NCBI RefSeq assembly: GCF_013409345.1
Contig: NZ_JACCBB010000001.1
Coordinates: 3,286,001 to 3,350,000 of the forward strand
Reading direction: 5' to 3'
Source: Kineococcus aurantiacus
Lineage (GTDB): Bacteria > Actinomycetota > Actinomycetes > Actinomycetales > Kineococcaceae
DNA length: 64,000 nucleotides
Shown here: positions 1 through 64,000 of the stretch, one piece after another
Layout: the number at the start of each line of letters is the position of its first letter
Position numbering within the stretch: position 1 is the stretch's first letter
Notes under the pieces: generated by a model
Database searches by the model: none
Told to the model about the DNA's origin: nothing
Seen by the model: only the letters and a program-made list of their open reading frames with translations
Position numbers and translations under genes: made by a program

Positions 1-509
1 GGCACCTTCAGGAAGCGCTCCATGTGGCCCAGGGTGTTCTGGTTGCAGACCAGCTCGATCCCGCGCGAGGCGCACAGCGCGTCCAGCCACCGCACGTCGG
101 CGGCGGTCAGGGGGGAGGCGTCCTGCCACACGGCCTGCTCACCCGTGAACGCGAACGTGTGCTCGGTGTACAGCTCGAAGGAGTTGACCCGGGCCAGCGC
201 CAGCACGTCGACCCAGCGGGCCAGCGTGCGCCGGGTGGGGACGCGGTCGCGGCTGATGTCCAGCATGAACCCGCGGACGCCGAAGTCGGGGTGGTCGCTG
301 ATGTCGTAGGACGTGGTGGTGAAGTCCCGGTCGGCGCGCAGCTGGTCCAGCGTCGCCAGGGCGTACCGCAGCCCGGCCGCGTCGGCGTGGGTGACGGTGA
401 CCCCGTCGGCCGAGGTCTGCAGGCGGAAGCCCTGGGCGGGGGTCGAGGCGTCGAGCACGACCCGCACGGGCGCGTCGGCGGCGGGTCCGCCGCCGCTCGT
501 GGTCGTCAT
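1..509 (-). CDS. beta-N-acetylhexosaminidase-like glycosidase (GH20 type), N-terminal part only
   Basis: The gene runs off the left edge, so only about 169 N-terminal residues are visible. Residues 15-75 fit the small alpha/beta domain that precedes the catalytic barrel in GH20 enzymes. They are followed by a barrel entry motif reading GFMLDISRDRVPT, then RVNSFELYTEHTFAF and, near the edge, CNQNTLGHMERF. This pattern belongs to glycosidases that remove terminal N-acetylhexosamine; the catalytic Asp-Glu pair would lie outside the window. The ATG at 509 was chosen; an in-frame GTG at 545 is possible. It lies 60 bases after a sugar permease gene on the same strand and is probably the last gene of that operon. 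The protein appears cytoplasmic, so it would act on imported oligosaccharide. Confidence 0.7.
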   Translation of the reverse strand, partial: MTTTSGGGPAADAPVRVVLDASTPAQGFRLQTSADGVTVTHADAAGLRYALATLDQLRADRDFTTTSYDISDHPDFGVRGFMLDISRDRVPTRRTLARWVDVLALARVNSFELYTEHTFAFTGEQAVWQDASPLTAADVRWLDALCASRGIELVCNQNTLGHMERFLKV

Positions 510-569
510 CGACTTCGGGCGGGGGAACGGGGTGACAGGCACGGGGGAGCTCCAGGTCGGTGGTGGGGG

Positions 570-1451
570 TCAGCCCTTGACGGCGCCGGCGACCATGCCC
601 TTGGTCATGGCGTTCTGGACGAGGATGAAGACGACGAGGACGGGGACGGCGATGAGCGTGGAGCCGGCCATGACGCCGGCCCAGTCGGTCTCCTGCAGGT
701 TCGAGGAGAACGTCTTGAGCCAGACCGGCAGGGTCATCCGGTCGCCGGAGGCCAGCACGATGAACGCGAGGGTGTACTCGTTCCACGCGACGAGGAAGCC
801 GAACACGCCGGTGGCGACCAGGCCCGGCCCCAGCAGCGGCAGGGTCACCCGGGTGAAGGCGGTGAACCGCGAGCACCCGTCGACCATCGCGGCCTCCTCC
901 AGCTCGGCCGGGACGCCGTCGACGAAACCCTTGAGCATCCACAGGGTGAACGGGACGATCATGCCCATGTAGAGCAGCGACAGGCCGGGCACCGAGTTCA
1001 GCAGCCCCCACCCGTCGAGCATGCGGTACTGGGAGATGAACAGCGCCTCGGCCGGGACCATCTGCACGACGAGCACGGCGATGAGCACCCCGCGCCGGCC
1101 GATGAAGGAGAAGCGGCTGAGGGCCACGGCCCCGAACAGCGCCGCGACGACGCACACGGCGACGGACAGCAGCGTGACGCTCAGGCTGAAGCCCATGGCC
1201 GTCCAGAACTGCTGGGAGTGCACCACCTGGTCGAACGCGCGCAGCGTCGGGTGGATCGGCGCCAGCAGGGGAGGGGAGGACCGCAGCCGGTCCTCGGGCA
1301 TGAGCGCGGAGTTGACCATCCAGTAGATGGGGAACACCCACACCAGCGCGAACAGCACGGCCACGACGTTCCACAGCGGCCGTCGCCGGTTGGCCGCCGA
1401 GCGCGTCTTCGTGTCGAACAGCGGGGTCGTCCCCGCGGTGGTCGCGGCCAT
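570..1451 (-). CDS. carbohydrate ABC transporter permease (MalG/NgcG-type)
   Basis: A 293-residue membrane protein with about six transmembrane segments. The permease signature that contacts the ATPase is near residues 190-215 (EEAAMVDGCSRFTAF...LPLLGPGL), so this is the second integral subunit of a CUT1-type importer. The ATG at 1451 overlaps by one base the TGA of the preceding permease (TGATG), so the two are translationally coupled. No ATPase gene is present, as is usual where a shared MsiK-like ATPase serves many importers. Co-location with a GH20-like gene suggests an amino-sugar or chito-oligosaccharide substrate; this is inference. Confidence 0.9.
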   Translation of the reverse strand: MAATTAGTTPLFDTKTRSAANRRRPLWNVVAVLFALVWVFPIYWMVNSALMPEDRLRSSPPLLAPIHPTLRAFDQVVHSQQFWTAMGFSLSVTLLSVAVCVVAALFGAVALSRFSFIGRRGVLIAVLVVQMVPAEALFISQYRMLDGWGLLNSVPGLSLLYMGMIVPFTLWMLKGFVDGVPAELEEAAMVDGCSRFTAFTRVTLPLLGPGLVATGVFGFLVAWNEYTLAFIVLASGDRMTLPVWLKTFSSNLQETDWAGVMAGSTLIAVPVLVVFILVQNAMTKGMVAGAVKG

Positions 1452-2428
1452 CAGATGTCCCCCTGCTTCATGAGCGTGCGCATGTACCGCCAGGTCATCA
1501 GCAGCACGATGAGGAGCATCACGGTGGCCAGCGCCGACGCCGTCCCGTACTCCCCGCCGCCGATCCCCGTCTGGTAGACGTAGGTGCCCAGCAGGTTCGT
1601 CGCGTCGTTGTTGCCCGCGACGCCCTGCAGGACGTTGATCTGGGTGAAGACCTTCAGGTCCCAGATGATCTCCAGCATCGCCACGAGCAGCACCACCGGC
1701 CGGATCATCGGCAGCGTCACGTGCCGCAGGCGGGCGAACCCGCCGGCGCCGTCGAGCTCGGAGGCCTCCAGCACCTCGGTGTCCAGCTGCGTCAGGGCCG
1801 CGTACGTCATGAGGGTCACCAGCGGCACCGACGTCCAGATCACCGTCGTGGCCGCGACCCCGAAGAACGTCCACTGGTTGTCGGCCAGCCAGGAGAACCC
1901 CGCGAAGCCCTCCAGACCGATCGAGGTGAGGAACCAGTTGACGACGCCGTAGCGCGGCTCGGTCAGCCAGATGTAGGAGGTCAGGGCCGACACCGGCGGC
2001 ATCGCCCAGGCCAGGACGAGCGCGACCTGCAACGCCACGCGCGGGCCGGTGGACAGCTTCTGCAGCAGCAGCGCGAACCCGATGCCGATGCCCATGGTGA
2101 TGGCCGCGCAGGCCGCGCAGAAGGCGATCGAGCGGGCGGTCACGACCCAGAAGTAGGGGTCGCTCAGGACGTCGGTGTAGTTCTGCAGGCCGACCCACTC
2201 CGGTGGCTGCCCGAACTGCTGGGCCAGCCCGAACTCCTGGAACGACATGACGAACTGCCGCACCAGCGGGTACCCCATGGCCAGGCAGACCAGGCCGACG
2301 GGCAGGACGAGCAGCAGGTAGGGGACGGCCAGCGAGCTGCGGCGCCGGCGCGGGCCCGTGCGCGCCGTGGGCCCCCGCCGGGGGCGGGCGGTGCCCGCCG
2401 GTGCGGTCGTGAGCTGGTCGGACACCAT
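1451..2428 (-). CDS. carbohydrate ABC transporter permease (MalF/NgcF-type)
   Basis: A 325-residue polytopic membrane protein with a basic N-terminal cytoplasmic tail (residues 1-33, many Arg) followed by about six transmembrane helices. The EAA-type loop is visible near residue 230 (EASELDGAGGFARLRHVTLPMIRP). It would pair with the MalG-type protein encoded immediately downstream. The ATG at 2428 lies two bases after the stop of the binding-protein gene, and the longer upstream open frame is shadow sequence. It belongs to the operon binding protein - permease - permease - glycosidase. Confidence 0.9.
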   Translation of the reverse strand: MVSDQLTTAPAGTARPRRGPTARTGPRRRRSSLAVPYLLLVLPVGLVCLAMGYPLVRQFVMSFQEFGLAQQFGQPPEWVGLQNYTDVLSDPYFWVVTARSIAFCAACAAITMGIGIGFALLLQKLSTGPRVALQVALVLAWAMPPVSALTSYIWLTEPRYGVVNWFLTSIGLEGFAGFSWLADNQWTFFGVAATTVIWTSVPLVTLMTYAALTQLDTEVLEASELDGAGGFARLRHVTLPMIRPVVLLVAMLEIIWDLKVFTQINVLQGVAGNNDATNLLGTYVYQTGIGGGEYGTASALATVMLLIVLLMTWRYMRTLMKQGDI

Positions 2429-2430
2429 GC

Positions 2431-3726
2431 TCAGCCCTTGTTGAGCGCGTCGGCGACGGTCTTGTCGACCTCGGCGGCGACGGTCTTCGGGTCCTCGCCG
2501 CGGGCCAGCCGGACCCAGAAGTCGCGCGGCACGTTGTTGCCGTCCAGGACGCCCCACTGCGGGGAGTTCGGGGTGAGCACGGAGTTCTCGATGATCTCCT
2601 GCGCGATCGAGCCCGTGGGGCCCGTCAGGTTCGAGGCGAACGAGGTGCGGCCGGGGATCCAGCCGCCGACCTTCGCCATGTCGGTCATGAACTCGTCGGA
2701 GTAGACGAGCTCCAGCACGGCGCGGGACAGGTCGGCGTTGTGGTTGTTCGCGGAGATGCCGATGCTGGAACCGCCGGAGAAGGTGTGGCCGATGCTGCCC
2801 GGGGTCAGGCCCGGCAGGGCCAGGACGCCGACCTTGTCGGCGTCCCACATCGCCTGGTCGATCTTGGCGGCCGCGACGTTGAGGGCGCTGTAGATGCCGA
2901 GCTTGCCGGCGTTGAACAGCTGGTGGGCGGCCTGCACGTTGTCATTGGAGTCCAGCGCGTACTTCGTCGCGTTCTCCATGAGGTCCTGCACCTGCACCAG
3001 GGCGGCCTGCGACTCCGGCGTCGACAGCGTGCCCTTCCAGGTGTCGCCGTCCTGCTCGGCGTACTGGCCGCCGTGGGTGAACAGCCAGCCCTCGTTGGTG
3101 TGCGGGTCGGCGCCGGGCATGTAGATCCCGGAGAACTCCGGGGTGCCCTCGGGGTTGGCCGCGTGCAGGGTCTTGGCCGCCGCGACGAGCTCGTCGAGGC
3201 TGGTAGGGACGGCGATGCCGGCCTGGGCGAACAGGTCCTTGCGGTAGTAGTAGACGCGCGCGCCGGCGTACAGCGGCGTGGCGTAGAGCTTGCCCTCCCA
3301 CGACCCGGCGTCGATGAAGCTCTGGATGAGGTCGCTGCCGCCGAGGGTCTCCTCGGCGTCGGAGATGTCCAGCAGCGCGCCGACGGAGGAGAACAGCGCC
3401 ACCTGGGTGTTGCCGAACTCCACGACGTCGGGGCTGGAGTCCTTGCTGGCCAGGCTGGTCTGCAGCTTGGAGACGATGCCGTCCCACTGCTGGACCTCGA
3501 TGGTCAGGGTGCTGCCGGCGTTCTGCTCCTCGAAGGTCTGCTTCAGCCAGGTGCGGGTCTGCTCGGGGATGGAGTCCTCCATGAACCACACGCGCAGGTC
3601 CTTGCTGCCGCCTCCCCCCGAGCCGCCGCTGCCGCCGGAGGAGGTGTCGTTCCCGCACGCGGCGAGACCGCCGAGGACGGCGGCGCTCGTGGCGCCGGCG
3701 AGGAGGGAACGTCGGGTCAGGGTCAT
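2431..3726 (-). CDS. extracellular sugar-binding lipoprotein of ABC importer
   Basis: A 431-residue solute-binding protein of the family 1 carbohydrate type. Residues 1-24 form a lipoprotein signal with twin Arg (TRRS) and a lipobox L21-A-A-C24. A Gly/Ser-rich tether (about residues 28-41) leads into the globular domain. The body carries the usual family features, for example SLDELVAAAKTL near residue 165 and the GGSSIGIS segment near 320. The ATG at 3726 is used because the signal peptide starts there. It is the first gene of the importer operon and is divergent from a ROK repressor, whose probable operator lies between them. Confidence 0.92.
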   Translation of the reverse strand: MTLTRRSLLAGATSAAVLGGLAACGNDTSSGGSGGSGGGGSKDLRVWFMEDSIPEQTRTWLKQTFEEQNAGSTLTIEVQQWDGIVSKLQTSLASKDSSPDVVEFGNTQVALFSSVGALLDISDAEETLGGSDLIQSFIDAGSWEGKLYATPLYAGARVYYYRKDLFAQAGIAVPTSLDELVAAAKTLHAANPEGTPEFSGIYMPGADPHTNEGWLFTHGGQYAEQDGDTWKGTLSTPESQAALVQVQDLMENATKYALDSNDNVQAAHQLFNAGKLGIYSALNVAAAKIDQAMWDADKVGVLALPGLTPGSIGHTFSGGSSIGISANNHNADLSRAVLELVYSDEFMTDMAKVGGWIPGRTSFASNLTGPTGSIAQEIIENSVLTPNSPQWGVLDGNNVPRDFWVRLARGEDPKTVAAEVDKTVADALNKG

Positions 3727-3842
3727 GGGAGGCAGCCTCTCGGTCCGGGGCGGGGGTGCGGTGGCACGTGCGGGTGGTGCGGGGTGCCGGGCGGTGGGGG
3801 ACTCGGCGATGAGTCTTCGCACTGCCGGCGGCGCGTGACAAG

Positions 3843-3863
3843 TGTTAGGACGCCTGCTTAACA
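3843..3863. promoter_or_regulatory. candidate operator between sugar importer and ROK gene
   Basis: An inverted repeat, TGTTA at 3843-3847 and TAACA at 3859-3863, separated by 11 bases, lies in an unusually AT-rich patch of the divergent intergenic region. Spacing and position suit a dimeric repressor acting on the importer promoter and possibly on its own gene. The adjacent ROK protein is the natural candidate; binding is inferred only from position. Confidence 0.45.
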
Positions 3864-3937
3864 GGAATGTAACCCTTCCTGCCCATCTCGTGAAGGGGTG
3901 CTTGCCGGAAGTTCGTACGTGGTGGAAACTAATCCGT

Positions 3938-5110
3938 GTGACCAGCCCGCCCGTCGCCACCGTGCGGCCGCACCCCACCCCCTGGCGCACGTCGACCCGG
4001 GGCCTGCGGCCCAGCGCCAAGGTGCTCCCGACCCAGGCGCGGGCCCACAACCGCGCGGTCGTGCTCGGGCTCCTCTTCCACTCCGGTCCGGTCTCGCGCG
4101 CCGACCTGGCCCGCGCCACCGGGCTCACCCGCGTCACCGTCTCCGAGATCGTGGGGGAGCTGCTCGCCGACGGCCTCGTCGCCGAGCTGGGCCTGCGGCC
4201 CGAGGGGCGGGTCGGCAAGCCGGCCATGATGGTCGGGCTGCGCTCGACCGAGCACCACGTCGTCGCCGTCGACCTGCAACGCCTGCCGCTGGCCCGCGTC
4301 GCCGTGCTGGACCTCACGGGCACCGTCGTCACCGAGCGCACCGAGGACTTCTCCGGCCTGCGGGGCGAGGACGCGCTCGCGGCGCTGGAACGGCTCTGCC
4401 GCGACGCCGTCGACTCCTCCCCGCAGCGCGTCGTCGGGGTCGGGATCGGGACCCCCGGCATCGTCGACGCGGCCGGCGGCATCGTCGAGTCCGTCCGGCT
4501 CAGCTGGAAGGACCTGCCGCTGGCCGAGGCGCTGACCACCGCCCTCGGGATCGGGGTGCACGTCGCCAACGACGCCGACACCGCCGCCCTGGCGGAGTTC
4601 ACCTACGGCGAGGCGTCCTCCTCGGGGTTCATGGCCGTCGTCGTCGGCCAGGGGGTCGGGGCCGGGATCGTCCTGGACGGCCACCTCGTGCGCGGGCACC
4701 GGCTGGCCGCCGGGGAGATCGGCCACCTCACCGTCGACCCCCGGGGGGAGCCGTGCGAGTGCGGCCGCCGCGGCTGCCTGGAGACGATCGTCGCCCCCGC
4801 CTACCTGGAGCGGACCCTCGCGGGCCGGACCCCGGCCCGCCGCCGCGCCGCGCTGCGCGACGCCGGCCGGCGCCTCGGGACGGTCCTGGCCCCCGTCGTG
4901 GCCGCCCTGGACCTCGAGGAGGTCCTGCTCACCGGCCCCGCCGACCTGCTCGACGGCCCGCTGCTGGAAGCCGCCGCCGAGACCGTGGAGGGGACGCTGC
5001 TGCCCACCACCGGCCCCGCCGTCCGGGTCCGGATGGGCGCCCTGCGCGAGAACGGCGTGCTCCAGGGCGCCGCCGCCCTCGTGCTGGCCGGTGAGTTCGG
5101 CTTCAGCTGA
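3938..5110 (+). CDS. ROK-family transcriptional repressor
   Basis: A 390-residue protein with an N-terminal winged helix-turn-helix (about residues 38-85, motif VSRADLARATGLTRVTVSEIVGEL) and a C-terminal ROK sugar-kinase-like domain. The ROK zinc signature is present as GEPCECGRRGCLE, and the sugar-binding ExGH-type motif as AAGEIGHLTVD. The GTG at 3938 keeps a usual N-terminus; an open frame extends upstream to 3842 across the candidate operator, so that extension is unlikely to be coding. The gene is divergent from the importer operon and probably represses it until the sugar or its phosphate binds. Possible inducers include N-acetylglucosamine derivatives. Confidence 0.88.
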   Translation: MTSPPVATVRPHPTPWRTSTRGLRPSAKVLPTQARAHNRAVVLGLLFHSGPVSRADLARATGLTRVTVSEIVGELLADGLVAELGLRPEGRVGKPAMMVGLRSTEHHVVAVDLQRLPLARVAVLDLTGTVVTERTEDFSGLRGEDALAALERLCRDAVDSSPQRVVGVGIGTPGIVDAAGGIVESVRLSWKDLPLAEALTTALGIGVHVANDADTAALAEFTYGEASSSGFMAVVVGQGVGAGIVLDGHLVRGHRLAAGEIGHLTVDPRGEPCECGRRGCLETIVAPAYLERTLAGRTPARRRAALRDAGRRLGTVLAPVVAALDLEEVLLTGPADLLDGPLLEAAAETVEGTLLPTTGPAVRVRMGALRENGVLQGAAALVLAGEFGFS

Positions 5111-5134
5111 CCCCTCCCCGCTCGACCCCTCCCC

Positions 5135-5182
5135 GGTGATCAAGCACTGCGGTGATCAAGCACTGCGGTGATCAAGCACTTG
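5135..5182 (+). repeat. three tandem 16-bp repeats upstream of nuclease-like gene
   Basis: The unit GGTGATCAAGCACTGC occurs at 5135-5150 and 5151-5166, and a third copy diverging in its last two bases starts at 5167. Each unit contains the palindrome TGATCA. The same unit in reverse complement is repeated after the next gene (from 6053), so the gene at 5229 is framed by oppositely oriented arrays. No function is known to me. Confidence 0.9.
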
Positions 5183-5228
5183 TGGACAACTCCCGGGGCT
5201 GCCCACCCGGGTCGGGCACGCTTCCGCC

Positions 5229-6053
5229 GTGTCCCCACCGCCCCGGACCGCTGACCTCGCGCACCGGCTCGTCGACCTCTCGCTCGACGACGCCGACCGG
5301 ATCGCCGCCCTGGCCCAGGCCCTGCCCGCGGGAGCGGCGATCTCGCGCCGGACCGCCGCCGCCCTGCACGGTTTCCACGTGTTCAGCCACCGCGAGCGCC
5401 ACGAGCGGCTGCCCCTGGAGTGCACCGTCCCCCGCGGTGCCGAACGCGTCCGCCGCCCGGGGGTCCTGAGCTGCACGTCCACCCTCCGCGGTGACGTCAC
5501 CTCCCTCGGCGGCCTGCCCGTCACCACCGTGCAGCGCACGGTCCTCGACATCGCCCGGTACTGCGTGCCCGACGTGGCGATCGCGATGCTGGACCGTGCT
5601 CTGCGCCAGGGGCTCCGGGACCGCGACGACCTCCTCGACCGGCTCGAGGAGGTCCGGGGCGACCGCGGTGTCGGGCAGGCCCGGCACCTCCTGCGAGCCG
5701 CCGACGCGGGGTCGGAGTCCCCGGGGGAGAGCGCGTGCCGGCTCCGCCTGGTCGACGCCGGGTTCGACCGCCCGCAGACGCAGATCCGCGTCGAGCGCCC
5801 GAACGGCCGGCACTACCGGCTCGACACCGGCTGGGAGGAACGGCGCCTCGCGGTCGAGTACGACGGTTTCGAGCCGCACGCCGGCCCCGTGGCCTTCGCC
5901 CGGGACACCCGGCGGCGTGCCTGGCTCGCCGGTCAGGGGTGGACGGTCCTCGTGGCGCACTCCGGGCACGTCTTCGGGCGGGCGATGGACCTGGAACTGG
6001 CCGTCGGCGAGATCCTCGGGGTGGCGCCCCGGAACCGTCGCCGCACGTGGTGA
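5229..6053 (+). CDS. AbiEi/DUF559-like protein with PD-(D/E)XK nuclease-type C-terminus
   Basis: A 274-residue protein from a GTG at 5229. Residues 20-130 resemble the AbiEi-type (COG5340) module common in actinobacteria: an A-I-S-R-R-T-A-A-A-L-H-G segment followed by a PVTTVQRTVLDIA motif. Residues 160-245 look like a DUF559/Vsr-like endonuclease fold. This part has an acidic ESPGES stretch (E167), D199 in RLDTGW, and E210-x-D212 in AVEYDG, then an RDTRRRAWLAGQGW helix; D199 and E210/D212 match a PD-(D/E)XK active-site layout. Proteins of this type are widespread in actinobacteria and largely uncharacterised. Most remarkable are the 16-bp repeat arrays on both sides. It could be a lone antitoxin-like regulator or a nuclease; activity is untested. 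Confidence 0.7.
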   Translation: MSPPPRTADLAHRLVDLSLDDADRIAALAQALPAGAAISRRTAAALHGFHVFSHRERHERLPLECTVPRGAERVRRPGVLSCTSTLRGDVTSLGGLPVTTVQRTVLDIARYCVPDVAIAMLDRALRQGLRDRDDLLDRLEEVRGDRGVGQARHLLRAADAGSESPGESACRLRLVDAGFDRPQTQIRVERPNGRHYRLDTGWEERRLAVEYDGFEPHAGPVAFARDTRRRAWLAGQGWTVLVAHSGHVFGRAMDLELAVGEILGVAPRNRRRTW

Positions 6054-6123
6054 CCCCGGAAGTGCTTGACCCCGGAAGTGCTTGACCCCGGAAGTGCTTG
6101 ATCACCGAAGTGCTTGATCACCG
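6053..6123 (+). repeat. four tandem 16-bp repeats downstream of nuclease-like gene, inverted relative to the upstream array
   Basis: ACCCCGGAAGTGCTTG occurs at 6053-6068, 6069-6084 and 6085-6100. A variant, ATCACCGAAGTGCTTG, follows at 6101-6116, and a partial unit (ATCACCG) at 6117-6123. In reverse complement the core AGTGCTTGATCACC equals the unit of the array at 5135-5182. The first unit begins on the last base of the stop codon of the preceding gene. Confidence 0.9.
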
Positions 6124-6168
6124 TTGGGGTCGATGACGGGGGCCGGTTCCGGAGCGGGGGCTGCCCGG

Positions 6169-7110
6169 TCAGGGGAGGGCGCGGGCGAGGGAGTCGATGG
6201 ACCGCAGCGGGTCGCCGACGGGGAACAGCACGACCTCGTCCAGCCCGGCCGCCCGCAGCTCGGCGATCCGCGACCGCACGCGGTCGGGCGTGCCGGCCAG
6301 CGTGAGGTCGTCGACCCACGCGTCGGGCATGCGGCGGGTGAACTCGTCCGCGTCCGCGCAGGAGGCGCGCAGGGCGAGCAGTTCCTCGGCGTAGGGGGAG
6401 GTGGCGGTGTGGACGGCCGCGTCGGGCGTCCCGACCCACAGCAGCCCCGGGCGGACGGCGGCGCGGGCCGCGGCGGGGTCGTCGTCCACGACGGCGAGCT
6501 CGTACCCGGTGAGCCGGTGCCCGGGGCCGGCGCCGATCTGCTCGCGGGCGGCGCGCGCGTACTCGGGGGTCACGGGCTCGGCGAGCAGGGTGCCGTCGGC
6601 GACCCGGCCCGACAGCGCGAGCGACTTCGGCCCGCGCACCCCGGCGACCACGGCGGGCGGGACCTCGGGGGCGAACTCCAGCCGGACCCCGTCGAGGTGC
6701 ACGCGGTCGCCGTCCACCGTCACGGTCTCGCCGTGCAGGAGCCGGCGCACGGCGTCGAGGTGCTCCGACAGCGACGTCAGGGGGCTCCTGCTCCAGGCGC
6801 CGACCTGCCGCATCCAGGTCGGGACCCCGTGCCCCAGGCCGAGGGTGAAGCGGCCGGGGAACTGCTCGGCCAGGGTCGAGGCCTCCATGGCGGTGAAGAC
6901 GGGGTTGCGCGCGGCGGCGGGGGCGATGCCCAGCCCCACGCCGATCCGCTCGGTCACCGCGAGCGCCGCGGCGGCCTGGGCGAAACCGCCGCGGAAACCG
7001 AGGTCCTCGATGACCCAGAGGCTGGAGAAACCCAGCGCCTCGGCGCGGCGGGCGAAGGGGAGGAGGTCCGCGGCGGGCAGGTCGCGGGGGACGGTCACTC
7101 CGGTGCTCAT
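6169..7110 (-). CDS. LLM-class F420/flavin-dependent oxidoreductase
   Basis: A 313-residue luciferase-like TIM-barrel protein. It has the family hallmarks: an N-terminal ADLLPFARRAEALGFSSLWV segment, a strand ending in GVGLGIAPAAARNP, and the FTLGLGHG motif near residue 90. The C-terminal part contains DDLTLAGTPDRVRSRI, a typical LLM signature. Such enzymes reduce or oxidise substrates with F420 or FMN; the substrate cannot be told. The ATG at 7110 lies four bases after the MFS gene's stop, so it is the last gene of a TetR-MFS-LLM operon. Confidence 0.85.
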   Translation of the reverse strand: MSTGVTVPRDLPAADLLPFARRAEALGFSSLWVIEDLGFRGGFAQAAAALAVTERIGVGLGIAPAAARNPVFTAMEASTLAEQFPGRFTLGLGHGVPTWMRQVGAWSRSPLTSLSEHLDAVRRLLHGETVTVDGDRVHLDGVRLEFAPEVPPAVVAGVRGPKSLALSGRVADGTLLAEPVTPEYARAAREQIGAGPGHRLTGYELAVVDDDPAAARAAVRPGLLWVGTPDAAVHTATSPYAEELLALRASCADADEFTRRMPDAWVDDLTLAGTPDRVRSRIAELRAAGLDEVVLFPVGDPLRSIDSLARALP

Positions 7111-7114
7111 GCGG

Positions 7115-8317
7115 TCACGCTGCCTCTCGGGCGGGGTGGACGGGTGGTTCGGCGACGGCCCGTGCGAAGGCGCCGGACACGGCGACCACGACGAGCACGA
7201 GCAGGATGGCGCCGCGCAGTCCCACGTGCTCGCCCACGAACCCCAGGACGGGTGGGCCGACGAGGAACGCGAGGTAGCCCATGGTGGCGACCGCGCTGAC
7301 CCGTCGGGCCGCGCCGACCGGGTCGTCGCCCGCGGCGGACAGCGCGACGGGGAAACCCAGGGCGGCGCCGAGGCCCCACAGCAGGACACCGGCCACGGCG
7401 ACCTCGATGCCGGGGGCGAAGGAGACCAGGGCGATGCCGACGACGGCCGCCGCGGCCGAGGCGACCACGACGGGGGTCCGGCCGTGGCGGTCGAGGAAGT
7501 GACCGCCGCCGAAGCGGCCCGCGGCCATGGCGGCGCCGAAGAACGCGTAGACCAGCGCTCCCGTCGTGGCGGTGAGGGAGAAGCCGTCGACGACGATGAG
7601 GGGCAGCCAGTCCCCGGCCGAACCCTCCGCGAGGGCCATGCCGAGCACGATGACGCCGATGGCCAGGGTGCGCGTCTCCCGCCACACCGACAGGAACCCG
7701 CCGACGGTCTCGCGCAGGGGCACGTTCGAGGCTCGCCGTTCCTCCCGGCCCGTGCCGGGCGCCAGGTTCCGCACCAGCCACCCCGTGGCCGCGGCGGTGA
7801 GGACGGCGACGGCCAGCAGGTGGGCGGGGACGGGCAGGCGGGTGGCGTTGGCGGCCAGCCCGAGCAGGGCCCCGACGCACAGGCCGCTGCTGTAGGCGCC
7901 GTGCAGGCTGGGCACGACCGTGCGCCGGACCGCGGCCTCCAGGGCGACGCCCTCGACGTTGAGCGCGATCTCGCCCGAGCCCATCCCGAACCCGAGCAGG
8001 GCCAGGCCGAGCGCGACGAGCGGGGCGTGCCCCAGTCCGGCCCCGGCGGCGACGACGACCGACCCCGCGGCGATGGCGAGCATCCCGGTGCGCACGACCG
8101 AGCGCGCACCGGCGCGGGCCACGTACGTCCCGCCGACGGCGATGCCGACGAGGGACCCGGCGGACAGCCCGGCGATGACCAGACCCATCTGCCCGGTGCT
8201 GGAGTGGGTCACGTCGCGGATCGCGGGGGTTCGCGAGACCCACGTCGCCATGGTCAGGCCGGTGCAGGCGAACGCCGTCGTCAGCGCGGCGCGCACGCGG
8301 GTGGGGGAGACGGTCAC
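7115..8317 (-). CDS. MFS transporter
   Basis: A 400-residue integral membrane protein with 12 predicted hydrophobic segments. A motif-A-like loop lies in its first half (GGTYVARAGARSV, after TM2) and a second one (GGGHFLDRHGRTPVV) in the second half. The GTG start at 8317 overlaps the stop of the TetR gene by four bases (GTGA), which fixes the start and indicates co-transcription. Control by the adjacent TetR suggests an exporter of a toxic or signalling compound, but sugar-type MFS proteins also look like this. Confidence 0.85.
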   Translation of the reverse strand: MTVSPTRVRAALTTAFACTGLTMATWVSRTPAIRDVTHSSTGQMGLVIAGLSAGSLVGIAVGGTYVARAGARSVVRTGMLAIAAGSVVVAAGAGLGHAPLVALGLALLGFGMGSGEIALNVEGVALEAAVRRTVVPSLHGAYSSGLCVGALLGLAANATRLPVPAHLLAVAVLTAAATGWLVRNLAPGTGREERRASNVPLRETVGGFLSVWRETRTLAIGVIVLGMALAEGSAGDWLPLIVVDGFSLTATTGALVYAFFGAAMAAGRFGGGHFLDRHGRTPVVVASAAAAVVGIALVSFAPGIEVAVAGVLLWGLGAALGFPVALSAAGDDPVGAARRVSAVATMGYLAFLVGPPVLGFVGEHVGLRGAILLVLVVVAVSGAFARAVAEPPVHPAREAA

Positions 8318-8868
8318 GGGAAACCTTCCAGCGGGCCGGTGAGGCGCCGGACGGCGGCCCGGACGCGGTCGAGGTCGAAACCCTCCACGGAGATCCAGCT
8401 GTGCAGGACCAGGCCTTCGAGCAGGGCGTCGATGACGGGAGTCAGGTCGGGGGGGAAGTACCGGGCCAGGGAGGCGCGGGAGCGGGACATCCACTGCTGG
8501 ACGAGTTCGCGGTACCGCTCGTCCCGGACGGCGAGGGTCCACAACTCGGTCTGCAGCACCATGTCCCGCCGGTGCTCGACGCCCTCGCCGGCGATGATCC
8601 GCACGACGCCCTCGCGGGGGTCCGACCCCGGGGGGAGTTCGGCCAGGACGCGGTCGAACCGGGCGTGCATGGTGTCGGCCAGGTGCGTGAAGGCCGCCAG
8701 CAGCATGCCGTCGCGGGTGGGGAAGTGGTACGTCATCGAGCCCAGGGGGACGTCGGCGGCCGCGGAGACGGTCCGGTAGGTGGCGCCCGCGGTGCCGTGC
8801 TCGGCGATGACGTCGAGGACGGTCTCGACGATGCGGTCCCGGCGGTCGGGATCGGTGCGGCGGGCCAC
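8314..8868 (-). CDS. TetR-family transcriptional regulator
   Basis: A 184-residue protein with a TetR N-terminal helix-turn-helix at residues 8-55 (RDRIVETVLDVIAEHGTAGATYRTV...VPLGSMTYHFPTRD) and an all-helical ligand-binding C-terminus. The GTG at 8868 follows a -10-like TAGCTT by seven bases and there is no Shine-Dalgarno sequence, which suggests a leaderless transcript. It heads the TetR-MFS-LLM operon and probably represses it. Confidence 0.85.
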   Translation of the reverse strand: MARRTDPDRRDRIVETVLDVIAEHGTAGATYRTVSAAADVPLGSMTYHFPTRDGMLLAAFTHLADTMHARFDRVLAELPPGSDPREGVVRIIAGEGVEHRRDMVLQTELWTLAVRDERYRELVQQWMSRSRASLARYFPPDLTPVIDALLEGLVLHSWISVEGFDLDRVRAAVRRLTGPLEGFP

Positions 8869-8945
8869 GGACGGAAAGCTATCAGAACGTCCGTACGACT
8901 GGAAGCCGTCGTGCGGCGCGGTGCGCCCGCGCGCAGGATGGACCG

Positions 8946-9233
8946 GTGACCACGGCACCGCAGGAGTTCCACCACCCCGCCCCGCACGACCACCGCGACG
9001 TCGAGGACGACGTCGCCGCCGAACGGCAGGCGCGCAGCGCCGGTGAGCCCGGGGTCCCGCACGTCCCCGAGGGCTACCCCGAGGAGTTCGACCCGGCGCA
9101 GGGCCCGCTGGAGGGCCGCGACCCCGGGCTGCTCGGCGACCTGCGCCACCCCGGCGCCCCGCACCACGACGACGCGCAGCACGACGCCCACCCCGACGCG
9201 CACCCCGACGCGCACCCCGACGCGGACCGGTGA
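8946..9233 (+). CDS. small acidic His/Asp-rich hypothetical protein
   Basis: A 95-residue protein from a GTG at 8946, with no recognised family. The middle reads PEGYPEEFDPAQGPLEGRDPGLLGDLRHPG, and the end has repeated H-P-D-A units, three in a row. It has no signal peptide or membrane segment and is strongly acidic with many His. Its TGA overlaps the GTG of the SDR gene by four bases, which supports real translation and coupling. The C-terminal His/Asp repeat could bind metal, but nothing proves it. Confidence 0.6.
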   Translation: MTTAPQEFHHPAPHDHRDVEDDVAAERQARSAGEPGVPHVPEGYPEEFDPAQGPLEGRDPGLLGDLRHPGAPHHDDAQHDAHPDAHPDAHPDADR

Positions 9234-10003
9234 ACCCGGCCGCGCTGTTCGACGTCACCGGCCGGGTCGCGCTCGTCACCGGCTCCACCCGCGGGATCGG
9301 CCTGGCCCTGGCCACCGGCCTCGTGCGGGCCGGGGCCACCGTCGTCGTCAACGGCCGCGACCCCGTCGTGGCCGGGGAGGTGGCCGCGCGGCTGAGCGAC
9401 CACGGCCCCGGTCGGGCCGTCGGCCGCGCCTTCGACGTCACCGACCCGGTGGCCGTCGAGGAGGCCGTGGCGGGCCTGGAGGCCGACGGGTTCGCCCTCG
9501 AGGTCCTGGTGAACAACACCGGGATGCAGCAGCGGGCCCCGTTCACCGAGTTCAGCGACGCCGACTGGTCCCGGATGCTGGAGGTGAACCTGTCCAGCGC
9601 GTTCTACGTGGCGCGCTCGGTGGCGCGGCGGATGCAGGACCGCGGCCGGGGCAAGATCGTCAACGTCCTGTCCGTCCAGAGCGAGGTCGTCCGCCCCGGG
9701 ATCGCGCCGTACTCGGCCACCAAGGGCGGGCTGAAGATGCTCACCAAGGGCATGTGCGCCGACCTCGCCGGTTCCGGCATCCAGGTCAACGCCATCGGGC
9801 CGGGGTACTTCGCCACCGAGCTGACCGCCGCGCTGGTGGCCGACGAGGAGTTCAGCCGGTGGGTGGAGTCCCGCACGCCGGCGGGGCGGTGGGGGCAGGT
9901 CGAGGACCTGGTGGGGGCGCTGCTGTTCTTCTCCTCCGACGCCTCGGCCTTCGTCAACGGCCAGGTGCTGCACGTCGACGGCGGGATGCTGGCGGTCCTC
10001 TAG
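9230..10003 (+). CDS. SDR oxidoreductase, gluconate 5-dehydrogenase-like
   Basis: A 257-residue short-chain dehydrogenase. The nucleotide-binding motif TGSTRGIG is at residues 17-24, the NNTG motif near 94, and the catalytic Ser-Tyr-Lys set appears as VLSVQSE...YSATKGG. NGR in strand 2 suggests NADP(H) preference. Overall it reads like gluconate 5-dehydrogenase (IdnO), which interconverts 5-ketogluconate and gluconate. An L-idonate 5-dehydrogenase-like gene lies convergently next to it, and these are the two redox steps of L-idonate catabolism. The GTG start at 9230 overlaps the preceding small gene by GTGA. Confidence 0.8.
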   Translation: MNPAALFDVTGRVALVTGSTRGIGLALATGLVRAGATVVVNGRDPVVAGEVAARLSDHGPGRAVGRAFDVTDPVAVEEAVAGLEADGFALEVLVNNTGMQQRAPFTEFSDADWSRMLEVNLSSAFYVARSVARRMQDRGRGKIVNVLSVQSEVVRPGIAPYSATKGGLKMLTKGMCADLAGSGIQVNAIGPGYFATELTAALVADEEFSRWVESRTPAGRWGQVEDLVGALLFFSSDASAFVNGQVLHVDGGMLAVL

Positions 10004-10042
10004 CGCTGTGCCCGACCACCGGAGCGCTCGATCACCGGGGGG

Positions 10043-11083
10043 TCAGGGGAGGTCGGGGTCCGGGCCCAGCTGCACGACCGTCTTGGACGACGCCGCCGAG
10101 TCCGCGGCCCGCGCGAACGCCGCGACGGCGTCCTCGACCCCGAACACGTCCGTCACCACCGCCGCCAGCGACTCGTCCGCCGCCAGCAGCGCCACCGCCG
10201 CGTCCAGCTCGGTGTCGAAGCGCTGCGTCCCGAACAGCGCCACCTCCCGGGCGACGACGTCGGAGACCGGGACCGGCAGGTCGCCGGCGGGCAGGATCCC
10301 CAGCTGCAGGACCGCCCCGCCGGGCCGCACCGCGCGGATCGCCGTCCGCAGCGAGGGCAGGACCCCCGCCGCCTCCACGGCGACGTCGAAGGCCTCCTCC
10401 GGAACGGTGCCCCCGGCCGAGAGGTCCACCAGCGCGTCGGCGCCGACCCGCCCGGCCACCGCCAGCGGCAGCGCCTGCAGGTCGGCGGCCGTGACGTGCG
10501 CGGCCCCCGCGTGCTTGAGCGCGGCCACCGCCAGCGCCCCGATCGGACCCGCCCCGCTGACCAGCGCCCGGGCCCCCGCCACCCGCGACCCCAGCCGCCC
10601 CACCCCGTGCAGCGCCACGGCCAGCGGCTCGGCCAGCACCGCCCGCCGCAGCGGCAGGCCGTCCGGCAGCGGCCGCAGCTGAGCGGCCCGCACGGCCAGC
10701 AGCTCCGTCAGGCCGCCCTGGGTGTGCGGCTGCGTCGAGGCGCTGCCCAGGTACGCCCCGCCCCGGCGCAGGTGCAGGCCGGTCGGCTCCACCGCCCCCG
10801 CCGGGGCCGACGGGGTCGCCGGGTGGACCGCCACCCGCGTCCCCACGGCCGGCGCCACCACCCCCGCCCCCAGCCGCTCGACGACCCCCACGACCTCGTG
10901 GCCCAGGGTCAGCGGCTCGGTCACGGCGTACGGGCCGTTGCGGCCGTCGCGGGCGTAGTGCAGGTCCGACCCGCAGATGCCGCCGTAGACGACCCGGACC
11001 AGCGCCCCGCCCTCGGGCACCTCCGGTGCGGGGACGTCCTCGACCCGCAGGTCGGCGGCGGCGTGGACGACGACGGCTCTCAC
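10043..11083 (-). CDS. zinc-type alcohol dehydrogenase, L-idonate 5-dehydrogenase-like
   Basis: A 346-residue medium-chain dehydrogenase. Catalytic zinc ligands are visible as C37 (GGICGSDLHY) and H62-E63 (TLGHEVVG). The Rossmann dinucleotide motif is SGAGPIGALA near residue 170. It is closest in pattern to IdnD, which oxidises L-idonate to 5-ketogluconate. The lobe at residues 88-112 has none of the four cysteines that bind structural zinc in most relatives. The GTG at 11083 has a good GGAGG upstream. It converges with the gluconate 5-dehydrogenase-like gene, 39 bases apart. Confidence 0.8.
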   Translation of the reverse strand: MRAVVVHAAADLRVEDVPAPEVPEGGALVRVVYGGICGSDLHYARDGRNGPYAVTEPLTLGHEVVGVVERLGAGVVAPAVGTRVAVHPATPSAPAGAVEPTGLHLRRGGAYLGSASTQPHTQGGLTELLAVRAAQLRPLPDGLPLRRAVLAEPLAVALHGVGRLGSRVAGARALVSGAGPIGALAVAALKHAGAAHVTAADLQALPLAVAGRVGADALVDLSAGGTVPEEAFDVAVEAAGVLPSLRTAIRAVRPGGAVLQLGILPAGDLPVPVSDVVAREVALFGTQRFDTELDAAVALLAADESLAAVVTDVFGVEDAVAAFARAADSAASSKTVVQLGPDPDLP

Positions 11084-11198
11084 GGTGCTCTCCTCCGGTG
11101 GGGTCCGTCCCGAAGGCTAGGGGGCAGCGCCCCCGGCGCCGCGGCGCGGTGCCCCCGACGGACGCGGCGGACGGGACCTGACCGCCGCGCCGTTCGGC

Positions 11199-11204
11199 TA
11201 CATT
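11199..11204 (+). promoter_or_regulatory. -10 box of a probable leaderless bioY promoter
   Basis: TACATT ends seven bases before the GTG of bioY at 11212, and there is no Shine-Dalgarno sequence. This geometry places transcription start at or next to the start codon. Confidence 0.5.
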
Positions 11205-11211
11205 CCCCGGG

Positions 11212-11814
11212 GTGACCCCCTCCACGCGGCAGGCGTCGAAGCCCACGGCCGGGATCCGCCGTCCCGCCGACCGTTCCCGCGACCTCGCCCTCGTCGCCGT
11301 GTTCGCCGCCCTGGTGTGCGCCCTGGCCCTGACCCCCGGCATCGCCGTGGGCGGGCTCGGCGTCCCGATCACCCTGCAGACGCTGGGGATCATGCTGTGC
11401 GGGGCGGTGCTGGGGCCCTGGCGCGGGGCCGCCGCGGCGGCGCTGTACGTCCTGGTGGGGCTGGTGGGCGTCCCGGTGTTCGCCAACGGCGGCGCCGGCG
11501 TCGGCGTCCTGGCCGGGGCGAGCGCCGGGTTCATCCTGTCCTGGCCCTTCGCGGCGTTCGTCGTCGGCTGGATCACCCGCGCCGGCGCGCGCCGCGGCCG
11601 CACCGTCCTGGGCACCGCCCTGGGCGCCCTCCTGGGCGGCATCGGCGTCGTCTACGCCGGCGGCATCCCCGGCATGGCGGTCGCCGGCCACCTGGACCTG
11701 GTCACCGCCGCCGGGTTCTGCGCGCCCTACCTGCCCGGCGACCTCGTCAAGGTCGTCCTCACCGTGCTCGTCGCCGCCCCCGTGCACCGCGCGTTCCCCC
11801 GCCTGACCCGCTGA
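11212..11814 (+). CDS. bioY: biotin transporter substrate-binding membrane subunit BioY
   Basis: A 200-residue ECF-type S component with about six transmembrane helices. The BioY hallmarks are present: a GVPITLQTLGIMLCGAVLGPWRG segment (residues 50-72) and PYLPGDLVKVVL near the C-terminus. It binds biotin and delivers it into the cell, together with the ATPase and T-component encoded directly downstream. The three genes are tightly spaced (13-base gap, then a GTGA overlap), so this is a complete bioYMN importer operon. The GTG at 11212 appears to be a leaderless start. Confidence 0.93.
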   Translation: MTPSTRQASKPTAGIRRPADRSRDLALVAVFAALVCALALTPGIAVGGLGVPITLQTLGIMLCGAVLGPWRGAAAAALYVLVGLVGVPVFANGGAGVGVLAGASAGFILSWPFAAFVVGWITRAGARRGRTVLGTALGALLGGIGVVYAGGIPGMAVAGHLDLVTAAGFCAPYLPGDLVKVVLTVLVAAPVHRAFPRLTR

Positions 11815-11827
11815 GGACCCCCCGCGC

Positions 11828-12502
11828 GTGATCCGGCTCGAAGCCGTGCGGGTCGACGCCGAGGACCGCGTCGTCCTGCACCCGCTGGACCTGGAGCTGA
11901 CGGACCGCTTCACCGTCCTCGTCGGCCCCAACGGCTCGGGCAAGTCCACCCTCCTGCGGCTGCTCGACGGCCTCGTCCTGCCCTCGGCCGGACGGGTCCT
12001 CGTCGACGGCCTCGACCCCGAGGAACGGCTCAAGGAGCTGCGCCGCCACGTGGGGTTCGTCTTCACCGACCCCGACGCCCAGCTCGTCATGCCCACCCCC
12101 GTCGAGGACGTCGCGCTGTCGTTGCGCCGCACCGGGGTCCGCGACCGGACGGCGCGGGCGCGCGAACTGCTCGCGGCGGCCGGGCTGGGCGCGCTGGCCG
12201 ACCGCTCCGTGCGCGAGACCTCCTCCGGGCAGCGGCAGCTGCTCGCCCTGACGACCGTCCTGGCCACCGAACCGCGCGTCCTGCTGGCCGACGAGCCCAC
12301 CACGCTGCTGGACCTGCGGACCGCCCGGCGGGTGGGTGACGTCCTGCGGGACCCGCCCGCCCACGTCGCTCAGGTCGTCGTCGCCACCCACGACCTCGAC
12401 CTGGCCGCGCGCGCCGACCGCGCGCTGTGGGTCGAGGACGGACGCGTCCGGGCCGACGGGACCGCCGCCGAGGTCGTCGCCGCCTACCGGGCCTCGGCGT
12501 GA
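11828..12502 (+). CDS. bioM: biotin ECF transporter ATPase BioM
   Basis: A 224-residue ABC ATPase. Walker A is GPNGSGKST (residues 33-41), the Q-loop region is FVFTDPDAQLV, the signature appears as the variant ETSSGQRQ, Walker B is VLLADEPT, and the switch His lies in ATHDLDL. The Q-loop sequence DPDAQLV is typical of ECF transporter ATPases. It energises biotin uptake with BioY and BioN. GTG start 13 bases after bioY. Confidence 0.92.
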   Translation: MIRLEAVRVDAEDRVVLHPLDLELTDRFTVLVGPNGSGKSTLLRLLDGLVLPSAGRVLVDGLDPEERLKELRRHVGFVFTDPDAQLVMPTPVEDVALSLRRTGVRDRTARARELLAAAGLGALADRSVRETSSGQRQLLALTTVLATEPRVLLADEPTTLLDLRTARRVGDVLRDPPAHVAQVVVATHDLDLAARADRALWVEDGRVRADGTAAEVVAAYRASA

Positions 12503-13179
12503 GGCGGGGGCCCGGTGTGCGGCGCGGGCTCGGCGCGCCGCGCGGGCTCACCGCGCCGCCGCCGCTGCTGGGCACCGCCGAACCCGGCACGTCCCGGCTG
12601 CACCGCGCCCGCCCCGGCACCAAGCTCGGCGCCCTCGCCCTGGTGGGGGCGGCCGTCGGGGCCGTCCGCGCGCTCGTGCCCGGCGTGCCCGCGGCCCTGG
12701 CCCTCGGCGCGTTCCTCGTCGTCCTCGCCGTGCTCGCCCACCGCGCCCGGCTGCGCCGCGGGCTGCTGCGCGCCCAGGTCCGCCGCACCTGGTGGGTCCT
12801 GGCGGCGCTCGCCGTCGTCCAGACGTGGGCCGAGGGTCCCTGGGTCGCGGCCACCGTCGTGGCCGGGCTGCTGAGCTGCCTGTGGTCCGCGACCCTGCTG
12901 ACCGCCACCACGCCCGTCCCCGAGCTCCTGGAGGCGGTCGTCCGGGCGCTGGGCCCCCTGCGCCGGGTCGGGGTGGAGCCCGAACGGGTGGCTTTCGCGT
13001 TCACCCTCACCCTGACGAGCGTCCCCGTCGTGGGGCGGCTGCTCGCCGAGTCCCGGGAGGCCGCCGCCGCCCGGGGCCTGTCCGGGGACCCCCGCGCCCT
13101 GCTCGTGCCGACGGTGGTGCGGACCGTCGCGCACGCCGAGCAGCTCGGCGAGGCGCTGGCCGCCCGCGGCCTGGACTGA
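12499..13179 (+). CDS. bioN: biotin ECF transporter transmembrane component BioN
   Basis: A 226-residue T-component. After a basic N-terminal tail it has a short hydrophobic pair and later helices, and two cytoplasmic coupling-helix motifs with Ala-Arg-Gly: ESREAAAARGLSGDPR near residue 190 and LAARGLD at the C-terminus. These A-R-G motifs contact the ECF ATPases. The GTG at 12499 overlaps the bioM stop by four bases; upstream in-frame codons lie inside bioM. Confidence 0.88.
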   Translation: MRRGPGVRRGLGAPRGLTAPPPLLGTAEPGTSRLHRARPGTKLGALALVGAAVGAVRALVPGVPAALALGAFLVVLAVLAHRARLRRGLLRAQVRRTWWVLAALAVVQTWAEGPWVAATVVAGLLSCLWSATLLTATTPVPELLEAVVRALGPLRRVGVEPERVAFAFTLTLTSVPVVGRLLAESREAAAARGLSGDPRALLVPTVVRTVAHAEQLGEALAARGLD

Positions 13180-13190
13180 ACCGGCCGCCC

Positions 13191-14975
13191 TCACCCGCCC
13201 CAGCGCAGCTGGACCGTCTCGGCGGGTGCGGGGGCCCCGCAGTGGAAACCCTGCAGGTAGCGGCACCCGGCGGACAGCACGGCCCGGGCCTGGTCGGCGG
13301 TCTCGACGCCCTCGGCGACGACGTCCAGGCCCAGGCCGCCGGCGACGGTCACGACGGCGTCGACCAGGGCGCGCCGGCGCGGGTCGCCGCCGACGCCGGC
13401 GACGAGCGAGCGGTCGATCTTGGCCCGGGTGACGGGCAGCTCGACCAGCCGCGACAGGGAGGAGTACCCGGTCCCGAAGTCGTCGACGGACAGCGGGTGG
13501 CCCCGCAGGTGGTGGGCGTGCAGTGCGGCCACGACGCGCGCGTCGGCGAAGTCGCCCTCCAGCAGTTCGAGCCCCACGTCGGCCGGCTCGATCCCGTGCT
13601 CCTGCACGGCGGTGCCGAGCGCGCCGGCGAAACCGGGGTCGGCCAGCTCGCGGGCGCTGACGTTGACCCAGACGGTGCGGGGGGCCGCCGCGCCGTGCAC
13701 CCGCCGCCACCGGGCCACCTGCGCGCAGGCCTGGTCCACGACCCAGCGGCCCATGCCGACGACCAGCCCGGTGCGGCCGGCCAGGTCGATGAACTCCGCG
13801 GCGGGCAGCAGCCCGCGCGTCGGGTGCTGCCAGCGCAGCAGGGCCTCCACGGTCTCGACGGCGCCGGTGCCGTCGGTGATGGGCTGGTAGTGCAGGCGCA
13901 GCCGCCCGTCGGGCAGGGCGCGCGCCAGCTGGTGCTCGAGCTGGTGGGCGACGGCGGCCCGGGCCGCGCGGGAGGGGCCGGGGGAGTGGTGCTTGTCGGC
14001 GTACATCACCCGGTCGGCCTCGGCGAGCAGCTCGTCGGCGGTGGAGGTGCCGGTGCTGTGCGCGACGCCGATGCTGGCCGAGACGACGAGGTCGACGTCG
14101 TCGACGCGCAGGGGCTGGGACAGCGCCCGGCGCAACCGCCCCAGGAGGGCGCCGATCTCGGGCAGGTCCTCGCAGACGAGGACGAACTCGTCGCCCGCCA
14201 GGCGCGCCAGCGTGTCGGTGTCGCGCAGCTGCGCGCTCAGCCGCGCGGCCACGGTGGTCAGGACCTGGTCCCCGGCGGCGTGGCCGAACGTGTCGTTGAT
14301 GGCCTTGAAGCGGTCGAGGTCGATGAACAGGACCGCGACGGACCGGCCGTGGCGCCGGGCGGAGCTCAGGGCGTGCTCCAGGCGGTCGAACAGCAGCACC
14401 CGGTTGGCCAGCCCGGTGAGCGCGTCGTGGGTGCTGGCGTGCTGCAGCTCGCGCTGGGCCCGCCGGGCACGGTCCCGGTCGGCGGCGATGACGAGGTAGG
14501 AGGCGGCCAGGTGCGCCACGACCCGCACCCACTGCAGCTCCGACTCCTGCCAGGTGCCGGGCCGGCGGCGGTAGACGTCCAGGACGCCCTGCACCCGCCC
14601 GCGGTCGACGAGCGGGACCGCCACGACGGACCGGTACCCCAGGACCAGCGCCCGCTCGACGTACTCGGGCCAGGCGGTCTGCACCGGGTCGCTCAGGTCG
14701 TCGACGACGACCTCCACCTCGAAGACGGCGGCGTCGTGGCAGGGCCCGGTCCCGGTGGCCGCCTGCACCAGCTCGGGCTGGTCGACGTCGGCGCCGGTGA
14801 CGTGGACGAGCCGCAGCCCGTCGTCGCCGGCGAGGACGACGCCGGCGCCGTCGACGCCGTCGAGGTGCTCGGCGACGACCTCGACGAGCCGGCGCAGGAG
14901 GTCCTCGGGGGTCGCGTCCCCGGCGGCGGACCCGGCGAGCGCGGCCACGGCGGCCAGCAGCGAGGAGTCGCTCAC
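13191..14975 (-). CDS. GAF-GGDEF-EAL cyclic-di-GMP signalling protein
   Basis: A 594-residue soluble protein with three domains: GAF (about residues 20-165), GGDEF (180-335) and EAL (345-590). The cyclase motif is AGDEF (260-264), preceded by an inhibitory-site RxxD (R251-D254) at the usual five-residue spacing. The EAL motif is EALLRW (377-382), with NVSAREL and DDFGTGYSSL also conserved, so phosphodiesterase activity is likely. The AGDEF variant is active in some proteins and not in others. There are no membrane segments, so the GAF domain probably senses a cytosolic ligand. The gene is convergent with bioN and stands alone. Confidence 0.9.
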   Translation of the reverse strand: MSDSSLLAAVAALAGSAAGDATPEDLLRRLVEVVAEHLDGVDGAGVVLAGDDGLRLVHVTGADVDQPELVQAATGTGPCHDAAVFEVEVVVDDLSDPVQTAWPEYVERALVLGYRSVVAVPLVDRGRVQGVLDVYRRRPGTWQESELQWVRVVAHLAASYLVIAADRDRARRAQRELQHASTHDALTGLANRVLLFDRLEHALSSARRHGRSVAVLFIDLDRFKAINDTFGHAAGDQVLTTVAARLSAQLRDTDTLARLAGDEFVLVCEDLPEIGALLGRLRRALSQPLRVDDVDLVVSASIGVAHSTGTSTADELLAEADRVMYADKHHSPGPSRAARAAVAHQLEHQLARALPDGRLRLHYQPITDGTGAVETVEALLRWQHPTRGLLPAAEFIDLAGRTGLVVGMGRWVVDQACAQVARWRRVHGAAAPRTVWVNVSARELADPGFAGALGTAVQEHGIEPADVGLELLEGDFADARVVAALHAHHLRGHPLSVDDFGTGYSSLSRLVELPVTRAKIDRSLVAGVGGDPRRRALVDAVVTVAGGLGLDVVAEGVETADQARAVLSAGCRYLQGFHCGAPAPAETVQLRWGG

Positions 14976-15102
14976 GGCGTCGTCCGGTGGTCCACGCGCA
15001 CCTCGCTCGAGGGGGCCTGGGCGCCCGGGTTGGACGCGGTGGTCCCGTGGGGACTGGGGTCACCATACGCGGGACGGGCGGTCGCCGACGGTGCCCGTGA
15101 AT

Positions 15103-15119
15103 ACCTTCCAGTGGAAGGT
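15103..15119. promoter_or_regulatory. 17-bp palindromic operator upstream of sugar isomerase operon
   Basis: ACCTTCCA (15103-15110) and TGGAAGGT (15112-15119) form a perfect inverted repeat around a single G. It lies about 90 bases before the isomerase gene and just upstream of a -10-like TAGGCT (15127-15132), so a bound protein would cover the -35 region. The regulator may be the LacI protein at 17286 or another. Confidence 0.6.
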
Positions 15120-15210
15120 TCGGGTGTAGGCTCGTCCGCGGTCGACCGCCCACCGCGCCCGCGCGGTGGCGCGCCGGCCGACGTCCGTCCCGGAACGAAG
15201 GAGTCTCGTG

Positions 15211-15951
15211 GTGTCCCGGAAACCCTCCGTCCAGCTGTACTCGGTGCGCGACGCCGTGCAGCAGGACCTGTCCGCCGCGGTGGCCCGCCTGGCCGAGATC
15301 GGCCTGACCCAGGTGGAGCCGTACGCGTTCCACACCCGCACCGCCGAGTACAAGGCCGCGTTCGCCGCCGCGGGGGTCAGCGCCCCCTCCGGTCACGCCG
15401 CCGTCATCGACGCGGAGAACCCGCGGCAGGTCTTCGAGGCCGCCAACGACCTCGGCATCACCACGGTCATCGACCCGTTCGTCCCCGCCGAGCGCTGGCG
15501 GACCGCCGACGACGTCGCCCGGATCGCCGACCGCGTCAACGAGCTCAGCGCCCTGGCGCACGAGTACGTCCTCGAGTTCGGGTACCACAACCACCACTGG
15601 GAGCTGGAGAACACCGTCGACGGCCGCCCCGTCCTGGAGCTGTTCGCCGAGAAGCTCGCCCCGGGGGTCGTCCTGGAGGTCGACACGTTCTGGGCCAGCG
15701 TCGGCGGCGCCGACACCCCCGCGCTGCTGAGGACCCTCGGGGACCGGGTGAAGCTCATCCACGTTAAGGACGGTGCGCGCAGCACCGACACCTCCCAGCA
15801 GCAGCCCGCCGGGCAGGGCGAGATCGACGTCCCCGGCATCCTGGCCGCCGCCCCGCAGGCGCTGCGGGTCATCGAGTTCGACGCGTACTCCGGCGACGTC
15901 TTCGACGGCATCGCCTCCTCCCTCCAGTGGCTGCAGGAGAACGACGAGTGA
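15211..15951 (+). CDS. sugar phosphate isomerase/epimerase (IolE/xylose-isomerase-like TIM barrel)
   Basis: A 246-residue AP-endonuclease-2-type TIM barrel. Metal-ligand motifs are recognisable: VEPYAFH, the FGYHNHHWEL segment near residue 130, LEVDTFWASVGG, and KLIHVKDG near 190. Such enzymes isomerise or dehydrate inositol- or sugar-derived ketoses; the exact substrate is unknown. The GTG at 15211 is preferred to one three bases upstream because GAAGGAG at 15197-15203 then has normal spacing. Its stop overlaps the start of a Gfo/Idh dehydrogenase, a typical pairing in sugar or inositol catabolism. Confidence 0.8.
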   Translation: MSRKPSVQLYSVRDAVQQDLSAAVARLAEIGLTQVEPYAFHTRTAEYKAAFAAAGVSAPSGHAAVIDAENPRQVFEAANDLGITTVIDPFVPAERWRTADDVARIADRVNELSALAHEYVLEFGYHNHHWELENTVDGRPVLELFAEKLAPGVVLEVDTFWASVGGADTPALLRTLGDRVKLIHVKDGARSTDTSQQQPAGQGEIDVPGILAAAPQALRVIEFDAYSGDVFDGIASSLQWLQENDE

Positions 15952-17048
15952 CGCGCGTGGGCATCGGCCTCATCGGGGCCGGGAACATCTCGACCCAGTA
16001 CCTGGAGAACCTCACCAAGTTCCCCGACGTCGAGGTCCGCTTCGTCGCCGACATCGCCCTGGACCGCGCGAAGGCGCAGGCCGAGGCGTTCGGCGTGCCG
16101 GCCTCGGGGTCGGTCGAGGACCTCCTGGCCCGCGACGACGTCGAGATCGTCGTCAACCTCACGATCCCCGCCGCGCACGCCGAGGTCGGCCGTCAGGTCC
16201 TGGCCGCCGGCAAGCACGTGTGGAGCGAGAAGCCCCTCGCGCTGGACGCCGAGTCGGCCCTGGCGCTGCTGGCCGACGCCGACCGGCTCGGCCTGCGCGT
16301 CGCGTGCGCCCCCGACACCGTCCTGGGCGCCGGGATCCAGACCGCGCTGCGCGCCATCGCCCGCGGCGACATCGGGCAGCCGCTGTCGGCGACGACGATG
16401 TTCCACGTCCCCGGTCCGGAGGCGTGGCACCCGAACCCGGACTTCCTGTTCGCCCACGGCGCCGGCCCGCTGTTCGACATGGGGCCGTACTACGTGACGA
16501 CCCTCGTCCACGCGTTCGGCTCGGCCCGCCGCGTGCAGGCGGTCTCCTCCAAGTCCGTCGAGCGCCGCACCATCGCCTCGGGTCCGCGGGCGGGGGAGAC
16601 CTTCCCGGTCGAGGTGCCCACGCACCACGCCGCGCTCATCGAGTTCGACGGCGGGCAGTCGGCGCAGTCGACGTTCTCGTTCCAGCACGCCCTGCCGCGG
16701 AACGGCTTCGTCGAGATCAACGGGACCGAGGGCACGATCGTCCTGCCGGACCCGAACACCTTCGACGGCGACTCGACGCTGTGGCGCTACGGCCAGGCCG
16801 AGCCGACGACGGTCCCGGCCGTCGGGTCGACCTTCGGGCGCGGTTCCGGCGTGCTGGACCTGGCCCGCGCGATCCGCACGGGCGGCACCGAGCGCGCCTC
16901 GGGGGCCGTGGCCGCGCACGTCCTGGACGTGCTGCTGGCCGTCCGGGACGCCGCCGCGCAGGGGGCGGGCGTGGACGTGACCTCGACGGTCGACCCCGTC
17001 GCGCCGCTGCCCGAGGACTGGGACCCCTCGGCGGCCACCCTCGGCTGA
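15948..17048 (+). CDS. Gfo/Idh/MocA-family oxidoreductase
   Basis: A 366-residue NAD(P)-dependent dehydrogenase. The N-terminal Rossmann motif is GLIGAGNIS, the conserved EKPLA is at about residues 92-96, and the C-terminal alpha/beta domain contains GAGPLFDMGPYYV. The gene is coupled to the upstream isomerase by a GTGA overlap, so the two probably act on the same polyol or keto-sugar. A strong terminator follows directly. Confidence 0.88.
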   Translation: MTRVGIGLIGAGNISTQYLENLTKFPDVEVRFVADIALDRAKAQAEAFGVPASGSVEDLLARDDVEIVVNLTIPAAHAEVGRQVLAAGKHVWSEKPLALDAESALALLADADRLGLRVACAPDTVLGAGIQTALRAIARGDIGQPLSATTMFHVPGPEAWHPNPDFLFAHGAGPLFDMGPYYVTTLVHAFGSARRVQAVSSKSVERRTIASGPRAGETFPVEVPTHHAALIEFDGGQSAQSTFSFQHALPRNGFVEINGTEGTIVLPDPNTFDGDSTLWRYGQAEPTTVPAVGSTFGRGSGVLDLARAIRTGGTERASGAVAAHVLDVLLAVRDAAAQGAGVDVTSTVDPVAPLPEDWDPSAATLG

Positions 17049-17061
17049 CCCGCACGGACCG

Positions 17062-17095
17062 ACCCCCTCGTCGCGCACCCTGCGACGAGGGGGTT
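17062..17095 (+). terminator. intrinsic terminator after Gfo/Idh gene
   Basis: Twelve C/G-rich bases (17063-17074) pair perfectly with 17082-17093 around a 7-base loop, extended by an A-T pair, and TTGT follows. It starts 14 bases after the stop codon and closes the isomerase-dehydrogenase operon. Confidence 0.85.
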
Positions 17096-17273
17096 GTCAC
17101 GTGGGGACCCGACGCGCGACGCTCCCGGTGCCACCCCCGAGCGGAGAGGTTCTCCCCCGGTCACCCCCGGCGTGCGCGGGTCCCGCTCCCGCTGCGTCGG
17201 CACCGAGGGCAGCTCCGAGCAGCTCGCCACGGTCGGCCCCTGGCGGTGGGGGGTCCCCCGCGGTGGGAGCGTC

Positions 17274-17279
17274 TACAGT
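17274..17279 (+). promoter_or_regulatory. -10 box of leaderless lacI-type promoter
   Basis: TACAGT ends six bases before the GTG at 17286 and no ribosome-binding site is present. Confidence 0.5.
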
Positions 17280-17285
17280 CCTGCC

Positions 17286-18257
17286 GTGACCGTCACGCGG
17301 GCCGACGTCGCCCGGTACGCCGGGGTGAGCCCCGCCGTCGTCAGCTACGTCGTCAACGACGGCCCGCGCCCGGTGGCCGCGGCGACCGCGGCGAAGGTCC
17401 GAGAAGCCATCGAGGTCCTCGGCTACCGGCCCAACACCACGGCGCAGGCGTTGCGGCGCGGGTCGTCCCGGCTGATCGGCCACGTCGTGCCGGACCTGTC
17501 CAACCCGCTGTGGGCGCAGTTCGCGCTGGCCGTCGACGACGTCGCCGCCCAGCGCGGGTACGACGTCCTGCTCGCCAGCACCGACGGCGGAGCCGAGGCC
17601 GAGCACCGGCGCATCGACACCCTCGCCGCCCGCGGGGTGGACGCCCTCATCCTCACCAGCGTCCTGGCCCGGCCCGACCTCGTGGACCACACCCGGCCCG
17701 GCGTCCCGCTCGTCCTGCTCAACACCTTCTTCGAGGTGCCGGGCCTGCCGAGCCTGGGGGTCGACGCGTTCGGCGGGGCCCGCACCGGCACCGCCCACCT
17801 GCTGGCCCACGGCCACGGCCCGGTGGGGCTCGTGATCGGCGGCGAGGCCGGGGAACTGCGGGAACAGGGCTGGCGGGCCGCGGCCCGGGACGCCGGGGTG
17901 GCCGCCGGGCCGATCGCGCGGGGGGAGTTCTCCCGGCACGGCGGTCTCGAGGCGGGGTCGCGGCTGCTCGGCGGACCGGACCGCCCGCGGTCGGTGTTCG
18001 TCTCCTCGGACCTGCAGGCCGTGGGGGTCCTGCGGGCCGCGGCCGAACTGGGCCTGCGGGTCCCGCAGGACCTCGCCGTCGTCAGCTTCGACGGGACCGT
18101 CGAGACCGAGTTCACGAACCCGCAGCTGACGACGGTGCGCCAGCCGGTGGCGGCCATGGCCCGGGCCGCCGTGGCGCGGGTGCTGGACCCCGGCACGGGC
18201 GAGGAACGGCAGGTGCTGCCGGCCGAACTCGTCGTCCGCGCCTCCTGCGGCTGCTGA
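17286..18257 (+). CDS. LacI-family transcriptional regulator
   Basis: A 323-residue repressor. The N-terminal LacI helix-turn-helix (TRADVARYAGVSPAVVSYVVND, residues 3-24) is followed by the hinge helix (NTTAQALRRGSSRLIGHVVPD). The periplasmic-binding-like domain ends with FTNPQLTTVRQP, as usual for the family. A leaderless GTG at 17286 fixes the start; the open frame upstream has no coding character. Because it follows the isomerase-dehydrogenase operon, that operon's 17-bp palindrome is a plausible target, though odd-centred palindromes are not typical of LacI proteins. It is convergent with a TetR gene, one base apart. Confidence 0.9.
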   Translation: MTVTRADVARYAGVSPAVVSYVVNDGPRPVAAATAAKVREAIEVLGYRPNTTAQALRRGSSRLIGHVVPDLSNPLWAQFALAVDDVAAQRGYDVLLASTDGGAEAEHRRIDTLAARGVDALILTSVLARPDLVDHTRPGVPLVLLNTFFEVPGLPSLGVDAFGGARTGTAHLLAHGHGPVGLVIGGEAGELREQGWRAAARDAGVAAGPIARGEFSRHGGLEAGSRLLGGPDRPRSVFVSSDLQAVGVLRAAAELGLRVPQDLAVVSFDGTVETEFTNPQLTTVRQPVAAMARAAVARVLDPGTGEERQVLPAELVVRASCGC

Positions 18258-18258
18258 C

Positions 18259-18870
18259 CTAGCCGCCGCCCTCCCCGTCACCGCTGGGCAGCAACCGCTC
18301 CAGCAGTTCCAGCGAGCGCCGCACGTCGACGGCGCCCGGTTCCAGCAGCCACTGCACCTGCAGGCCGTCGGAGGCGGCGATGACCAGCGACGCGGCGTCG
18401 GCGGCGTCGACGTCGGCGGCGATGCGGCCGGCCCGCTGCCCCTCGGCGATCTTCGCGGCGAGCTCGTCGCGCACCCGGGCGAAACGTTCCCGGATGAACT
18501 CCCGCGTCAGCGGGTGCCGGTCCTGCAGGGCGTCGGAGGTCAGGGTCGAGTACAGCTGCACCAGACCGGGCACGACGCGGTTGCGGTCGGCGGAGCGGGC
18601 CATCCCCTCCACCGCGCCCCGGTCCGGCGGCACCTCCCCGTCCTGCGTGCGCTGCTCGTGCTCGCGGTACACCTCCACGAGCAGTTCGTCGCGCGAGCTG
18701 AAGTAGTGCCGCAGGGCCGCGTGGGAAACACCGATGCTGTCGCCCACCGAACGCAGCGACGCGCCGTCGACCCCGCGTTCGGCGAACAGGCCGATGGCGT
18801 GGTCGAGGATCTGCTGGCGGCGCTCGACCCCCTTGCGGTAGGAGCGGCGCTGCTCGGTTCCCTCTGGCAC
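18259..18870 (-). CDS. TetR-family transcriptional regulator
   Basis: A 203-residue protein. The TetR DNA-binding domain spans residues 12-60 (RKGVERRQQILDHAIGLFAERG...VSHAALRHYFSSRDEL). The C-terminal half resembles the BetI/TetR_C_6 type (DRHPLTREFIRERFARVRDEL, DGLQVQWLLEP). It is divergent from the uronate dehydrogenase gene, and the 22 bases between the two start codons hold both -10 boxes and a palindrome. It therefore probably represses both genes in response to a sugar acid or similar ligand. Confidence 0.87.
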   Translation of the reverse strand: MPEGTEQRRSYRKGVERRQQILDHAIGLFAERGVDGASLRSVGDSIGVSHAALRHYFSSRDELLVEVYREHEQRTQDGEVPPDRGAVEGMARSADRNRVVPGLVQLYSTLTSDALQDRHPLTREFIRERFARVRDELAAKIAEGQRAGRIAADVDAADAASLVIAASDGLQVQWLLEPGAVDVRRSLELLERLLPSGDGEGGG

Positions 18871-18873
18871 CCG

Positions 18874-18886
18874 GTCATGCTATGAC
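18874..18886. promoter_or_regulatory. shared operator and overlapping divergent leaderless promoters
   Basis: GTCAT and ATGAC form an inverted repeat around GCT. On the plus strand TATGAC (18881-18886) stands six bases before the GTG of the dehydrogenase. On the minus strand TAGCAT (18882-18877) stands six bases before the GTG of the TetR gene. A repressor on the palindrome would block both -10 boxes. Confidence 0.55.
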
Positions 18887-18892
18887 CTCAGG

Positions 18893-19687
18893 GTGACCCC
18901 GCTCCCGCACCTGCTCGTCACCGGTTCCGCAGGCGGACTCGGCCGTGAACTCGTCCCCCGGCTGCTGGCCGCGGGGTACCGCGTGCGGTCGATGGACCTC
19001 GCCCACCCCGACGGCCTCGACGGCGACCTCGTCACGGGCTCCGTCACCGACACCGCCGTCGTGGAGCGGGCCCTGGAGGGCGTCGACGCCGTCGTCCACC
19101 TGGCCGGGCAGAGCCGCGAGGCCCCCTGGGAGCAGGTCCTGGACGCCAACGTGCACGGCACCTGGACGCTGCTCGACGCGTGCGCCCGGCTCGGGGTGCG
19201 CAAGGTCGTGCTCGCCTCCAGCAACCACGCCGTCGGGATGGTGGCGCGCCGGGAGGGGGTCGTCGTCCCGGCCGACGAGCCGTTCCGCCCCGACACCTAC
19301 TACGGGTGGAGCAAGACGGCGGGGGAGTCCCTGGGGCGGTTGTTCGTCGAGCGCGCCGGCCTCGACGTCGTGGCCGTGCGCATCGGCTCCTGCTTCGAGC
19401 GACCGCAGAACGTCCGGGCGCTGGCCACGTGGATGTCGTACGAGGACTGCGTGCGGCTCGTCGCGGCGGCCGTGGACCCCGCGGTGACGGGCTGGCGCAG
19501 CGTGTGGGGGATCTCCCGGAACACCCGCCGCTGGTGGTCGCTGGCCGAGGGCGAGGCCATCGGTTACGACCCGCGGGACGACTCCGAGGAGTTCGCCGAG
19601 CAGGTCCTGGCCGCGGCCGACCCCGACGAGGTGGTCGACCTCGTCGGGGGCGGGTTCACGGCGACCCCGCTGGGTCAGCCGAACTGA
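18893..19687 (+). CDS. uronate dehydrogenase-like NAD-dependent epimerase/dehydratase
   Basis: A 264-residue extended SDR protein, the usual length for uronate dehydrogenase. The NAD-binding TGSAGGLGR is at residues 10-18. The catalytic elements are ASSNHAVG and YYGWSK, and the family segment VRIGSCFERPQNVRALATWMS is present. These features match uronate dehydrogenase, which oxidises glucuronate or galacturonate to the aldarolactone. Genes further down an aldarate pathway are not adjacent. Expression probably depends on the divergent TetR. Confidence 0.8.
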   Translation: MTPLPHLLVTGSAGGLGRELVPRLLAAGYRVRSMDLAHPDGLDGDLVTGSVTDTAVVERALEGVDAVVHLAGQSREAPWEQVLDANVHGTWTLLDACARLGVRKVVLASSNHAVGMVARREGVVVPADEPFRPDTYYGWSKTAGESLGRLFVERAGLDVVAVRIGSCFERPQNVRALATWMSYEDCVRLVAAAVDPAVTGWRSVWGISRNTRRWWSLAEGEAIGYDPRDDSEEFAEQVLAAADPDEVVDLVGGGFTATPLGQPN

Positions 19688-19715
19688 GGCCCGCGGACCG
19701 GCCGGCCCCGGCGGG

Positions 19716-20345
19716 TCAGCTGCCCGCCGGGACGGCCGGACCCCGCGCGGCCCCCGTCCCGCGGGCGTTGTAGACGACCGCCGAGGTCGCCGCCACGTGC
19801 TCGGCGTAGTCGCGGAAGACCGCCAGGGCCTCCTCGCGCAGCACGTCCTGCACGACCCCGATCCCGCGGGCCTCGAACTGCTCGGCCCAGTCCTCGCGCA
19901 CCGGGCCCTCGTCGAAACCGGTGATCTCCTCCAGCTCCGGCCCCTGCCCCGCGACGACCAGCGTCCGCACCCCCGACCACAGGGTCGCCCCGTAGCACTG
20001 CGCGCACGGCCGCCAGTTCACGACGAGCTCGCGCCGCGGCGCCCCGGGGGCGCCCAGGTCCCAGTCGCCGACGCCGGCCTGGGCCAGCCCCAGCGCCACG
20101 ACCTCGGCGTGCCCGGAGGAGATGCGGCTCGACAGGACGACGTTGACGCCGACGCTGACGAGCGCCCCGGTGTCGGACTCCACGACGACCGCGGCGAAGG
20201 GCCCGCCGCCGCCCTCGCGGAAGTTGCGCGCCGCGAGGCGGTGCACCAGGCGCATCCGGTCCTCGCGGGTGGGCAGGACGGTGGGGACGCCGGTCAGCTC
20301 GTCGTCGATCCAGCCGGGCAGTCTGAGGGTGAACTCGCGTTCCAC
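19716..20345 (-). CDS. CDA-fold nucleoside/nucleobase deaminase
   Basis: A 209-residue zinc deaminase of the cytidine-deaminase superfamily. Zinc and proton-shuttle residues are H79-x-E81 (SSGHAEVVAL) and C114-x-x-C117 (RPCAQCYGA). The layout is nearest to guanine/nucleoside deaminases and tRNA adenosine deaminases, with a C-terminal extension of about 60 residues. Neighbouring genes for a DszA-type monooxygenase and an adenosine-deaminase-like protein suggest a role in purine breakdown. The GTG at 20345 is set by a GGAGG seven bases upstream. Confidence 0.78.
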   Translation of the reverse strand: MEREFTLRLPGWIDDELTGVPTVLPTREDRMRLVHRLAARNFREGGGGPFAAVVVESDTGALVSVGVNVVLSSRISSGHAEVVALGLAQAGVGDWDLGAPGAPRRELVVNWRPCAQCYGATLWSGVRTLVVAGQGPELEEITGFDEGPVREDWAEQFEARGIGVVQDVLREEALAVFRDYAEHVAATSAVVYNARGTGAARGPAVPAGS

Positions 20346-20412
20346 GGTGTGGCCTCCGCGTCGGTGGTCGCGCGGTCGGCGCGTGGGGACCGCCCGATCG
20401 TCCCCCCACCCT

Positions 20413-20439
20413 GTTTCGGCCTCGTTACGGCTGCGAAAC
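20413..20439. promoter_or_regulatory. inverted repeat in divergent deaminase/monooxygenase promoter region
   Basis: GTTTCG (20413-20418) and CGAAAC (20434-20439) are exact reverse complements, 15 bases apart, midway between two divergent genes. It could be an operator; no cognate regulator is adjacent. Confidence 0.3.
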
Positions 20440-20533
20440 GATCCGTCGCGCCCGGTCCCCGCGGGTCCGGGCCCCGGCCGGGCCTGCCCTACGCTCCACG
20501 GACCGCAACCGGTCGTCGACGTGAGGTGCACTC

Positions 20534-21907
20534 GTGGGCAAGGAACTGATCCTGGGCGCGTTCGAGGAGTTCACCCCGAACTTCATCGCGAACACCTGGC
20601 ACCACCCGCGGGGCGACACGAGCGGTTTCGCCACGCTGGGTTTCTGGCAGGACCTCGCGCGCCGGCTCGACGAGGCCGGGTTCGACTTCCTCTTCCTCGC
20701 CGAGGCCATCGGTTACCCCATGGACGACGCCGGTGACGTCCCCGAGGCCGTCATCCGGGAGGCCGTCCAGTTCCCGGTGCACGACCCGCTGGCCCTCGTC
20801 GCCGGGCTGGTGTCGGCCGCACCGCGCATCGGTTTCGTCGCGACCGCCTCCACGACGGCCCAGCAGCCGCTGCTGAACGCCCGCACCTTCACCACCCTGG
20901 ACCACCTCACCGACGGCCGCGTCGGGTGGAACATCGTCACCAGCGACAACCAGCAGGCCCTCGTGCGCCTCCTGGGCCGCCGCGACGTGACGCCCCACGA
21001 CGAGCGGTACCGGCGCGCCGCGGAGTTCGTCGACCTGAACCTGCGGCTGTGGCAGGAGGCGTGGGAGGACGGGGCCGTCCGGGCCGACAAGGCCGCGCGC
21101 GTCTTCGCCGACCCCGCCAAGGTCCACCGCATCACCCACGAGGGGGAGTACTTCAGCTTCGACGGCTACTTCCCGGCCACCCCGTCCCCGCAGCGGACGC
21201 CGACGCTGTTCCAGGCCGGGACCTCCGCCGCCGGGACCGCGTTCGCCGCGCGGTACGCCGAGTGCGTCTTCACCCAGGACCGCGAACCGGCCCGGCTGGC
21301 CGCCACCGTCGCCCGGCTGCGCGCGCGGGCCGCCGAGGCCGGCCGGCCGGCGGACTCGATCAAGGTGGTCAACGGCGCCAGCTTCGTCATCGCCCCCACC
21401 CGCGAGGAGGCCGCGCGGCGGCGCGCCGAGCTCGACGCCACCCCCACGCGGGAGGCGACGGCCGCGCTGTTCCTCGGCTGGTCGGGGGTGGACCTGACCG
21501 CCCTGGACCCCCGGGCCGGCCTCGACGACGTCTCGACCGAGGTGGGGCACACCATGCTCTCCCTGTGGCGCAACGCCGACGGGACGAGCCCCACCGTGGG
21601 GGAGGTCCTCGACTCCCTGCCCTCCACGTTCGGCGGGGTGCGCTTCACCGGCACCGCGGAGTCGGTCGCCGACGACGTGCAGGCGCTCGTCGAGCAGACC
21701 GACGTCGACGGTTTCCTCGTCGAGAACTGGTACGGCGGCTACGAGGGGTACCGGGAGTTCGTCGAGGACCTCGCACCCGTCCTGCGCGCCCGGGGGCTGC
21801 TGCCGGCCCGGCCCCGCAGCGGCACCCTGCGGCAGATGCTCACCGGCGAGGACTCCCTGCCCGGCTGGCACCCCGGCGCCGCGCGCCCCGTCGTCCCGGT
21901 GCCCTGA
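20534..21907 (+). CDS. FMN-dependent monooxygenase of the NtaA/SnaA/DszA (LLM) family
   Basis: A 457-residue luciferase-like monooxygenase, the usual length for this subgroup. Typical segments are GWNIVTSDNQ (residues 134-143), HEGEYFSFDGYF, and PTLFQAGTSAAGTAFAARYAECVF near 225-250. Members oxidise nitrilotriacetate, dibenzothiophene sulfone, pristinamycin and other substrates using FMNH2 from a partner reductase, which is not encoded nearby. It is followed, 23 bases later, by an adenosine-deaminase-like gene. A nitrogen-heterocycle substrate is an attractive guess only. Confidence 0.85.
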   Translation: MGKELILGAFEEFTPNFIANTWHHPRGDTSGFATLGFWQDLARRLDEAGFDFLFLAEAIGYPMDDAGDVPEAVIREAVQFPVHDPLALVAGLVSAAPRIGFVATASTTAQQPLLNARTFTTLDHLTDGRVGWNIVTSDNQQALVRLLGRRDVTPHDERYRRAAEFVDLNLRLWQEAWEDGAVRADKAARVFADPAKVHRITHEGEYFSFDGYFPATPSPQRTPTLFQAGTSAAGTAFAARYAECVFTQDREPARLAATVARLRARAAEAGRPADSIKVVNGASFVIAPTREEAARRRAELDATPTREATAALFLGWSGVDLTALDPRAGLDDVSTEVGHTMLSLWRNADGTSPTVGEVLDSLPSTFGGVRFTGTAESVADDVQALVEQTDVDGFLVENWYGGYEGYREFVEDLAPVLRARGLLPARPRSGTLRQMLTGEDSLPGWHPGAARPVVPVP

Positions 21908-21930
21908 GCGCCCCGGCCCGGGAGGACACC

Positions 21931-22989
21931 GTGGACCAGCCCCTCGACGACGCCACCGAGGCCGTGCTGCTGGCGCTGCCGAAGGTCTCGCTGCACAACC
22001 ACCTCATCGGCGCCGTGCCGGCGCGCACCGTGCTCGACCTCGCCCGCAAGCACGGCGTCGTCGTCGAGGGCGGCCGGACCGAGCGCACGCTGTACGACCA
22101 CAGCTCCTACGAGGACCTCGACGAGTTCCTGCGCGTGCTGGACGTCGCCGGGTCGGTGGTGCGCGACGTCGAGGACTTCCACCGCGTCACCTACGAGACC
22201 CTCACCGCGGGCGGTGCGGCCCTCGGCGTGCTGCACCGGGAGATCTTCCTCAGCCCGCCCGGTCACCCCGGGGTGCCGTACCGCACGATCCTGGACGGGG
22301 TGCTGGCCGGGGCCCGCGACGCCGAGACCGACACCGGGATCACCAGCCGCCTGGTGGTGGGGCTGAACCGCAACGACACCCCGTCGGCCGCCCGCGAACT
22401 CGTCGAGCAGGTCGTCGAGCACCGGGTGGAGGAGGTCGTGGGGATCGGGCTGGACTACTCCGAGCTCATCGGCCCACCGGCGCGGTTCGTCGAGGCGTTC
22501 CGGCTCGCCGGGCGGGCGGGGCTGCACCGCACGGCCCACTCCGAGAGCGGCCCGCCGCACCACGTCGAGGTGATCCTCGACGTGCTCGGCGGCGAGCGCG
22601 TCGACCACGGCTACCACGTCGTCGACGACGAGCGGATCACCGCCCGGTGCGTCGCCGAGCGGGTGCCGTTCACCTGCACCCCCGTCTCCAGCGACATCGG
22701 CCGGTACTCCGGCAGCGGTGACGGTTCCCACCGGCGCATCGCGCAGATGGTCGACGCGGGGCTGCTCGTCACGATCGACTCCGACGACCCGCCGATGTTC
22801 GGCACCGACGCGGTGAACGACTTCCGCGCGCTCGTGCGAGCCCTCGGCTACGGCACCGAGCAGCTCGCCCGGTTCACCCGCAACGCCGTCGAGGCCGCCT
22901 GGCTCGACGACACCGAGCGCGCCGACCTCACGCGCCGGGTGGCCGACCGGCTGGCGAGCCTGCCGGCCGGTCCGCCCGCGACCCGCTGA
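21931..22989 (+). CDS. adenosine deaminase-like metal-dependent hydrolase
   Basis: A 352-residue amidohydrolase-superfamily protein of the adenosine deaminase family. Metal ligands fit H22-x-H24 (SLHNHLIG), H203, H226 (VDHGYH) and D285 (DSDDPP). The catalytic loop reads HSES instead of the usual HAGE, so the proton-shuttle Glu sits at position +2 after the His instead of +3. This may change substrate (adenine or modified adenosine) or activity. The GTG at 21931 has GGAGG five bases upstream. It probably forms an operon with the monooxygenase. Its 3' end overlaps the opposite-strand PucR gene by 62 bases. Confidence 0.8.
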   Translation: MDQPLDDATEAVLLALPKVSLHNHLIGAVPARTVLDLARKHGVVVEGGRTERTLYDHSSYEDLDEFLRVLDVAGSVVRDVEDFHRVTYETLTAGGAALGVLHREIFLSPPGHPGVPYRTILDGVLAGARDAETDTGITSRLVVGLNRNDTPSAARELVEQVVEHRVEEVVGIGLDYSELIGPPARFVEAFRLAGRAGLHRTAHSESGPPHHVEVILDVLGGERVDHGYHVVDDERITARCVAERVPFTCTPVSSDIGRYSGSGDGSHRRIAQMVDAGLLVTIDSDDPPMFGTDAVNDFRALVRALGYGTEQLARFTRNAVEAAWLDDTERADLTRRVADRLASLPAGPPATR

Positions 22990-24580
22990 GACCCGCGGGC
23001 GCCGCGGCGGCCGACCGGGCCGCGGCCGCCGCCACGAGCAGCGCGGCGTGGGCGTCGGGGTCGTCGAGGGGGTGGCCCAGGAGCTCCTCGGCGCGGCGCA
23101 GCCGCTGGTAGGTGGTCTGCCGCCCGATGCGCAGCGCGGCGGCCGTGCGACCGGGGGAGCAGCCCAGCCGCAGGTGCGTCTCCACCGTACGGACCAGGTC
23201 GCTGCCGTGCCGTTCGTCCCAGCGCTGCAACGGGTCCAGGACCGCGGCGGTCAGGTCGTGCACGGCCGGGCCGGCGTCGCGCAGCAGCAGGTCCAGGACC
23301 CACACCCGGCTCGTGGTCACCGGCGTCGCGGTCCCCGGCGCGGTCGTCCCCGGCACCGGCGCCGGGGTGGTCCCGGCCACGGCCAGGGTCGCCCGGGCCC
23401 GCCCCAGGGACCACCGCCAGCCCACCGCGGGGCGCCCGGTGCGCACCGGTTCGCCCACCGCGACGCGCAGCGGGGGACGCCCGGCGCGCTGCCACGCCCG
23501 CTCCACGGCGGCGGCCACCACCCGCACCGGGTCGCCGTCGTCGGCCAGGGCGAACAACCCGAGCACCTCGGCCCCGACGCGGCCGCGCAGCAGCACCCCG
23601 CCGGTGCTGCGGGCCGCGGAGTCCAGCACCGCCGAAGCGGCCCGGCTCTCGGGGGCCTCGACGGCCACGGCGACCACGACGTCCCCGCCGCCGGGGTGGA
23701 AACCGGCGGCGCCGGCGCGCACGAGGACGTCGGTGTCGGCCGGTGGGGAGCCGTCGGCGAGCTCGGCCAGCAGCCCCTCGGCGAGCTGGTCGGAGCGGCT
23801 GGGGGCGCGCTGGGCGCGCATCACCTCCACCGCCAGGGCGGGCACGAGCCGGCGCAGGGCCGTCACCAGGTCCTCCTCGTCGACGACCCCGCCCACCCCC
23901 GGGTCCTCGTCCGCCGGCGGGGCGCCGACGGCCACCACGCCCCACTCCCGCCCGCGGACCACGACCGGCGCGCGGTGGCCGCCACCCTCCACGACGCGCC
24001 AGGCCTCGCGGTCGGTGGCCGTCCCGGCGGCCGCGACGAGGGCACCGGCGGCCGAGACGAGCACGAGCGGTCGGTGCACCAGGTCGCCCACCGCCGACAG
24101 CAGCCCCGACAGCCCGCGCTCCTCGACCTGGGCGCCCTCGACGGCCGCGGTGACCCGTTCGGCGAACCGCAGCCGCAGCGTCGCGTCGCCGATGATGACC
24201 GTGTTCAGCGTCTCGGAGATGCGCGTGAAGGGCACCACCTCCCGCAGCGCCACCAGCGGGAAACCCCGGCGGGCGGCCTCGTCGGCCATCTCCGGCGGCA
24301 CCTGCGGCAGCGACCGGCCCACCTCCACGGCCAGGGCGGCGACCCCCCGGTCGGCCAGGTCGCGCACGTAGTGCCGGCGCGCGCCCGCGTCGACCGTCGC
24401 CACCCCCAGGCCCGTCGTCAGCAGCAGCTCCCCACCGCGCAGCAGCGGCCCGATCTCGTAGATCTCGCTGGAGTGCACCCACCGGACCGGTGCCCCCAGA
24501 CCCTCCCCGCCGCTGAGCAGCTCCGGCTGGGCGTCGACGACCACGGGGTGGTGCAGGGCGTCGCGCACGCTCAGGACCAT
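22928..24580 (-). CDS. PucR-family transcriptional regulator
   Basis: A 550-residue protein. The N-terminal PucR domain (about residues 8-130, SVRDALHHPVVVDAQPELLSGGEGLGAPVRWVHSSE) is the purine-catabolism regulator module. A central GGDEF-like/CdaR region follows, and the C-terminal helix-turn-helix of the HTH_30 type is at about 470-530 (ETHLRLGCSPGRTAAALRIGRQTTYQRLRRAEELLG). The last 20 residues are low-complexity and overlap the convergent deaminase gene. It is divergent from the cytosine deaminase-permease pair and is its likely regulator. Confidence 0.88.
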   Translation of the reverse strand: MVLSVRDALHHPVVVDAQPELLSGGEGLGAPVRWVHSSEIYEIGPLLRGGELLLTTGLGVATVDAGARRHYVRDLADRGVAALAVEVGRSLPQVPPEMADEAARRGFPLVALREVVPFTRISETLNTVIIGDATLRLRFAERVTAAVEGAQVEERGLSGLLSAVGDLVHRPLVLVSAAGALVAAAGTATDREAWRVVEGGGHRAPVVVRGREWGVVAVGAPPADEDPGVGGVVDEEDLVTALRRLVPALAVEVMRAQRAPSRSDQLAEGLLAELADGSPPADTDVLVRAGAAGFHPGGGDVVVAVAVEAPESRAASAVLDSAARSTGGVLLRGRVGAEVLGLFALADDGDPVRVVAAAVERAWQRAGRPPLRVAVGEPVRTGRPAVGWRWSLGRARATLAVAGTTPAPVPGTTAPGTATPVTTSRVWVLDLLLRDAGPAVHDLTAAVLDPLQRWDERHGSDLVRTVETHLRLGCSPGRTAAALRIGRQTTYQRLRRAEELLGHPLDDPDAHAALLVAAAAARSAAAAPAGLSGSRADRPAGSPAGRPPGA

Positions 24581-24622
24581 GCCCGCACCGTACGCGGTGT
24601 CCGTGATCGTCGGTGCGGTCAC

Positions 24623-24635
24623 GTGCACCATGCAC
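24623..24635. promoter_or_regulatory. candidate PucR operator
   Basis: GTGCA and TGCAC flank CCA between the divergent pucR-type and cytosine deaminase genes; a third half-site-like GTGCAC occurs at 24659-24664. Position suggests control of both transcripts. Confidence 0.4.
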
Positions 24636-24671
24636 CTGGGCGGCGGACGGTCGCCACGGTGCACTGGGCCC

Positions 24672-25151
24672 GTGACCACCTCCCTCGCGCTCCCCCCGGA
24701 CCTCGACGTCGGCGTGCTGCTCGACGTGGCCCTCGACCAGGCCCGCACGGGGGCCGCCGAGGGCGGCGTCCCCATCGGCGCCGCGCTGTTCACCCTCGAC
24801 GGCGCGCTCCTCGGCGCCGGCCGCAACCGCCGCGTGCAGCACGACGACCCCTCCGTGCACGGCGAGACCGACGCGTTCCGCGCCGCCGGCCGCCGGCCCT
24901 CCTACCGGGACACCGTCATGGTGACCACGCTGTCGCCGTGCTGGTACTGCAGCGGCCTGGTGCGGCAGTTCGGCATCGGGCACCTCCTGGTGGGGGAGAG
25001 CCGGACGTTCACTGGCGGCCACGACTGGCTCGCCGACCACGGCGTGTCGGTGACCGTCCTGGACGACGAGCGGTGCCGGGACCTCATGGCCGGTTTCATC
25101 GAGCGGCGCCCCGACGTGTGGTTCGAGGACATCGGGCAGGAGGTCCCGTGA
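24672..25151 (+). CDS. cytosine deaminase, fungal (Fcy1) type
   Basis: A 159-residue zinc enzyme of the CDA superfamily, about the size of yeast Fcy1. Zinc and catalytic residues are H63-x-E65 (VHGETDAF) and C90-x-x-C93 (TLSPCWYC). The C-terminus ends with DDERCRDLMAGFIERRPDVWFEDIGQ, close to the Fcy1 tail that closes the active site. It converts cytosine to uracil and ammonia. The GTG at 24672 is chosen because the conserved region starts soon after it. The stop overlaps the permease start by GTGA, making a cytosine uptake and deamination unit. Confidence 0.88.
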   Translation: MTTSLALPPDLDVGVLLDVALDQARTGAAEGGVPIGAALFTLDGALLGAGRNRRVQHDDPSVHGETDAFRAAGRRPSYRDTVMVTTLSPCWYCSGLVRQFGIGHLLVGESRTFTGGHDWLADHGVSVTVLDDERCRDLMAGFIERRPDVWFEDIGQEVP

Positions 25152-26515
25152 CCGCTCAGCCCACCACCGCCGCCCCGGCCACCCGGGTGCGCCCCGAGAC
25201 CGTCGAGAAGCGCAGCACCGAGACCATCCCCCTCGCCGAGCGCCGGGGCCGTCCCGCGCACCTGGCCTGGACGTGGAGCTCGCCGAACCTGGAGTTCGCG
25301 ACGGTCTTCGTGGGCGTCCTGGCCACGCAGGCCTTCGGCCTGACGTTCACCCAGGCCGCCGCCGCCCTGCTGCTGGGCAACGGCCTGGCCGCGCTCAGCC
25401 ACGCGGTGCTGTCCGCCCGCGGCCCCGCGACCGGTGTCCCGCAGATGGTGCTGGGACGCGTCGCGTTCGGCCACCGCGGGAACCTCCTGCCCTCGGCCCT
25501 CATGGCGGTCATGGCCGGGTTCGGCTGGTTCGCCGTCAACAGCGTCAGCGCAGCGTTCGCCCTGTCCGCCCTGACCACGCTGCCCGCGCTGGTCTGCCTG
25601 GTGGCCGTCGTGCTGGTCCAGATCGCCGTCGCCGCGCTCGGCCACGACCTCGTGCACCTGTTCGAGCGGTACGCGGCGGTCGCGCTGGCCGTCGTCTTCG
25701 CGGTCGTCGCGGTGCTGACGTTCGCCAAGGCCGACTACTCCGTGGTCCCGGCCACGCCCGGGGGGACCGGGGGTTTCCTCCTCGCCGTCGCGACGGCCTG
25801 GGGCTACACGGCCGGCTGGAACCCGTACGCCACCGACTACACCCGTTACCTGCGGCCGGGGACCGGTCCCGCCGCGGGCCGGGCGGCGGGTCTGGGCCTG
25901 TTCGCCTCGACGTCGGTGCTCATGCTCGCCGGGGCCGCCTCGGCCCTCATCCCCGGCGCGGTCAGCGACAACCCCACCGAGGCGTTCACCTCGCACCTGC
26001 CCGGGCCGCTGGCGGACGTGACGCTGCTGGCCATCGCCCTCGGCGCGGTGTGCGCGAACATCCTCAACGTCTACTCCGGCTCGATGTCGTTCCTGGCCAT
26101 GGGTTTCACGTCCCTGACCCGCCGGCGCGCGGTCGTCCCGGTCGCCTTCGGGGTCGTCGGGTTCCTGCTCGCCTGGGCCGGGTTGTCCGACGCGGGCCAC
26201 GCCTACGAGCAGTTCCTGCTCGTCATCGCCTACTGGATCGCCCCGTGGCTCGGGGTGGTCCTCGTCGACCAGTTCGCCCGCCGCGGGCAGGACCTGCAGC
26301 CCCTGCTGCACGACCGGGGTTTCCGCAACCCCTCCGGCCTCGTCGCGATGCTCGCCGGGCTCGTCGTCTCGGTCGTGCTGTTCGCCAACCAGGAGGCCTA
26401 CGTCGGCCCGGTCGCGGCCGCGGTGCCGGGGATCGGCGACCTCACGGCGCTGGTCGGTTTCCTCCTCGCCGCGGGCCTCTACGCGGTGCTGCCCCGGCGC
26501 GGCGCCCGACCCTGA
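25148..26515 (+). CDS. NCS1-family purine/cytosine permease
   Basis: A 455-residue transporter with about 12 transmembrane segments. The NCS1 features are an N-terminal WSSPNLEFATVFVG segment, MVLGRVAFGHRGN near residue 105, and the WGYTAGWNPYATDYTRYL substrate region near 220. Members import cytosine, purines, uracil or allantoin with a cation. Coupling by GTGA to cytosine deaminase makes cytosine the best guess. Confidence 0.9.
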   Translation: MTAQPTTAAPATRVRPETVEKRSTETIPLAERRGRPAHLAWTWSSPNLEFATVFVGVLATQAFGLTFTQAAAALLLGNGLAALSHAVLSARGPATGVPQMVLGRVAFGHRGNLLPSALMAVMAGFGWFAVNSVSAAFALSALTTLPALVCLVAVVLVQIAVAALGHDLVHLFERYAAVALAVVFAVVAVLTFAKADYSVVPATPGGTGGFLLAVATAWGYTAGWNPYATDYTRYLRPGTGPAAGRAAGLGLFASTSVLMLAGAASALIPGAVSDNPTEAFTSHLPGPLADVTLLAIALGAVCANILNVYSGSMSFLAMGFTSLTRRRAVVPVAFGVVGFLLAWAGLSDAGHAYEQFLLVIAYWIAPWLGVVLVDQFARRGQDLQPLLHDRGFRNPSGLVAMLAGLVVSVVLFANQEAYVGPVAAAVPGIGDLTALVGFLLAAGLYAVLPRRGARP

Positions 26516-26835
26516 GACGGGACCGGCGCGTCAGCGGAGCCCGGCGCAGCTGGCACCCACCGGGTGACCCCGTCGAGCGCGCCGCGGCCGGGTGGGAGGT
26601 GCGGGTCACCCGGCCCGGCCTCAGGCCCACGTCGTGCCGGCCGGGTCGTCTCAGCTCGCCCGACCTCCGCTCGCGACGTCCCCTGCGCCGCCGAGTCGGT
26701 CGCACGGCTAGCACACCCGGCGCCGGCCCGTGGGTCGATGGTGTGCGGTACGCAGTTGTGCGTAACCGGAACCCCGCGCCACCGCGGCGAGTGTTCACTG
26801 AGCGTCATCAGTCCACGCTCACTGACCGGAGGTCG
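26516..26835. other. 320-bp gene-free interval with two inverted repeats
   Basis: No coding sequence is convincing here. CCGGGTGACCC (26560-26570) is the exact reverse complement of GGGTCACCCGG (26603-26613), with 32 bases between, and could end the permease transcript. TACGCA (26749-26754) and TGCGTA (26759-26764) form a tight hairpin or operator about 75 bases before the secreted protein gene, in a locally AT-richer part that probably holds its promoter. Confidence 0.5.
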
Positions 26836-26838
26836 ATG

Positions 26839-27297
26839 ATGATCCGCAAGATGCTCACCCGGGCGACAGTCACCGCGGCGGCCGCCGCCCTGTTGGTCAC
26901 CGGCGCGGGCGTGGGGGCCGCGCAGGCCCACACGGCCTCTGAAGCCATCCAAGCCGGTTGCGGCAGCGGGTACTCGGTCGTCAGGGACGGCACCCGCAAC
27001 CTGGTGACGACCCGCGGGGAGATCTGGGGTCAGGTGTACCTAACGTACAACTCCTCGACGGGCTACAGCTGCGTGGTGACCCGCAAGACCGCCTTCCACG
27101 GGACCTCCACCAAGACCCTCGCCCGCCTGTCGGTGCAGGGTTCGACGGTGCGCGAGGACTGGGCCTACTACTCCCACTGGGCCGCGGTGAAGAGCTACGC
27201 CAGGGGCCGCTGCGTGGCGTACTGGGGCGACGTGCGCAACCCCACCGGGACGGACAACGCCGGTGGTGGCCGGTGGACCTGGGGGAACTGCGGCTGA
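26839..27297 (+). CDS. small secreted protein, resembling spore-associated protein A
   Basis: A 152-residue protein with a Sec signal peptide: basic start, hydrophobic core and AQA cleavage site after residue 29. The mature part has four Cys and the pattern CGSGYSVV...YLTYNSSTGYSCVVTRKT, then CVAYWGDVRNP and a C-terminal WGNCG. This is reminiscent of small secreted actinomycete proteins annotated as spore-associated protein A, whose role is unclear. Two ATGs are adjacent; the second (26839) has better spacing from GGAGG at 26828-26832. It is monocistronic, with a strong terminator behind it. Confidence 0.7.
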   Translation: MIRKMLTRATVTAAAAALLVTGAGVGAAQAHTASEAIQAGCGSGYSVVRDGTRNLVTTRGEIWGQVYLTYNSSTGYSCVVTRKTAFHGTSTKTLARLSVQGSTVREDWAYYSHWAAVKSYARGRCVAYWGDVRNPTGTDNAGGGRWTWGNCG

Positions 27298-27316
27298 GTT
27301 CGCACCGGCGTCCCGC

Positions 27317-27344
27317 GACGCCCGTCCCCGCGGGGACGGGCGTC
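27317..27344 (+). terminator. strong hairpin terminator after secreted protein gene
   Basis: A perfect 14-bp inverted repeat (27317-27330 with 27331-27344) starts 19 bases after the stop codon. It lacks a T-run, as is common in high-GC actinomycetes, and it may also serve the convergent LuxR gene. Confidence 0.8.
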
Positions 27345-27373
27345 GTCGCCGTCTGTGGTGGGCGGTCGGGACC

Positions 27374-28411
27374 TCAACCACCGACGTGAGTGGTCCCTTC
27401 TAGCTGGCCGCAGCCGCCGACGACCGGCAGCAGACCCAGACCACGTCCCCGGGAGACGGCCGCCAGCCGGTCGGTGACGGACAGGGTGCGGTACAGGTGC
27501 TGGAGGTGCTTGTGCACGGTGCGTTCGCTGATGCCGAGGTACCGGCCGATGGCGGCGGCGGTCAGGCCGTTGGACAGGTGGCACAGGATGGCGTACTGGC
27601 GGTTGGTCAGAGCTGCCGCCACGGCCGCGGCCGCTCGTGGTTCGTCCACCACGACGGCGCTGGCACCGGGCAGCGCCGGACGCCAGCGCAGACGCAGGGC
27701 TCCGTGCCGGGTGGGCAGGCCTGCGACGGGGTTGGCTGAGGTGAGCACCGTGCGGCTCAGGGCGACCACGGTCGTCGCGGGCACCCGGTGCTTCTCCAGC
27801 AGGGCGGCGGCTTCGTCGTTGAGGTAGGTGACGTGCTCGCCGTGGGCCAGCAGCAGGCCGGCGCCGGAGGCGACGGAGTGCTCGAGGTCGAGGACCAGGT
27901 GGTGGCGGCGCCTGTCGGCGGCGGCGCGACGCAGGAAACCCTCGAAGGCCCGCAGGACGTCGAGGTCGTCGTCGGTGAAGGGGCGGCTGCGGTTGACGCC
28001 CCAGCCGTGCACCTCGCCGTCCGCGGTGAGGTCCCCCGTCAGCAGCGCGTGCGGCACGCGGTTGGGTTCGAGCAGTTCTCGACGCATCGGGTTGTCCGCC
28101 CAGGCCGCCGGTCCGCACAGGTCCTCCACCCGGCTGGCCGACAGGTGGCGGTGCTCGGCGAGGTGGACCACGGCGGGATTGGTGCGGAAGAGCTCGCGCA
28201 CGTCGGCGTGCTGCACGGGTCTCAGCAGTTCGGGGATCTCGGTGACCCGGGGGACGTCACCGGGTCGGACTTCGACCTCACCCGCCACGTCGCCGGGGAC
28301 GAGGCGGAGCAGCGTGCTCAAGCCGTGCAGCACCTGGGTGGTGGGTTCGGCGATCTCCAGGAGCTCCATGCCAGAGCTGTGCACCAGCCGCCAGCGCTTG
28401 GCTCTGAGCAC
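27374..28411 (-). CDS. LuxR-family transcriptional regulator
   Basis: A 345-residue protein. The C-terminal LuxR helix-turn-helix is at about residues 270-325 (LTNRQYAILCHLSNGLTAAAIGRYLGISERTVHKHLQHLYRTL). The N-terminal two thirds resemble GAF/PAS-like sensor folds without receiver-domain residues. The GTG at 28411 follows a -10-like TAAGAC by six bases; a later ATG at 28369 is the alternative. No target is obvious, as it is isolated between a secreted protein and a LysE exporter. Confidence 0.8.
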   Translation of the reverse strand: MLRAKRWRLVHSSGMELLEIAEPTTQVLHGLSTLLRLVPGDVAGEVEVRPGDVPRVTEIPELLRPVQHADVRELFRTNPAVVHLAEHRHLSASRVEDLCGPAAWADNPMRRELLEPNRVPHALLTGDLTADGEVHGWGVNRSRPFTDDDLDVLRAFEGFLRRAAADRRRHHLVLDLEHSVASGAGLLLAHGEHVTYLNDEAAALLEKHRVPATTVVALSRTVLTSANPVAGLPTRHGALRLRWRPALPGASAVVVDEPRAAAAVAAALTNRQYAILCHLSNGLTAAAIGRYLGISERTVHKHLQHLYRTLSVTDRLAAVSRGRGLGLLPVVGGCGQLEGTTHVGG

Positions 28412-28506
28412 GTCCCCGTCTTACCACCCTCAACCACCGCGTGCACTGCGGGGACTGCGGAGCGTCACCCGAGCAGAAGCGCCCTTCAGCGCGACCAGCG
28501 CCCCGC

Positions 28507-29130
28507 CTACCGGGCGCTGACGACCGTCCCGACCCCGAACGCGGTGAGCACCGCCGCGCTGACCCGGTCCAGGGCCCTGGTCACCCGCGGCCGCCGGATC
28601 CAGTCCACGGCCCGGGCCCCCACCTGCGACAGCACGCTGAGGTACACCAGCGCGACACCGGCCTCCACCGCCCCCAGCAGCAGCGTCGCGCCCACCCCGG
28701 ACCCGGCCGGGACGAACTGCGGGACCACCGCGAGGAAGAACAACCCCACCTTCGGGTTCAGCACGCACGAGACCAGCCCGGCGCCGAACGCCCCGCGCAG
28801 CGAGGCGGCAGCCGCCGCCGCGCCGGGCGCAGAGCCGCCCCCGCGCCGGCGGTGGGCCCAGAACGTGCGGACCCCCAGGAACACCAGGTACAGGCCACCG
28901 GCGACCTTCACCGCCTGGTACGCCTGCGCCGACCGTTCCAGCAGCGCCGCCAGGCCCACGGCCACGGCACCGGCCCAGACGAGGGCACCCAGGGCCGACC
29001 CCAGCGCCGTCACCACGCCCGTGCGGGCCCCGTGCAGGCTGTGCCGCAGCACGAGGAACGTGTTGGGGCCCGGGGTGACCTCCAGCAGCAGGCACAGCGC
29101 GCAGAAGGCGAGGACGGCGTCGAGGCTCAC
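28507..29130 (-). CDS. LysE/RhtB-family amino-acid exporter
   Basis: A 207-residue membrane protein with five to six helices. The LysE signature TPGPNTFLVLRHSLHGARTG is at residues 19-38 and NPKVGLFFLAVVPQFV near 124. The family exports amino acids or homoserine lactones; the substrate is unknown. The GTG at 29130 has no Shine-Dalgarno sequence, but TAGCCT stands six bases upstream and overlaps the stop of the HNH gene, so it may have its own leaderless promoter. Confidence 0.87.
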   Translation of the reverse strand: MSLDAVLAFCALCLLLEVTPGPNTFLVLRHSLHGARTGVVTALGSALGALVWAGAVAVGLAALLERSAQAYQAVKVAGGLYLVFLGVRTFWAHRRRGGGSAPGAAAAAASLRGAFGAGLVSCVLNPKVGLFFLAVVPQFVPAGSGVGATLLLGAVEAGVALVYLSVLSQVGARAVDWIRRPRVTRALDRVSAAVLTAFGVGTVVSAR

Positions 29131-29139
29131 CCCGGGAGG

Positions 29140-29829
29140 CTAGTCCGCGACGGGTTCGCCGGGGCAGCCCCGCAGCACCCGCTCGATCGCGTCCCGCTCC
29201 GCGGGGGTCACCCACAACCCGTACTCCGCCTTGACCGCCACCTGCCGCGCGACGTACTCGCAGCGGAACGCGGTGTTCGGCGGCAGCCACGTCGCGGCGT
29301 CACCGTCGCCCTTGGACGCGTTCAGCGGCCCGTCCACGGCCAGCAGTTCCAGGGGGTCGTTCGCGAACTCCTCGCGCTCGTCGGCGTCCCACTGCTGCGC
29401 CCCCGTCTGCCACGCGTTCGACAGGGCGACGACGTGGTCGATCTGGACGTCGTCGCTCGTCCCCTGGCCCCGGGTGAAGGCGATGGTGTCCCCGCTGTAG
29501 GGGTCGTCCAGGGAACCCCTCGAGACCACGCAGTCCGAACCGCGCTTGAACGTGACGTCCTCCAGGTCCCGGGCCAGGACGTCGTTGCGCGTGTCGCAGC
29601 CGTTGCGGTCGGTGTCCTCCCACCCGTCGCCGAACCGGTCGCGGGAGTACCCCGTCTTCGGTGCCCGGCCCTTCACCGGCAGGGTCCCCAGCTGGGCCAG
29701 CGCCGTCCCGGCGGGGGCGTCGTCCTCACCGCCGGGGGTGCAGCCCGCCAGCAGCGACCCCGCCAGCAGCGTCCCCGCCAGCAGCGACCCCCCGGCGGCG
29801 ACCGCCGCCCTCACCTTCCGCACGCCCAC
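29140..29829 (-). CDS. secreted HNH-family nuclease lipoprotein (DUF1524-like)
   Basis: A 229-residue protein. Residues 1-30 form a lipoprotein signal ending in L-L-A-G-C30, with its core built of three L-L-A-G repeats. The nuclease part contains the H-N-H-like elements DHVVALSNAW (Asp-His) and LLAVDGPLNASKGDGDAATWLPPN, then CEYVARQVAVKAEYGLWVT. This pattern is shared with secreted DUF1524 nucleases of streptomycetes, probably used in extracellular DNA degradation. The GTG at 29829 was preferred to a start at 29907 because GGAGGT lies eight bases upstream and the signal peptide begins there. Confidence 0.82.
   Translation of the reverse strand: MGVRKVRAAVAAGGSLLAGTLLAGSLLAGCTPGGEDDAPAGTALAQLGTLPVKGRAPKTGYSRDRFGDGWEDTDRNGCDTRNDVLARDLEDVTFKRGSDCVVSRGSLDDPYSGDTIAFTRGQGTSDDVQIDHVVALSNAWQTGAQQWDADEREEFANDPLELLAVDGPLNASKGDGDAATWLPPNTAFRCEYVARQVAVKAEYGLWVTPAERDAIERVLRGCPGEPVAD
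29746..29790 (-). repeat. three 15-bp tandem repeats inside the HNH lipoprotein signal peptide
   Basis: CGCCAGCAGCGACCC occurs at 29746-29760 and 29776-29790, with a one-base variant at 29761-29775. Read on the minus strand they encode the repeated L-L-A-G-(S/T) of the hydrophobic core. Copy number changes would lengthen or shorten the signal peptide in frame. Confidence 0.85.
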
Positions 29830-29975
29830 CGCACGCCACCTCCCGATCAGCGCACCATCGTGCACCGGCCGAGCGCCCGGCGCGGCCCCGGTCCGCGCGT
29901 GCGACACTCGACTACCCGCTGAGGCAGCCCGGCGTCGCTCGTCGCGTTCCCCCGACCACGCCAGGAGACCGCCCG

Positions 29976-32555
29976 ATGGACAGCGAACGCCCCGCCGCTG
30001 CGCCCGCGTTCGCCGACGACGCCGACCGCGTCCGATCGGCCCGACGTCTCGTGACCACCACGCCCAACCCGGCCCTGGACCGGCTGGCCGACCTCGCCCG
30101 CCGCCTGCTGGGCACCCCCGCGGCGCAGGTGTCGCTGCTCACCGACGTCCAGACCGTCACCGCCGTCGCCGGCCCGGGGCTCTCCGGCGCCGCGGGCACC
30201 CCCCTGGCCGACGCCCTGTGCACCGTCACGGCCGTCTCCGGGACCCCCCTCGTCGTGCCCGACACCGACCGGGACGAGCGGGTCCGGCACCTGCCGCCGG
30301 TCACCTCCGGAGCCGTCGGCAGCTACCTCGGGGTGCCGCTGCGCGGGCAGGACGGCCACGTCATCGGCGCCCTGTGCGTCTTCGGCCCCGCGACCCGCGA
30401 CTGGTCCGGCGCGGACGTGTCCCTGCTGACCGACCTCGCCGCCGCCGCCGTCACCGAGCTGGAGCTGTCCGCGCTCGCGGTCGACCTGGAGGCCGCCCGC
30501 GTCCGCTGGCAGCTCGCCGTCAGCGCCGGCGGCGTCGGCACCTTCGACTGGGACCTGCTCACCGGGGTGCTGGAGTGGGACGAGAACCTGCTGGAGATGT
30601 TCGGGTACCTCCCCGGGGAGTTCGGCCGCACCATCGAGGACTTCGACGCGCGCCTGCACCCCGACGACCGGGGACGGGTGGCGCGTGCCCTGGACCGCTC
30701 GATCGTCGAGGCCGGCGCGTACGAGGCGGAGTACCGCGTCGTGCACCCCGACGGCACGACCCGCTGGGTGCGGGCCCGCGGGCAGGCGCTGGCCGACGAG
30801 TCGGGCCGCAGCGTGCGCGTCCTGGGGGCCGCCTACGACACGACCGCGGCCCGGGACGAGGACGCCCGGGTGGCCCGCGTCCTGGAGTCGATGTCGTCGG
30901 CGTTCTTCTCCCTGGACCGCGACTGGCGCTTCAGCTACGTGAACTCCGAGGCCGAGCGGGTCCTGGGCCGCCCCCGCGGCGAACTGCTCGGCGGGGACGT
31001 GTGGGAGCTGTTCCCCGACGCGGTCGGCTCGCCGTTCGAGGAGAACTACCGGGGCGTGGCCCGCACCGGGCGACCGGCGACGTTCGAGGCGTACTACCCG
31101 GCCCCGCTGGACGCCTGGTTCGAGGTGCGGGCGTGGCCCGACCCCGACGGGGTGTCGGTGTACTTCTCGGACATCAGCGAGCGCCGTCGCGCCCAGCAGG
31201 CCCTGGAGACCGCGCACGCGGCGGCGGCCGCCGCGGCCGAGCGGCTCCGCCTGATCGTGCGGATCAGCGAGGACCTGTCCTCCACGCTGGACGTGGAGGA
31301 GGCGTACGCGCGGCTGGCCCAGCACCTCGTGCCCGCGCTCGGCGACTGGTGCCTGGTGACGCTGGTGGACGAGGAGGGGCAGCTGCGCGACCTCGGCTGC
31401 CACCACGCCGACCCCGCCGCGCTGGACCTGGTGCGGGCCTACCGGGAGGCGCGGGTGACGGCGCTGACCCCGCAGTCCTACCTGTTCCGGGTCTGGCGCA
31501 CCGGCCGGCCGGTGACCGTCCCCGAGGACGCCACCGGGGCCCTGGTGGCGCAGCTGGCTCCCGGCAGCACCGCGCGCGAGCTCATCACCCGCCTCGCGCC
31601 GGGGGCCCTGGAGTGCCTGCCCGTCCGCGCGCGGGGCCGCACGGTCGGGCTCATCACCCTCTTCCACGACGCCGCCGCGGACCGCCTGTCGCCCGAGGAC
31701 CTGCTGCTGGCGACGGAGGTGGGGGACCGCGCGGGCCTGGCGCTGGACAACGCGCGGCTGTTCTCCGCGCAGCACCGGGTGGCCGAGGGCCTGCAGCGCA
31801 GCCTGCTGACCGCGCCGGTGCAGCCCGAGCACGTCCAGGTCGCCGTGCGGTACCGGCCCGCGGCGCGCGCCGCGCGCGTCGGCGGCGACTGGTACGACGC
31901 GTTCCTCACCCCCGACGGGGCGACGGTCCTCGTCATCGGCGACGTCATGGGCCACGACATCGACGCGGCGGCGGCCATGAGCCAGGTCCGCTCCCTGCTG
32001 CGCGGCATCGCCTACATCACCGGCAGCAGCCCCGCGAAGGTGCTCTCGGGGCTGGACGCGGCCATGCAGGGCCTGGACGTGGCCACGACCGCGACGGCCG
32101 TCGTGGCGCGGCTGGAGGACGACGGGGACCGGACCCGCCTGCGCTGGTCGAACGCGGGCCACCTGAACCCCGTCGTCGTCGGCCCGGACGGGACGCTGCG
32201 GACGCTGGGCACGGGGTCGGCCGAGCTGCTGCTGGGCATCGACCCCGGCGCGCGCCGGTCCGACGCGGTGGTGGACCTGGAGCGCGGCTCGACGGTGCTG
32301 GCGTTCACCGACGGGCTCATCGAGCGGCGCGACGGCTCCCTCGAGGAGCGGTTGCGGCTGCTGGGTTCGGTCGTGACCGAGCTCGCCGCCCAGCCTCTGG
32401 AGGACCTTCTCGACGGCGTCCTGCGCCTCATGGTGCCGGGTGAGCACGAGGACGACGTCGCGCTGCTGGCGTTCCGGCTGCACCCGCGGGAGGGGGACCG
32501 GCCCGCCGAGGCCGGGCCGGAGCGGGTCCCCGAGCAGCTCCCGCCCAGCCCGTGA
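29976..32555 (+). CDS. multisensor PP2C/SpoIIE-type serine phosphatase (GAF-PAS-PAS-GAF-PP2C)
   Basis: An 859-residue soluble protein. Domains in order: GAF (about 20-150), PAS (165-295), PAS (300-405), a short coiled segment, GAF (420-590) and a SpoIIE/PP2C phosphatase (600-835). Metal-binding Asp motifs are clear: GGDWYDAF, VIGDVMGHDIDAA, AFTDGLIER and DDVALLAF. Such proteins dephosphorylate anti-sigma-factor antagonists in general stress signalling. The first GAF lacks obvious haem or chromophore residues. The ATG at 29976 has AGGAGA upstream; the longer open frame covers the divergent nuclease gene's promoter. Confidence 0.88.
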   Translation: MDSERPAAAPAFADDADRVRSARRLVTTTPNPALDRLADLARRLLGTPAAQVSLLTDVQTVTAVAGPGLSGAAGTPLADALCTVTAVSGTPLVVPDTDRDERVRHLPPVTSGAVGSYLGVPLRGQDGHVIGALCVFGPATRDWSGADVSLLTDLAAAAVTELELSALAVDLEAARVRWQLAVSAGGVGTFDWDLLTGVLEWDENLLEMFGYLPGEFGRTIEDFDARLHPDDRGRVARALDRSIVEAGAYEAEYRVVHPDGTTRWVRARGQALADESGRSVRVLGAAYDTTAARDEDARVARVLESMSSAFFSLDRDWRFSYVNSEAERVLGRPRGELLGGDVWELFPDAVGSPFEENYRGVARTGRPATFEAYYPAPLDAWFEVRAWPDPDGVSVYFSDISERRRAQQALETAHAAAAAAAERLRLIVRISEDLSSTLDVEEAYARLAQHLVPALGDWCLVTLVDEEGQLRDLGCHHADPAALDLVRAYREARVTALTPQSYLFRVWRTGRPVTVPEDATGALVAQLAPGSTARELITRLAPGALECLPVRARGRTVGLITLFHDAAADRLSPEDLLLATEVGDRAGLALDNARLFSAQHRVAEGLQRSLLTAPVQPEHVQVAVRYRPAARAARVGGDWYDAFLTPDGATVLVIGDVMGHDIDAAAAMSQVRSLLRGIAYITGSSPAKVLSGLDAAMQGLDVATTATAVVARLEDDGDRTRLRWSNAGHLNPVVVGPDGTLRTLGTGSAELLLGIDPGARRSDAVVDLERGSTVLAFTDGLIERRDGSLEERLRLLGSVVTELAAQPLEDLLDGVLRLMVPGEHEDDVALLAFRLHPREGDRPAEAGPERVPEQLPPSP

Positions 32556-32556
32556 G

Positions 32557-33177
32557 CTAGGCGCTGCCCCGCAACCGCTCCAGGCCCGTGAGCAGGCTCT
32601 CCAGCCCCAGCAGGAACGCCCGCTCGGAGCGGTCGCCCGGCTGCGCCCTCGTCGCCCGGATCGCCCGCGACAACCGGGAGTCCTCCCGCCCGGAGTCGGC
32701 CCACACCTGCACGGGCGCGCCCGCGTCGAGGGCGGACCCCAGGACGAAGCAGTCCAGGACGGTCACGGCGTGCAGGAGTTCCTCGTCGCCGAACCCGGCG
32801 TCGTGCAGCACGTCGGCGAGGGCCTCGTAGGAGGCCAGCGTCGCGGGGTGGCTCACCGTCTGCGCCGTCAGGAGCGGCACGGCCGCGGGGTGGGCGGCGA
32901 AGGCGGCCCGGTACTGGCGGGCCCAGCGTCGGGTGAACTCCCGCCAGTCCTCACCGGGCAGCACGCTGACGGGCATCCCGTCGGCCGACAGCAGCCCGCG
33001 GATGCCCTCGACGACCTCCTCACGCCCACCCTTGAAGTGGTGGTACAGCGAGGAGGTGCTCACGTCGAGTTCCCGCGCGAGCCGGGGCAGCCCCAGTTCG
33101 CCCGTGCGGTCGAGCAGGTCCAGCGCGGTGCGCAGGACCAGTTCGCGGGACAGCAGGGGGGTGGTGGGGCGGGCCAT
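32557..33177 (-). CDS. TetR-family transcriptional regulator
   Basis: A 206-residue regulator with a helix-turn-helix at residues 10-50 (SRELVLRTALDLLDRTGELGLPRLARELDVSTSSLYHHFKGG) and a TetR_C-type ligand domain. It is the last gene of the operon permease - amidohydrolase - agmatine deiminase - TetR (18 bases after the deiminase). The operator TAACCGA-N7-TCGGTTA at the head of that operon is its likely binding site, giving autoregulation. Its stop lies one base from that of the convergent phosphatase gene. Confidence 0.85.
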   Translation of the reverse strand: MARPTTPLLSRELVLRTALDLLDRTGELGLPRLARELDVSTSSLYHHFKGGREEVVEGIRGLLSADGMPVSVLPGEDWREFTRRWARQYRAAFAAHPAAVPLLTAQTVSHPATLASYEALADVLHDAGFGDEELLHAVTVLDCFVLGSALDAGAPVQVWADSGREDSRLSRAIRATRAQPGDRSERAFLLGLESLLTGLERLRGSA

Positions 33178-33195
33178 GCTGGGGACTCCCGTGGG

Positions 33196-34215
33196 TCAGA
33201 CCGGCTGTTGCTGGGTGATGCAGTGGATGCCGCCGCCGAAGGCGAAGACGTCGCGCGCGTCGACCGTCACCACGGTACGTCCCGGGTAGGCGGTCCCCAG
33301 CACGGCCGCGGCCTCCGCGTCGCGCTCGTCGTCGAAGGCGCACGCCACGACCACCGAGTTCGCGACGTAGTGGTTGACGTAGGAGAAGTCGACGAGTTCG
33401 CCGTCGACCTCCGCGGTGCGGGGCGCGGGGATCTCCAGGACTCCCAGCTGCTCACCCCGCGCGTCGGTCGCCGAGCGCAGGACGTCGAGGACCTCCCGGC
33501 TGACGGCGTGGTCGGGGTGGCCGGGGTCGGGCTGGCTGTGCACCAGCACCTTCCCCGAACTGGTGAACGCCGCGACGATGTCGACGTGCCCGCGGGTGCC
33601 GAACTCGCCGTAGTCGGCGGTCAGCCCGCGCGGCAGCCAGATCGCCGTCGTCGTCCCGAGCTGCGCGTGCACCTCGGCCTCGACGCGCTCGCGGGTCCAC
33701 CCGGGGTTGCGGTGCGGGTCGAGCTGCACGGTCTCGGTGAGCAGGACGGTGCCGCGGCCGTCGACGTGGAAACCCCCGCCCTCCTGGGTGAGATCGGAGG
33801 AGCTGACGGGGGTCCCGGTGAGCCCGGCGACGGCGCGCGCGGCGAGCGCGTCGTTCTCCCACCGCGCCCACGACTGCGCGCCCCAGCCGTTGAACACCCA
33901 GTCGACCGCGACCGGGGAACCCCCGCGGCGGGCGAAGGTGGGGCCGGAGTCGCGCAACCAGGCGTCGTCGACGGCGACGTCGGCCAGGTCGACGCGGGGG
34001 TCGAGGAGTTCGCGGGCCGCGGCCCGGTCCGCGGGGTTCACCAGGACGGTGACCGGTTCGTACCGGCTGACGGTGTTCGCGACCGCGCTCCACGCGCGGC
34101 GCGCGCGGGTCAGGTCCGGGCCGCCGTCCTCCCCGAACGTCGGGTTGGGGGTGGGGAACGCCATCCAGGTGCGCTGGTGCGGTTCCCACTCGGCGGGCAT
34201 GTGCTGTCCGGTCAC
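33196..34215 (-). CDS. aguA: agmatine deiminase
   Basis: A 339-residue guanidino-group-modifying enzyme. Motifs include MPAEWEPHQRTWMAFPT at residues 6-22, the DDAWLRDSGPTF segment near 82-93 that binds the guanidine, GGGFHVDGRG, GHVDIVAAF and the catalytic C332 in AFGGGIHCITQQQP. It hydrolyses agmatine to N-carbamoylputrescine and ammonia. N-carbamoylputrescine amidase is not adjacent. The GTG at 34215 has AGGAGAA upstream. Its operon partners are an APC permease and an amidohydrolase. Confidence 0.92.
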   Translation of the reverse strand: MTGQHMPAEWEPHQRTWMAFPTPNPTFGEDGGPDLTRARRAWSAVANTVSRYEPVTVLVNPADRAAARELLDPRVDLADVAVDDAWLRDSGPTFARRGGSPVAVDWVFNGWGAQSWARWENDALAARAVAGLTGTPVSSSDLTQEGGGFHVDGRGTVLLTETVQLDPHRNPGWTRERVEAEVHAQLGTTTAIWLPRGLTADYGEFGTRGHVDIVAAFTSSGKVLVHSQPDPGHPDHAVSREVLDVLRSATDARGEQLGVLEIPAPRTAEVDGELVDFSYVNHYVANSVVVACAFDDERDAEAAAVLGTAYPGRTVVTVDARDVFAFGGGIHCITQQQPV

Positions 34216-34228
34216 GTTCTTCTCCTGC

Positions 34229-35827
34229 TCAGGCGCGGTGGACGACGGTTCCGTCGACGACCGTGAGGGGGACGGGGGACTGGGCGAACTCGTCGGGGTC
34301 GGCGGTGAGCGGGTCGAGGGTGAAGGCCGACAGGTCGGCCCGGGCGCCGGGGCGCACGGTCCCGGCCACGGCGGCCAGCCCGGCGGCGCGGGCGGCCTCG
34401 GTCGTGTACCCCTCCAGCGCCATGCGCGCGGTGAGCGCCTGCCCGGGCAGCACCGGTTCCTCCCCGGGGCGCCCGGCGGTGCGCCGCAGGCGGGCGTCGG
34501 CGATCGTGGCGCGCGGGTCGTAGGGGGCGATGGGCCAGTCCGACCCCAGGGCCAGCCGGGCCCCGGCGTCGCGCAGGTCGCGGGTCCGGAAACCCCGGTC
34601 GGCGCGTGCTTTGCCCAGCCGCCGGGACCAGTTGTCGCTGTGGTCGGCCCGCGTGTAGTGCGTGCAGTGGGTCGGCTGCATGCTGGCGGTGACGTCGAGG
34701 CGCGCGAACTGCCCGACGAGGTCGTCGGGCAGGGTCTCGACGTGCTCGACGCGGTGCGGCACGCGCGGGGCGCGGGGGAGCGCGGCGACGGTGCGCAGGA
34801 CGTGCCGGATGCCGGCGTCGCCGATGGCGTGCGTCACGGTCGGGACGTCGTGGGCGGCCAGGAACCCGACGGCCTCGGTGTACTCGGCCGGGTCGGGCCA
34901 GAACGGCGCCGTGGACTCCCCGTGGGTGTCGGCCTCCTCCAGCCAGGCCGTGCCGCCGTCGATCGTCCCGTCGATCATGAACTTGGCGCCGTCGACGGAC
35001 CAGCGGGGCCCGCCGAGGCGTTGCAGGTCGACGACGTGGTCGAGGTACCCGCGGCCGTGGACGGGCATGACGAACGGCGCGAACCGCAACCGCAGCGGCA
35101 GCCCGTGCTCGTCGGCCACGGCCCCCACGAGGTCGGCGGAGTCGCCCTCGAAGTCCATGGCGTTGGCGGCCGTGAGCCCGGTGGCGGCCATGTCCCGCAG
35201 CAGCTGCAGGAACCGTCGCCGGCGCCGGGCCGGGTCCTCGGCGGGCAGGTGCGCCGAAACGAGGTCCATGGCCTCCATCTCCAGCAGGTGCCCGGTCGGG
35301 ACGCCGTCGGCCGCGACGACCTGCGCGCCGGAGCGGAACGGCCGGGGCCCCTCGACCCCGGCGATCTCCAGGGCCCGCGGCGAGGCCAACGCCGAGTGCG
35401 CGTCGAACAGGACCAGGTAGGCGGGGACGTCGGGGCCGAGGGCCTCGACGAGCGGGGCGTGGGTGAGGGGACGGCCCTCGAAGGCGTTGGGGTCCAGGCC
35501 CCAGCCCTGGACCCACCCGCCGCGGGCGACGTCGACCGTGCGCAGGACCGCCACGAGGTCGGCGACGGACCGCACGGCGGTGAGGTCGACGCCCGCGGTG
35601 AGGTTCAGGCCCATGACGGGGTGGACGTGCCCGTCGACGAGGCCGGGGGTGAGGGTGGCCGCCCCGAGGTCGACGACCTCGGTGTCCCGCCCGCGCCAGC
35701 CGGCGACGTCGGCGCGGCCGCCGACGGCGGTGATGGTGCCGTCGGTGACGGCGACGGCCTGCGCGAGGGGCTGGGCCGGGTCCAGGGTGTGGACGGTGTC
35801 GGCGACGACGATCAGGGACGGGTTCAC
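34229..35827 (-). CDS. YtcJ-like metal-dependent amidohydrolase
   Basis: A 532-residue protein of the amidohydrolase superfamily, YtcJ/amidohydrolase_3 type. Metal-binding HxH is seen in VDGHVHPVMG near residue 65, KFMIDGTIDGGTAWL around 285, the HAIGD motif, HRVEHVE and GSDWPIAPYDP near 450. Natural substrates of this group are mostly unknown; some hydrolyse formyl- or acyl-amide bonds. The GTG at 35827 overlaps the permease stop by GTGA, so it is coupled to the transporter and probably acts on its substrate. Confidence 0.85.
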   Translation of the reverse strand: MNPSLIVVADTVHTLDPAQPLAQAVAVTDGTITAVGGRADVAGWRGRDTEVVDLGAATLTPGLVDGHVHPVMGLNLTAGVDLTAVRSVADLVAVLRTVDVARGGWVQGWGLDPNAFEGRPLTHAPLVEALGPDVPAYLVLFDAHSALASPRALEIAGVEGPRPFRSGAQVVAADGVPTGHLLEMEAMDLVSAHLPAEDPARRRRRFLQLLRDMAATGLTAANAMDFEGDSADLVGAVADEHGLPLRLRFAPFVMPVHGRGYLDHVVDLQRLGGPRWSVDGAKFMIDGTIDGGTAWLEEADTHGESTAPFWPDPAEYTEAVGFLAAHDVPTVTHAIGDAGIRHVLRTVAALPRAPRVPHRVEHVETLPDDLVGQFARLDVTASMQPTHCTHYTRADHSDNWSRRLGKARADRGFRTRDLRDAGARLALGSDWPIAPYDPRATIADARLRRTAGRPGEEPVLPGQALTARMALEGYTTEAARAAGLAAVAGTVRPGARADLSAFTLDPLTADPDEFAQSPVPLTVVDGTVVHRA

Positions 35828-37275
35828 GAGTTCCCTCCGATGCGGGCGTGGAGGTCGGGGCGGCGCGAGCGCAGCGCGCGGGCGGTGAGGGCGCCGACGG
35901 CGAAGACGACGGGGACCACGGCGACGAGGACGACGTTCGTGCCCGTGGGGGCCGCGGTCAGCAGGGCGACGTTCTCGACCAGCACGACGAGCGCGGCGGT
36001 GAGCAGGACGGTCGCGACGACCGCCACGCGCAGCACGACGGGTCTCACGGACCCGTGGCGGTGCAGCCAGACCACGACGGCGACGGAGGTCACGGCCTGC
36101 AGCACCAGCACCCCGATGGCGCCGGGGGTGTTCACCAGGAGCACCAGCTGCGTGTACGGGTCGAGGCCGGCGAGGGCGAAGACCGCGACGACGAGGAGCG
36201 CGAGCAGGCTCTGCGCGGCGCCGGCGCGCGCGGGGGAGCCGAAGCGCGGGTGGGCGCGGGCCAGGGCGGGGGGCAGCAGCCCGTCCTCGGCGAGGGTGAA
36301 GGCGTAGCGGTTGACCGCGTTGTGGAAGGCGATCTGCGAGGCGAGCACGCTGGTCAGCACGAGCACGTCCATGACGTGGCTGGCCCAGGTCCCGACGTAG
36401 GTCTCGATGACGGTGAAGAACAGCCCGACGGGGTCGGCCCCGGCGGCGGCGACGGCGCCGGCGTCCCCGACGCCCTGCACGACGGCCCACACGACGAGGG
36501 CGTAGAACACCCCGAGGAAGACCACGGCGGCGTAGGTCGCGCGGGGGACGGAGCGGTCGGGGTCGCGGGCCTCGCGCCGGTACAGGGCGGTGGACTCGAA
36601 ACCGGCGAAGGCCGCGAAGCAGAACCCCAGGATGCCCAGCATGCCGGGCTGGGACAGGGCGGAGGAGGAGAACGTCGTCAGGTGCAGGCCGTCGTGGCCG
36701 CCGCGCGCGACGACACCGACGACGAGCACGGCGAGGATCGCGGTCTCGGCGGCGAGCAGGACGCCGAGGAGCCGGGCGCCGACGTCGATGCCGCGCCGGC
36801 CCAGGGCCCACACGACGGCGACGGCGGCCACGGCGTAGAGCCACCAGGGCAGGTCGAGGCCGAGCAGGCGGACGCCGGCGGCCTGGAACTGGGTGCCGAG
36901 GAGGCCGTAGACGCCGATCTGCAGCGCGTTGTAGGAGACGACGGCCAGCAGCCCCGCCCCGGCGCCGGCGCTGCGGCCCAGGCCGAGGGTGATGTACGAG
37001 TAGAAGGCCCCGGCGCCGCCGGTGAGGCGGGTCATCGTGGTGAACCCGACGGCGAACAGGGCCAGGACGACGCCGGCGGCCAGGTACCCGGCGGGGGCGC
37101 CGATGCCGCCGACGGAGATCGCCAGGGGGGCGATGCCGGCCATGACGGTCAGCGGGGCGGCGGCCGCCACGACCATCGCGGTGATGCCGGTGGCGCCCAG
37201 GGCACCGGTCTTGAGGTGGTCCTCGGGGGCGGGGTGCGGGGGCGCCGACACGGCGGGCTCCGTCGCGGGGTCCAT
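35824..37275 (-). CDS. APC-family amino acid/polyamine permease
   Basis: A 483-residue transporter with 12 hydrophobic segments. Typical APC features are TGITAMVVAAAAPLTVMAG in helix 1 and GFCFAAFAGFESTALYRREARDP around residue 215, and GGAGAFYSYITLGLG follows helix 2. The operon context with agmatine deiminase suggests agmatine, arginine-derived or polyamine substrates. The ATG at 37275 lies eight bases after GGAGG; a GTG directly before it is an alternative start. Confidence 0.87.
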   Translation of the reverse strand: MDPATEPAVSAPPHPAPEDHLKTGALGATGITAMVVAAAAPLTVMAGIAPLAISVGGIGAPAGYLAAGVVLALFAVGFTTMTRLTGGAGAFYSYITLGLGRSAGAGAGLLAVVSYNALQIGVYGLLGTQFQAAGVRLLGLDLPWWLYAVAAVAVVWALGRRGIDVGARLLGVLLAAETAILAVLVVGVVARGGHDGLHLTTFSSSALSQPGMLGILGFCFAAFAGFESTALYRREARDPDRSVPRATYAAVVFLGVFYALVVWAVVQGVGDAGAVAAAGADPVGLFFTVIETYVGTWASHVMDVLVLTSVLASQIAFHNAVNRYAFTLAEDGLLPPALARAHPRFGSPARAGAAQSLLALLVVAVFALAGLDPYTQLVLLVNTPGAIGVLVLQAVTSVAVVVWLHRHGSVRPVVLRVAVVATVLLTAALVVLVENVALLTAAPTGTNVVLVAVVPVVFAVGALTARALRSRRPDLHARIGGNS

Positions 37276-37322
37276 CACGGGGGCCTCCAGGGGGTGGGTG
37301 CGCCGCTGCACGGACGACACAA

Positions 37323-37343
37323 TAACCGAAACCGTGTCGGTTA
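37323..37343. promoter_or_regulatory. TetR operator between permease operon and urease genes
   Basis: TAACCGA (37323-37329) and TCGGTTA (37337-37343) form a perfect 7-bp inverted repeat with a 7-base spacer. On the minus strand it overlaps a -10-like TATTGT and the region upstream of it. It lies 48 bases before the permease start and about 100 bases before the divergent urease gene. Confidence 0.6.
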
Positions 37344-37432
37344 GAGTGCTCGTCGTGTGTTTCGACGACGTTTCCACCGCGTCAAACCCCGGTACCGGGG
37401 TCGTGACGGCCGTCGGCCCGTCCCCGGCGGGC

Positions 37433-37438
37433 TACCCT
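37433..37438 (+). promoter_or_regulatory. -10 box of leaderless urease (ureAB) promoter
   Basis: TACCCT ends seven bases before the ATG at 37446, with no ribosome-binding site between. Confidence 0.45.
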
Positions 37439-37445
37439 CCGCGCC

Positions 37446-38159
37446 ATGCGCCTGACGCCCAGTGAACGAGACCGGCTGCTGATCTTCACGGTGGCCGAGC
37501 TCGCCCGCGCCCGCCGCGCCCGGGGACTGCGGCTCAACGTGCCCGAGGCCACCGCCCTGGTCGCCGACGCGGTCTGCGAGGCCGCTCGCGACGGGGCCCG
37601 GCTGGCCGACGCCCTGCGGGCCGGCCGCTCCGTCCTCGGGCCCGGCGACGTCCTGCCCGGGGTCCCCGACGTCGTCGGCCAGGTCGAGGTCGAGGCCGTC
37701 TTCGACGACGGGACCCGCCTGGTCGTCGTCACCGACCCGTTCGGCGGCGGCTCGCTCGGCGACGACGCCCCCGGCGCGGTCCTGCCCGGGCCCGAGCACC
37801 CCCTGGAGTTCCCCGACGCCGTCAGCGTCACGGTGACCAACACCGCCACCGTGCCGATCAGCGTCACCTCGCACTTCCACTTCTTCGAGGTGAACCCCCG
37901 GCTCGGGTTCGACCGCGCGGCCGCCTACGGCCGCCGCCTCGCGGTCGACGCCGGCGCCACGGTGCGCTGGGACCCCGGCCAGACGCAGGACGTGACCCTC
38001 ACCCCCATCGGCGGGGCCCGGGTCGCCATCGGTTTCGCCGGGCTCGTCGACGGGCCGCTGGACGCGCCCGGCGCGTTCGAGCAGGCACTGGAACGCGCCC
38101 GCGCGTGCGGGTACCTCGACCACGCCGACCACGGACACGACGCAGGGGGTTCACGGTGA
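37446..38159 (+). CDS. ureAB: fused urease gamma-beta subunit (UreAB), first locus
   Basis: A 237-residue protein joining the two small urease subunits. Residues 1-100 match UreA (MRLTPSERDRLLIFTVAELARARRARGLRLNVPEA). Residues 115-215 match UreB (VTVTNTATVPISVTSHFHFFEVNPRLGFDRAAAYG). The acidic/His C-terminal tail is extra. It forms the structural scaffold around UreC. Compared with the copy at 62900 the sequence is clearly divergent. GTGA overlap with ureC follows; no accessory genes are nearby. Confidence 0.9.
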   Translation: MRLTPSERDRLLIFTVAELARARRARGLRLNVPEATALVADAVCEAARDGARLADALRAGRSVLGPGDVLPGVPDVVGQVEVEAVFDDGTRLVVVTDPFGGGSLGDDAPGAVLPGPEHPLEFPDAVSVTVTNTATVPISVTSHFHFFEVNPRLGFDRAAAYGRRLAVDAGATVRWDPGQTQDVTLTPIGGARVAIGFAGLVDGPLDAPGAFEQALERARACGYLDHADHGHDAGGSR

Positions 38160-39832
38160 GCCTGACGGGCAGGGACTACGCCGCCACCTACGGACCCCGG
38201 GCGGGGGACCGCCTCCGGCTGGGCGACACCGGCCTCGTCGTGCAGGTCGAGCACGACGCCCAGGCCCCCGGGGAGGAGTTCCTCGCCGGTTTCGCCAAGA
38301 CCGCCCGCGACGGGCTGCACCTCAAGGCCGCCCGGGTCCGCGAGACGTGCGACGTCGTCATCTCCAACGTCGTCGTGGTCGACGCCGTCCAGGGGGTCCG
38401 CAAGCTCTCGATCGGCATCCGCGAGGGCCGGATCTCCGGCGTCGGCCGCGCGGGGAACCCCGACACCCTCGACGACGTGGACGTCGTCGTCGGGACGGGG
38501 ACGACCATCGTGTCCGGTGAGGGGCTCATCGCCACCGCCGGCGCCATCGACACCCACGTGCACCTTTTGTCCCCCAGGGTGATGGAGGCCTCCCTCGCCT
38601 CCGGGGTGACCACGATCATCGGCCAGGAGTTCGGGCCCGTGTGGGGTGTCGGGGTGAACTCGCCGTGGGCGCTGCGGCACGCGTTCAACGCCTTCGACGC
38701 CTGGCCGGTGAACATCGGGTTCCTGGGCCGGGGTTCGGCCAGCGACCCGGGGTCGTCGGTGGAGGCCCTCGTCGAGGGCGGTGCCTGCGGTTTCAAGGTG
38801 CACGAGGACATGGGTGCGCACTCCCGCGCGCTCGACACCGCGCTCACGGTGGCCGAGGAGCACGACGTGCAGGTCGCCCTGCACACCGACGGCATCAACG
38901 AGGCGCTGTCGGTCGAGGACACCCTCGCGGTCCTGGACGGCCGGACCATCCACGCGTTCCACATCGAGGGCTGCGGCGGTGGGCACGTCCCCAACGTCCT
39001 GCGGATGGCCGGCGAACCCAACGTCATCGGTTCCTCCACGAACCCGACCCTGCCCTTCGGCCGCGACGCCGTCGCCGAGCACTACCACATGATCATGTCG
39101 GTCCACGGCCTCAAGGAGGACCTGCCCGGTGACGCGGCCCTGGCCCGCGACCGCATCCGGGCCGGGACCATGGGCGCCGAGGACGTCCTGCACGACCTCG
39201 GCGTCATCCCCATCACCTCCTCCGACGCCCAGGGCATGGGCCGGGCGGGGGAGACCGTCCGGCGCACGTTCGCGATGGCCGGGAAGATGAAGCACGAGCT
39301 CGGCGCCGAGCACCCCGACCACGACAACGAGCGCGCCCTGCGGTACGTCGCCAAGCTCACGGTGAACCCCGCCATCGCCCACGGGCTGTCCCACGAGGTC
39401 GGGAGCCTGGAGGTCGGCAAGCTCGCCGACGTGGTCCTGTGGCGGCCGGAGTTCTTCGGCGCCAAACCCGAGCTCGTCCTCAAGGCCGGTTTCCCCGCCT
39501 ACGGCGTGACGGGCGACCCGAACGCGGCCATCGACCGGGCCCAGCCCCTCGTCCTCGGACCGCAGTTCGGGGCGCACGGGGCGACGGCGGCGGACCTGTC
39601 GGTGGCGTTCACCTCCGCGGCGGCCGCGGCCGACGGCAACGACGCGATGACCACGCGCCGCCGCCGGGTCGGGGTCCGGGGCACCCGCGGCATCGGGCTG
39701 GGCTCGATGGTGCGCAACTCCCGCCTGGCCCGGGTGCGCGTCGCCCCGACCGGGCTGGTCACGGTCGACGGGGAACCGGTCAGCTCGGAGGCGGCGGAGC
39801 GGACGAGCCTGACGCGGCTGTACCTCCTGTAG
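38156..39832 (+). CDS. ureC: divergent urease alpha subunit (UreC paralogue)
   Basis: A 558-residue amidohydrolase. All expected nickel ligands are present: H134, H136, carbamylated K214 (FKVHEDMG), H243, H269 and D357 (SSDAQGMG). The mobile flap differs: canonical V-C-H-H is S-V-H-G here (V316 replaces the flap Cys). The GGGTGP motif is replaced by [11 protein letters not shown], and the FGGGKS segment near residue 46 is lost. The second locus at 61207 keeps the canonical residues. Maturation would need the accessory proteins encoded 20 kb away. It may be a slow urease or have another substrate. GTG at 38156 overlaps ureAB. Confidence 0.88.
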
Positions 39833-39863
39833 CGGTGGCCCGGGTGGGTGGTGACCGCAGGTG

Positions 39864-39877
39864 GGAAAGCGGTTACC
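39864..39877 (+). promoter_or_regulatory. LacI-box-like imperfect palindrome before Gfo/Idh gene
   Basis: GGAAAGCGGTTACC has five of seven symmetric pairs around the central CG and overlaps a -10-like TACCAT (39874-39879). Such boxes are bound by LacI-family regulators; none is adjacent. Confidence 0.3.
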
Positions 39878-39931
39878 ATCGCCGGGTCCGAAGCGCGGCG
39901 ACCGCCGCACCACCACGCGGAGGGGCCACCG

Positions 39932-41092
39932 ATGACCACACGCACCCCGCTGCGGCCGGCCCGCTCCGACCGGGTGCCGAGCGTCGCGCTCGCCGGCGTC
40001 CACGGGTTCGGCCGCACCTACGTGGACCGGCTCGGGGCCCGCGCGGCCGCCGGCCGCCTGCGCTGGACCGGGGTCGCCGAACCGCGCCGCCAGGACGGTG
40101 TCGTCCCCGCGCAGGTCCCCTGGTTCGACGCGCTGCCGGACCTGCTGGCCGCCGGGGCCCCCGACGCCGTCGCGATCGCCACGCCCCTGCCCACGCACGC
40201 CGACCTGGCGATCGCGGCCCTGCGCGCGGGGTCCCACGTCGTCCTGGAGAAACCCCCGACGACCGGCCTGGCCGAGTTCGCCGAGGTCCTGGCCGTCGCC
40301 CGCGAGTGCGGCCGGCTCGTCCAGGTCGGCTTCCAGAGCCTGGGCTCGGCCGCTCTCGACCACGTCCGCGACCGCGTCGCCCGGGGCGGCGTCGGGGACG
40401 TCACCGGGTACGCGGCCGCCGGCTGCTGGGTGCGGCCCCGCTCCTACTTCACCCGCGCGGCCTGGTCCGGGCGCCGCCACCTCGACGGGCGCGTCGTCGC
40501 CGACGGCGTCGTGACGAACCCGCTCGCGCACGCCCTCGCCACGGCCCTGGCCGTGGCCGGCCGCACGCGCGTCGAGGACGTCACCGCCGTGCAGGTCGAC
40601 CCCTACCGCGTCAACGACATCGAGACCGACGACACGACCTCCCTGGTCGTGTCGCTGCGCGAGGCCCCCGACCTGGTGGTGGCCGTGACGCTGGCCGCCG
40701 CCGAACCGGGCGAGCCGTTCGTCGTCGTCGAGGGCACCCGGGGCCGGCTGACGCTGCACTACACCCTCGACGTCGTCGTCGAGGAGGTGCCGGGACGGCC
40801 GCCGCTGGTGACGCGGCACGACCGGTTCGACCTGCTCGACGACCTCCTCGGCCGCGCCGCCGACGGCGGGCCGCTGCGGGCCCCGCTCGTGGCCGCCGGT
40901 GCGTTCACCCGCGTCCTGGACGCCGTCGTCACCGGACCCGCCCCCCGGGCGGTCGCCGACGCCCACCTGCGGCGCACCCCGCTGCCCGGCGGGGACGAGG
41001 CGGTCCGGCTCGTCGGCGTCGAGGAGGCCGTCGCCACCGTGCTGCGCGAACGGCGGACCTTCGCCGGGTGCGGGGTCGCCTGGACCCGGTGA
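39932..41092 (+). CDS. Gfo/Idh/MocA-family oxidoreductase
   Basis: A 386-residue NAD(P)-dependent dehydrogenase. The Rossmann start is unusual ([14 protein letters not shown] instead of GxGxxG). It is followed by [27 protein letters not shown] near residue 85-113 and VQVGFQSLG. The C-terminal substrate domain contains [14 protein letters not shown]. Substrates of this family are sugars, polyols or pseudo-sugars; none is indicated by context. The ATG at 39932 has GGAGG upstream. It stands between the urease pair and thiE and is convergent with thiE. Confidence 0.85.
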
Positions 41093-41096
41093 GGGG

Positions 41097-41735
41097 TCAG
41101 GCGCCCGGCAGCGCCTCCCGCAGGGCCCGCACCGCCGCGGCGGCGTCGGGGGCCCCGGTGAGCGCCCGGACGACGACGACGCGGCGCGCGCCCGCGGCGA
41201 CGACCTGCGGGACCGTCCCGCGGTCCACGCCGCCGATGGCGAACCACGGTTTCGCGGTCCCCGCCGCCGCGGCGTGCCGCACCAGGTCCAGACCCGTCGC
41301 GGCGCGGCCGGGTTTCGTCGGCGTCGCCCACACCGGCCCGGTGCAGGCGTAGTCGACGTCGTCGTCGGCCAGCGCCGCGTCGAACTGCTCCCGGTCGTGC
41401 GTCGAGCGCCCGATCGCGACGTCGGGGCCCACGACCCGCCGGGCCAGGGCCGGCGGCAGGTCCCGCTGCCCCAGGTGCAGGACGTCGGCCCCCACGGCGG
41501 CCGCGAGGTCGGCGCGGTCGTTGACGGCCACCAGCCGTCCGTGCCGGTGGGCCACGTCGGCCGTCAGGTGCAGCAGCTCCAGTTCCTCCACCGCGTCGAG
41601 CGTCCTGTCCCGCAACTGCACGACGTCCACCCCCGCCGCGAGCACCACGTCGAGGAACCCGGCCAGGTCGCCCCGCTCCCGGCGGGCGTCGGTGCACAGG
41701 TAGAGCCGGGCGTCGCGCAGATCGGGTTTCGGCAC
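41097..41735 (-). CDS. thiE: thiamine phosphate synthase
   Basis: A 212-residue TIM barrel. Motifs: [16 protein letters not shown] near residue 40, [23 protein letters not shown] at 70-92, IGRSTHD, and [15 protein letters not shown] with [27 protein letters not shown]. It joins HMP pyrophosphate and the thiazole phosphate to thiamine phosphate. The GTG at 41735 is divergent from the thiO-thiS-thiG-thiF operon, with the TPP riboswitch on the other strand between them, so thiE is probably not under that switch. Confidence 0.93.
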
Positions 41736-41775
41736 CCTGGAGAGTCTGCCACCGGTGGGGGTATGGTCCTCCCAC

Positions 41776-41860
41776 CACGGGAGCCCGGCAGGCGGGCTGA
41801 GAGGGCGAGCGATCTCGCCGACCGTCCGAACCTGCACCGGTTAGCACCGGCGAAGGGAGA
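41776..41860 (+). ncRNA. TPP riboswitch (thi-box)
   Basis: The conserved core is readable: a CGGGAGCCCGGC helix, GGGCTGAGAGGGC (with the invariant CTGAGAG), a variable stem GAGCGATCTC, then CCGTCCGAACCTGCACCGGTTAG split across the two arms, and GCACCGGCGAAGGGAG at the end. The terminal AAGGGAG is also the ribosome-binding site of thiO, so thiamine pyrophosphate probably blocks translation initiation. It lies directly upstream of the thiazole-synthesis genes. Confidence 0.93.
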
Positions 41861-41869
41861 GTGGTGGCA

Positions 41870-42981
41870 GTGCCGCACGACGTCGTCGTGCTCGGGGGTG
41901 GCGTCGTCGGCGCCACCTGCGCGTGGCGGCTGGCCGAACAGGGCCTGCACGTCCTGCTCGTCGACCCCGAACCCGGTGCCGGGGCCTCGCACGCCGCGGC
42001 CGGGATGCTCGCCCCCGTCAGCGAGATGCACGGTTCCGAACCCGCGCTGCTGCGGCTGGGCCTGCACGCCGCCGGTGGTTTCGCCGACCACGCGGCCCGC
42101 GTCCAGGAGGCCTCCGGCCTGGGGGTCGGCTACCGGCCCACCGGGACCCTCCTCGTCGCGCTCGACGCGGGTGACCGGGCCCGGCTGGCCGACGTCCGCC
42201 GCCGCCAGGAGCAGTGGGGCCTGCAGGTCGAGCGCCTCAGCGCGGCGCAGTGCCGGCAGCGCGAACCGCTGCTCGACCCGGCCGTCGTGGCCGGGACCCT
42301 CGTGCCCGGTGACCACCAGGTCGACCCCCGGCGGCTCGTCACCGCGGTGCTGCGCGCCGCGCGCGAACGCGGCGTGGAGTTCCGGCGCACCACCGGCGAA
42401 CCGGCGGTGACCGCCGGGCGCGTCACCGGCGTCCGGACGCCGCAGGGGGAGGTCGCGGCCGGCCGCGTGGTCCTCGCGACCGGGGCCCGCGCCACCGCGC
42501 ACGCCCCCGTGCGCCCGGTCAAGGGCCAGGTGCTCCGGTTGCGCGGCAACGGTTCCCCCGTCCCGCACCACGTCGTGCGCGGAACCGTGCGGGACCGGGC
42601 GGTGTACGTCGTGCCGCGCGAGGACGGCGAGGTCGTCGTCGGCGCCACGACCGAGGACCTCGGCTACGACACCACCGTCACGGCCGGGGCCGTGCGGGAC
42701 CTGCTCCAGGACGCCTGCGCGCTCGTGCCCGCCCTGGCCGAGCTGGAACTCGCCGAAGCCGTCGCGCGCTCGCGGCCGGGCTCGCCCGACAACCTGCCGC
42801 TCATCGGCGCCGGCGACGTCGAGGGGCTCGTGCTGGCCGTCGGGCACGGGCGCAACGGGGTGCTGCTGTCGGCGGTGACGGCCCAGGCCGTCACCGCGCT
42901 GGTCACCGGGCAGGACGTGCCGCCGCCGGTCGCGGCGTGCGCACCGGGCAGGTTCGAGGAACTCGTGAGGTGGAGGGGCTG

Positions 42982-42982
<1 letters not shown>
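41870..42982 (+). CDS. thiO: glycine oxidase ThiO
   Basis: A 370-residue FAD-dependent oxidase. The dinucleotide motif GGGVVGATCAWRLAEQG is at residues 8-24, then AGASHAAAGMLAP near 42-54, a typical ThiO feature. The C-terminal FAD contact is GLVLAVGHGRNGVLLS. It oxidises glycine to dehydroglycine for thiazole formation. The GTG at 41870 has correct spacing from GGGAGAG at 41855-41861; earlier in-frame GTGs are too close. TGATG overlap with thiS. Confidence 0.92.
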
Positions 42983-45066
<2,084 letters not shown>

Positions 45067-45070
<4 letters not shown>

Positions 45071-45831
45071 CCCCGCTGCGGGACCAGGTCGTCCTCGTCA
45101 CCGGCGGGGCGCGCGGGCTGGGGCGCAGCCTCACCGAGGCGTTCCTGCGCGAGGGCGCGCGCGTCGTCGTCGACCACCTCACGAGCGCCGACGCGGCGCA
45201 GGCGATCGCTGAGCGGCACCCCGGGCGCGCGGTCGCCGTGCGGGCCGACGTCCGCGACCGCGACCAGGTCGACGCGCTGTTCGCCGCGGCCCGCCGGGAG
45301 TTCGGCGCACCCGTGGCGACCGTCGTGAACAACGCCCTGTCGGGGTTCTCCTTCGACGGCGACGCCCGCGCCAAGGCCGACGAGATCGGGTACGAGGCGT
45401 TCTCCGCGCAGTTCGCCGGGACGGTCCAGGGAGCCGTCAACGTCGTCCAGGCCGCGCTGGGGGGTTTCGCCGAGCTCGGTTCCGGCCGCGTCGTCAACGT
45501 CGGCACGAACCTGTTCCAGCACCCCGTCGTGCCCTACCACGACTACACCGCGGCCAAGGCGGCCCTGCTGTCGGTCACGCGCACCTTCGCGGCCGACCTC
45601 GGTCCCCGCGGGATCACGGTGAACATGGTCAGCGGCGGCCTGCTGCGGACGACGGACGCGAGCTCGGCGACACCGGAGGCCGTGTTCGACCTCATCGCCG
45701 GCAGCACCCCGCTGCGCTCGGTGACCACCCCCGAGCAGTTCGCCGACGCCGTCCTGTTCTTCGCCTCCCCGTGGGCGCGGGCGGTCACGGGCCAGAACCT
45801 CGTCGTCGACGGGGGACTGGTGATGGACTGA
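45067..45831 (+). CDS. SDR-family oxidoreductase (3-oxoacyl-ACP reductase-like)
   Basis: A 254-residue short-chain dehydrogenase. The cofactor motif TGGARGLG is at residues 13-20 and the active-site Tyr-x-x-x-Lys is YTAAK. The position usually held by catalytic Ser is in NVGTNLFQHP, where Thr seems to take its place. The gene overlaps thiF by GTGA, so it is translated with the thiamine genes, although no thiamine step needs such an enzyme. It may be a passenger. A strong terminator follows. Confidence 0.82.
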
Positions 45832-45844
45832 CGCGCCGGCCCGG

Positions 45845-45877
45845 CGCCCGGGACGGGGACGGGACCCGTCCCGGGCG
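45845..45877. terminator. bidirectional terminator between SDR and esterase genes
   Basis: A perfect 13-bp stem (45845-45857 with 45865-45877) encloses a 7-base loop, placed between two convergent stop codons, so it can end transcription from both sides. Confidence 0.8.
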
Positions 45878-45886
45878 GTCGGGGCC

Positions 45887-46849
45887 TCAGTCCTGCAGCG
45901 CGGCGCGCAGGAACGAGACCGCCTGCGCCACGGCGCCCTTGGCGGCGTTGGTGCCGTGCAGGGAGTTGACCATGACGAAGTCGTGCACGATGCCCTGGTA
46001 GCGCACCGCCGTGACGGGGACCCCGGCCTCGCGCAGCTTGGCCGCGTACGCCTCGCCCTCGTCGCGCAGCACGTCGGCCTCGGCGGTGACGACCAGCGCC
46101 GGGGGCAGCCCGGTGAGCTGCTCGGTGGTCGCCCGCAGCGGGGAGACGGTGATCTGCGTGCGGTCGGTCTCGGGGGTCGTGTACTGGTCCCAGAACCACT
46201 TCATGCCCTCGCGGGCCAGGAAGTACCCCTCGGCGAACTCGTGGTACGAGGCGGTGTCGAAGCTCGCGTCGGTGACCGGGTAGAACAGCACCTGCTGGCG
46301 GAAGGAGAACTCACCGCGCTCCTTGGCCAGCAGCGTCAGCGCGATGGCCATGTTGCCGCCGACGGAGTCACCGGCCACGGCCAGGCGCGAGCCGTCCAGG
46401 CCGTGCTCGCCGCCGTGCTCGACGACCCACTTCACGGCCGCGTACGCCTGCTCGTTGGCGACGGGGTACTTGGCCTCGGGGGAGCGGTCGTACTCGGGGA
46501 AGACGACGGCCGCGCCGGTGCCGACGGCCAGGTCGCGCACGAGGCGGTCGTGGGTGTGGGCGTCGCCGAAGACCCAGCCGGCGCCGTGGGTGTAGACCAC
46601 GACGGGCAGGGACCCGGTCGCGCCGAGCGGTTTGACGATCCGGACCGGGACGCTGCCGGTGGGGCCGCCGGTGACGGTGATCCACTGCTCGTCGACGTCG
46701 GGCTTGTCGATGGGTTCGTCCTGGACGGAGTCGACGGCCTTGCGGCCGTCCTCGGGGGCGAGCTGGTAGAGGAACGGCGGTTCGCTGGTGGCGTCGACGA
46801 AGGCCTGGGCGGCCGGTTCGAGGCTGACGTTCTTCGGGTTGCCGGGCAC
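45887..46849 (-). CDS. HSL-type alpha/beta hydrolase (esterase/lipase)
   Basis: A 320-residue carboxylesterase of the hormone-sensitive-lipase group. The oxyanion motif is THGAGWVFGD near residue 83 (HGAG in place of HGGG), the nucleophile motif is GDSVGGN, and the acid and His are in EADVLRDEG and IVHDF. It has no signal peptide. The GTG at 46849 is set by GGAG five bases upstream. The divergent gene at 46993 encodes an MmyB-type ligand-binding domain, and the 15-bp palindrome between them suggests shared control. Confidence 0.87.
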   Translation of the reverse strand: MPGNPKNVSLEPAAQAFVDATSEPPFLYQLAPEDGRKAVDSVQDEPIDKPDVDEQWITVTGGPTGSVPVRIVKPLGATGSLPVVVYTHGAGWVFGDAHTHDRLVRDLAVGTGAAVVFPEYDRSPEAKYPVANEQAYAAVKWVVEHGGEHGLDGSRLAVAGDSVGGNMAIALTLLAKERGEFSFRQQVLFYPVTDASFDTASYHEFAEGYFLAREGMKWFWDQYTTPETDRTQITVSPLRATTEQLTGLPPALVVTAEADVLRDEGEAYAAKLREAGVPVTAVRYQGIVHDFVMVNSLHGTNAAKGAVAQAVSFLRAALQD

Positions 46850-46938
46850 GGTGGCTCCTGGGGTCGGCGCCGGGGGGCGACGGGTCGGTCGGGTCCTGCC
46901 CATCGTGGCCGCGGACGGGCCCGCGGCGGGGCCGCGGG

Positions 46939-46953
46939 CCTGACCCTGTCAGG
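46939..46953. promoter_or_regulatory. candidate operator between esterase and MmyB-domain gene
   Basis: CCTGA and TCAGG flank CCCTG in the divergent interval, 40 bases before the plus-strand start. Sequence and position suit a dimeric regulator; which one is unknown. Confidence 0.35.
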
Positions 46954-46979
46954 ACCTGGCTGCCGGTGCGGGGGCCACC

Positions 46980-46985
46980 TAGCGT
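46980..46985 (+). promoter_or_regulatory. -10 box of leaderless promoter of MmyB-domain gene
   Basis: TAGCGT ends seven bases before the GTG at 46993; the same hexamer precedes the pirin gene at six bases. Confidence 0.45.
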
Positions 46986-46992
46986 CGCCGGG

Positions 46993-47496
46993 GTGAGTGA
47001 CCTCCTCGGGGACCTGGTGCGGGCGGTCGGTGAACTCCCCGTCCTGCTGCGCAACGGGTACCTGGACGTCGTGGTCGCCAACGACCTGGCCCAGCGGCTC
47101 ACCGCGGCGTTCACCCCCGGGACCAACATCGCCCGCTCCGCGTTCCTCGACCCCGGGGCGTCCCGGGCGACCACCCCGTGGGAGGCGACCGCCCGCGACG
47201 TCGCGGGGCTGCTGCGGGAACGCTCCGCCGAGCACCTGGACGACCCCCGGTTCCGCGGCCTGGTCGGGGAGCTGGCCGCCCGCAGCGACGACTTCAACCG
47301 CGCCTGGCAGGCCGGCGTCCCGCCCCGCCCGGGCACGGGGTCGTTCGCCGTGGAGCACCCCGTGGTGGGGCGGCTGGCCCTGACCTGGGTCGACCTGCTG
47401 GCCCCGGCCCAGCCCCCCGGCCTCACCCTGACCGTCGTGCGTCCCGACGACGCCACGACCGCGCAGCGGCTGCAGTCGCTGCGCACCCGTCCCTGA
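46993..47496 (+). CDS. stand-alone MmyB-type ligand-binding domain protein, no HTH
   Basis: A 167-residue protein. From LPVLLRNGYLDVVVANDLAQRLTAAFTPG onwards it follows the ligand-binding domain found behind an Xre helix-turn-helix in MmyB-like regulators, including LVGELAARSDDFNRAW and the final PPGLTLTVVRPDD. The Xre domain present in the relative at 48403 is absent, and no remnant is visible upstream in frame. A leaderless promoter (TAGCGT) directly precedes the GTG, so the short form seems to be expressed. It may be a decayed regulator or a ligand-binding partner. Confidence 0.65.
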   Translation: MSDLLGDLVRAVGELPVLLRNGYLDVVVANDLAQRLTAAFTPGTNIARSAFLDPGASRATTPWEATARDVAGLLRERSAEHLDDPRFRGLVGELAARSDDFNRAWQAGVPPRPGTGSFAVEHPVVGRLALTWVDLLAPAQPPGLTLTVVRPDDATTAQRLQSLRTRP

Positions 47497-47524
47497 CCGA
47501 CAGACCGATCGAGAGGTGGCCCCC

Positions 47525-48277
47525 GTGTCCCGCACCGACAGCCCCGACGGCAAGCCCGTCGCCGTCCTCGTCCACGGCGCCTTCGCCGAGTCCGCCAGCT
47601 GGGCGGACGTCGCCCGCACCCTGCACGACCGCGGCGTGGAGACCGTCGCCGTCGCCAACCCGCTGCGCGCCGTGGACACCGACGCGGCCTACCTCGTCGA
47701 CGTGGTCCGGGGCCTGGGCCGCCCCGTCGTCCTCGTCGGGCACTCCTACGGCGGCATGGTCGTCACCGAGGCCGCCGCCGCCCTGGGCGACGTCGTCACC
47801 GGCCTCGTCTACGTCGCCGCGTTCGTCCCCGAGCGCGGCGAGAGCGCCCTGGAGCTGTCCGGCCGGTTCGAGGGCAGCACCCTGGGCGAGACGCTGCTGG
47901 CCTACCCGCTGGCCGCCGGCGGGCAGGAGTTCCGCATCGACCCGGCCCGCTTCGCGGCGCAGTTCGCCGCCGACGTGCCCGCCGACACCGCGCAGGTCAT
48001 GGCCCTCACCCAGCGCCCCGTCACCGAGGCCGCCCTCGCGCAGCCGCTGTCGGTCGAGCCGGCGTGGAAGGAGCTGCCCGTGTGGTCCGTCTACGGTGAC
48101 GACGACCGCAACGTCCCGGCCGCCGCGCAGGCCTTCATGGCCGACCGCGCGGGCTCCCGGGGCACCACCGTCGTGGCCGGCGGGTCCCACGCCGTCGCCG
48201 TCTCCCACCCCGACGCGGTCGCCTCCGCCGTCCTGGAGGCCGTGGGCGAGCACGTGGCCTTCGCGCCGGCCCTGTGA
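47525..48277 (+). CDS. alpha/beta hydrolase
   Basis: A 250-residue soluble hydrolase. The oxyanion motif is VLVHGAFAESASW (residues 14-26), the nucleophile is in GHSYGGMV, and the catalytic His is in GGSHAVAVSHPDAV. It resembles the hydroxynitrile-lyase/EstC-like group common next to MmyB-type regulators in actinobacteria. The GTG at 47525 is chosen because GAGAGG (47511-47516) then lies eight bases upstream. It follows the MmyB-domain gene closely. Confidence 0.85.
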   Translation: MSRTDSPDGKPVAVLVHGAFAESASWADVARTLHDRGVETVAVANPLRAVDTDAAYLVDVVRGLGRPVVLVGHSYGGMVVTEAAAALGDVVTGLVYVAAFVPERGESALELSGRFEGSTLGETLLAYPLAAGGQEFRIDPARFAAQFAADVPADTAQVMALTQRPVTEAALAQPLSVEPAWKELPVWSVYGDDDRNVPAAAQAFMADRAGSRGTTVVAGGSHAVAVSHPDAVASAVLEAVGEHVAFAPAL

Positions 48278-48335
48278 CCCCGTGACCCGACCCGCGCGGC
48301 GGACCACCGCCCGGGCCCGCACCCGCGCAGGTGCA

Positions 48336-48345
48336 GTCAACTGAC
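48336..48345. promoter_or_regulatory. candidate operator upstream of Xre/MmyB regulator
   Basis: GTCA and TGAC flank AC in the interval between hydrolase and regulator; it may be an autoregulatory site. Confidence 0.3.
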
Positions 48346-48402
48346 GGAGGACGGGTGGACCCCCGCTCGGGCACGATCGCCGTGTCCGAGAGGAGGACCC
48401 GC

Positions 48403-49263
48403 ATGACCGCACGGCCCGCGTCCCGCCCCCACCGCGTCGGGGACTTCCTGCGCGCCCGCCGCGACGCCCTGCGACCCGAGGACGTCGGGTTGCCGCGCGA
48501 ACCCGGCCGCCGGGTGCCGGGGCTGCGGCGCGAGGAGGTCGCCCAGCTCGCCGGCATCAGCCCCGAGTACTACCTGCGCCTGGAGCAGGGCCGCGACCAC
48601 CAGCCCTCCGGGCAGGTCCTCGCCGCGCTGGCCCGCGCGCTGCAGCTCGACGTCGCCGGTGCGCAGTACCTGCACCGGCTCGTGCACCCGTTCCAGCGGC
48701 GGGCCGTGCCCGCCCCGCGCCGCGGCCCGGCCCGCGAGCGCGACCTCGTCGCCGTCGTCGCGGGGTTCCGCAACCCCGCCGTCGCCCTGGACCGCGCCAA
48801 GGACGTCGTCGCGGTCAACGAGCTGGCCGGGGCGATGGCGCCCGAGCACCACCGCCCCGGCCGCAACGTCGTCCTGGACACCTTCGACCCGCAGGTCAAG
48901 GCCACCACGCCCGGCTGGGCCGAGCACGCCCGCCGGGTCGTCGCCTCGCTGCGGCTGACCGCCGACCTGGACGACCCGCGGCTGCAGGAGGTCGTGGGGC
49001 GGCTGTCCCTGCAGGACGACGACTTCCACCGGTGGTGGACCAGCCACGAGGTGTCCGCCCGGACCCGCGGGACCCTGCCGCTGACCCTGCCCGGCCTCGG
49101 CGTCGTCGACATGGGCTGGCAGGACCTGGAACTGGCCGACCACCCCGGCTGCGTCGTCACGATGTTCACCCCCGTCGACCAGGCCGGTGAGGACGGGCTG
49201 GACGCCCTCCGGGCCCGGGCCGGGCGGGCCCGGGGACGGGCGGCCGGGGTCCCCGTCGGCTGA
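48403..49263 (+). CDS. Xre-family regulator with MmyB-type ligand-binding domain
   Basis: A 286-residue protein. The Xre helix-turn-helix (residues 10-90) includes RRVPGLRREEVAQLAGISPEYYLRLEQGRDHQPSGQVL, the standard motif of this group. Residues 105-270 form the MmyB-like PAS-fold domain that binds lipophilic ligands (VAVNELAGAMAPEHHRPGRNVVLDTF and PGCVVTMFTP). Such regulators commonly control adjacent dehydrogenases or hydrolases, so the hydrolase at 47525 is a probable target. ATG at 48403 with AGGAGG upstream. Confidence 0.9.
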   Translation: MTARPASRPHRVGDFLRARRDALRPEDVGLPREPGRRVPGLRREEVAQLAGISPEYYLRLEQGRDHQPSGQVLAALARALQLDVAGAQYLHRLVHPFQRRAVPAPRRGPARERDLVAVVAGFRNPAVALDRAKDVVAVNELAGAMAPEHHRPGRNVVLDTFDPQVKATTPGWAEHARRVVASLRLTADLDDPRLQEVVGRLSLQDDDFHRWWTSHEVSARTRGTLPLTLPGLGVVDMGWQDLELADHPGCVVTMFTPVDQAGEDGLDALRARAGRARGRAAGVPVG

Positions 49264-49510
49264 CGCCGGGAGCCGTCCACCCGGAGGCGGAGTACACGTC
49301 CTGTGAACTTCGGCGGTTCTTTCCGCCCGGCGGGGGTCCCCGCGGGCCGGTGCGTCGCGCATCGTCGGTCCCACGACAGCGACGACGGGGGACGACGATG
49401 ACGACCGACGCACGGACCGTGCTCGCGTCCCCACCCGCAGGCGACGACGTCCTGCCGGGGGTCACCCCCGTCCCGACCACCGCCACCCCGGCCGTCCGAG
49501 GAGACCACCC

Positions 49511-50998
49511 GTGCCCGAAACCGTGCCCACCTCGCCGCAGCACCCCGCCCCCGACGACCTGGGGTGGTCCCTCAAGCTCGGCCTGGCCGAGGCGATGGTG
49601 CCGTTGATCGGGCGGCTGCACCGCGACCACGGCGTGACCGTGACCGTCCACGGCCGCAGCCTCGTGGGCAAGTCCGTCGTCGGCCTCGTCAAGGCGCACC
49701 GCTTCGCCCGCCGCGTCGACGACGAGGAGCTGTCCCTGGAGGTCAGCCTGGACCTGCTGCAGGTGCTGTGCCGCCTGCCGCTGTCCCCGGCCGTCGTGGA
49801 CCTGGCCCGGCTCAACGCCGGGGGCACCACCGGGGAGGCCGCCGTGCGCGAGCTCCTCGCGCCGCTGCAGCACGCCCCGGCCGGCCGGGACCGGCTGCAG
49901 GCCCGGCGCGACGTCGTCCTGTACGGCTTCGGCCGGATCGGCCGGCTGCTGGCCCGCATCCTGGTCGAGAACGGCGACGACCCGTGGGGCCTGCGGCTGC
50001 GGGCCGTCGTGGTGCGTCGCGGCGGGCCCAACGACCTGGTCAAGCGCGCGAGCCTGCTGCGGCGCGACTCGGTGCACGGCGCGTTCGCCGGCACGATCAC
50101 CGTCGACGAGGAGAACGACCGGATCCACGCCAACGGCACCACGATCCAGGTGATCTACTCCGACGACCCCGGCACGGTGGACTACGCCGCGCACGGCCTG
50201 ACCGACGCCCTGGTCATCGACAACACCGGCCGGTGGCGCGACGAGGCCGGCCTGGCCCGGCACCTGGACAGCACCGGGGTCGGGCGGGTGCTGCTGACGG
50301 CCCCGGGGAAGGGGGCGGTGAAGAACGTCGTCCACGGCCTGAACCACGGGACCCTCACCGCGGCCGACCGCGTCGCCTCGGCGGCCTCGTGCACGACGAA
50401 CGCCATCGCGCCCGTCCTGAAGGCCGTGCACGAGAGGTTCGGGATCGTGCGCGGGCACGTCGAGACGGTGCACTCCTTCACCAACGACCAGAACCTCATC
50501 GACAACTTCCACAAGGGCGACCGCCGGGGACGCTCGGCCGTGCTGAACATGGTCCTCACCGAGACGGGTGCGGCGAAGGCGGTGGCCAAGGCGCTGCCGG
50601 AGCTGGAGGGCAGGCTCACCGGGAACTCGATCCGCGTGCCCACCCCCGACGTCTCCCTCGCGGTGCTGCACCTGACCCTGGAGCACCCGGTCGACAAGGC
50701 CGGGATCAACGAGTACCTGCGGCAGGTGTCGCTGGACTCCCCGCTGCAGGACCAGATCGACTACACCGATTCCCCCGAGGTCGTCTCCACCGACTTCATC
50801 GGCACCCGCAAGACCGGGGTGGTGGACGCGCTGGCGACGATCGCCGCGGGCGACACGGTGGTCCTGTACGTCTGGTACGACAACGAGCGCGGGTACTGCG
50901 AGCAGGTGCTGCGGGTGGCGCAGACGTTCCAGGGCCTGGACCGGCCCGTGTTCCCGGCCGTGCACAGCACCGCGCAGGCGCGGGTCACCGCCGGCTGA
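49511..50998 (+). CDS. gap: glyceraldehyde-3-phosphate dehydrogenase, long form
   Basis: A 495-residue protein, against about 335 for ordinary GAPDH. The Rossmann motif YGFGRIGR starts at residue 138, and the catalytic Cys is C294 in ASCTTNAIAPVLK (the usual second Cys of the motif is Ala). DFIGTRKTG and YVWYDNERGYCEQVL complete the fold. The first 130 residues are an extra helical, Leu-rich domain of unknown role; long forms with this layout occur in several actinobacteria and Bacteroidetes. It interconverts GAP and 1,3-bisphosphoglycerate. GTG start at 49511; no adjacent glycolytic genes. Confidence 0.9.
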   Translation: MPETVPTSPQHPAPDDLGWSLKLGLAEAMVPLIGRLHRDHGVTVTVHGRSLVGKSVVGLVKAHRFARRVDDEELSLEVSLDLLQVLCRLPLSPAVVDLARLNAGGTTGEAAVRELLAPLQHAPAGRDRLQARRDVVLYGFGRIGRLLARILVENGDDPWGLRLRAVVVRRGGPNDLVKRASLLRRDSVHGAFAGTITVDEENDRIHANGTTIQVIYSDDPGTVDYAAHGLTDALVIDNTGRWRDEAGLARHLDSTGVGRVLLTAPGKGAVKNVVHGLNHGTLTAADRVASAASCTTNAIAPVLKAVHERFGIVRGHVETVHSFTNDQNLIDNFHKGDRRGRSAVLNMVLTETGAAKAVAKALPELEGRLTGNSIRVPTPDVSLAVLHLTLEHPVDKAGINEYLRQVSLDSPLQDQIDYTDSPEVVSTDFIGTRKTGVVDALATIAAGDTVVLYVWYDNERGYCEQVLRVAQTFQGLDRPVFPAVHSTAQARVTAG

Positions 50999-51024
50999 CC
51001 GCGCCCCGGGCGGGGCGGGTGGGG

Positions 51025-51030
51025 TAGCGT
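51025..51030 (+). promoter_or_regulatory. -10 box of leaderless pirin promoter
   Basis: TAGCGT stands six bases before the GTG at 51037 with no Shine-Dalgarno sequence. Confidence 0.45.
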
Positions 51031-51036
51031 CCCGAC

Positions 51037-51951
51037 GTGCAGGTCCACCCTCCCCGCGACGTCCCCCTCGGCGGCCCGCGCGCCATGACGGTGCGCCGGA
51101 CCCTGCCCCAGCGGGGTCTGACGCTCGTCGGTTCCTGGTGCTTCCTCGACCACTTCGGCCCCGACCGGGTCGAGGCCAGCGGGGGGATGCGGGTGCCGAG
51201 GCACCCGCACACGGGCCTGGCGACGGTGACCTGGCTGTTCACCGGCAGCGTCGCGCACCTCGACTCCGCCGGGTACCGGGCCGTCGTCGCCCCCGGGCAG
51301 GTGAACCTCATGGTGGCCGGGCGCGGGATCTCCCACCAGGAGTTCTCCACCCCGGGCACCGGGGTGCTGCACGGCACGCAGCTGTGGTTCGCGCTGCCCG
51401 ACGCCACCCGCCACCGGGAGCCGACGTTCGAGCACCACGAACCCGCACCGTTCCGCCGCGGCGACGCCGAGCTGCGCGTCTTCATCGGGTCCCTGGCCGG
51501 GGTCACCTCCCCGGTGCGGACGTACACCGCGCCGCTGCTGGGCGCCGAGGTCCTGCTGCCGCCGCGCGGCGTCGTGGACCTCGACCTCGACGCCCGGTCC
51601 GAGCACGCCGTGCTGCTCGACTCCGGCGCGGTCGCGGTCGACGGCGAGGACCTGCCCGCCGCCCACCTGGCGCACCTGCCGACGGGCCGCACCGCGCTGA
51701 CGCTGCGCGCGGGCGACGACCCCACCCGCCTGCTGCTCATCGGCGGGGTCCCGCTGGGGGAGCGGATCGTCATGTGGTGGAACTTCATCGGCCGCGACCA
51801 CGACGAGGTCGTGGCGTACCGCGAGCGGTGGCAGGCCGAGATCGCCGGCACGGCCGAGGGACCGCTGCGGTTCGGGGAGTTCCCGCCCGGTGAACCCGAT
51901 CCGCTGCCCGCCCCGGTGCTGCCGGGCGTGCGGTTGCAGCCGCGCGGGTAG
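51037..51951 (+). CDS. pirin-family protein
   Basis: A 304-residue bicupin. The N-terminal pirin domain has the metal-binding set HPHTGLATVTWLF (residues 57-69) and the later VAGRGISHQEFST with His and Glu. The second cupin contains LLLIGGVPLGERIVMWWNFIG. Bacterial pirins act as quercetinases or redox-responsive regulators; which applies here is unknown. It is a single gene with its own promoter. Confidence 0.9.
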   Translation: MQVHPPRDVPLGGPRAMTVRRTLPQRGLTLVGSWCFLDHFGPDRVEASGGMRVPRHPHTGLATVTWLFTGSVAHLDSAGYRAVVAPGQVNLMVAGRGISHQEFSTPGTGVLHGTQLWFALPDATRHREPTFEHHEPAPFRRGDAELRVFIGSLAGVTSPVRTYTAPLLGAEVLLPPRGVVDLDLDARSEHAVLLDSGAVAVDGEDLPAAHLAHLPTGRTALTLRAGDDPTRLLLIGGVPLGERIVMWWNFIGRDHDEVVAYRERWQAEIAGTAEGPLRFGEFPPGEPDPLPAPVLPGVRLQPRG

Positions 51952-52026
51952 GCACCCGGTCACGGAACCCGGGAGATTTGACGCCGCCGTAACCGCGGGA
52001 AACACCGGCGTAACGTTCGGCTGCAA

Positions 52027-52038
52027 GTGTGATCACAC
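52027..52038. promoter_or_regulatory. GntR operator (perfect 12-bp palindrome)
   Basis: GTGTGATCACAC lies 18 bases before the start of the GntR-FCD gene, in an AT-richer stretch. It is fully symmetric and probably the regulator's own binding site, controlling the whole operon behind it. Confidence 0.6.
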
Positions 52039-52056
52039 ATCACGGAGGTCAGCATC

Positions 52057-52722
52057 GTGGACGTCAGCGCCATCACCGTTCCCACGCTCGCGGAGGAGGT
52101 GTACGACCGTGTCCGGTCCGGCATCACGACCGGCACGCTGCCACCGGGCAGCCGGGTGTCCATCCGGGCCCTGGCCGAGCAGCTCTCGGTGAGCACCATG
52201 CCGGTCCGCGAGGCGCTCAAGCGGTTGCAGGCCGAGGGTTTCGTCGTCTTCGGACGCCGCAGCGTCAGCGTGGTCTCGCTGACCGCCGAGGAACTGCACC
52301 AGGTCTTCGCCGTCCGCCTGCACCTGGAACAGCTGGCGACCGAGTGGGCCCTGCCCCGGCTGACCCCCGCGGACGTCGACGACCTCCGGGCGGTCCTGGC
52401 GGAGATGGCCGACGACCACCTGGAGACCGGGCGCTGGCGAGCCCTGAACCGCCGTTTTCACCAGCGCTTCTACGAGTGCGCCGCCAGCCCCTACCTCCTG
52501 GACCTGATCCGGGGGGTCTGGGACCGGGTCGAGCCGTACATGGCCATCTACGCCTCGACCGTGGAGGACTTCAGCGAAGCGCACCGCCAGCACCTGCGGA
52601 TGCTGGAACTCATCGAGTCCGGGGACCTGCCGGGCCTGCTGGCCGAGAACGACTGGCACTTGGAGCACACCCGCCGCACGGTCGCCGAGGCGCTGTCCGA
52701 GGCGCGCCGACCACCCACCTGA
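52057..52722 (+). CDS. GntR-family regulator, FadR subfamily (FCD domain)
   Basis: A 221-residue regulator. The winged helix-turn-helix occupies residues 8-75 (LAEEVYDRVRSGITTGTLPPGSRVSIRALAEQLSVSTMPVREALKRLQAEGFV). The all-helical FCD domain (82-210) has the metal-binding His pattern (NRRFHQRFYE, HRQHLRM, and a final H near 203). It precedes five catabolic genes in the same direction by 47 bases and is their probable repressor; its ligand should be the operon's substrate or a product. Confidence 0.9.
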   Translation: MDVSAITVPTLAEEVYDRVRSGITTGTLPPGSRVSIRALAEQLSVSTMPVREALKRLQAEGFVVFGRRSVSVVSLTAEELHQVFAVRLHLEQLATEWALPRLTPADVDDLRAVLAEMADDHLETGRWRALNRRFHQRFYECAASPYLLDLIRGVWDRVEPYMAIYASTVEDFSEAHRQHLRMLELIESGDLPGLLAENDWHLEHTRRTVAEALSEARRPPT

Positions 52723-52769
52723 CACCACGACCCCATCCCCGGCACCCGGGGACGACCGGAGGACGCAGC

Positions 52770-54311
52770 ATGGACGAACCGCGCGACCCCCGCCGCTTCG
52801 CCGAACTCACCATCGCCCGCTTCCACGACCTGCTCCGCCGGGGTGAAGCGACCAGCGCGGAACTGACCGCCTGGTACCTGCGGCGCATCGAGGACCTGGA
52901 CCGGAACGGCCCGCGCCTCGGGTCCCTGGTCACCCTCAACTCCGCCGCCCTGGACCAGGCCCGGGCCGCCGACGACCACTTCGCCCGCACCGGGCAGCTC
53001 CTGGGGCCCCTGCACGGAGTCCCGATCGTCGTCAAGGACCAGGCCGAGACGGCCGGGATCCCCACCGCCTTCGGGTGCTCCCTGTTCGCCGACTACGTGC
53101 CCGAGCGCGACGCCACCGTCATCACCCGGTTGCGGGCCGCGGGTGCGGTCCTGCTGGGCAAGACGGCGATGTGCGACTTCGCCGCCGGGTGGTTCTCCTT
53201 CTCCTCGCGCACCGGGTTCACCCGCAACCCCTACGACCTCGACCGCGAGACCGGCGGGTCCAGCGCCGGCACGGCCGCCGCGGTCGCCGCCGACCTGGCG
53301 CTCGTCGGGCTGGGGGAGGACACCGGCGGGTCGATCCGCCTGCCCGCGTCCTTCACCAACCTCTTCGGCCTGCGCCCCACCACGGGTCTGGTCAGCCGCA
53401 CCGGTTTCTCCCCTCTGGTGCACTTCCAGGACACCCCCGGGCCGATCACCCGCACGGTGACCGACGCGGCCGTCGTGCTCGACGTCATCGCCGGGTGGGA
53501 CCCGCAGGACGAGTTCACCGCCCTGGCCGCCGGCCACGAGCACGTCGGCGCCTTCGCCGAGGAACTGGACTCCCGCGACCTGTCCTCGTTCCGGGTGGGC
53601 GTGCTCGAGGACGCGTTCGGCCCCGGCCCGGAGTCCGCGGGCACGAACTCCGTCGTGCGCGCCGCCGTCGACCGCCTGCGCGCCGAGGGGGTCGGTGTCG
53701 TCGACGGGCTGGAACTGGGCGACCTGCGCGAGTGGGTCACCGGCACCTCGCTGTACACGACGCAGTCCAAGGAGGACCTCGCCGCGTTCCTGGCCGCCCG
53801 CCCCGGCGCGCCGGCCGCGAGCTGGGACGAGATCGTGGCGGCGGGCGCCTTCCACCCCCTGACCGACCTCGTCGTCGACATCGCCGCCGGGCCGCAGGAC
53901 CCCCGGGACGACCCGGAGCACCTGCCGCGGCGGCTGCGCCAGGAGGACCTGCGCCGGCGGCTGACGGCGCTCATGGCGGCGGCGGGCGTCGACGTCCTCG
54001 TCTACCCCACCGTCCAGGTGCCCGCCCCCACCCGGGAGGAACTGGCCGCCAAGCGCTGGACGGCGCTGACGTTCCCCACGAACACCGTCCTCGCCTCGCA
54101 GTCCTCGCTGCCGGCCGCCAGCGTCCCGGTGGGTTTCACCGACGACGGCCTGCCGGTCGGCTTGGAGGTGGTCGGGCCGGTGATGAGCGAACGGCGGCTG
54201 CTGCGCTTCGCCCGGGCCTGGGAACGCGTGGCCTCCCCGCGGCGGGCCCCCGACCTGTCCGCCGGGGACCTCGCCGAACCGGCCCGTCCCGTCGCCTCGG
54301 CCGCGCGGTGA
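52770..54311 (+). CDS. amidase-signature family hydrolase
   Basis: A 513-residue amidase. The Ser-cisSer-Lys triad is K89 (VVKDQ), S164/S165 (TGGSSAG) and S188 (DTGGSIR). It lacks tRNA-amidotransferase partners, so it is a free-standing catabolic amidase releasing ammonia or an amine from an amide. ATG at 52770 with GGAGG upstream. It overlaps the LamB/YcsF gene by GTGA. Relatives include ureidomalonase, AtzF-like allophanate hydrolase and biuret-pathway enzymes, so a small N-acyl urea or diamide is a possible substrate. Confidence 0.87.
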   Translation: MDEPRDPRRFAELTIARFHDLLRRGEATSAELTAWYLRRIEDLDRNGPRLGSLVTLNSAALDQARAADDHFARTGQLLGPLHGVPIVVKDQAETAGIPTAFGCSLFADYVPERDATVITRLRAAGAVLLGKTAMCDFAAGWFSFSSRTGFTRNPYDLDRETGGSSAGTAAAVAADLALVGLGEDTGGSIRLPASFTNLFGLRPTTGLVSRTGFSPLVHFQDTPGPITRTVTDAAVVLDVIAGWDPQDEFTALAAGHEHVGAFAEELDSRDLSSFRVGVLEDAFGPGPESAGTNSVVRAAVDRLRAEGVGVVDGLELGDLREWVTGTSLYTTQSKEDLAAFLAARPGAPAASWDEIVAAGAFHPLTDLVVDIAAGPQDPRDDPEHLPRRLRQEDLRRRLTALMAAAGVDVLVYPTVQVPAPTREELAAKRWTALTFPTNTVLASQSSLPAASVPVGFTDDGLPVGLEVVGPVMSERRLLRFARAWERVASPRRAPDLSAGDLAEPARPVASAAR

Positions 54312-55135
54312 GCGGACCGGGCGTCCGCACCCTGGACCTGAACTGCGACTTGGGGGAGAGCTTCGGCGTCTACCGCTACGGCGCCGACACCGAGGTGATG
54401 CCGCTCATCACCTCGGCCAACATCGCCTGCGGCGCGCACGCGGGGGACCCGCGGACGATGCGCGAGAGCGTCGACCTGGCCGTCCGCCACGGCGTCGCGA
54501 TCGGGGCCCACGTCGGCCTGGCCGACCGGGAGGGTTTCGGCCGGCGCGCGATCGCCGTCGGGGCGCAGGACGTCCACGACCTGTGCCTGGCCCAGATCGG
54601 GGCCCTGGACGCCTTCGTGCGCGCCGCCGGGCAGCGGATGGCGCACGTCAAACCCCACGGCGCGCTGTACGTCATGGTCAACGACCAGCCCGAGCTGGCG
54701 CAGGCGGTCTGCGCCGCGGTGCGGGCCTTCGACCCGCGCCTCGCGCTGTACGCGCTGCCCGGGTCGGCGCTGGCGGCGGCGGCCCGCGACGCGGGGCTGG
54801 GGGTGGTCGAGGAGTTCTTCGCCGACCGTCCCTACCAGGCGGGTCGCGTGCGCATGTTCGGCTGGACCCCCGAGGAACTCGGGACCCCTGACGTCGCGGC
54901 CGAACGCGCCGTGCAGCACCTGCGGACTCCCGCCCTGGCGGGCGTCGGCACCGTCTGCGTGCACAGCGACAGCCCCGCCGCAGCCGCACGCCTGCGCGCC
55001 CTGCGGGCCCACCTCGACCGCGCGGGTTGGACCGTGGCGCCCCCGCGACCGTCCCGGAACCCCACCGGCCCGGCGACCACCCCGCTGTCCCCCCGGCACG
55101 TCGACGAGGCGCTCCAGCCCGCCCCTTCTTCCTGA
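54308..55135 (+). CDS. LamB/YcsF-family protein (5-oxoprolinase subunit A-like)
   Basis: A 275-residue protein with the family motifs DLNCDLGESFG (residues 10-20), TSANIACGAHAGDP, AHVGLADREGFGRR and HVKPHGALY. The late VHGD motif reads VCVHSDSP. The family includes PxpA, which opens the 5-oxoproline ring in an ATP-dependent complex with PxpB and PxpC. No pxpB/pxpC genes are present in the window. It lies between two amidases and may catalyse or assist opening of a cyclic amide. The C-terminal 35 residues are Pro-rich and outside the family domain. Confidence 0.87.
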   Translation: MSGPGVRTLDLNCDLGESFGVYRYGADTEVMPLITSANIACGAHAGDPRTMRESVDLAVRHGVAIGAHVGLADREGFGRRAIAVGAQDVHDLCLAQIGALDAFVRAAGQRMAHVKPHGALYVMVNDQPELAQAVCAAVRAFDPRLALYALPGSALAAAARDAGLGVVEEFFADRPYQAGRVRMFGWTPEELGTPDVAAERAVQHLRTPALAGVGTVCVHSDSPAAAARLRALRAHLDRAGWTVAPPRPSRNPTGPATTPLSPRHVDEALQPAPSS

Positions 55136-55167
55136 CCCCCGCTCCCGCACCCCGAGAGGAACCGACC

Positions 55168-56553
55168 GTGAGCACCAGCACCCGCGACGGCGTCGCCGTC
55201 GAGCACCACGGCCTCGAGTCCGAGTTCGAGCACGAACCCGTTCCCGCGTCCCGCCGACGATCCCTGGGGTCGGTCTCGGCCGTCTGGTTCGGCTTCCCCA
55301 TGATCATCACCAACGCCATCTTCGGCGGGACCATCGTCTACGGCCTGGGTTTCTGGCGCGGCATGGCCGCGATCGTCGCCGGCAACGTGGTGCTGTTCGC
55401 CTACGTCGGCGCGCTCAGCCACATCGCCGGGCGCACGGGCAAGAACTTCGCCCTCACCGCCGCCGAGACGTTCGGGCGCAAGGGGGCCCCGATCGCCGCC
55501 GGGTTCCTGTCCACGGTGGTCATCGGCTGGTTCGCCTTCCAGACCGGCCTGACCGGCGCCACGCTGAACGGTTCCCTGGGCTGGAACGAACCCCTGATGA
55601 TCGCGATCGCCGGGGTGCTCTACATCGCCATCACCTTCGTCGGCATCCGGGCCCTGACGATCATCGGCCTGGTGGCCGCGCCGCTGTTCGTCGTCCTGGC
55701 CGTCGTCGCGCTCGTCTTCGCCGCCCGCGACGGCGGGCTGTCCGGCATCACGTCCTACCAGGGTGGCGCCCCCGACGCGGGCGTGCTCAGCGTGGGTGCG
55801 GCCATCACGATCGTTGTGGCCGGGTTCGCCGACTCGGGGACCATGACCGCCGACTTCACCCGCTGGTCGCGCACCGGCCGCGAGGCCGTCCTGGCCACCT
55901 TCACCGCCTTCCCGCTGGCGAACGTCATCTCCCTGCTGGTCGGGGGCCTGATCGTGGCCGCCGGTGCGGCCGCCGCCCCCGCCGCCAACGGCGGTGACTT
56001 CCTGCCGATCCTCACCTCCCACGGCTGGGTCCTGTCGGCCCTCGCGGTGGTGTTCGTCTTCATCAACCTGGGTTCGGTCTGCACGCACTGCCTCTACAAC
56101 GGCGCCGTGGGCTGGAGCCAGCTGACCGGTGGCCGGATGCGGGTGCTGACCCTCGTCCTGGGCGGCATCGGGCTGGTGGCGGCCCTGGCCGGGGTGTGGA
56201 GCCACTTCGCGGCCTGGCTGAACCTGCTGGGCATCTTCGTGCCCCCGATCGGCGCGGTGCTCATCCTCGACCAGCTCGTCCTGCGGCGTTCCGCCCGCCG
56301 CCCGCTGACCGCCTTCCGGGCCCGGCCCTTCATCGCCTGGGCGATCGGTGCGCTCGGCGCGGCGCTGGTCCACTACCGGGCCCCGCAGCTGTCCGAGGCC
56401 CTCGCGGGCATCGTCGTCGGTGCCCTGGCCTACCTGCTGCTGGACCTGCTCACCGGGCAGCGGGAACTGCGCGGCGCTCCCGAGGGCGCCCAGCTCGTCA
56501 GCCCCCGCACCCCGGACACCACGGTGGGCACCACGGCGAAGGACCCCTCGTGA
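55168..56553 (+). CDS. NCS1/CodB-type nucleobase permease
   Basis: A 461-residue membrane protein with 12 helices. The first helix region reads SAVWFGFPMIITNAIFGG, and SHIAGRTGKNFALTAAETFGRKG follows near residue 95. GFADSGTMTADFTRWSRTGREAV near 220 is the CodB-like substrate segment. It would import the heterocyclic or amide compound degraded by the operon. The GTG at 55168 has GAGAGGA upstream, 32 bases after the LamB/YcsF gene; it overlaps the next amidase by GTGA. Confidence 0.87.
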   Translation: MSTSTRDGVAVEHHGLESEFEHEPVPASRRRSLGSVSAVWFGFPMIITNAIFGGTIVYGLGFWRGMAAIVAGNVVLFAYVGALSHIAGRTGKNFALTAAETFGRKGAPIAAGFLSTVVIGWFAFQTGLTGATLNGSLGWNEPLMIAIAGVLYIAITFVGIRALTIIGLVAAPLFVVLAVVALVFAARDGGLSGITSYQGGAPDAGVLSVGAAITIVVAGFADSGTMTADFTRWSRTGREAVLATFTAFPLANVISLLVGGLIVAAGAAAAPAANGGDFLPILTSHGWVLSALAVVFVFINLGSVCTHCLYNGAVGWSQLTGGRMRVLTLVLGGIGLVAALAGVWSHFAAWLNLLGIFVPPIGAVLILDQLVLRRSARRPLTAFRARPFIAWAIGALGAALVHYRAPQLSEALAGIVVGALAYLLLDLLTGQRELRGAPEGAQLVSPRTPDTTVGTTAKDPS

Positions 56554-58040
56554 GCGGGCCCACCACCGCCCTCGATGACCTCACCCGGCTGCCCGCCACC
56601 GAGCTGGCCCGCCTGGTCCGCGACCGCGACGTCTCCGCCGCCGAGGTCACCGAGGCCGCGCTGAGCCGGGTCGAGGCGCTGGACGGCACGCTGCACGCCT
56701 TCGTGGAGCTGACCGCCGACGCCGCACGGGCCCGGGCCGCGGCCCTCGACGCCCTCCTCGCCCGCGGCGAGGAGGTCGGCCCGCTGGCCGGGGTCCCGCT
56801 GGCCGTCAAGGACCTCATCGCCACCAAGGGGGTCCGCAACCGCAACGGTTCACCGGCCTACCTCGACTTCGTCCCCGACGAGGACGACATCGTCGTCGAG
56901 CGGGCCCGGGCGGCCGGTGCCGTCCTGCTGGGGCAGACCACCGTCCCGGAGTTCGGCTACAGCGCCGTCGGGCACAGCCCCGTCAGCCCCACCGCGCGCA
57001 ACCCGTGGAACCCCGACCTGACCCCCGGGGGTTCCAGCGCCGGCTCGGCCGTCGCGGTCGCCACCGGGATGGCGCCGCTGGCGTTCGGCAGCGACGGCGG
57101 CGGTTCCATCCGCATCCCCGCCGCCCACTGCGGGATCTACGGGGTCAAGGCCTCGATGGGGCGGGTGCCGCTCTACCCGGGGACCCGCGACGAGCGCTAC
57201 CCGGGCATCTCCAGCTGGGAGAACCTCGAGCACGTCGGGCCGCTGACGCGCACCGTCGCCGACGCCGCCCTGCTGCTGTCGGTCGTCGCCGGCCCCGACC
57301 CCCGCGACCGGCACTCCATCCCCTGCCTCGACGTGGACTGGACGGCGGCCGCCGCCGCCGGTGCCGCCGGGGACCTGGCGGGCCTGCGGGTGGCCTACAG
57401 CCCCGACCTGGGGCACCTGGCCGTCGACCCCCGGGTGCGGGAGGTCGTCGAGCGCGCCGTGGGCGTCTTCACCGACCTGGGCGCCCACGTCGAGGAGGCC
57501 GACCCCGGTCTCGGCGACCTCGGCGAGGCGTTCTGGACGATGGTCGCCGCCGAGACCGACCTGCGCGGCATGCGCGCCCTGGCGCAGCGGCACCCCGACA
57601 CGTCCCCGCACCTGCGGGACCTGCTGGACCGCCCGTGGACGGCGGAGGACTTCACCGACGCCCTGGTCACGCGCAAACGGGTCGTCAACCGGATGTGGCG
57701 GTTCATGGCCGGCTACGACCTGCTGATCACCCCGACCCTGGCCGTGCCTCCCTTCGGGCTGGGCGTGCAGGGACCCACGGAGATCGACGGGCGCGCGGTC
57801 GCCGACAACGCCTGGCTGGGTTTCGTGAACCCGATGAACATGACCGGGCAACCCGCCGCCAGCGTCCCCGCGGGGTTCACCGCCGACGGGCTGCCCGTCG
57901 GCCTCCAGGTCGTCGGCCCGCACCTGGGCGACGCGGCCGTGCTGCGCGCCTCGGCGGCCTTCGAGGCCGCGGCCCCGTGGGCGCAGCACTGGCCCGCCCT
58001 CGCCGCGCGCGCCGCCGAACCGACGGGAGCGACGGCGTGA
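56550..58040 (+). CDS. amidase-signature family hydrolase
   Basis: A 496-residue amidase with triad K87 (AVKDLIATKG), S162/S163 (PGGSSAGSA) and S186 (DGGGSIRIP). It differs strongly from the amidase at 52770, so the two probably act on successive amide bonds and are not recent duplicates. It lies between the permease and formamidase, with GTGA overlaps on both sides. Confidence 0.88.
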   Translation: MSGPTTALDDLTRLPATELARLVRDRDVSAAEVTEAALSRVEALDGTLHAFVELTADAARARAAALDALLARGEEVGPLAGVPLAVKDLIATKGVRNRNGSPAYLDFVPDEDDIVVERARAAGAVLLGQTTVPEFGYSAVGHSPVSPTARNPWNPDLTPGGSSAGSAVAVATGMAPLAFGSDGGGSIRIPAAHCGIYGVKASMGRVPLYPGTRDERYPGISSWENLEHVGPLTRTVADAALLLSVVAGPDPRDRHSIPCLDVDWTAAAAAGAAGDLAGLRVAYSPDLGHLAVDPRVREVVERAVGVFTDLGAHVEEADPGLGDLGEAFWTMVAAETDLRGMRALAQRHPDTSPHLRDLLDRPWTAEDFTDALVTRKRVVNRMWRFMAGYDLLITPTLAVPPFGLGVQGPTEIDGRAVADNAWLGFVNPMNMTGQPAASVPAGFTADGLPVGLQVVGPHLGDAAVLRASAAFEAAAPWAQHWPALAARAAEPTGATA

Positions 58041-59089
58041 CGGGCCTCGACGGGCTGAACCCCTCGCCCGGGGCCCTCGTGGTGGGGATGGTGCAGGCCC
58101 GCATCCCCGTCATCGCCCGACCCGCCGACCTGCAGGCCCAGGCCGACCGCCTGGCCGACCTGCTGCGGCGGGCCAAGCGGGGGATGCCCACGCTGGACCT
58201 CGTCGTCTTCCCCGAGTACAGCCTCAACGGCCTGGACCCGCAGACCTTCCTCGACGACACCCTGCTGGTCGACCGGGACGGTCCCGAGGTGACGACCCTG
58301 CTCACGGCGTGCGCCGAGGCGGGGGTGTGGGGGTGCTTCTCCCTCATGGAGCGCAACCCCGGTGGTGCGCCCTGGAACTCCGGCGTCGTCGTCGACGACA
58401 CCGGCACCGTGCAGCTGTACTACCGCAAGCTGCACCCCTGGGTCCCGATGGAACCCTGGCAGCCGGGCGACCTGGGGATCCCCGTCTGCGACGGGCCCGC
58501 CGGGTCGAAGCTGGCCCTGATCATCTGCCACGACGGGATGCTGCCCGAGGTGGCCCGCGAGGCCGCCTACCGCGGGGCCAACGTCATCCTGCGCACCGCC
58601 GGGTACACCCACCCCATCGCGCAGTCGTGGCGGATCACCAACCAGTCCAACGCCTTCCACAACCTCGCCTACACCGTCTCGGTCTGCATGGCCGGGCCGG
58701 ACCCGAACGGGGTGTGGTCCCAGGGGGCGGCGATGGTCTGCGACGTCGACGGCACGGTCCTGGTCGAGGGGGACGCGACCCCCGACCGGCTGGTCACCGC
58801 CGAGGTGGTGCCCTCCCGCGCCGACGACGCCCGCCGCGGCTGGGGGGTGGAGAACAACGTCTACCAGCTCGGTCACCGCGGGTACGTCGCCGTCGAGGGC
58901 GGCGCCCGCGACAACCCCTACACCTGGGTCGCCGACCTGGCGGCCGGCTCCTACCGGGTGCCGTGGGAGGACGAGGTCGTGCACGTCGACGGCACCCGCG
59001 CCGGCTGGCCCGCCCCCGAGCAGGTCCGCGCCCGCGCCCAGCCCGGCGGGAGCGCCGCACCGGCTCCCACGGGGCCCAGCGGCGGCTGA
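58037..59089 (+). CDS. amiF: formamidase (nitrilase superfamily, AmiF-like)
   Basis: A 350-residue C-N hydrolase. The catalytic triad is E60 (FPEYSLNGL), K131 (YRKLHPWVP) and C164 (IICHDGM). The formamidase-type pattern continues with GYTHPIAQSWRITNQSNAFHNLAYTVSV. It is expected to hydrolyse formamide to formate and ammonia; aliphatic amidases (AmiE) are near relatives. As last gene of the operon, it suggests that formamide or another small amide arises from the earlier steps. GTG at 58037 overlaps the amidase stop. Confidence 0.87.
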   Translation: MTGLDGLNPSPGALVVGMVQARIPVIARPADLQAQADRLADLLRRAKRGMPTLDLVVFPEYSLNGLDPQTFLDDTLLVDRDGPEVTTLLTACAEAGVWGCFSLMERNPGGAPWNSGVVVDDTGTVQLYYRKLHPWVPMEPWQPGDLGIPVCDGPAGSKLALIICHDGMLPEVAREAAYRGANVILRTAGYTHPIAQSWRITNQSNAFHNLAYTVSVCMAGPDPNGVWSQGAAMVCDVDGTVLVEGDATPDRLVTAEVVPSRADDARRGWGVENNVYQLGHRGYVAVEGGARDNPYTWVADLAAGSYRVPWEDEVVHVDGTRAGWPAPEQVRARAQPGGSAAPAPTGPSGG

Positions 59090-59114
59090 CCGCCCACCAG
59101 ACCGCCCACCACCC

Positions 59115-59143
59115 CGCCGCGTCGGCGGTCAGCCGACGCGGCG
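59115..59143. terminator. hairpin between formamidase and ureD, covering the ureD stop codon
   Basis: A perfect 12-bp stem (59115-59126 with 59132-59143) has a 5-base loop that contains the stop codon of ureD (59129-59131). It can end transcripts of both convergent operons. Confidence 0.7.
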
Positions 59144-59806
59144 CACCAGGCTCCCGGGGCCCTCCAGCTGGAGCGCCCCGGGGGCCTCGACGCGTTCCCC
59201 CAGCACCAGCAGCGTCTCCACGCGCCGGTGGCCGCCGAGGACGGCGGGGGAGCGGCGCACCCGCCGGTCGCGCAGGTCCAGGTCCTCGGCCAGCAGGGGC
59301 CGCCCGTCCCGGCGCGCGCGGGTGCGCAGCACGACGGCGCCGCCGGTCTCGCCGCTGCGACCCAGCACGAGCGTCTCGCGGAGCCGGGCGACCGCGCCGG
59401 GGGCGAGGTCGACGTGGGTGTCGCGCTCGACGTGGGCGCCGTCGGCGACGACGAGGGGTTCGGCGTCCCAGCGCACCCGGGCCCCGGCGCCCAGGTGCAG
59501 GCGAGTGGTCCAGCGCGCGGGCGGTCCGCCGCGACCGTCGTAGGCGACGGTGGCGGCGACCTCCACGAGGTCGAGGGTGCAGCCGGGCCCGACGTGCACC
59601 TCCACCGCGACCCGGTCTCCGGCCAGCAGCAGCGCCCGGGCCCCGACCAGCGCGACGCGCACGGCGCGCCCGTCGGGGCTGCGGGTGAGCAGCTTCGGTG
59701 CGAACGCCCCGGTCCGCAGGTCCAGCCCGTCGGCGCCGACGCCGACGCGGGTGACGTCGTCCGCCCCCGGGGGCGCGGCGGTGCGGCGGGGGGTGGTGAG
59801 GTTCAC
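59129..59806 (-). CDS. ureD: urease accessory protein UreD
   Basis: A 225-residue protein. Segments typical of UreD/UreH are [46 protein letters not shown] and [30 protein letters not shown]. It is the scaffold through which UreF-UreG deliver nickel to apo-urease. It is somewhat short (270-290 in many species), as usual in actinobacteria. GTG at 59806 overlaps ureG by GTGA; last gene of the operon. Confidence 0.87.
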
Positions 59807-60525
59807 GCGTGGCTGTGCACGGTCCCGTCGGCGTGGGAGTGCGGGGCCATCGGCCCCGGGTCGACCGGTTCGTGGCCGCCGGCGCGGAACTGCTCCAGCA
59901 CCCCCAGCAGCCAGCCGGTGAGGTGGTCGATCGAGTGCCGGTCGGTGCGGGACAGGGCGATGACGGGACGGCCGTCGCGGGCGGCGGAGGCGTCGGCGTG
60001 CATCCGCTCCACGTCGACCCCCACGTGCGGGGCGAGGTCGGTCTTGTTGACCACCAGCAGGTCGGCGCGCGCGATCCCGGGGCCGCCCTTGCGGGCCACG
60101 TCCCCGCCACCGGCGACGTCGAGGACGAAGATCTGCGCGTCGACCAGGGCGGGGGAGAACGTCGCGGTGAGGTTGTCCCCGCCGGACTCCACGAGCACCA
60201 CGTCCAGCGGCGCGAAGTCGGCTTCGAGGTCCTCCACGGCCAGCAGGTTCGCGGTGACGTCGTCGCGGATGGCGGTGTGCGGGCAGGCGCCGGTCTCCAC
60301 CGCGCGGATCCGCTCGGGGTCCAGGACCCCGGCCGAGCGCAGGAACCGGGCGTCCTCGTCGGTGTAGATGTCGTTGGTGACGACCCCCAGGCGCAGCCGG
60401 CCGGACAGTTCCCGGCAGAGCAGCGCGATGAGGGAGCTCTTGCCGGTGCCGACGGGCCCGGCGACGCCGAGGCGGAACGAGCGGGTGGTCGGGGCGTTCT
60501 GGGGGTCCAGCGGTTTCTCAGGCAT
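59803..60525 (-). CDS. ureG: urease accessory GTPase UreG
   Basis: A 240-residue GTPase. The P-loop GPVGTGKSS is at residues 23-31, the nickel-binding C81-P-H83 in [13 protein letters not shown], Walker B in [17 protein letters not shown], and the base motif NKTD. The C-terminal tail is rich in His ([13 protein letters not shown]). No ureE is present in the operon, so this tail may help store nickel. It overlaps ureF by eight bases. Confidence 0.95.
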
Positions 60526-61207
60526 GGAACAACCTCATCGGGGTGGTGGTGTGCAGGAGGGAGAACTCTTCGGTCAGGGGCGCCCCGGGGGCGGGGACGT
60601 CGTCGGGGTCGGTCAGGTGGGCCAGGTCGGCGACCAGCCCCTCACCGGCCCGGTGGGCGGCCACCGTCCAGGCGACGGTGTCCACGGGGTCGGTGGGCAG
60701 CAGCTTCAGGGCGGCGGCGCCCACGGTGGCGGCGTCGTCGTGGACGCACAACCGGACCAGGCGGGCGGCGTCCAGCCCGGCGACGGCGGCCAGCGCCCCC
60801 AGCACCAGGGGGCGCGGTGGCGTGCGCCCCAGCGCGGCCCACACCGGGTGCGGCCAGACCCGCCCGGCCATCCGCAGGTACCCCCGGCCCAGGGTGCGCG
60901 ACGCCGCGCGCAGCGGCGGGCTGGGGGTGCGTGCGGCCCAGGCGTCCTCGACCGGTCCCGGGGGCAGGCCGGCCAGGACGTGGTGGCGGGCCACGACGGC
61001 GGTGCCGGCCTCGACGGCCACCACGGTGCGCAGCCGCCCGTGCAGGAACTCCGGCACGTCGGCCAGGGCCAGGCCGCCGTGGGCGACGGCCGGTTCCAGA
61101 CCGGCGGACTGCGTGTGCGCGCCCACCGGCAGCCGGGCGTCGGCCAGCAGCGCCAGCAGCAGGTCCGGGTCGGGTGCCGGGTCGGGGGTGGGTCCGGGTC
61201 CGGTCAT
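60518..61207 (-). CDS. ureF: urease accessory protein UreF
   Basis: A 229-residue mainly helical protein. The UreF motif [22 protein letters not shown] is at residues 20-41, followed by [19 protein letters not shown] and, near the C-terminus, [12 protein letters not shown]. It controls UreG GTP hydrolysis during nickel insertion. The ATG at 61207 overlaps the ureC stop by one base. Confidence 0.87.
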
Positions 61208-62907
61208 CAGAACAGCTGGTAGCGCTGGGCCAGCGGCAGTTCGGTGGCCGGGGCGGGGACGACGAGGTCGCCGTCGATCGTGATGGCGAAGGTCTCGGGG
61301 TCGACCTCGATGCGGGGCAGGGCGTCGTTGTGGACCATCTGCGCCTTCCCGACGCCGCGGGTGTCGCGCACCGGTTCCAGCCGGCGCCGCAGCCCGAGCC
61401 GGTCCGCCAGGCCGTCGGCGATCGCGGCGGGGGAGACGAAGGAGACCGAGACGTCCGCGCCGACGGGGTGCGTGAGCGCCGGGCGCAGCAGCACCGGCTG
61501 CGGGGTGGGGATGGAGGCGTTGGGGTCCCCCAGCGCGCCGAGGACGAGGGCACCGCCCTTGAGCACCACCGACGGCCGCACGCCGAAGAACGCCGGTTCC
61601 CACAGCACCAGGTCGGCCATCTTGCCGACCTCGACCGAACCCAGCAGGTGGTCGACGCCGTGGGCGACCGCCGGGTTGATCGTGTACTTGGCGACGTACC
61701 GCTTGGCGCGCTCGTTGTCGGCCGGACCGGACCCCAGCGCCCCGCGGCGGGCCTTCATGACGTGCGCGACCTGCCAGGTGCGGGTGATGACCTCCCCGAT
61801 CCGGCCCATGGCCTGCGCGTCCGAGCTCGTGATGGACAGCGCCCCCAGGTCGTGCAGGACGTCCTCGGCGGCGATCGTCGTGGCCCGGATGCGGGACTCG
61901 GCGAAGGCGAGGTCCTCGGGGACCGCCGGGTTGAGGTGGTGGCAGACGATGAGCATGTCGAGGTGCTCGGGGACGGTGTTCACCGTGTGCGGCAGCGTCG
62001 GGTTCGTCGAGCCGGGGACGACGTTGGGGTGCGAGGCGAGGGTGATGATGTCGGGGGCGTGGCCGCCGCCGGCGCCCTCGGTGTGGAAGGCGTGGATCGA
62101 GCGCCCGGCGATGGCGGCGATCGTGGAGTCGACGTACCCGGCCTCGTTGAGGGAGTCGGAGTGCAGCGCGACCTGCAGGCCGAACTCCTCCGCCGCGCGC
62201 AGCGCCGCGTCGATCGCGGCGGGCGTGGACCCCCAGTCCTCGTGGACCTTGTACCCGGCCGCACCGGCCAGCGCCTGCTCGGCCAGGCCCTGCGCGCTGA
62301 CGGTGTTGCCCTTGCCCAGCAGCAGGACGTTGACGGGCAGGTCGTCCAGGGCGCGGTGGACGTGGGCCAGGTGCCAGGCGCCGGGGGTGACGGTCGTGGC
62401 CTTCGTGCCCTCGCTGGGGCCGGTGCCGCCCCCGGCGATCGTGGTGATCCCGGCGGCGAGGGCCTCGTGGACCTGCGAGGGGGAGATGAGGTGGACGTGG
62501 GTGTCGATGCCGCCGGCGGTGAGGATGCGGCCCTCGCCGGAGACGACGTCGGTGGACGGGCCGATGCGCAGGGCGGGGTGGACGCCGTCGGCGACGTCGG
62601 GGTTCCCGGCGCGGCCGATGCCGCACACCACGCCGTCGCGCAGGCCGACGTCGGCGCGGTAGATCCCGGTGTGGTCCAGCACGACCGCGTTGGTGATGAC
62701 GGTGTCGGGCGCGCCCTGGGCCCGGGTCGTGGTGCCCTGGGCCATGGACTCGCGGATGGACTTCCCGCCGCCGAAGACGGCCTCCTCCCCGCCGGCGGTG
62801 AGGTCGGCCTCGACCTCGATCCACAGGTCGGTGTCGCCCAGGCGGACCTGGTCGCCCGTGGTGGGCCCGTAGAGCGCGGCGTAGGCGGCGCGGTCGAGCT
62901 CAGCCAT
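61207..62907 (-). CDS. ureC: urease alpha subunit, canonical
   Basis: A 566-residue catalytic subunit. Nickel ligands are H137, H139, K220 (YKVHEDWG), H249, H275 and D363 (SSDAQAMGR). The flap keeps the canonical C322-H323-H324 (IVCHHLNP), and [13 protein letters not shown] and [10 protein letters not shown] are intact. It hydrolyses urea to ammonia and carbamate. The ATG at 62907 has GGAGG eight bases upstream; an upstream GTG at 62916 overlaps that site and is rejected. It overlaps ureAB by eight bases. Confidence 0.95.
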
Positions 62908-63559
62908 CGAGGGCACCTCCTTCCCCGAGGTGGGAGCGGTCGGTCCGCAGGCCCGGGACGCGGCGCTCCCCGCGCAGGGCGACGGCCGCCACGGTGCGGG
63001 CCACGCCGGGTTCGAAGCGCACGGAGGTGCCCGAGGGCACGTCGAGGCGGAAGCCGTGGGCGGCGGCCCGGTCGAAGCGCAGGGCGGGGTTGGCGTCGGG
63101 CAGGTGCAGGTGGGACCCGATCTGCACGGGGCGGTCGCCGGTGTTCTCCACGTGCAGCTCCAGGCGCTCGGCCGCGGTGCGGTCGGCGTTCAGGACGATC
63201 GTGCCGGGGCGGACGCGGACCGCTCCGGGACCCTCCTCGTGCCCGGGCCCCGTGGGGCCCTGGACGGGGTGGTGCAGGGTGACGAGCTTGCGGCCGTCGG
63301 GGAACGTGGCCTCGACCTGCACGTCGTGCAGCATCTCCGCCACGCCGGGCATGACCTGGTCGCGGGTCAGGACGTGCCGGCCGGCCTCCATGAGGTCGGT
63401 GACGAGGGCGCCCTCGCGGGCGCGCTCGACCACCCAGGTGGACAGCAGGGCGACGGCTTCGGGGTGGTTGAGGCGCACGCCGCGCTGCAGGCGGTCGCGG
63501 GCGACCATGCCCGCGACCGCCAGGAGCAGCTTCTCGGTGTCGGCCGGACTGATGTTCAC
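62900..63559 (-). CDS. ureAB: fused urease gamma-beta subunit (UreAB), second locus
   Basis: A 219-residue fusion. Residues 1-100 are UreA ([37 protein letters not shown], then [25 protein letters not shown]). Residues 110-205 are UreB ([10 protein letters not shown]...[33 protein letters not shown]). It is the first gene of the operon ureAB-C-F-G-D. A leaderless promoter precedes its GTG. Confidence 0.93.
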
Positions 63560-63566
63560 GGAGCGG

Positions 63567-63572
63567 ACGGTA
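63567..63572 (-). promoter_or_regulatory. -10 box of leaderless promoter of the canonical urease operon
   Basis: On the minus strand TACCGT ends seven bases before the GTG at 63559; no ribosome-binding site is seen. Confidence 0.45.
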
Positions 63573-63610
63573 ACCCTTCGGGAGCGGTGCCGGGTACGGG
63601 GTGCGTGCGC

Positions 63611-64000
63611 TCAGCGGGGAGCGGGGACGGTCCCCGCGGGGGCGGGGGGCAGGACGTGGTCGCCGAGCTTGTCGGTGCTCAGGCACAGCGAGCAGACGAC
63701 GTCGTCGTGGGTGAGGCAGGCGGTGACGTCGGGGCGCTCGTAGTCCTGCCGGCACACGTGGCAGGTGAGGACCGTCCCCGAGGGGTTGCCGTCGGCGTCG
63801 TACATCGGCTCGGTGAGGCCGTCGTCGGTGCGGCGCAGGTAGTAGCGGCCCCGGGTGGCCAGCGCGAGGACCGGCGGGCAGACGACCGCCAGGACGATGG
63901 CGACCACGGGGGAGTAGGGCTGCAGGCCGTCGCCGAGACCGCCGAAGAACACGACGATGGACAGGCCCGCCGACAGCAGCACCGAGACGAACCCGACGGG
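63611..64000 (-). CDS. C-terminal part of an integral membrane protein with Cys-rich tail
   Basis: The frame is open to the window edge, so the start lies outside. The visible 129 residues begin with two hydrophobic segments (VLLSAGLSIVVFFGGLG and SPVVAIVLAVVCPPVLALA). A cytoplasmic-type tail follows, containing CxxC-x11-C-x7-CxxC (TCHVCRQDY...CSLCLSTD), which looks like a zinc-ribbon or Fe-S site. Its place directly upstream of the urease operon makes a transporter for urea or a nitrogen compound conceivable. The family was not recognised. Confidence 0.6.
   Translation of the reverse strand, partial: PVGFVSVLLSAGLSIVVFFGGLGDGLQPYSPVVAIVLAVVCPPVLALATRGRYYLRRTDDGLTEPMYDADGNPSGTVLTCHVCRQDYERPDVTACLTHDDVVCSLCLSTDKLGDHVLPPAPAGTVPAPR

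Follow-up and report, generated by a model that had tools for sequence, protein, structure and literature searches.

A nuclease gene framed by inverted repeat arrays in Kineococcus aurantiacus suggests a REP-like element with an enzyme unrelated to RAYT

Why would a single predicted nuclease gene lie between two arrays of the same short repeat, set in opposite orientations? The question was raised by a locus in a stretch of 64,000 nucleotides from Kineococcus aurantiacus (contig NZ_JACCBB010000001.1, positions 3,286,001 to 3,350,000), hereafter called the window. The initial annotation of this DNA had considered a mobile cassette, a REP-like element with its own protein and a two-sided operator array. 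The features of the locus are listed below in window coordinates.

3995..5110, plus strand: left neighbour, coding for a ROK-family protein; convergent with the right neighbour and outside the putative element
5135..5180, minus strand: upstream repeat array, three head-to-tail units of GGTGATCAAGCACT with a 16-bp period
5180..5190, plus strand: TTGTGGACAAC, a motif of the CTGTGGAY/RTCCACAG type directly after the upstream array
5229..6053, plus strand: predicted nuclease ORF of 274 aa, AbiEi-like and Vsr/DUF559-type
6051..6060, plus strand: half repeat unit TGACCCCGGA, overlapping the stop codon of the gene
6061..6122, plus strand: downstream repeat array, four inverted units (two degenerate and two exact)
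6169..7044, minus strand: right neighbour, coding for a luciferase-like monooxygenase; outside the putative element and adjoining the ROK gene in relative G005

Three units before and four units plus a partial one after a single AbiEi/DUF559-like gene had been described initially, with a unit length of 16 bp and with downstream units inverted relative to the upstream ones, and the coordinates agree on all these points. Exact units of GGTGATCAAGCACT occupied positions 5135-5148, 5151-5164 and 5167-5180, and the downstream array was composed of two degenerate units AGTGCTTGACCCCG (6061-6074 and 6077-6090) followed by two exact units AGTGCTTGATCACC (6093-6106 and 6109-6122). The description of the copies as nearly identical held for the three upstream and for two of the four downstream units, but not for the other two, which display TTGACCCC where the exact units have TTGATCACC. 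The TGA of the half unit TGACCCCGGA is the stop codon of the nuclease gene itself. At up to two mismatches, AGTGCTTGATCACC was found six times in the window, whereas 100 shuffles yielded 0.09 matches on average; five of these six matches were the exact copies at the nuclease locus. Folded separately, neither of the two framing arrays formed a fold on its own. The motif TTGTGGACAAC, whose type we take to resemble the actinobacterial DnaA box, is related to the CCTGTCCACA loop of the gene-less pairs described below; since it directly follows the upstream array, the nuclease gene sits at the loop position of a pair. A Pfam scan of five nearby genes recorded a solute-binding protein, ROK, luciferase-like, MFS and SDR proteins, and no AbiEii-type nucleotidyltransferase (DUF1814/AbiEii toxin) among them.

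The repeat was widely dispersed in its own genome (5.03 Mb), where 143 copies were found at up to one mismatch (64 exact ones among the matches listed) against none for the reversed control. The 14-mer of the window displayed 0 to 12 matches in each of 118 relatives. Of 42 clusters fetched, 38 were intergenic (15 between convergent, 19 between tandem and four between divergent genes), three were called coding and one was bordered by a called gene on just one side; these calls came from a crude GC3 gene caller whose coding fraction away from repeats, 0.946, is probably too high. Of the 44 clusters listed, 37 lay in the central section of the 4.85-Mb contig C1, from 1.2 to 3.7 Mb; beyond 2.01 Mb the listing covers one-mismatch copies in part. 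Units were arranged head to tail with a period of 16 bases, and inverted pairs were present in most of the clusters. Pairs in the '<>' arrangement often had a 10-base spacer reading CCTGTCCACA or a relative of it, and a TGTCCACA-like spacer was present in 13 of 19 such pairs versus a single motif match in 16 '><' pairs. One gene-less pair (L045) folded into a long hairpin (z -11.8) with a 10-nt loop of the CCTGTCCACA type, and z ranged from -3.8 to -12.5 in the four pairs folded. A second homologue in the same genome, 34% identical, displayed different pairs on both its sides; this second AbiEi/DUF559-like gene (L010, G000:C1:2893755-2897387) is framed by AAGCACGGTTCGGGCCCT... pairs, and one gene-less pair of its repeat type was found in L052, near 340-400. 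Another gene, coding for an NTP_transf_2 nucleotidyltransferase domain (L061, 1278-2200), had window-type repeats on both sides, without inverted framing.

Similarities of the window protein to Pfam families were all below the curated cut-offs (MTES_1575 2.3e-5, DUF559 7e-4, AbiEi_1 0.004), and its best PADLOC match was AbiEi (4e-11). AbiEi-type profiles matched the first half of the protein and MTES_1575/DUF559 the second half; no match to the Y1 domain (PF01797) was obtained in the Pfam profile search. Homologues in other Actinomycetota were about 30-52% identical, with one to four close homologues per genome among the matches listed. Two alignments, of 33 homologues (A1) and of 20 (A3), were hand-picked from a set of 62, two of which (L088 and L108) were omitted because of internal stops. 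At E 0.01, MTES_1575 matched 28, AbiEi_1 16, DUF559 nine and AbiEi_4 four of the 33 aligned homologues, and PADLOC AbiEi profiles matched 32 of them. Compared with known structures, the profile of the 33 homologues scored best against the DUF559-like 3hrl (4e-6), followed by weak similarities to PvuRts1 I (0.03), 3r3p (0.17) and Vsr (1vsr, 0.44-0.45). Residues E167, D199, E210, D212, H217, D226 and R229 were invariant in all 20 aligned close homologues. A structure prediction from three sequences reached a mean pLDDT of 41.6, too low for a usable model. In six pairs of homologues, dN/dS was 0.15-0.38, and the gene is therefore under purifying selection. Phage or plasmid cargo was considered and rejected: no phage record and two plasmid records were retrieved at E 1e-5, two viral-contig scans with single proteins yielded no relative, and the L045 pair had no plasmid match.

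The framing itself was compared in the 62 homologue loci, selected by protein similarity (the window, two named records and 59 from relatives). Flanks of 400 bases were searched for their longest exact inverted match, with a threshold of at least 13 bp. This was reached in 43 of the 62 loci versus five of 119 same-locus control pairs, the proportion being 18 of 22 among the best-scoring loci and 25 of 40 among the others. The control maximum of 15 bp was exceeded in 33 of the 62 loci, and mean lengths were 19.2 for loci versus 10.0 for controls. The initial annotation had also envisaged the gene in relatives without repeats; this was the case in a minority, 19 of the 62 loci having no exact inverted match of 13 bp, but some of these carry imperfect repeats (e.g. 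L016 and L128). A Nonomuraea homologue checked separately did not reach 13 bp either. Repeats of close homologues varied by genome (GTGATCATGCACGTTCG, GTGATCTTGCACTTCTGCAG, GACGATCAAGGAAGT and others), and distant homologues displayed quite different palindromes (e.g. Mycobacterium sp. GA-1285 and G042). Quite different palindromes also framed a gene on a Tsukamurella plasmid whose sole annotation is that of a DUF559 protein. In 40 of 62 loci, the CTGTGGAY/RTCCACAG motif occurred close to the start of the ORF, versus 50 of 1497 control windows and one of 62 downstream; predicted starts may be wrong, and some of the misses may therefore be artefacts. The layout recurs in other genomes with different repeat sequences, and framing is a property of this family of predicted nucleases.

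Dispersal was not equally pronounced everywhere. The framing palindromes of Mycobacterium sp. GA-1285 were hardly dispersed, the 12-mer CGTACACCAGGG having seven matches, four of them at the gene, with a background of three matches in the window genome. Another distant repeat type, CGCCGAGATACCGG, had 16 matches in G037, four in G053, one in G018 and none in seven other genomes searched.

A relationship was observed between nucleases and their repeats. Four close homologues were fetched in G018 and three in G026, and their repeats differed from gene to gene; homologues of sister genomes, 83, 80 and 74% identical, had repeat types in common. When upstream and downstream flanks were matched in a 10 by 10 matrix, own flanks were highest or tied in eight of ten rows, the exceptions being L084 (17 with its sister L133 versus 16) and L130 (19 with its sister L085 versus 16). 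Distances between repeats and between proteins were correlated (Mantel r 0.30, p 0.0005, n=20, with 14-base repeat cores chosen by eye). The correlation with repeat distance was stronger for the C-terminal part (0.35) than for the N-terminal one (0.22), and we therefore make no case for the AbiEi-like part as sole reader of the repeat. Within genomes, one putative nuclease is paired with one repeat type.

Repeat abundance followed the gene as well. Among 118 relatives, the median number of core-motif matches was 147.5 in the 14 genomes with a close homologue versus 27 in the 104 others, and at least 61 matches were recorded in 12 of these 14 versus two of the 104; both comparisons are uncorrected for phylogeny, and the core motif was designed from flanks of homologue-positive genomes after those flanks were seen. 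Few matches occurred in G003 (31) and G005 (46) despite their close homologues, and GTGATCWWGSR was frequent in G042 (209) and G074 (75), which have no close homologue. The homologue of G042 has another palindrome on both sides, and that of G074 displayed no inverted match above 8 bp and an apparent tandem array downstream only. The possibility raised initially, of repeats occurring genome-wide independently of the gene family, was thus borne out as to their genome-wide occurrence but not as to independence, core-motif abundance going with a close homologue between genomes.

Orthologous sites were sought for the window site and 42 loci of its genome, 43 sites in all, within 320 kb of G005 and 400 kb of G008, and paired flanks were found for seven of them. 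Six matched sites were without repeats by eye (L044, L046, L047, L051 and L073 in G008, L078 in G005). At the window's site in G005, the ROK and monooxygenase genes are 126 bases apart and enclose a gene-less cluster, the nuclease gene being absent. This cluster is made of G005's own variant, CGCGATCAAGGA, and the nuclease gene of G005 is located on another contig. Copies of CGCGATCAAGGA at up to one mismatch numbered 12 in the 320 kb sampled from G005 and two in the 400 kb sampled from G008, with no copy of the window variant in either. Inspection by eye of the 260 bases that follow the ROK gene revealed no such pair in G008, G003, G001, G010 and G007; the next gene after ROK differs in these genomes, which are therefore not clean empty sites. 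The site shared by G005 and the window may hold an ancestral pair whose repeats changed in concert with their nucleases, or else both lineages may have gained repeats there.

REP sequences are common bacterial repeats, and the enzymes known to us as their partners are HUH transposases. In the REP/RAYT systems described in PMC2817692 and PMC3116915, a dispersed extragenic repeat borders the gene in two inverted copies, doublets in inverted arrangement are predicted to fold into hairpins and several gene-repeat pairs may occur in one genome. Inverted framing, hairpin doublets and several gene-repeat pairs per genome are features also encountered here. The window repeat is likewise abundant and extragenic in its own genome, an abundance that does not extend to Mycobacterium sp. 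GA-1285. Yet a predicted Vsr/DUF559-type nuclease that includes an AbiEi-like part takes the place of the Y1 transposase, and the repeat has a GATC core in tandem units (GGTGATCAAGCACT) instead of the GT(A/G)G head of REP. Y1_Tnp (PF01797, RAYT) was not found in any of the 12 genomes searched, the same search being positive in five of 14 control genomes, and a RAYT as hidden mover of the repeats was rejected on this basis. No description of such a repeat-nuclease system was found in the open-access literature, the scope of this survey, outside which most subscription papers fall; the text consulted of PMC3733652, on REP families, contained no occurrence of Actinobacteria, Mycobacterium, Streptomyces, Kineococcus, GATC or restriction.

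Two further systems share parts of this organization. AbiEi and Rv2827c each bind to inverted repeats within the promoter of their own gene, and for Rv2827c these are four repeats of 23 bp located before the start codon (PMC7319586). The AbiEi-like N-terminal region and the inverted repeats by the gene recall AbiE type IV toxin-antitoxin systems; here, however, a nuclease domain is attached, the repeats lie on both sides and are dispersed in the genome, and no nucleotidyltransferase toxin is found among the five genes near the window gene. The Caulobacter DUF559 protein VsrA was proposed to nick DNA like Vsr (PMC12907096), and the window family has a set of acidic and histidine residues similar to the one reported there for VsrA. 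In contrast to VsrA, for which no repeat family is described in the sections consulted of PMC12907096, an AbiEi-like part is joined to the nuclease domain here.

Several other explanations were weighed. The arrays could be operators through which the AbiEi-like part autoregulates its gene; the dispersed copies would then make up a regulon or serve as spare sites, and the nuclease domain would have another function. The AbiEi similarity of the window protein and its homologues and the position of the upstream array, at least 48 bases before the start codon, agree with this reading, as does the precedent of Rv2827c, with inverted repeats bound upstream of the start codon (PMC7319586, in part). 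Yet arrays also follow the stop codon in the homologue loci inspected, just four of 38 intergenic clusters lie between divergent genes, the repeat varies between species of one genus and no AbiEii-type nucleotidyltransferase accompanies the gene among the five neighbours scanned. An operator role is unlikely on this evidence, and the two-sided operator array initially proposed would by itself leave the dispersed intergenic copies unexplained. A homing-type selfish gene, in which the nuclease gene would be the mobile unit cutting empty sites and the repeats a duplicated target or scar, is slightly less likely still. The window gene does occupy a site where G005 has a gene-less pair, its likely catalytic residues are conserved and its nuclease domain weakly resembles 3r3p, a mobile intron protein, at the profile level (E 0.17; PvuRts1 I scored better at 0.03). 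We take 3r3p to be an EDxHD-type homing endonuclease, a class that to our knowledge acts in intron homing and has no dispersed repeats. Gene-less repeats far outnumber genes (31-545 core-motif matches versus one to four close homologues per genome among the matches listed), and orthologous genes in sister genomes retain similar downstream flanks, both of which speak against homing.

A self-marking defence, with the nuclease attacking foreign DNA and the repeats acting as decoys or protective marks, appears improbable: the PADLOC AbiEi profiles matching 32 of 33 aligned homologues would fit, and GATC in the repeat core could be methylated, but the Pfam scan revealed no defence gene among the five nearby genes. 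Hardly any credence is left for a coincidence, with ordinary bidirectional hairpins of the terminator type as repeats and a gene that landed between two of them by chance. Many clusters do lie between convergent genes (15 of 38); against this, the repeats are paralogue-specific and framing recurs with different repeat sequences in 43 of 62 loci versus five of 119 controls, a recurrence on which chance insertion between terminators was rejected.

Gene and arrays probably constitute a single REP/REPIN-like element, whose cognate nuclease is unrelated to RAYT. Of the options initially proposed, the REP-like element with its own protein gained support from the dispersed hairpin pairs, the recurrent framing, the paralogue-specific repeats and the lack of a Y1 transposase in 12 genomes; a mobile cassette is a possible reading of the window gene. 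Sequence comparison established the layout, its recurrence with different repeats, the link between abundance and gene, the nuclease-repeat pairing and the purifying selection. Together they suggest a very small selfish DNA element of a type not reported until now, whose enzyme is not known to accompany such repeats. The short repeat (GGTGATCAAGCACT, core GATCWWG) would work as an inverted pair able to fold into a hairpin, often with the 10-nt loop CCTGTCCACA. The gene of the cognate nuclease would lie between the two arms of one copy, and elsewhere in this genome the copies observed are gene-less pairs or clusters, mostly between genes. Recognition of the cognate repeat by the protein may depend on the AbiEi-like part, on the nuclease part or on the two together, and the Vsr-like PD-(D/E)XK domain would nick or cut at the pair, probably when this is extruded or single-stranded. 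Repair, gene conversion or re-insertion would then spread pairs into intergenic sites and homogenise them, and local slippage could generate the 16-bp tandem arrays. That the nuclease acts on the repeats and spreads them is what we infer from these comparisons.

On a broader scale, the balance tips slightly towards REP-type selfish DNA of a second and independent class that would be widespread in Actinomycetota. Its members would rely on a Vsr-like nuclease joined to an AbiEi-like part, and not on an HUH transposase, to recognise and spread their own hairpin repeats, with one nuclease per repeat type and several pairs per genome co-evolving over whole families. If so, a second, unrelated enzyme class would display the REP layout, and the REP lifestyle would have arisen more than once. 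Dispersed intergenic repeats of actinobacterial genomes would be accounted for, and a role would be suggested for many genes annotated only as 'DUF559 domain-containing', such as the Tsukamurella one. The evolution of specificity could also be studied in this family, which would provide naturally occurring nuclease-repeat pairs.
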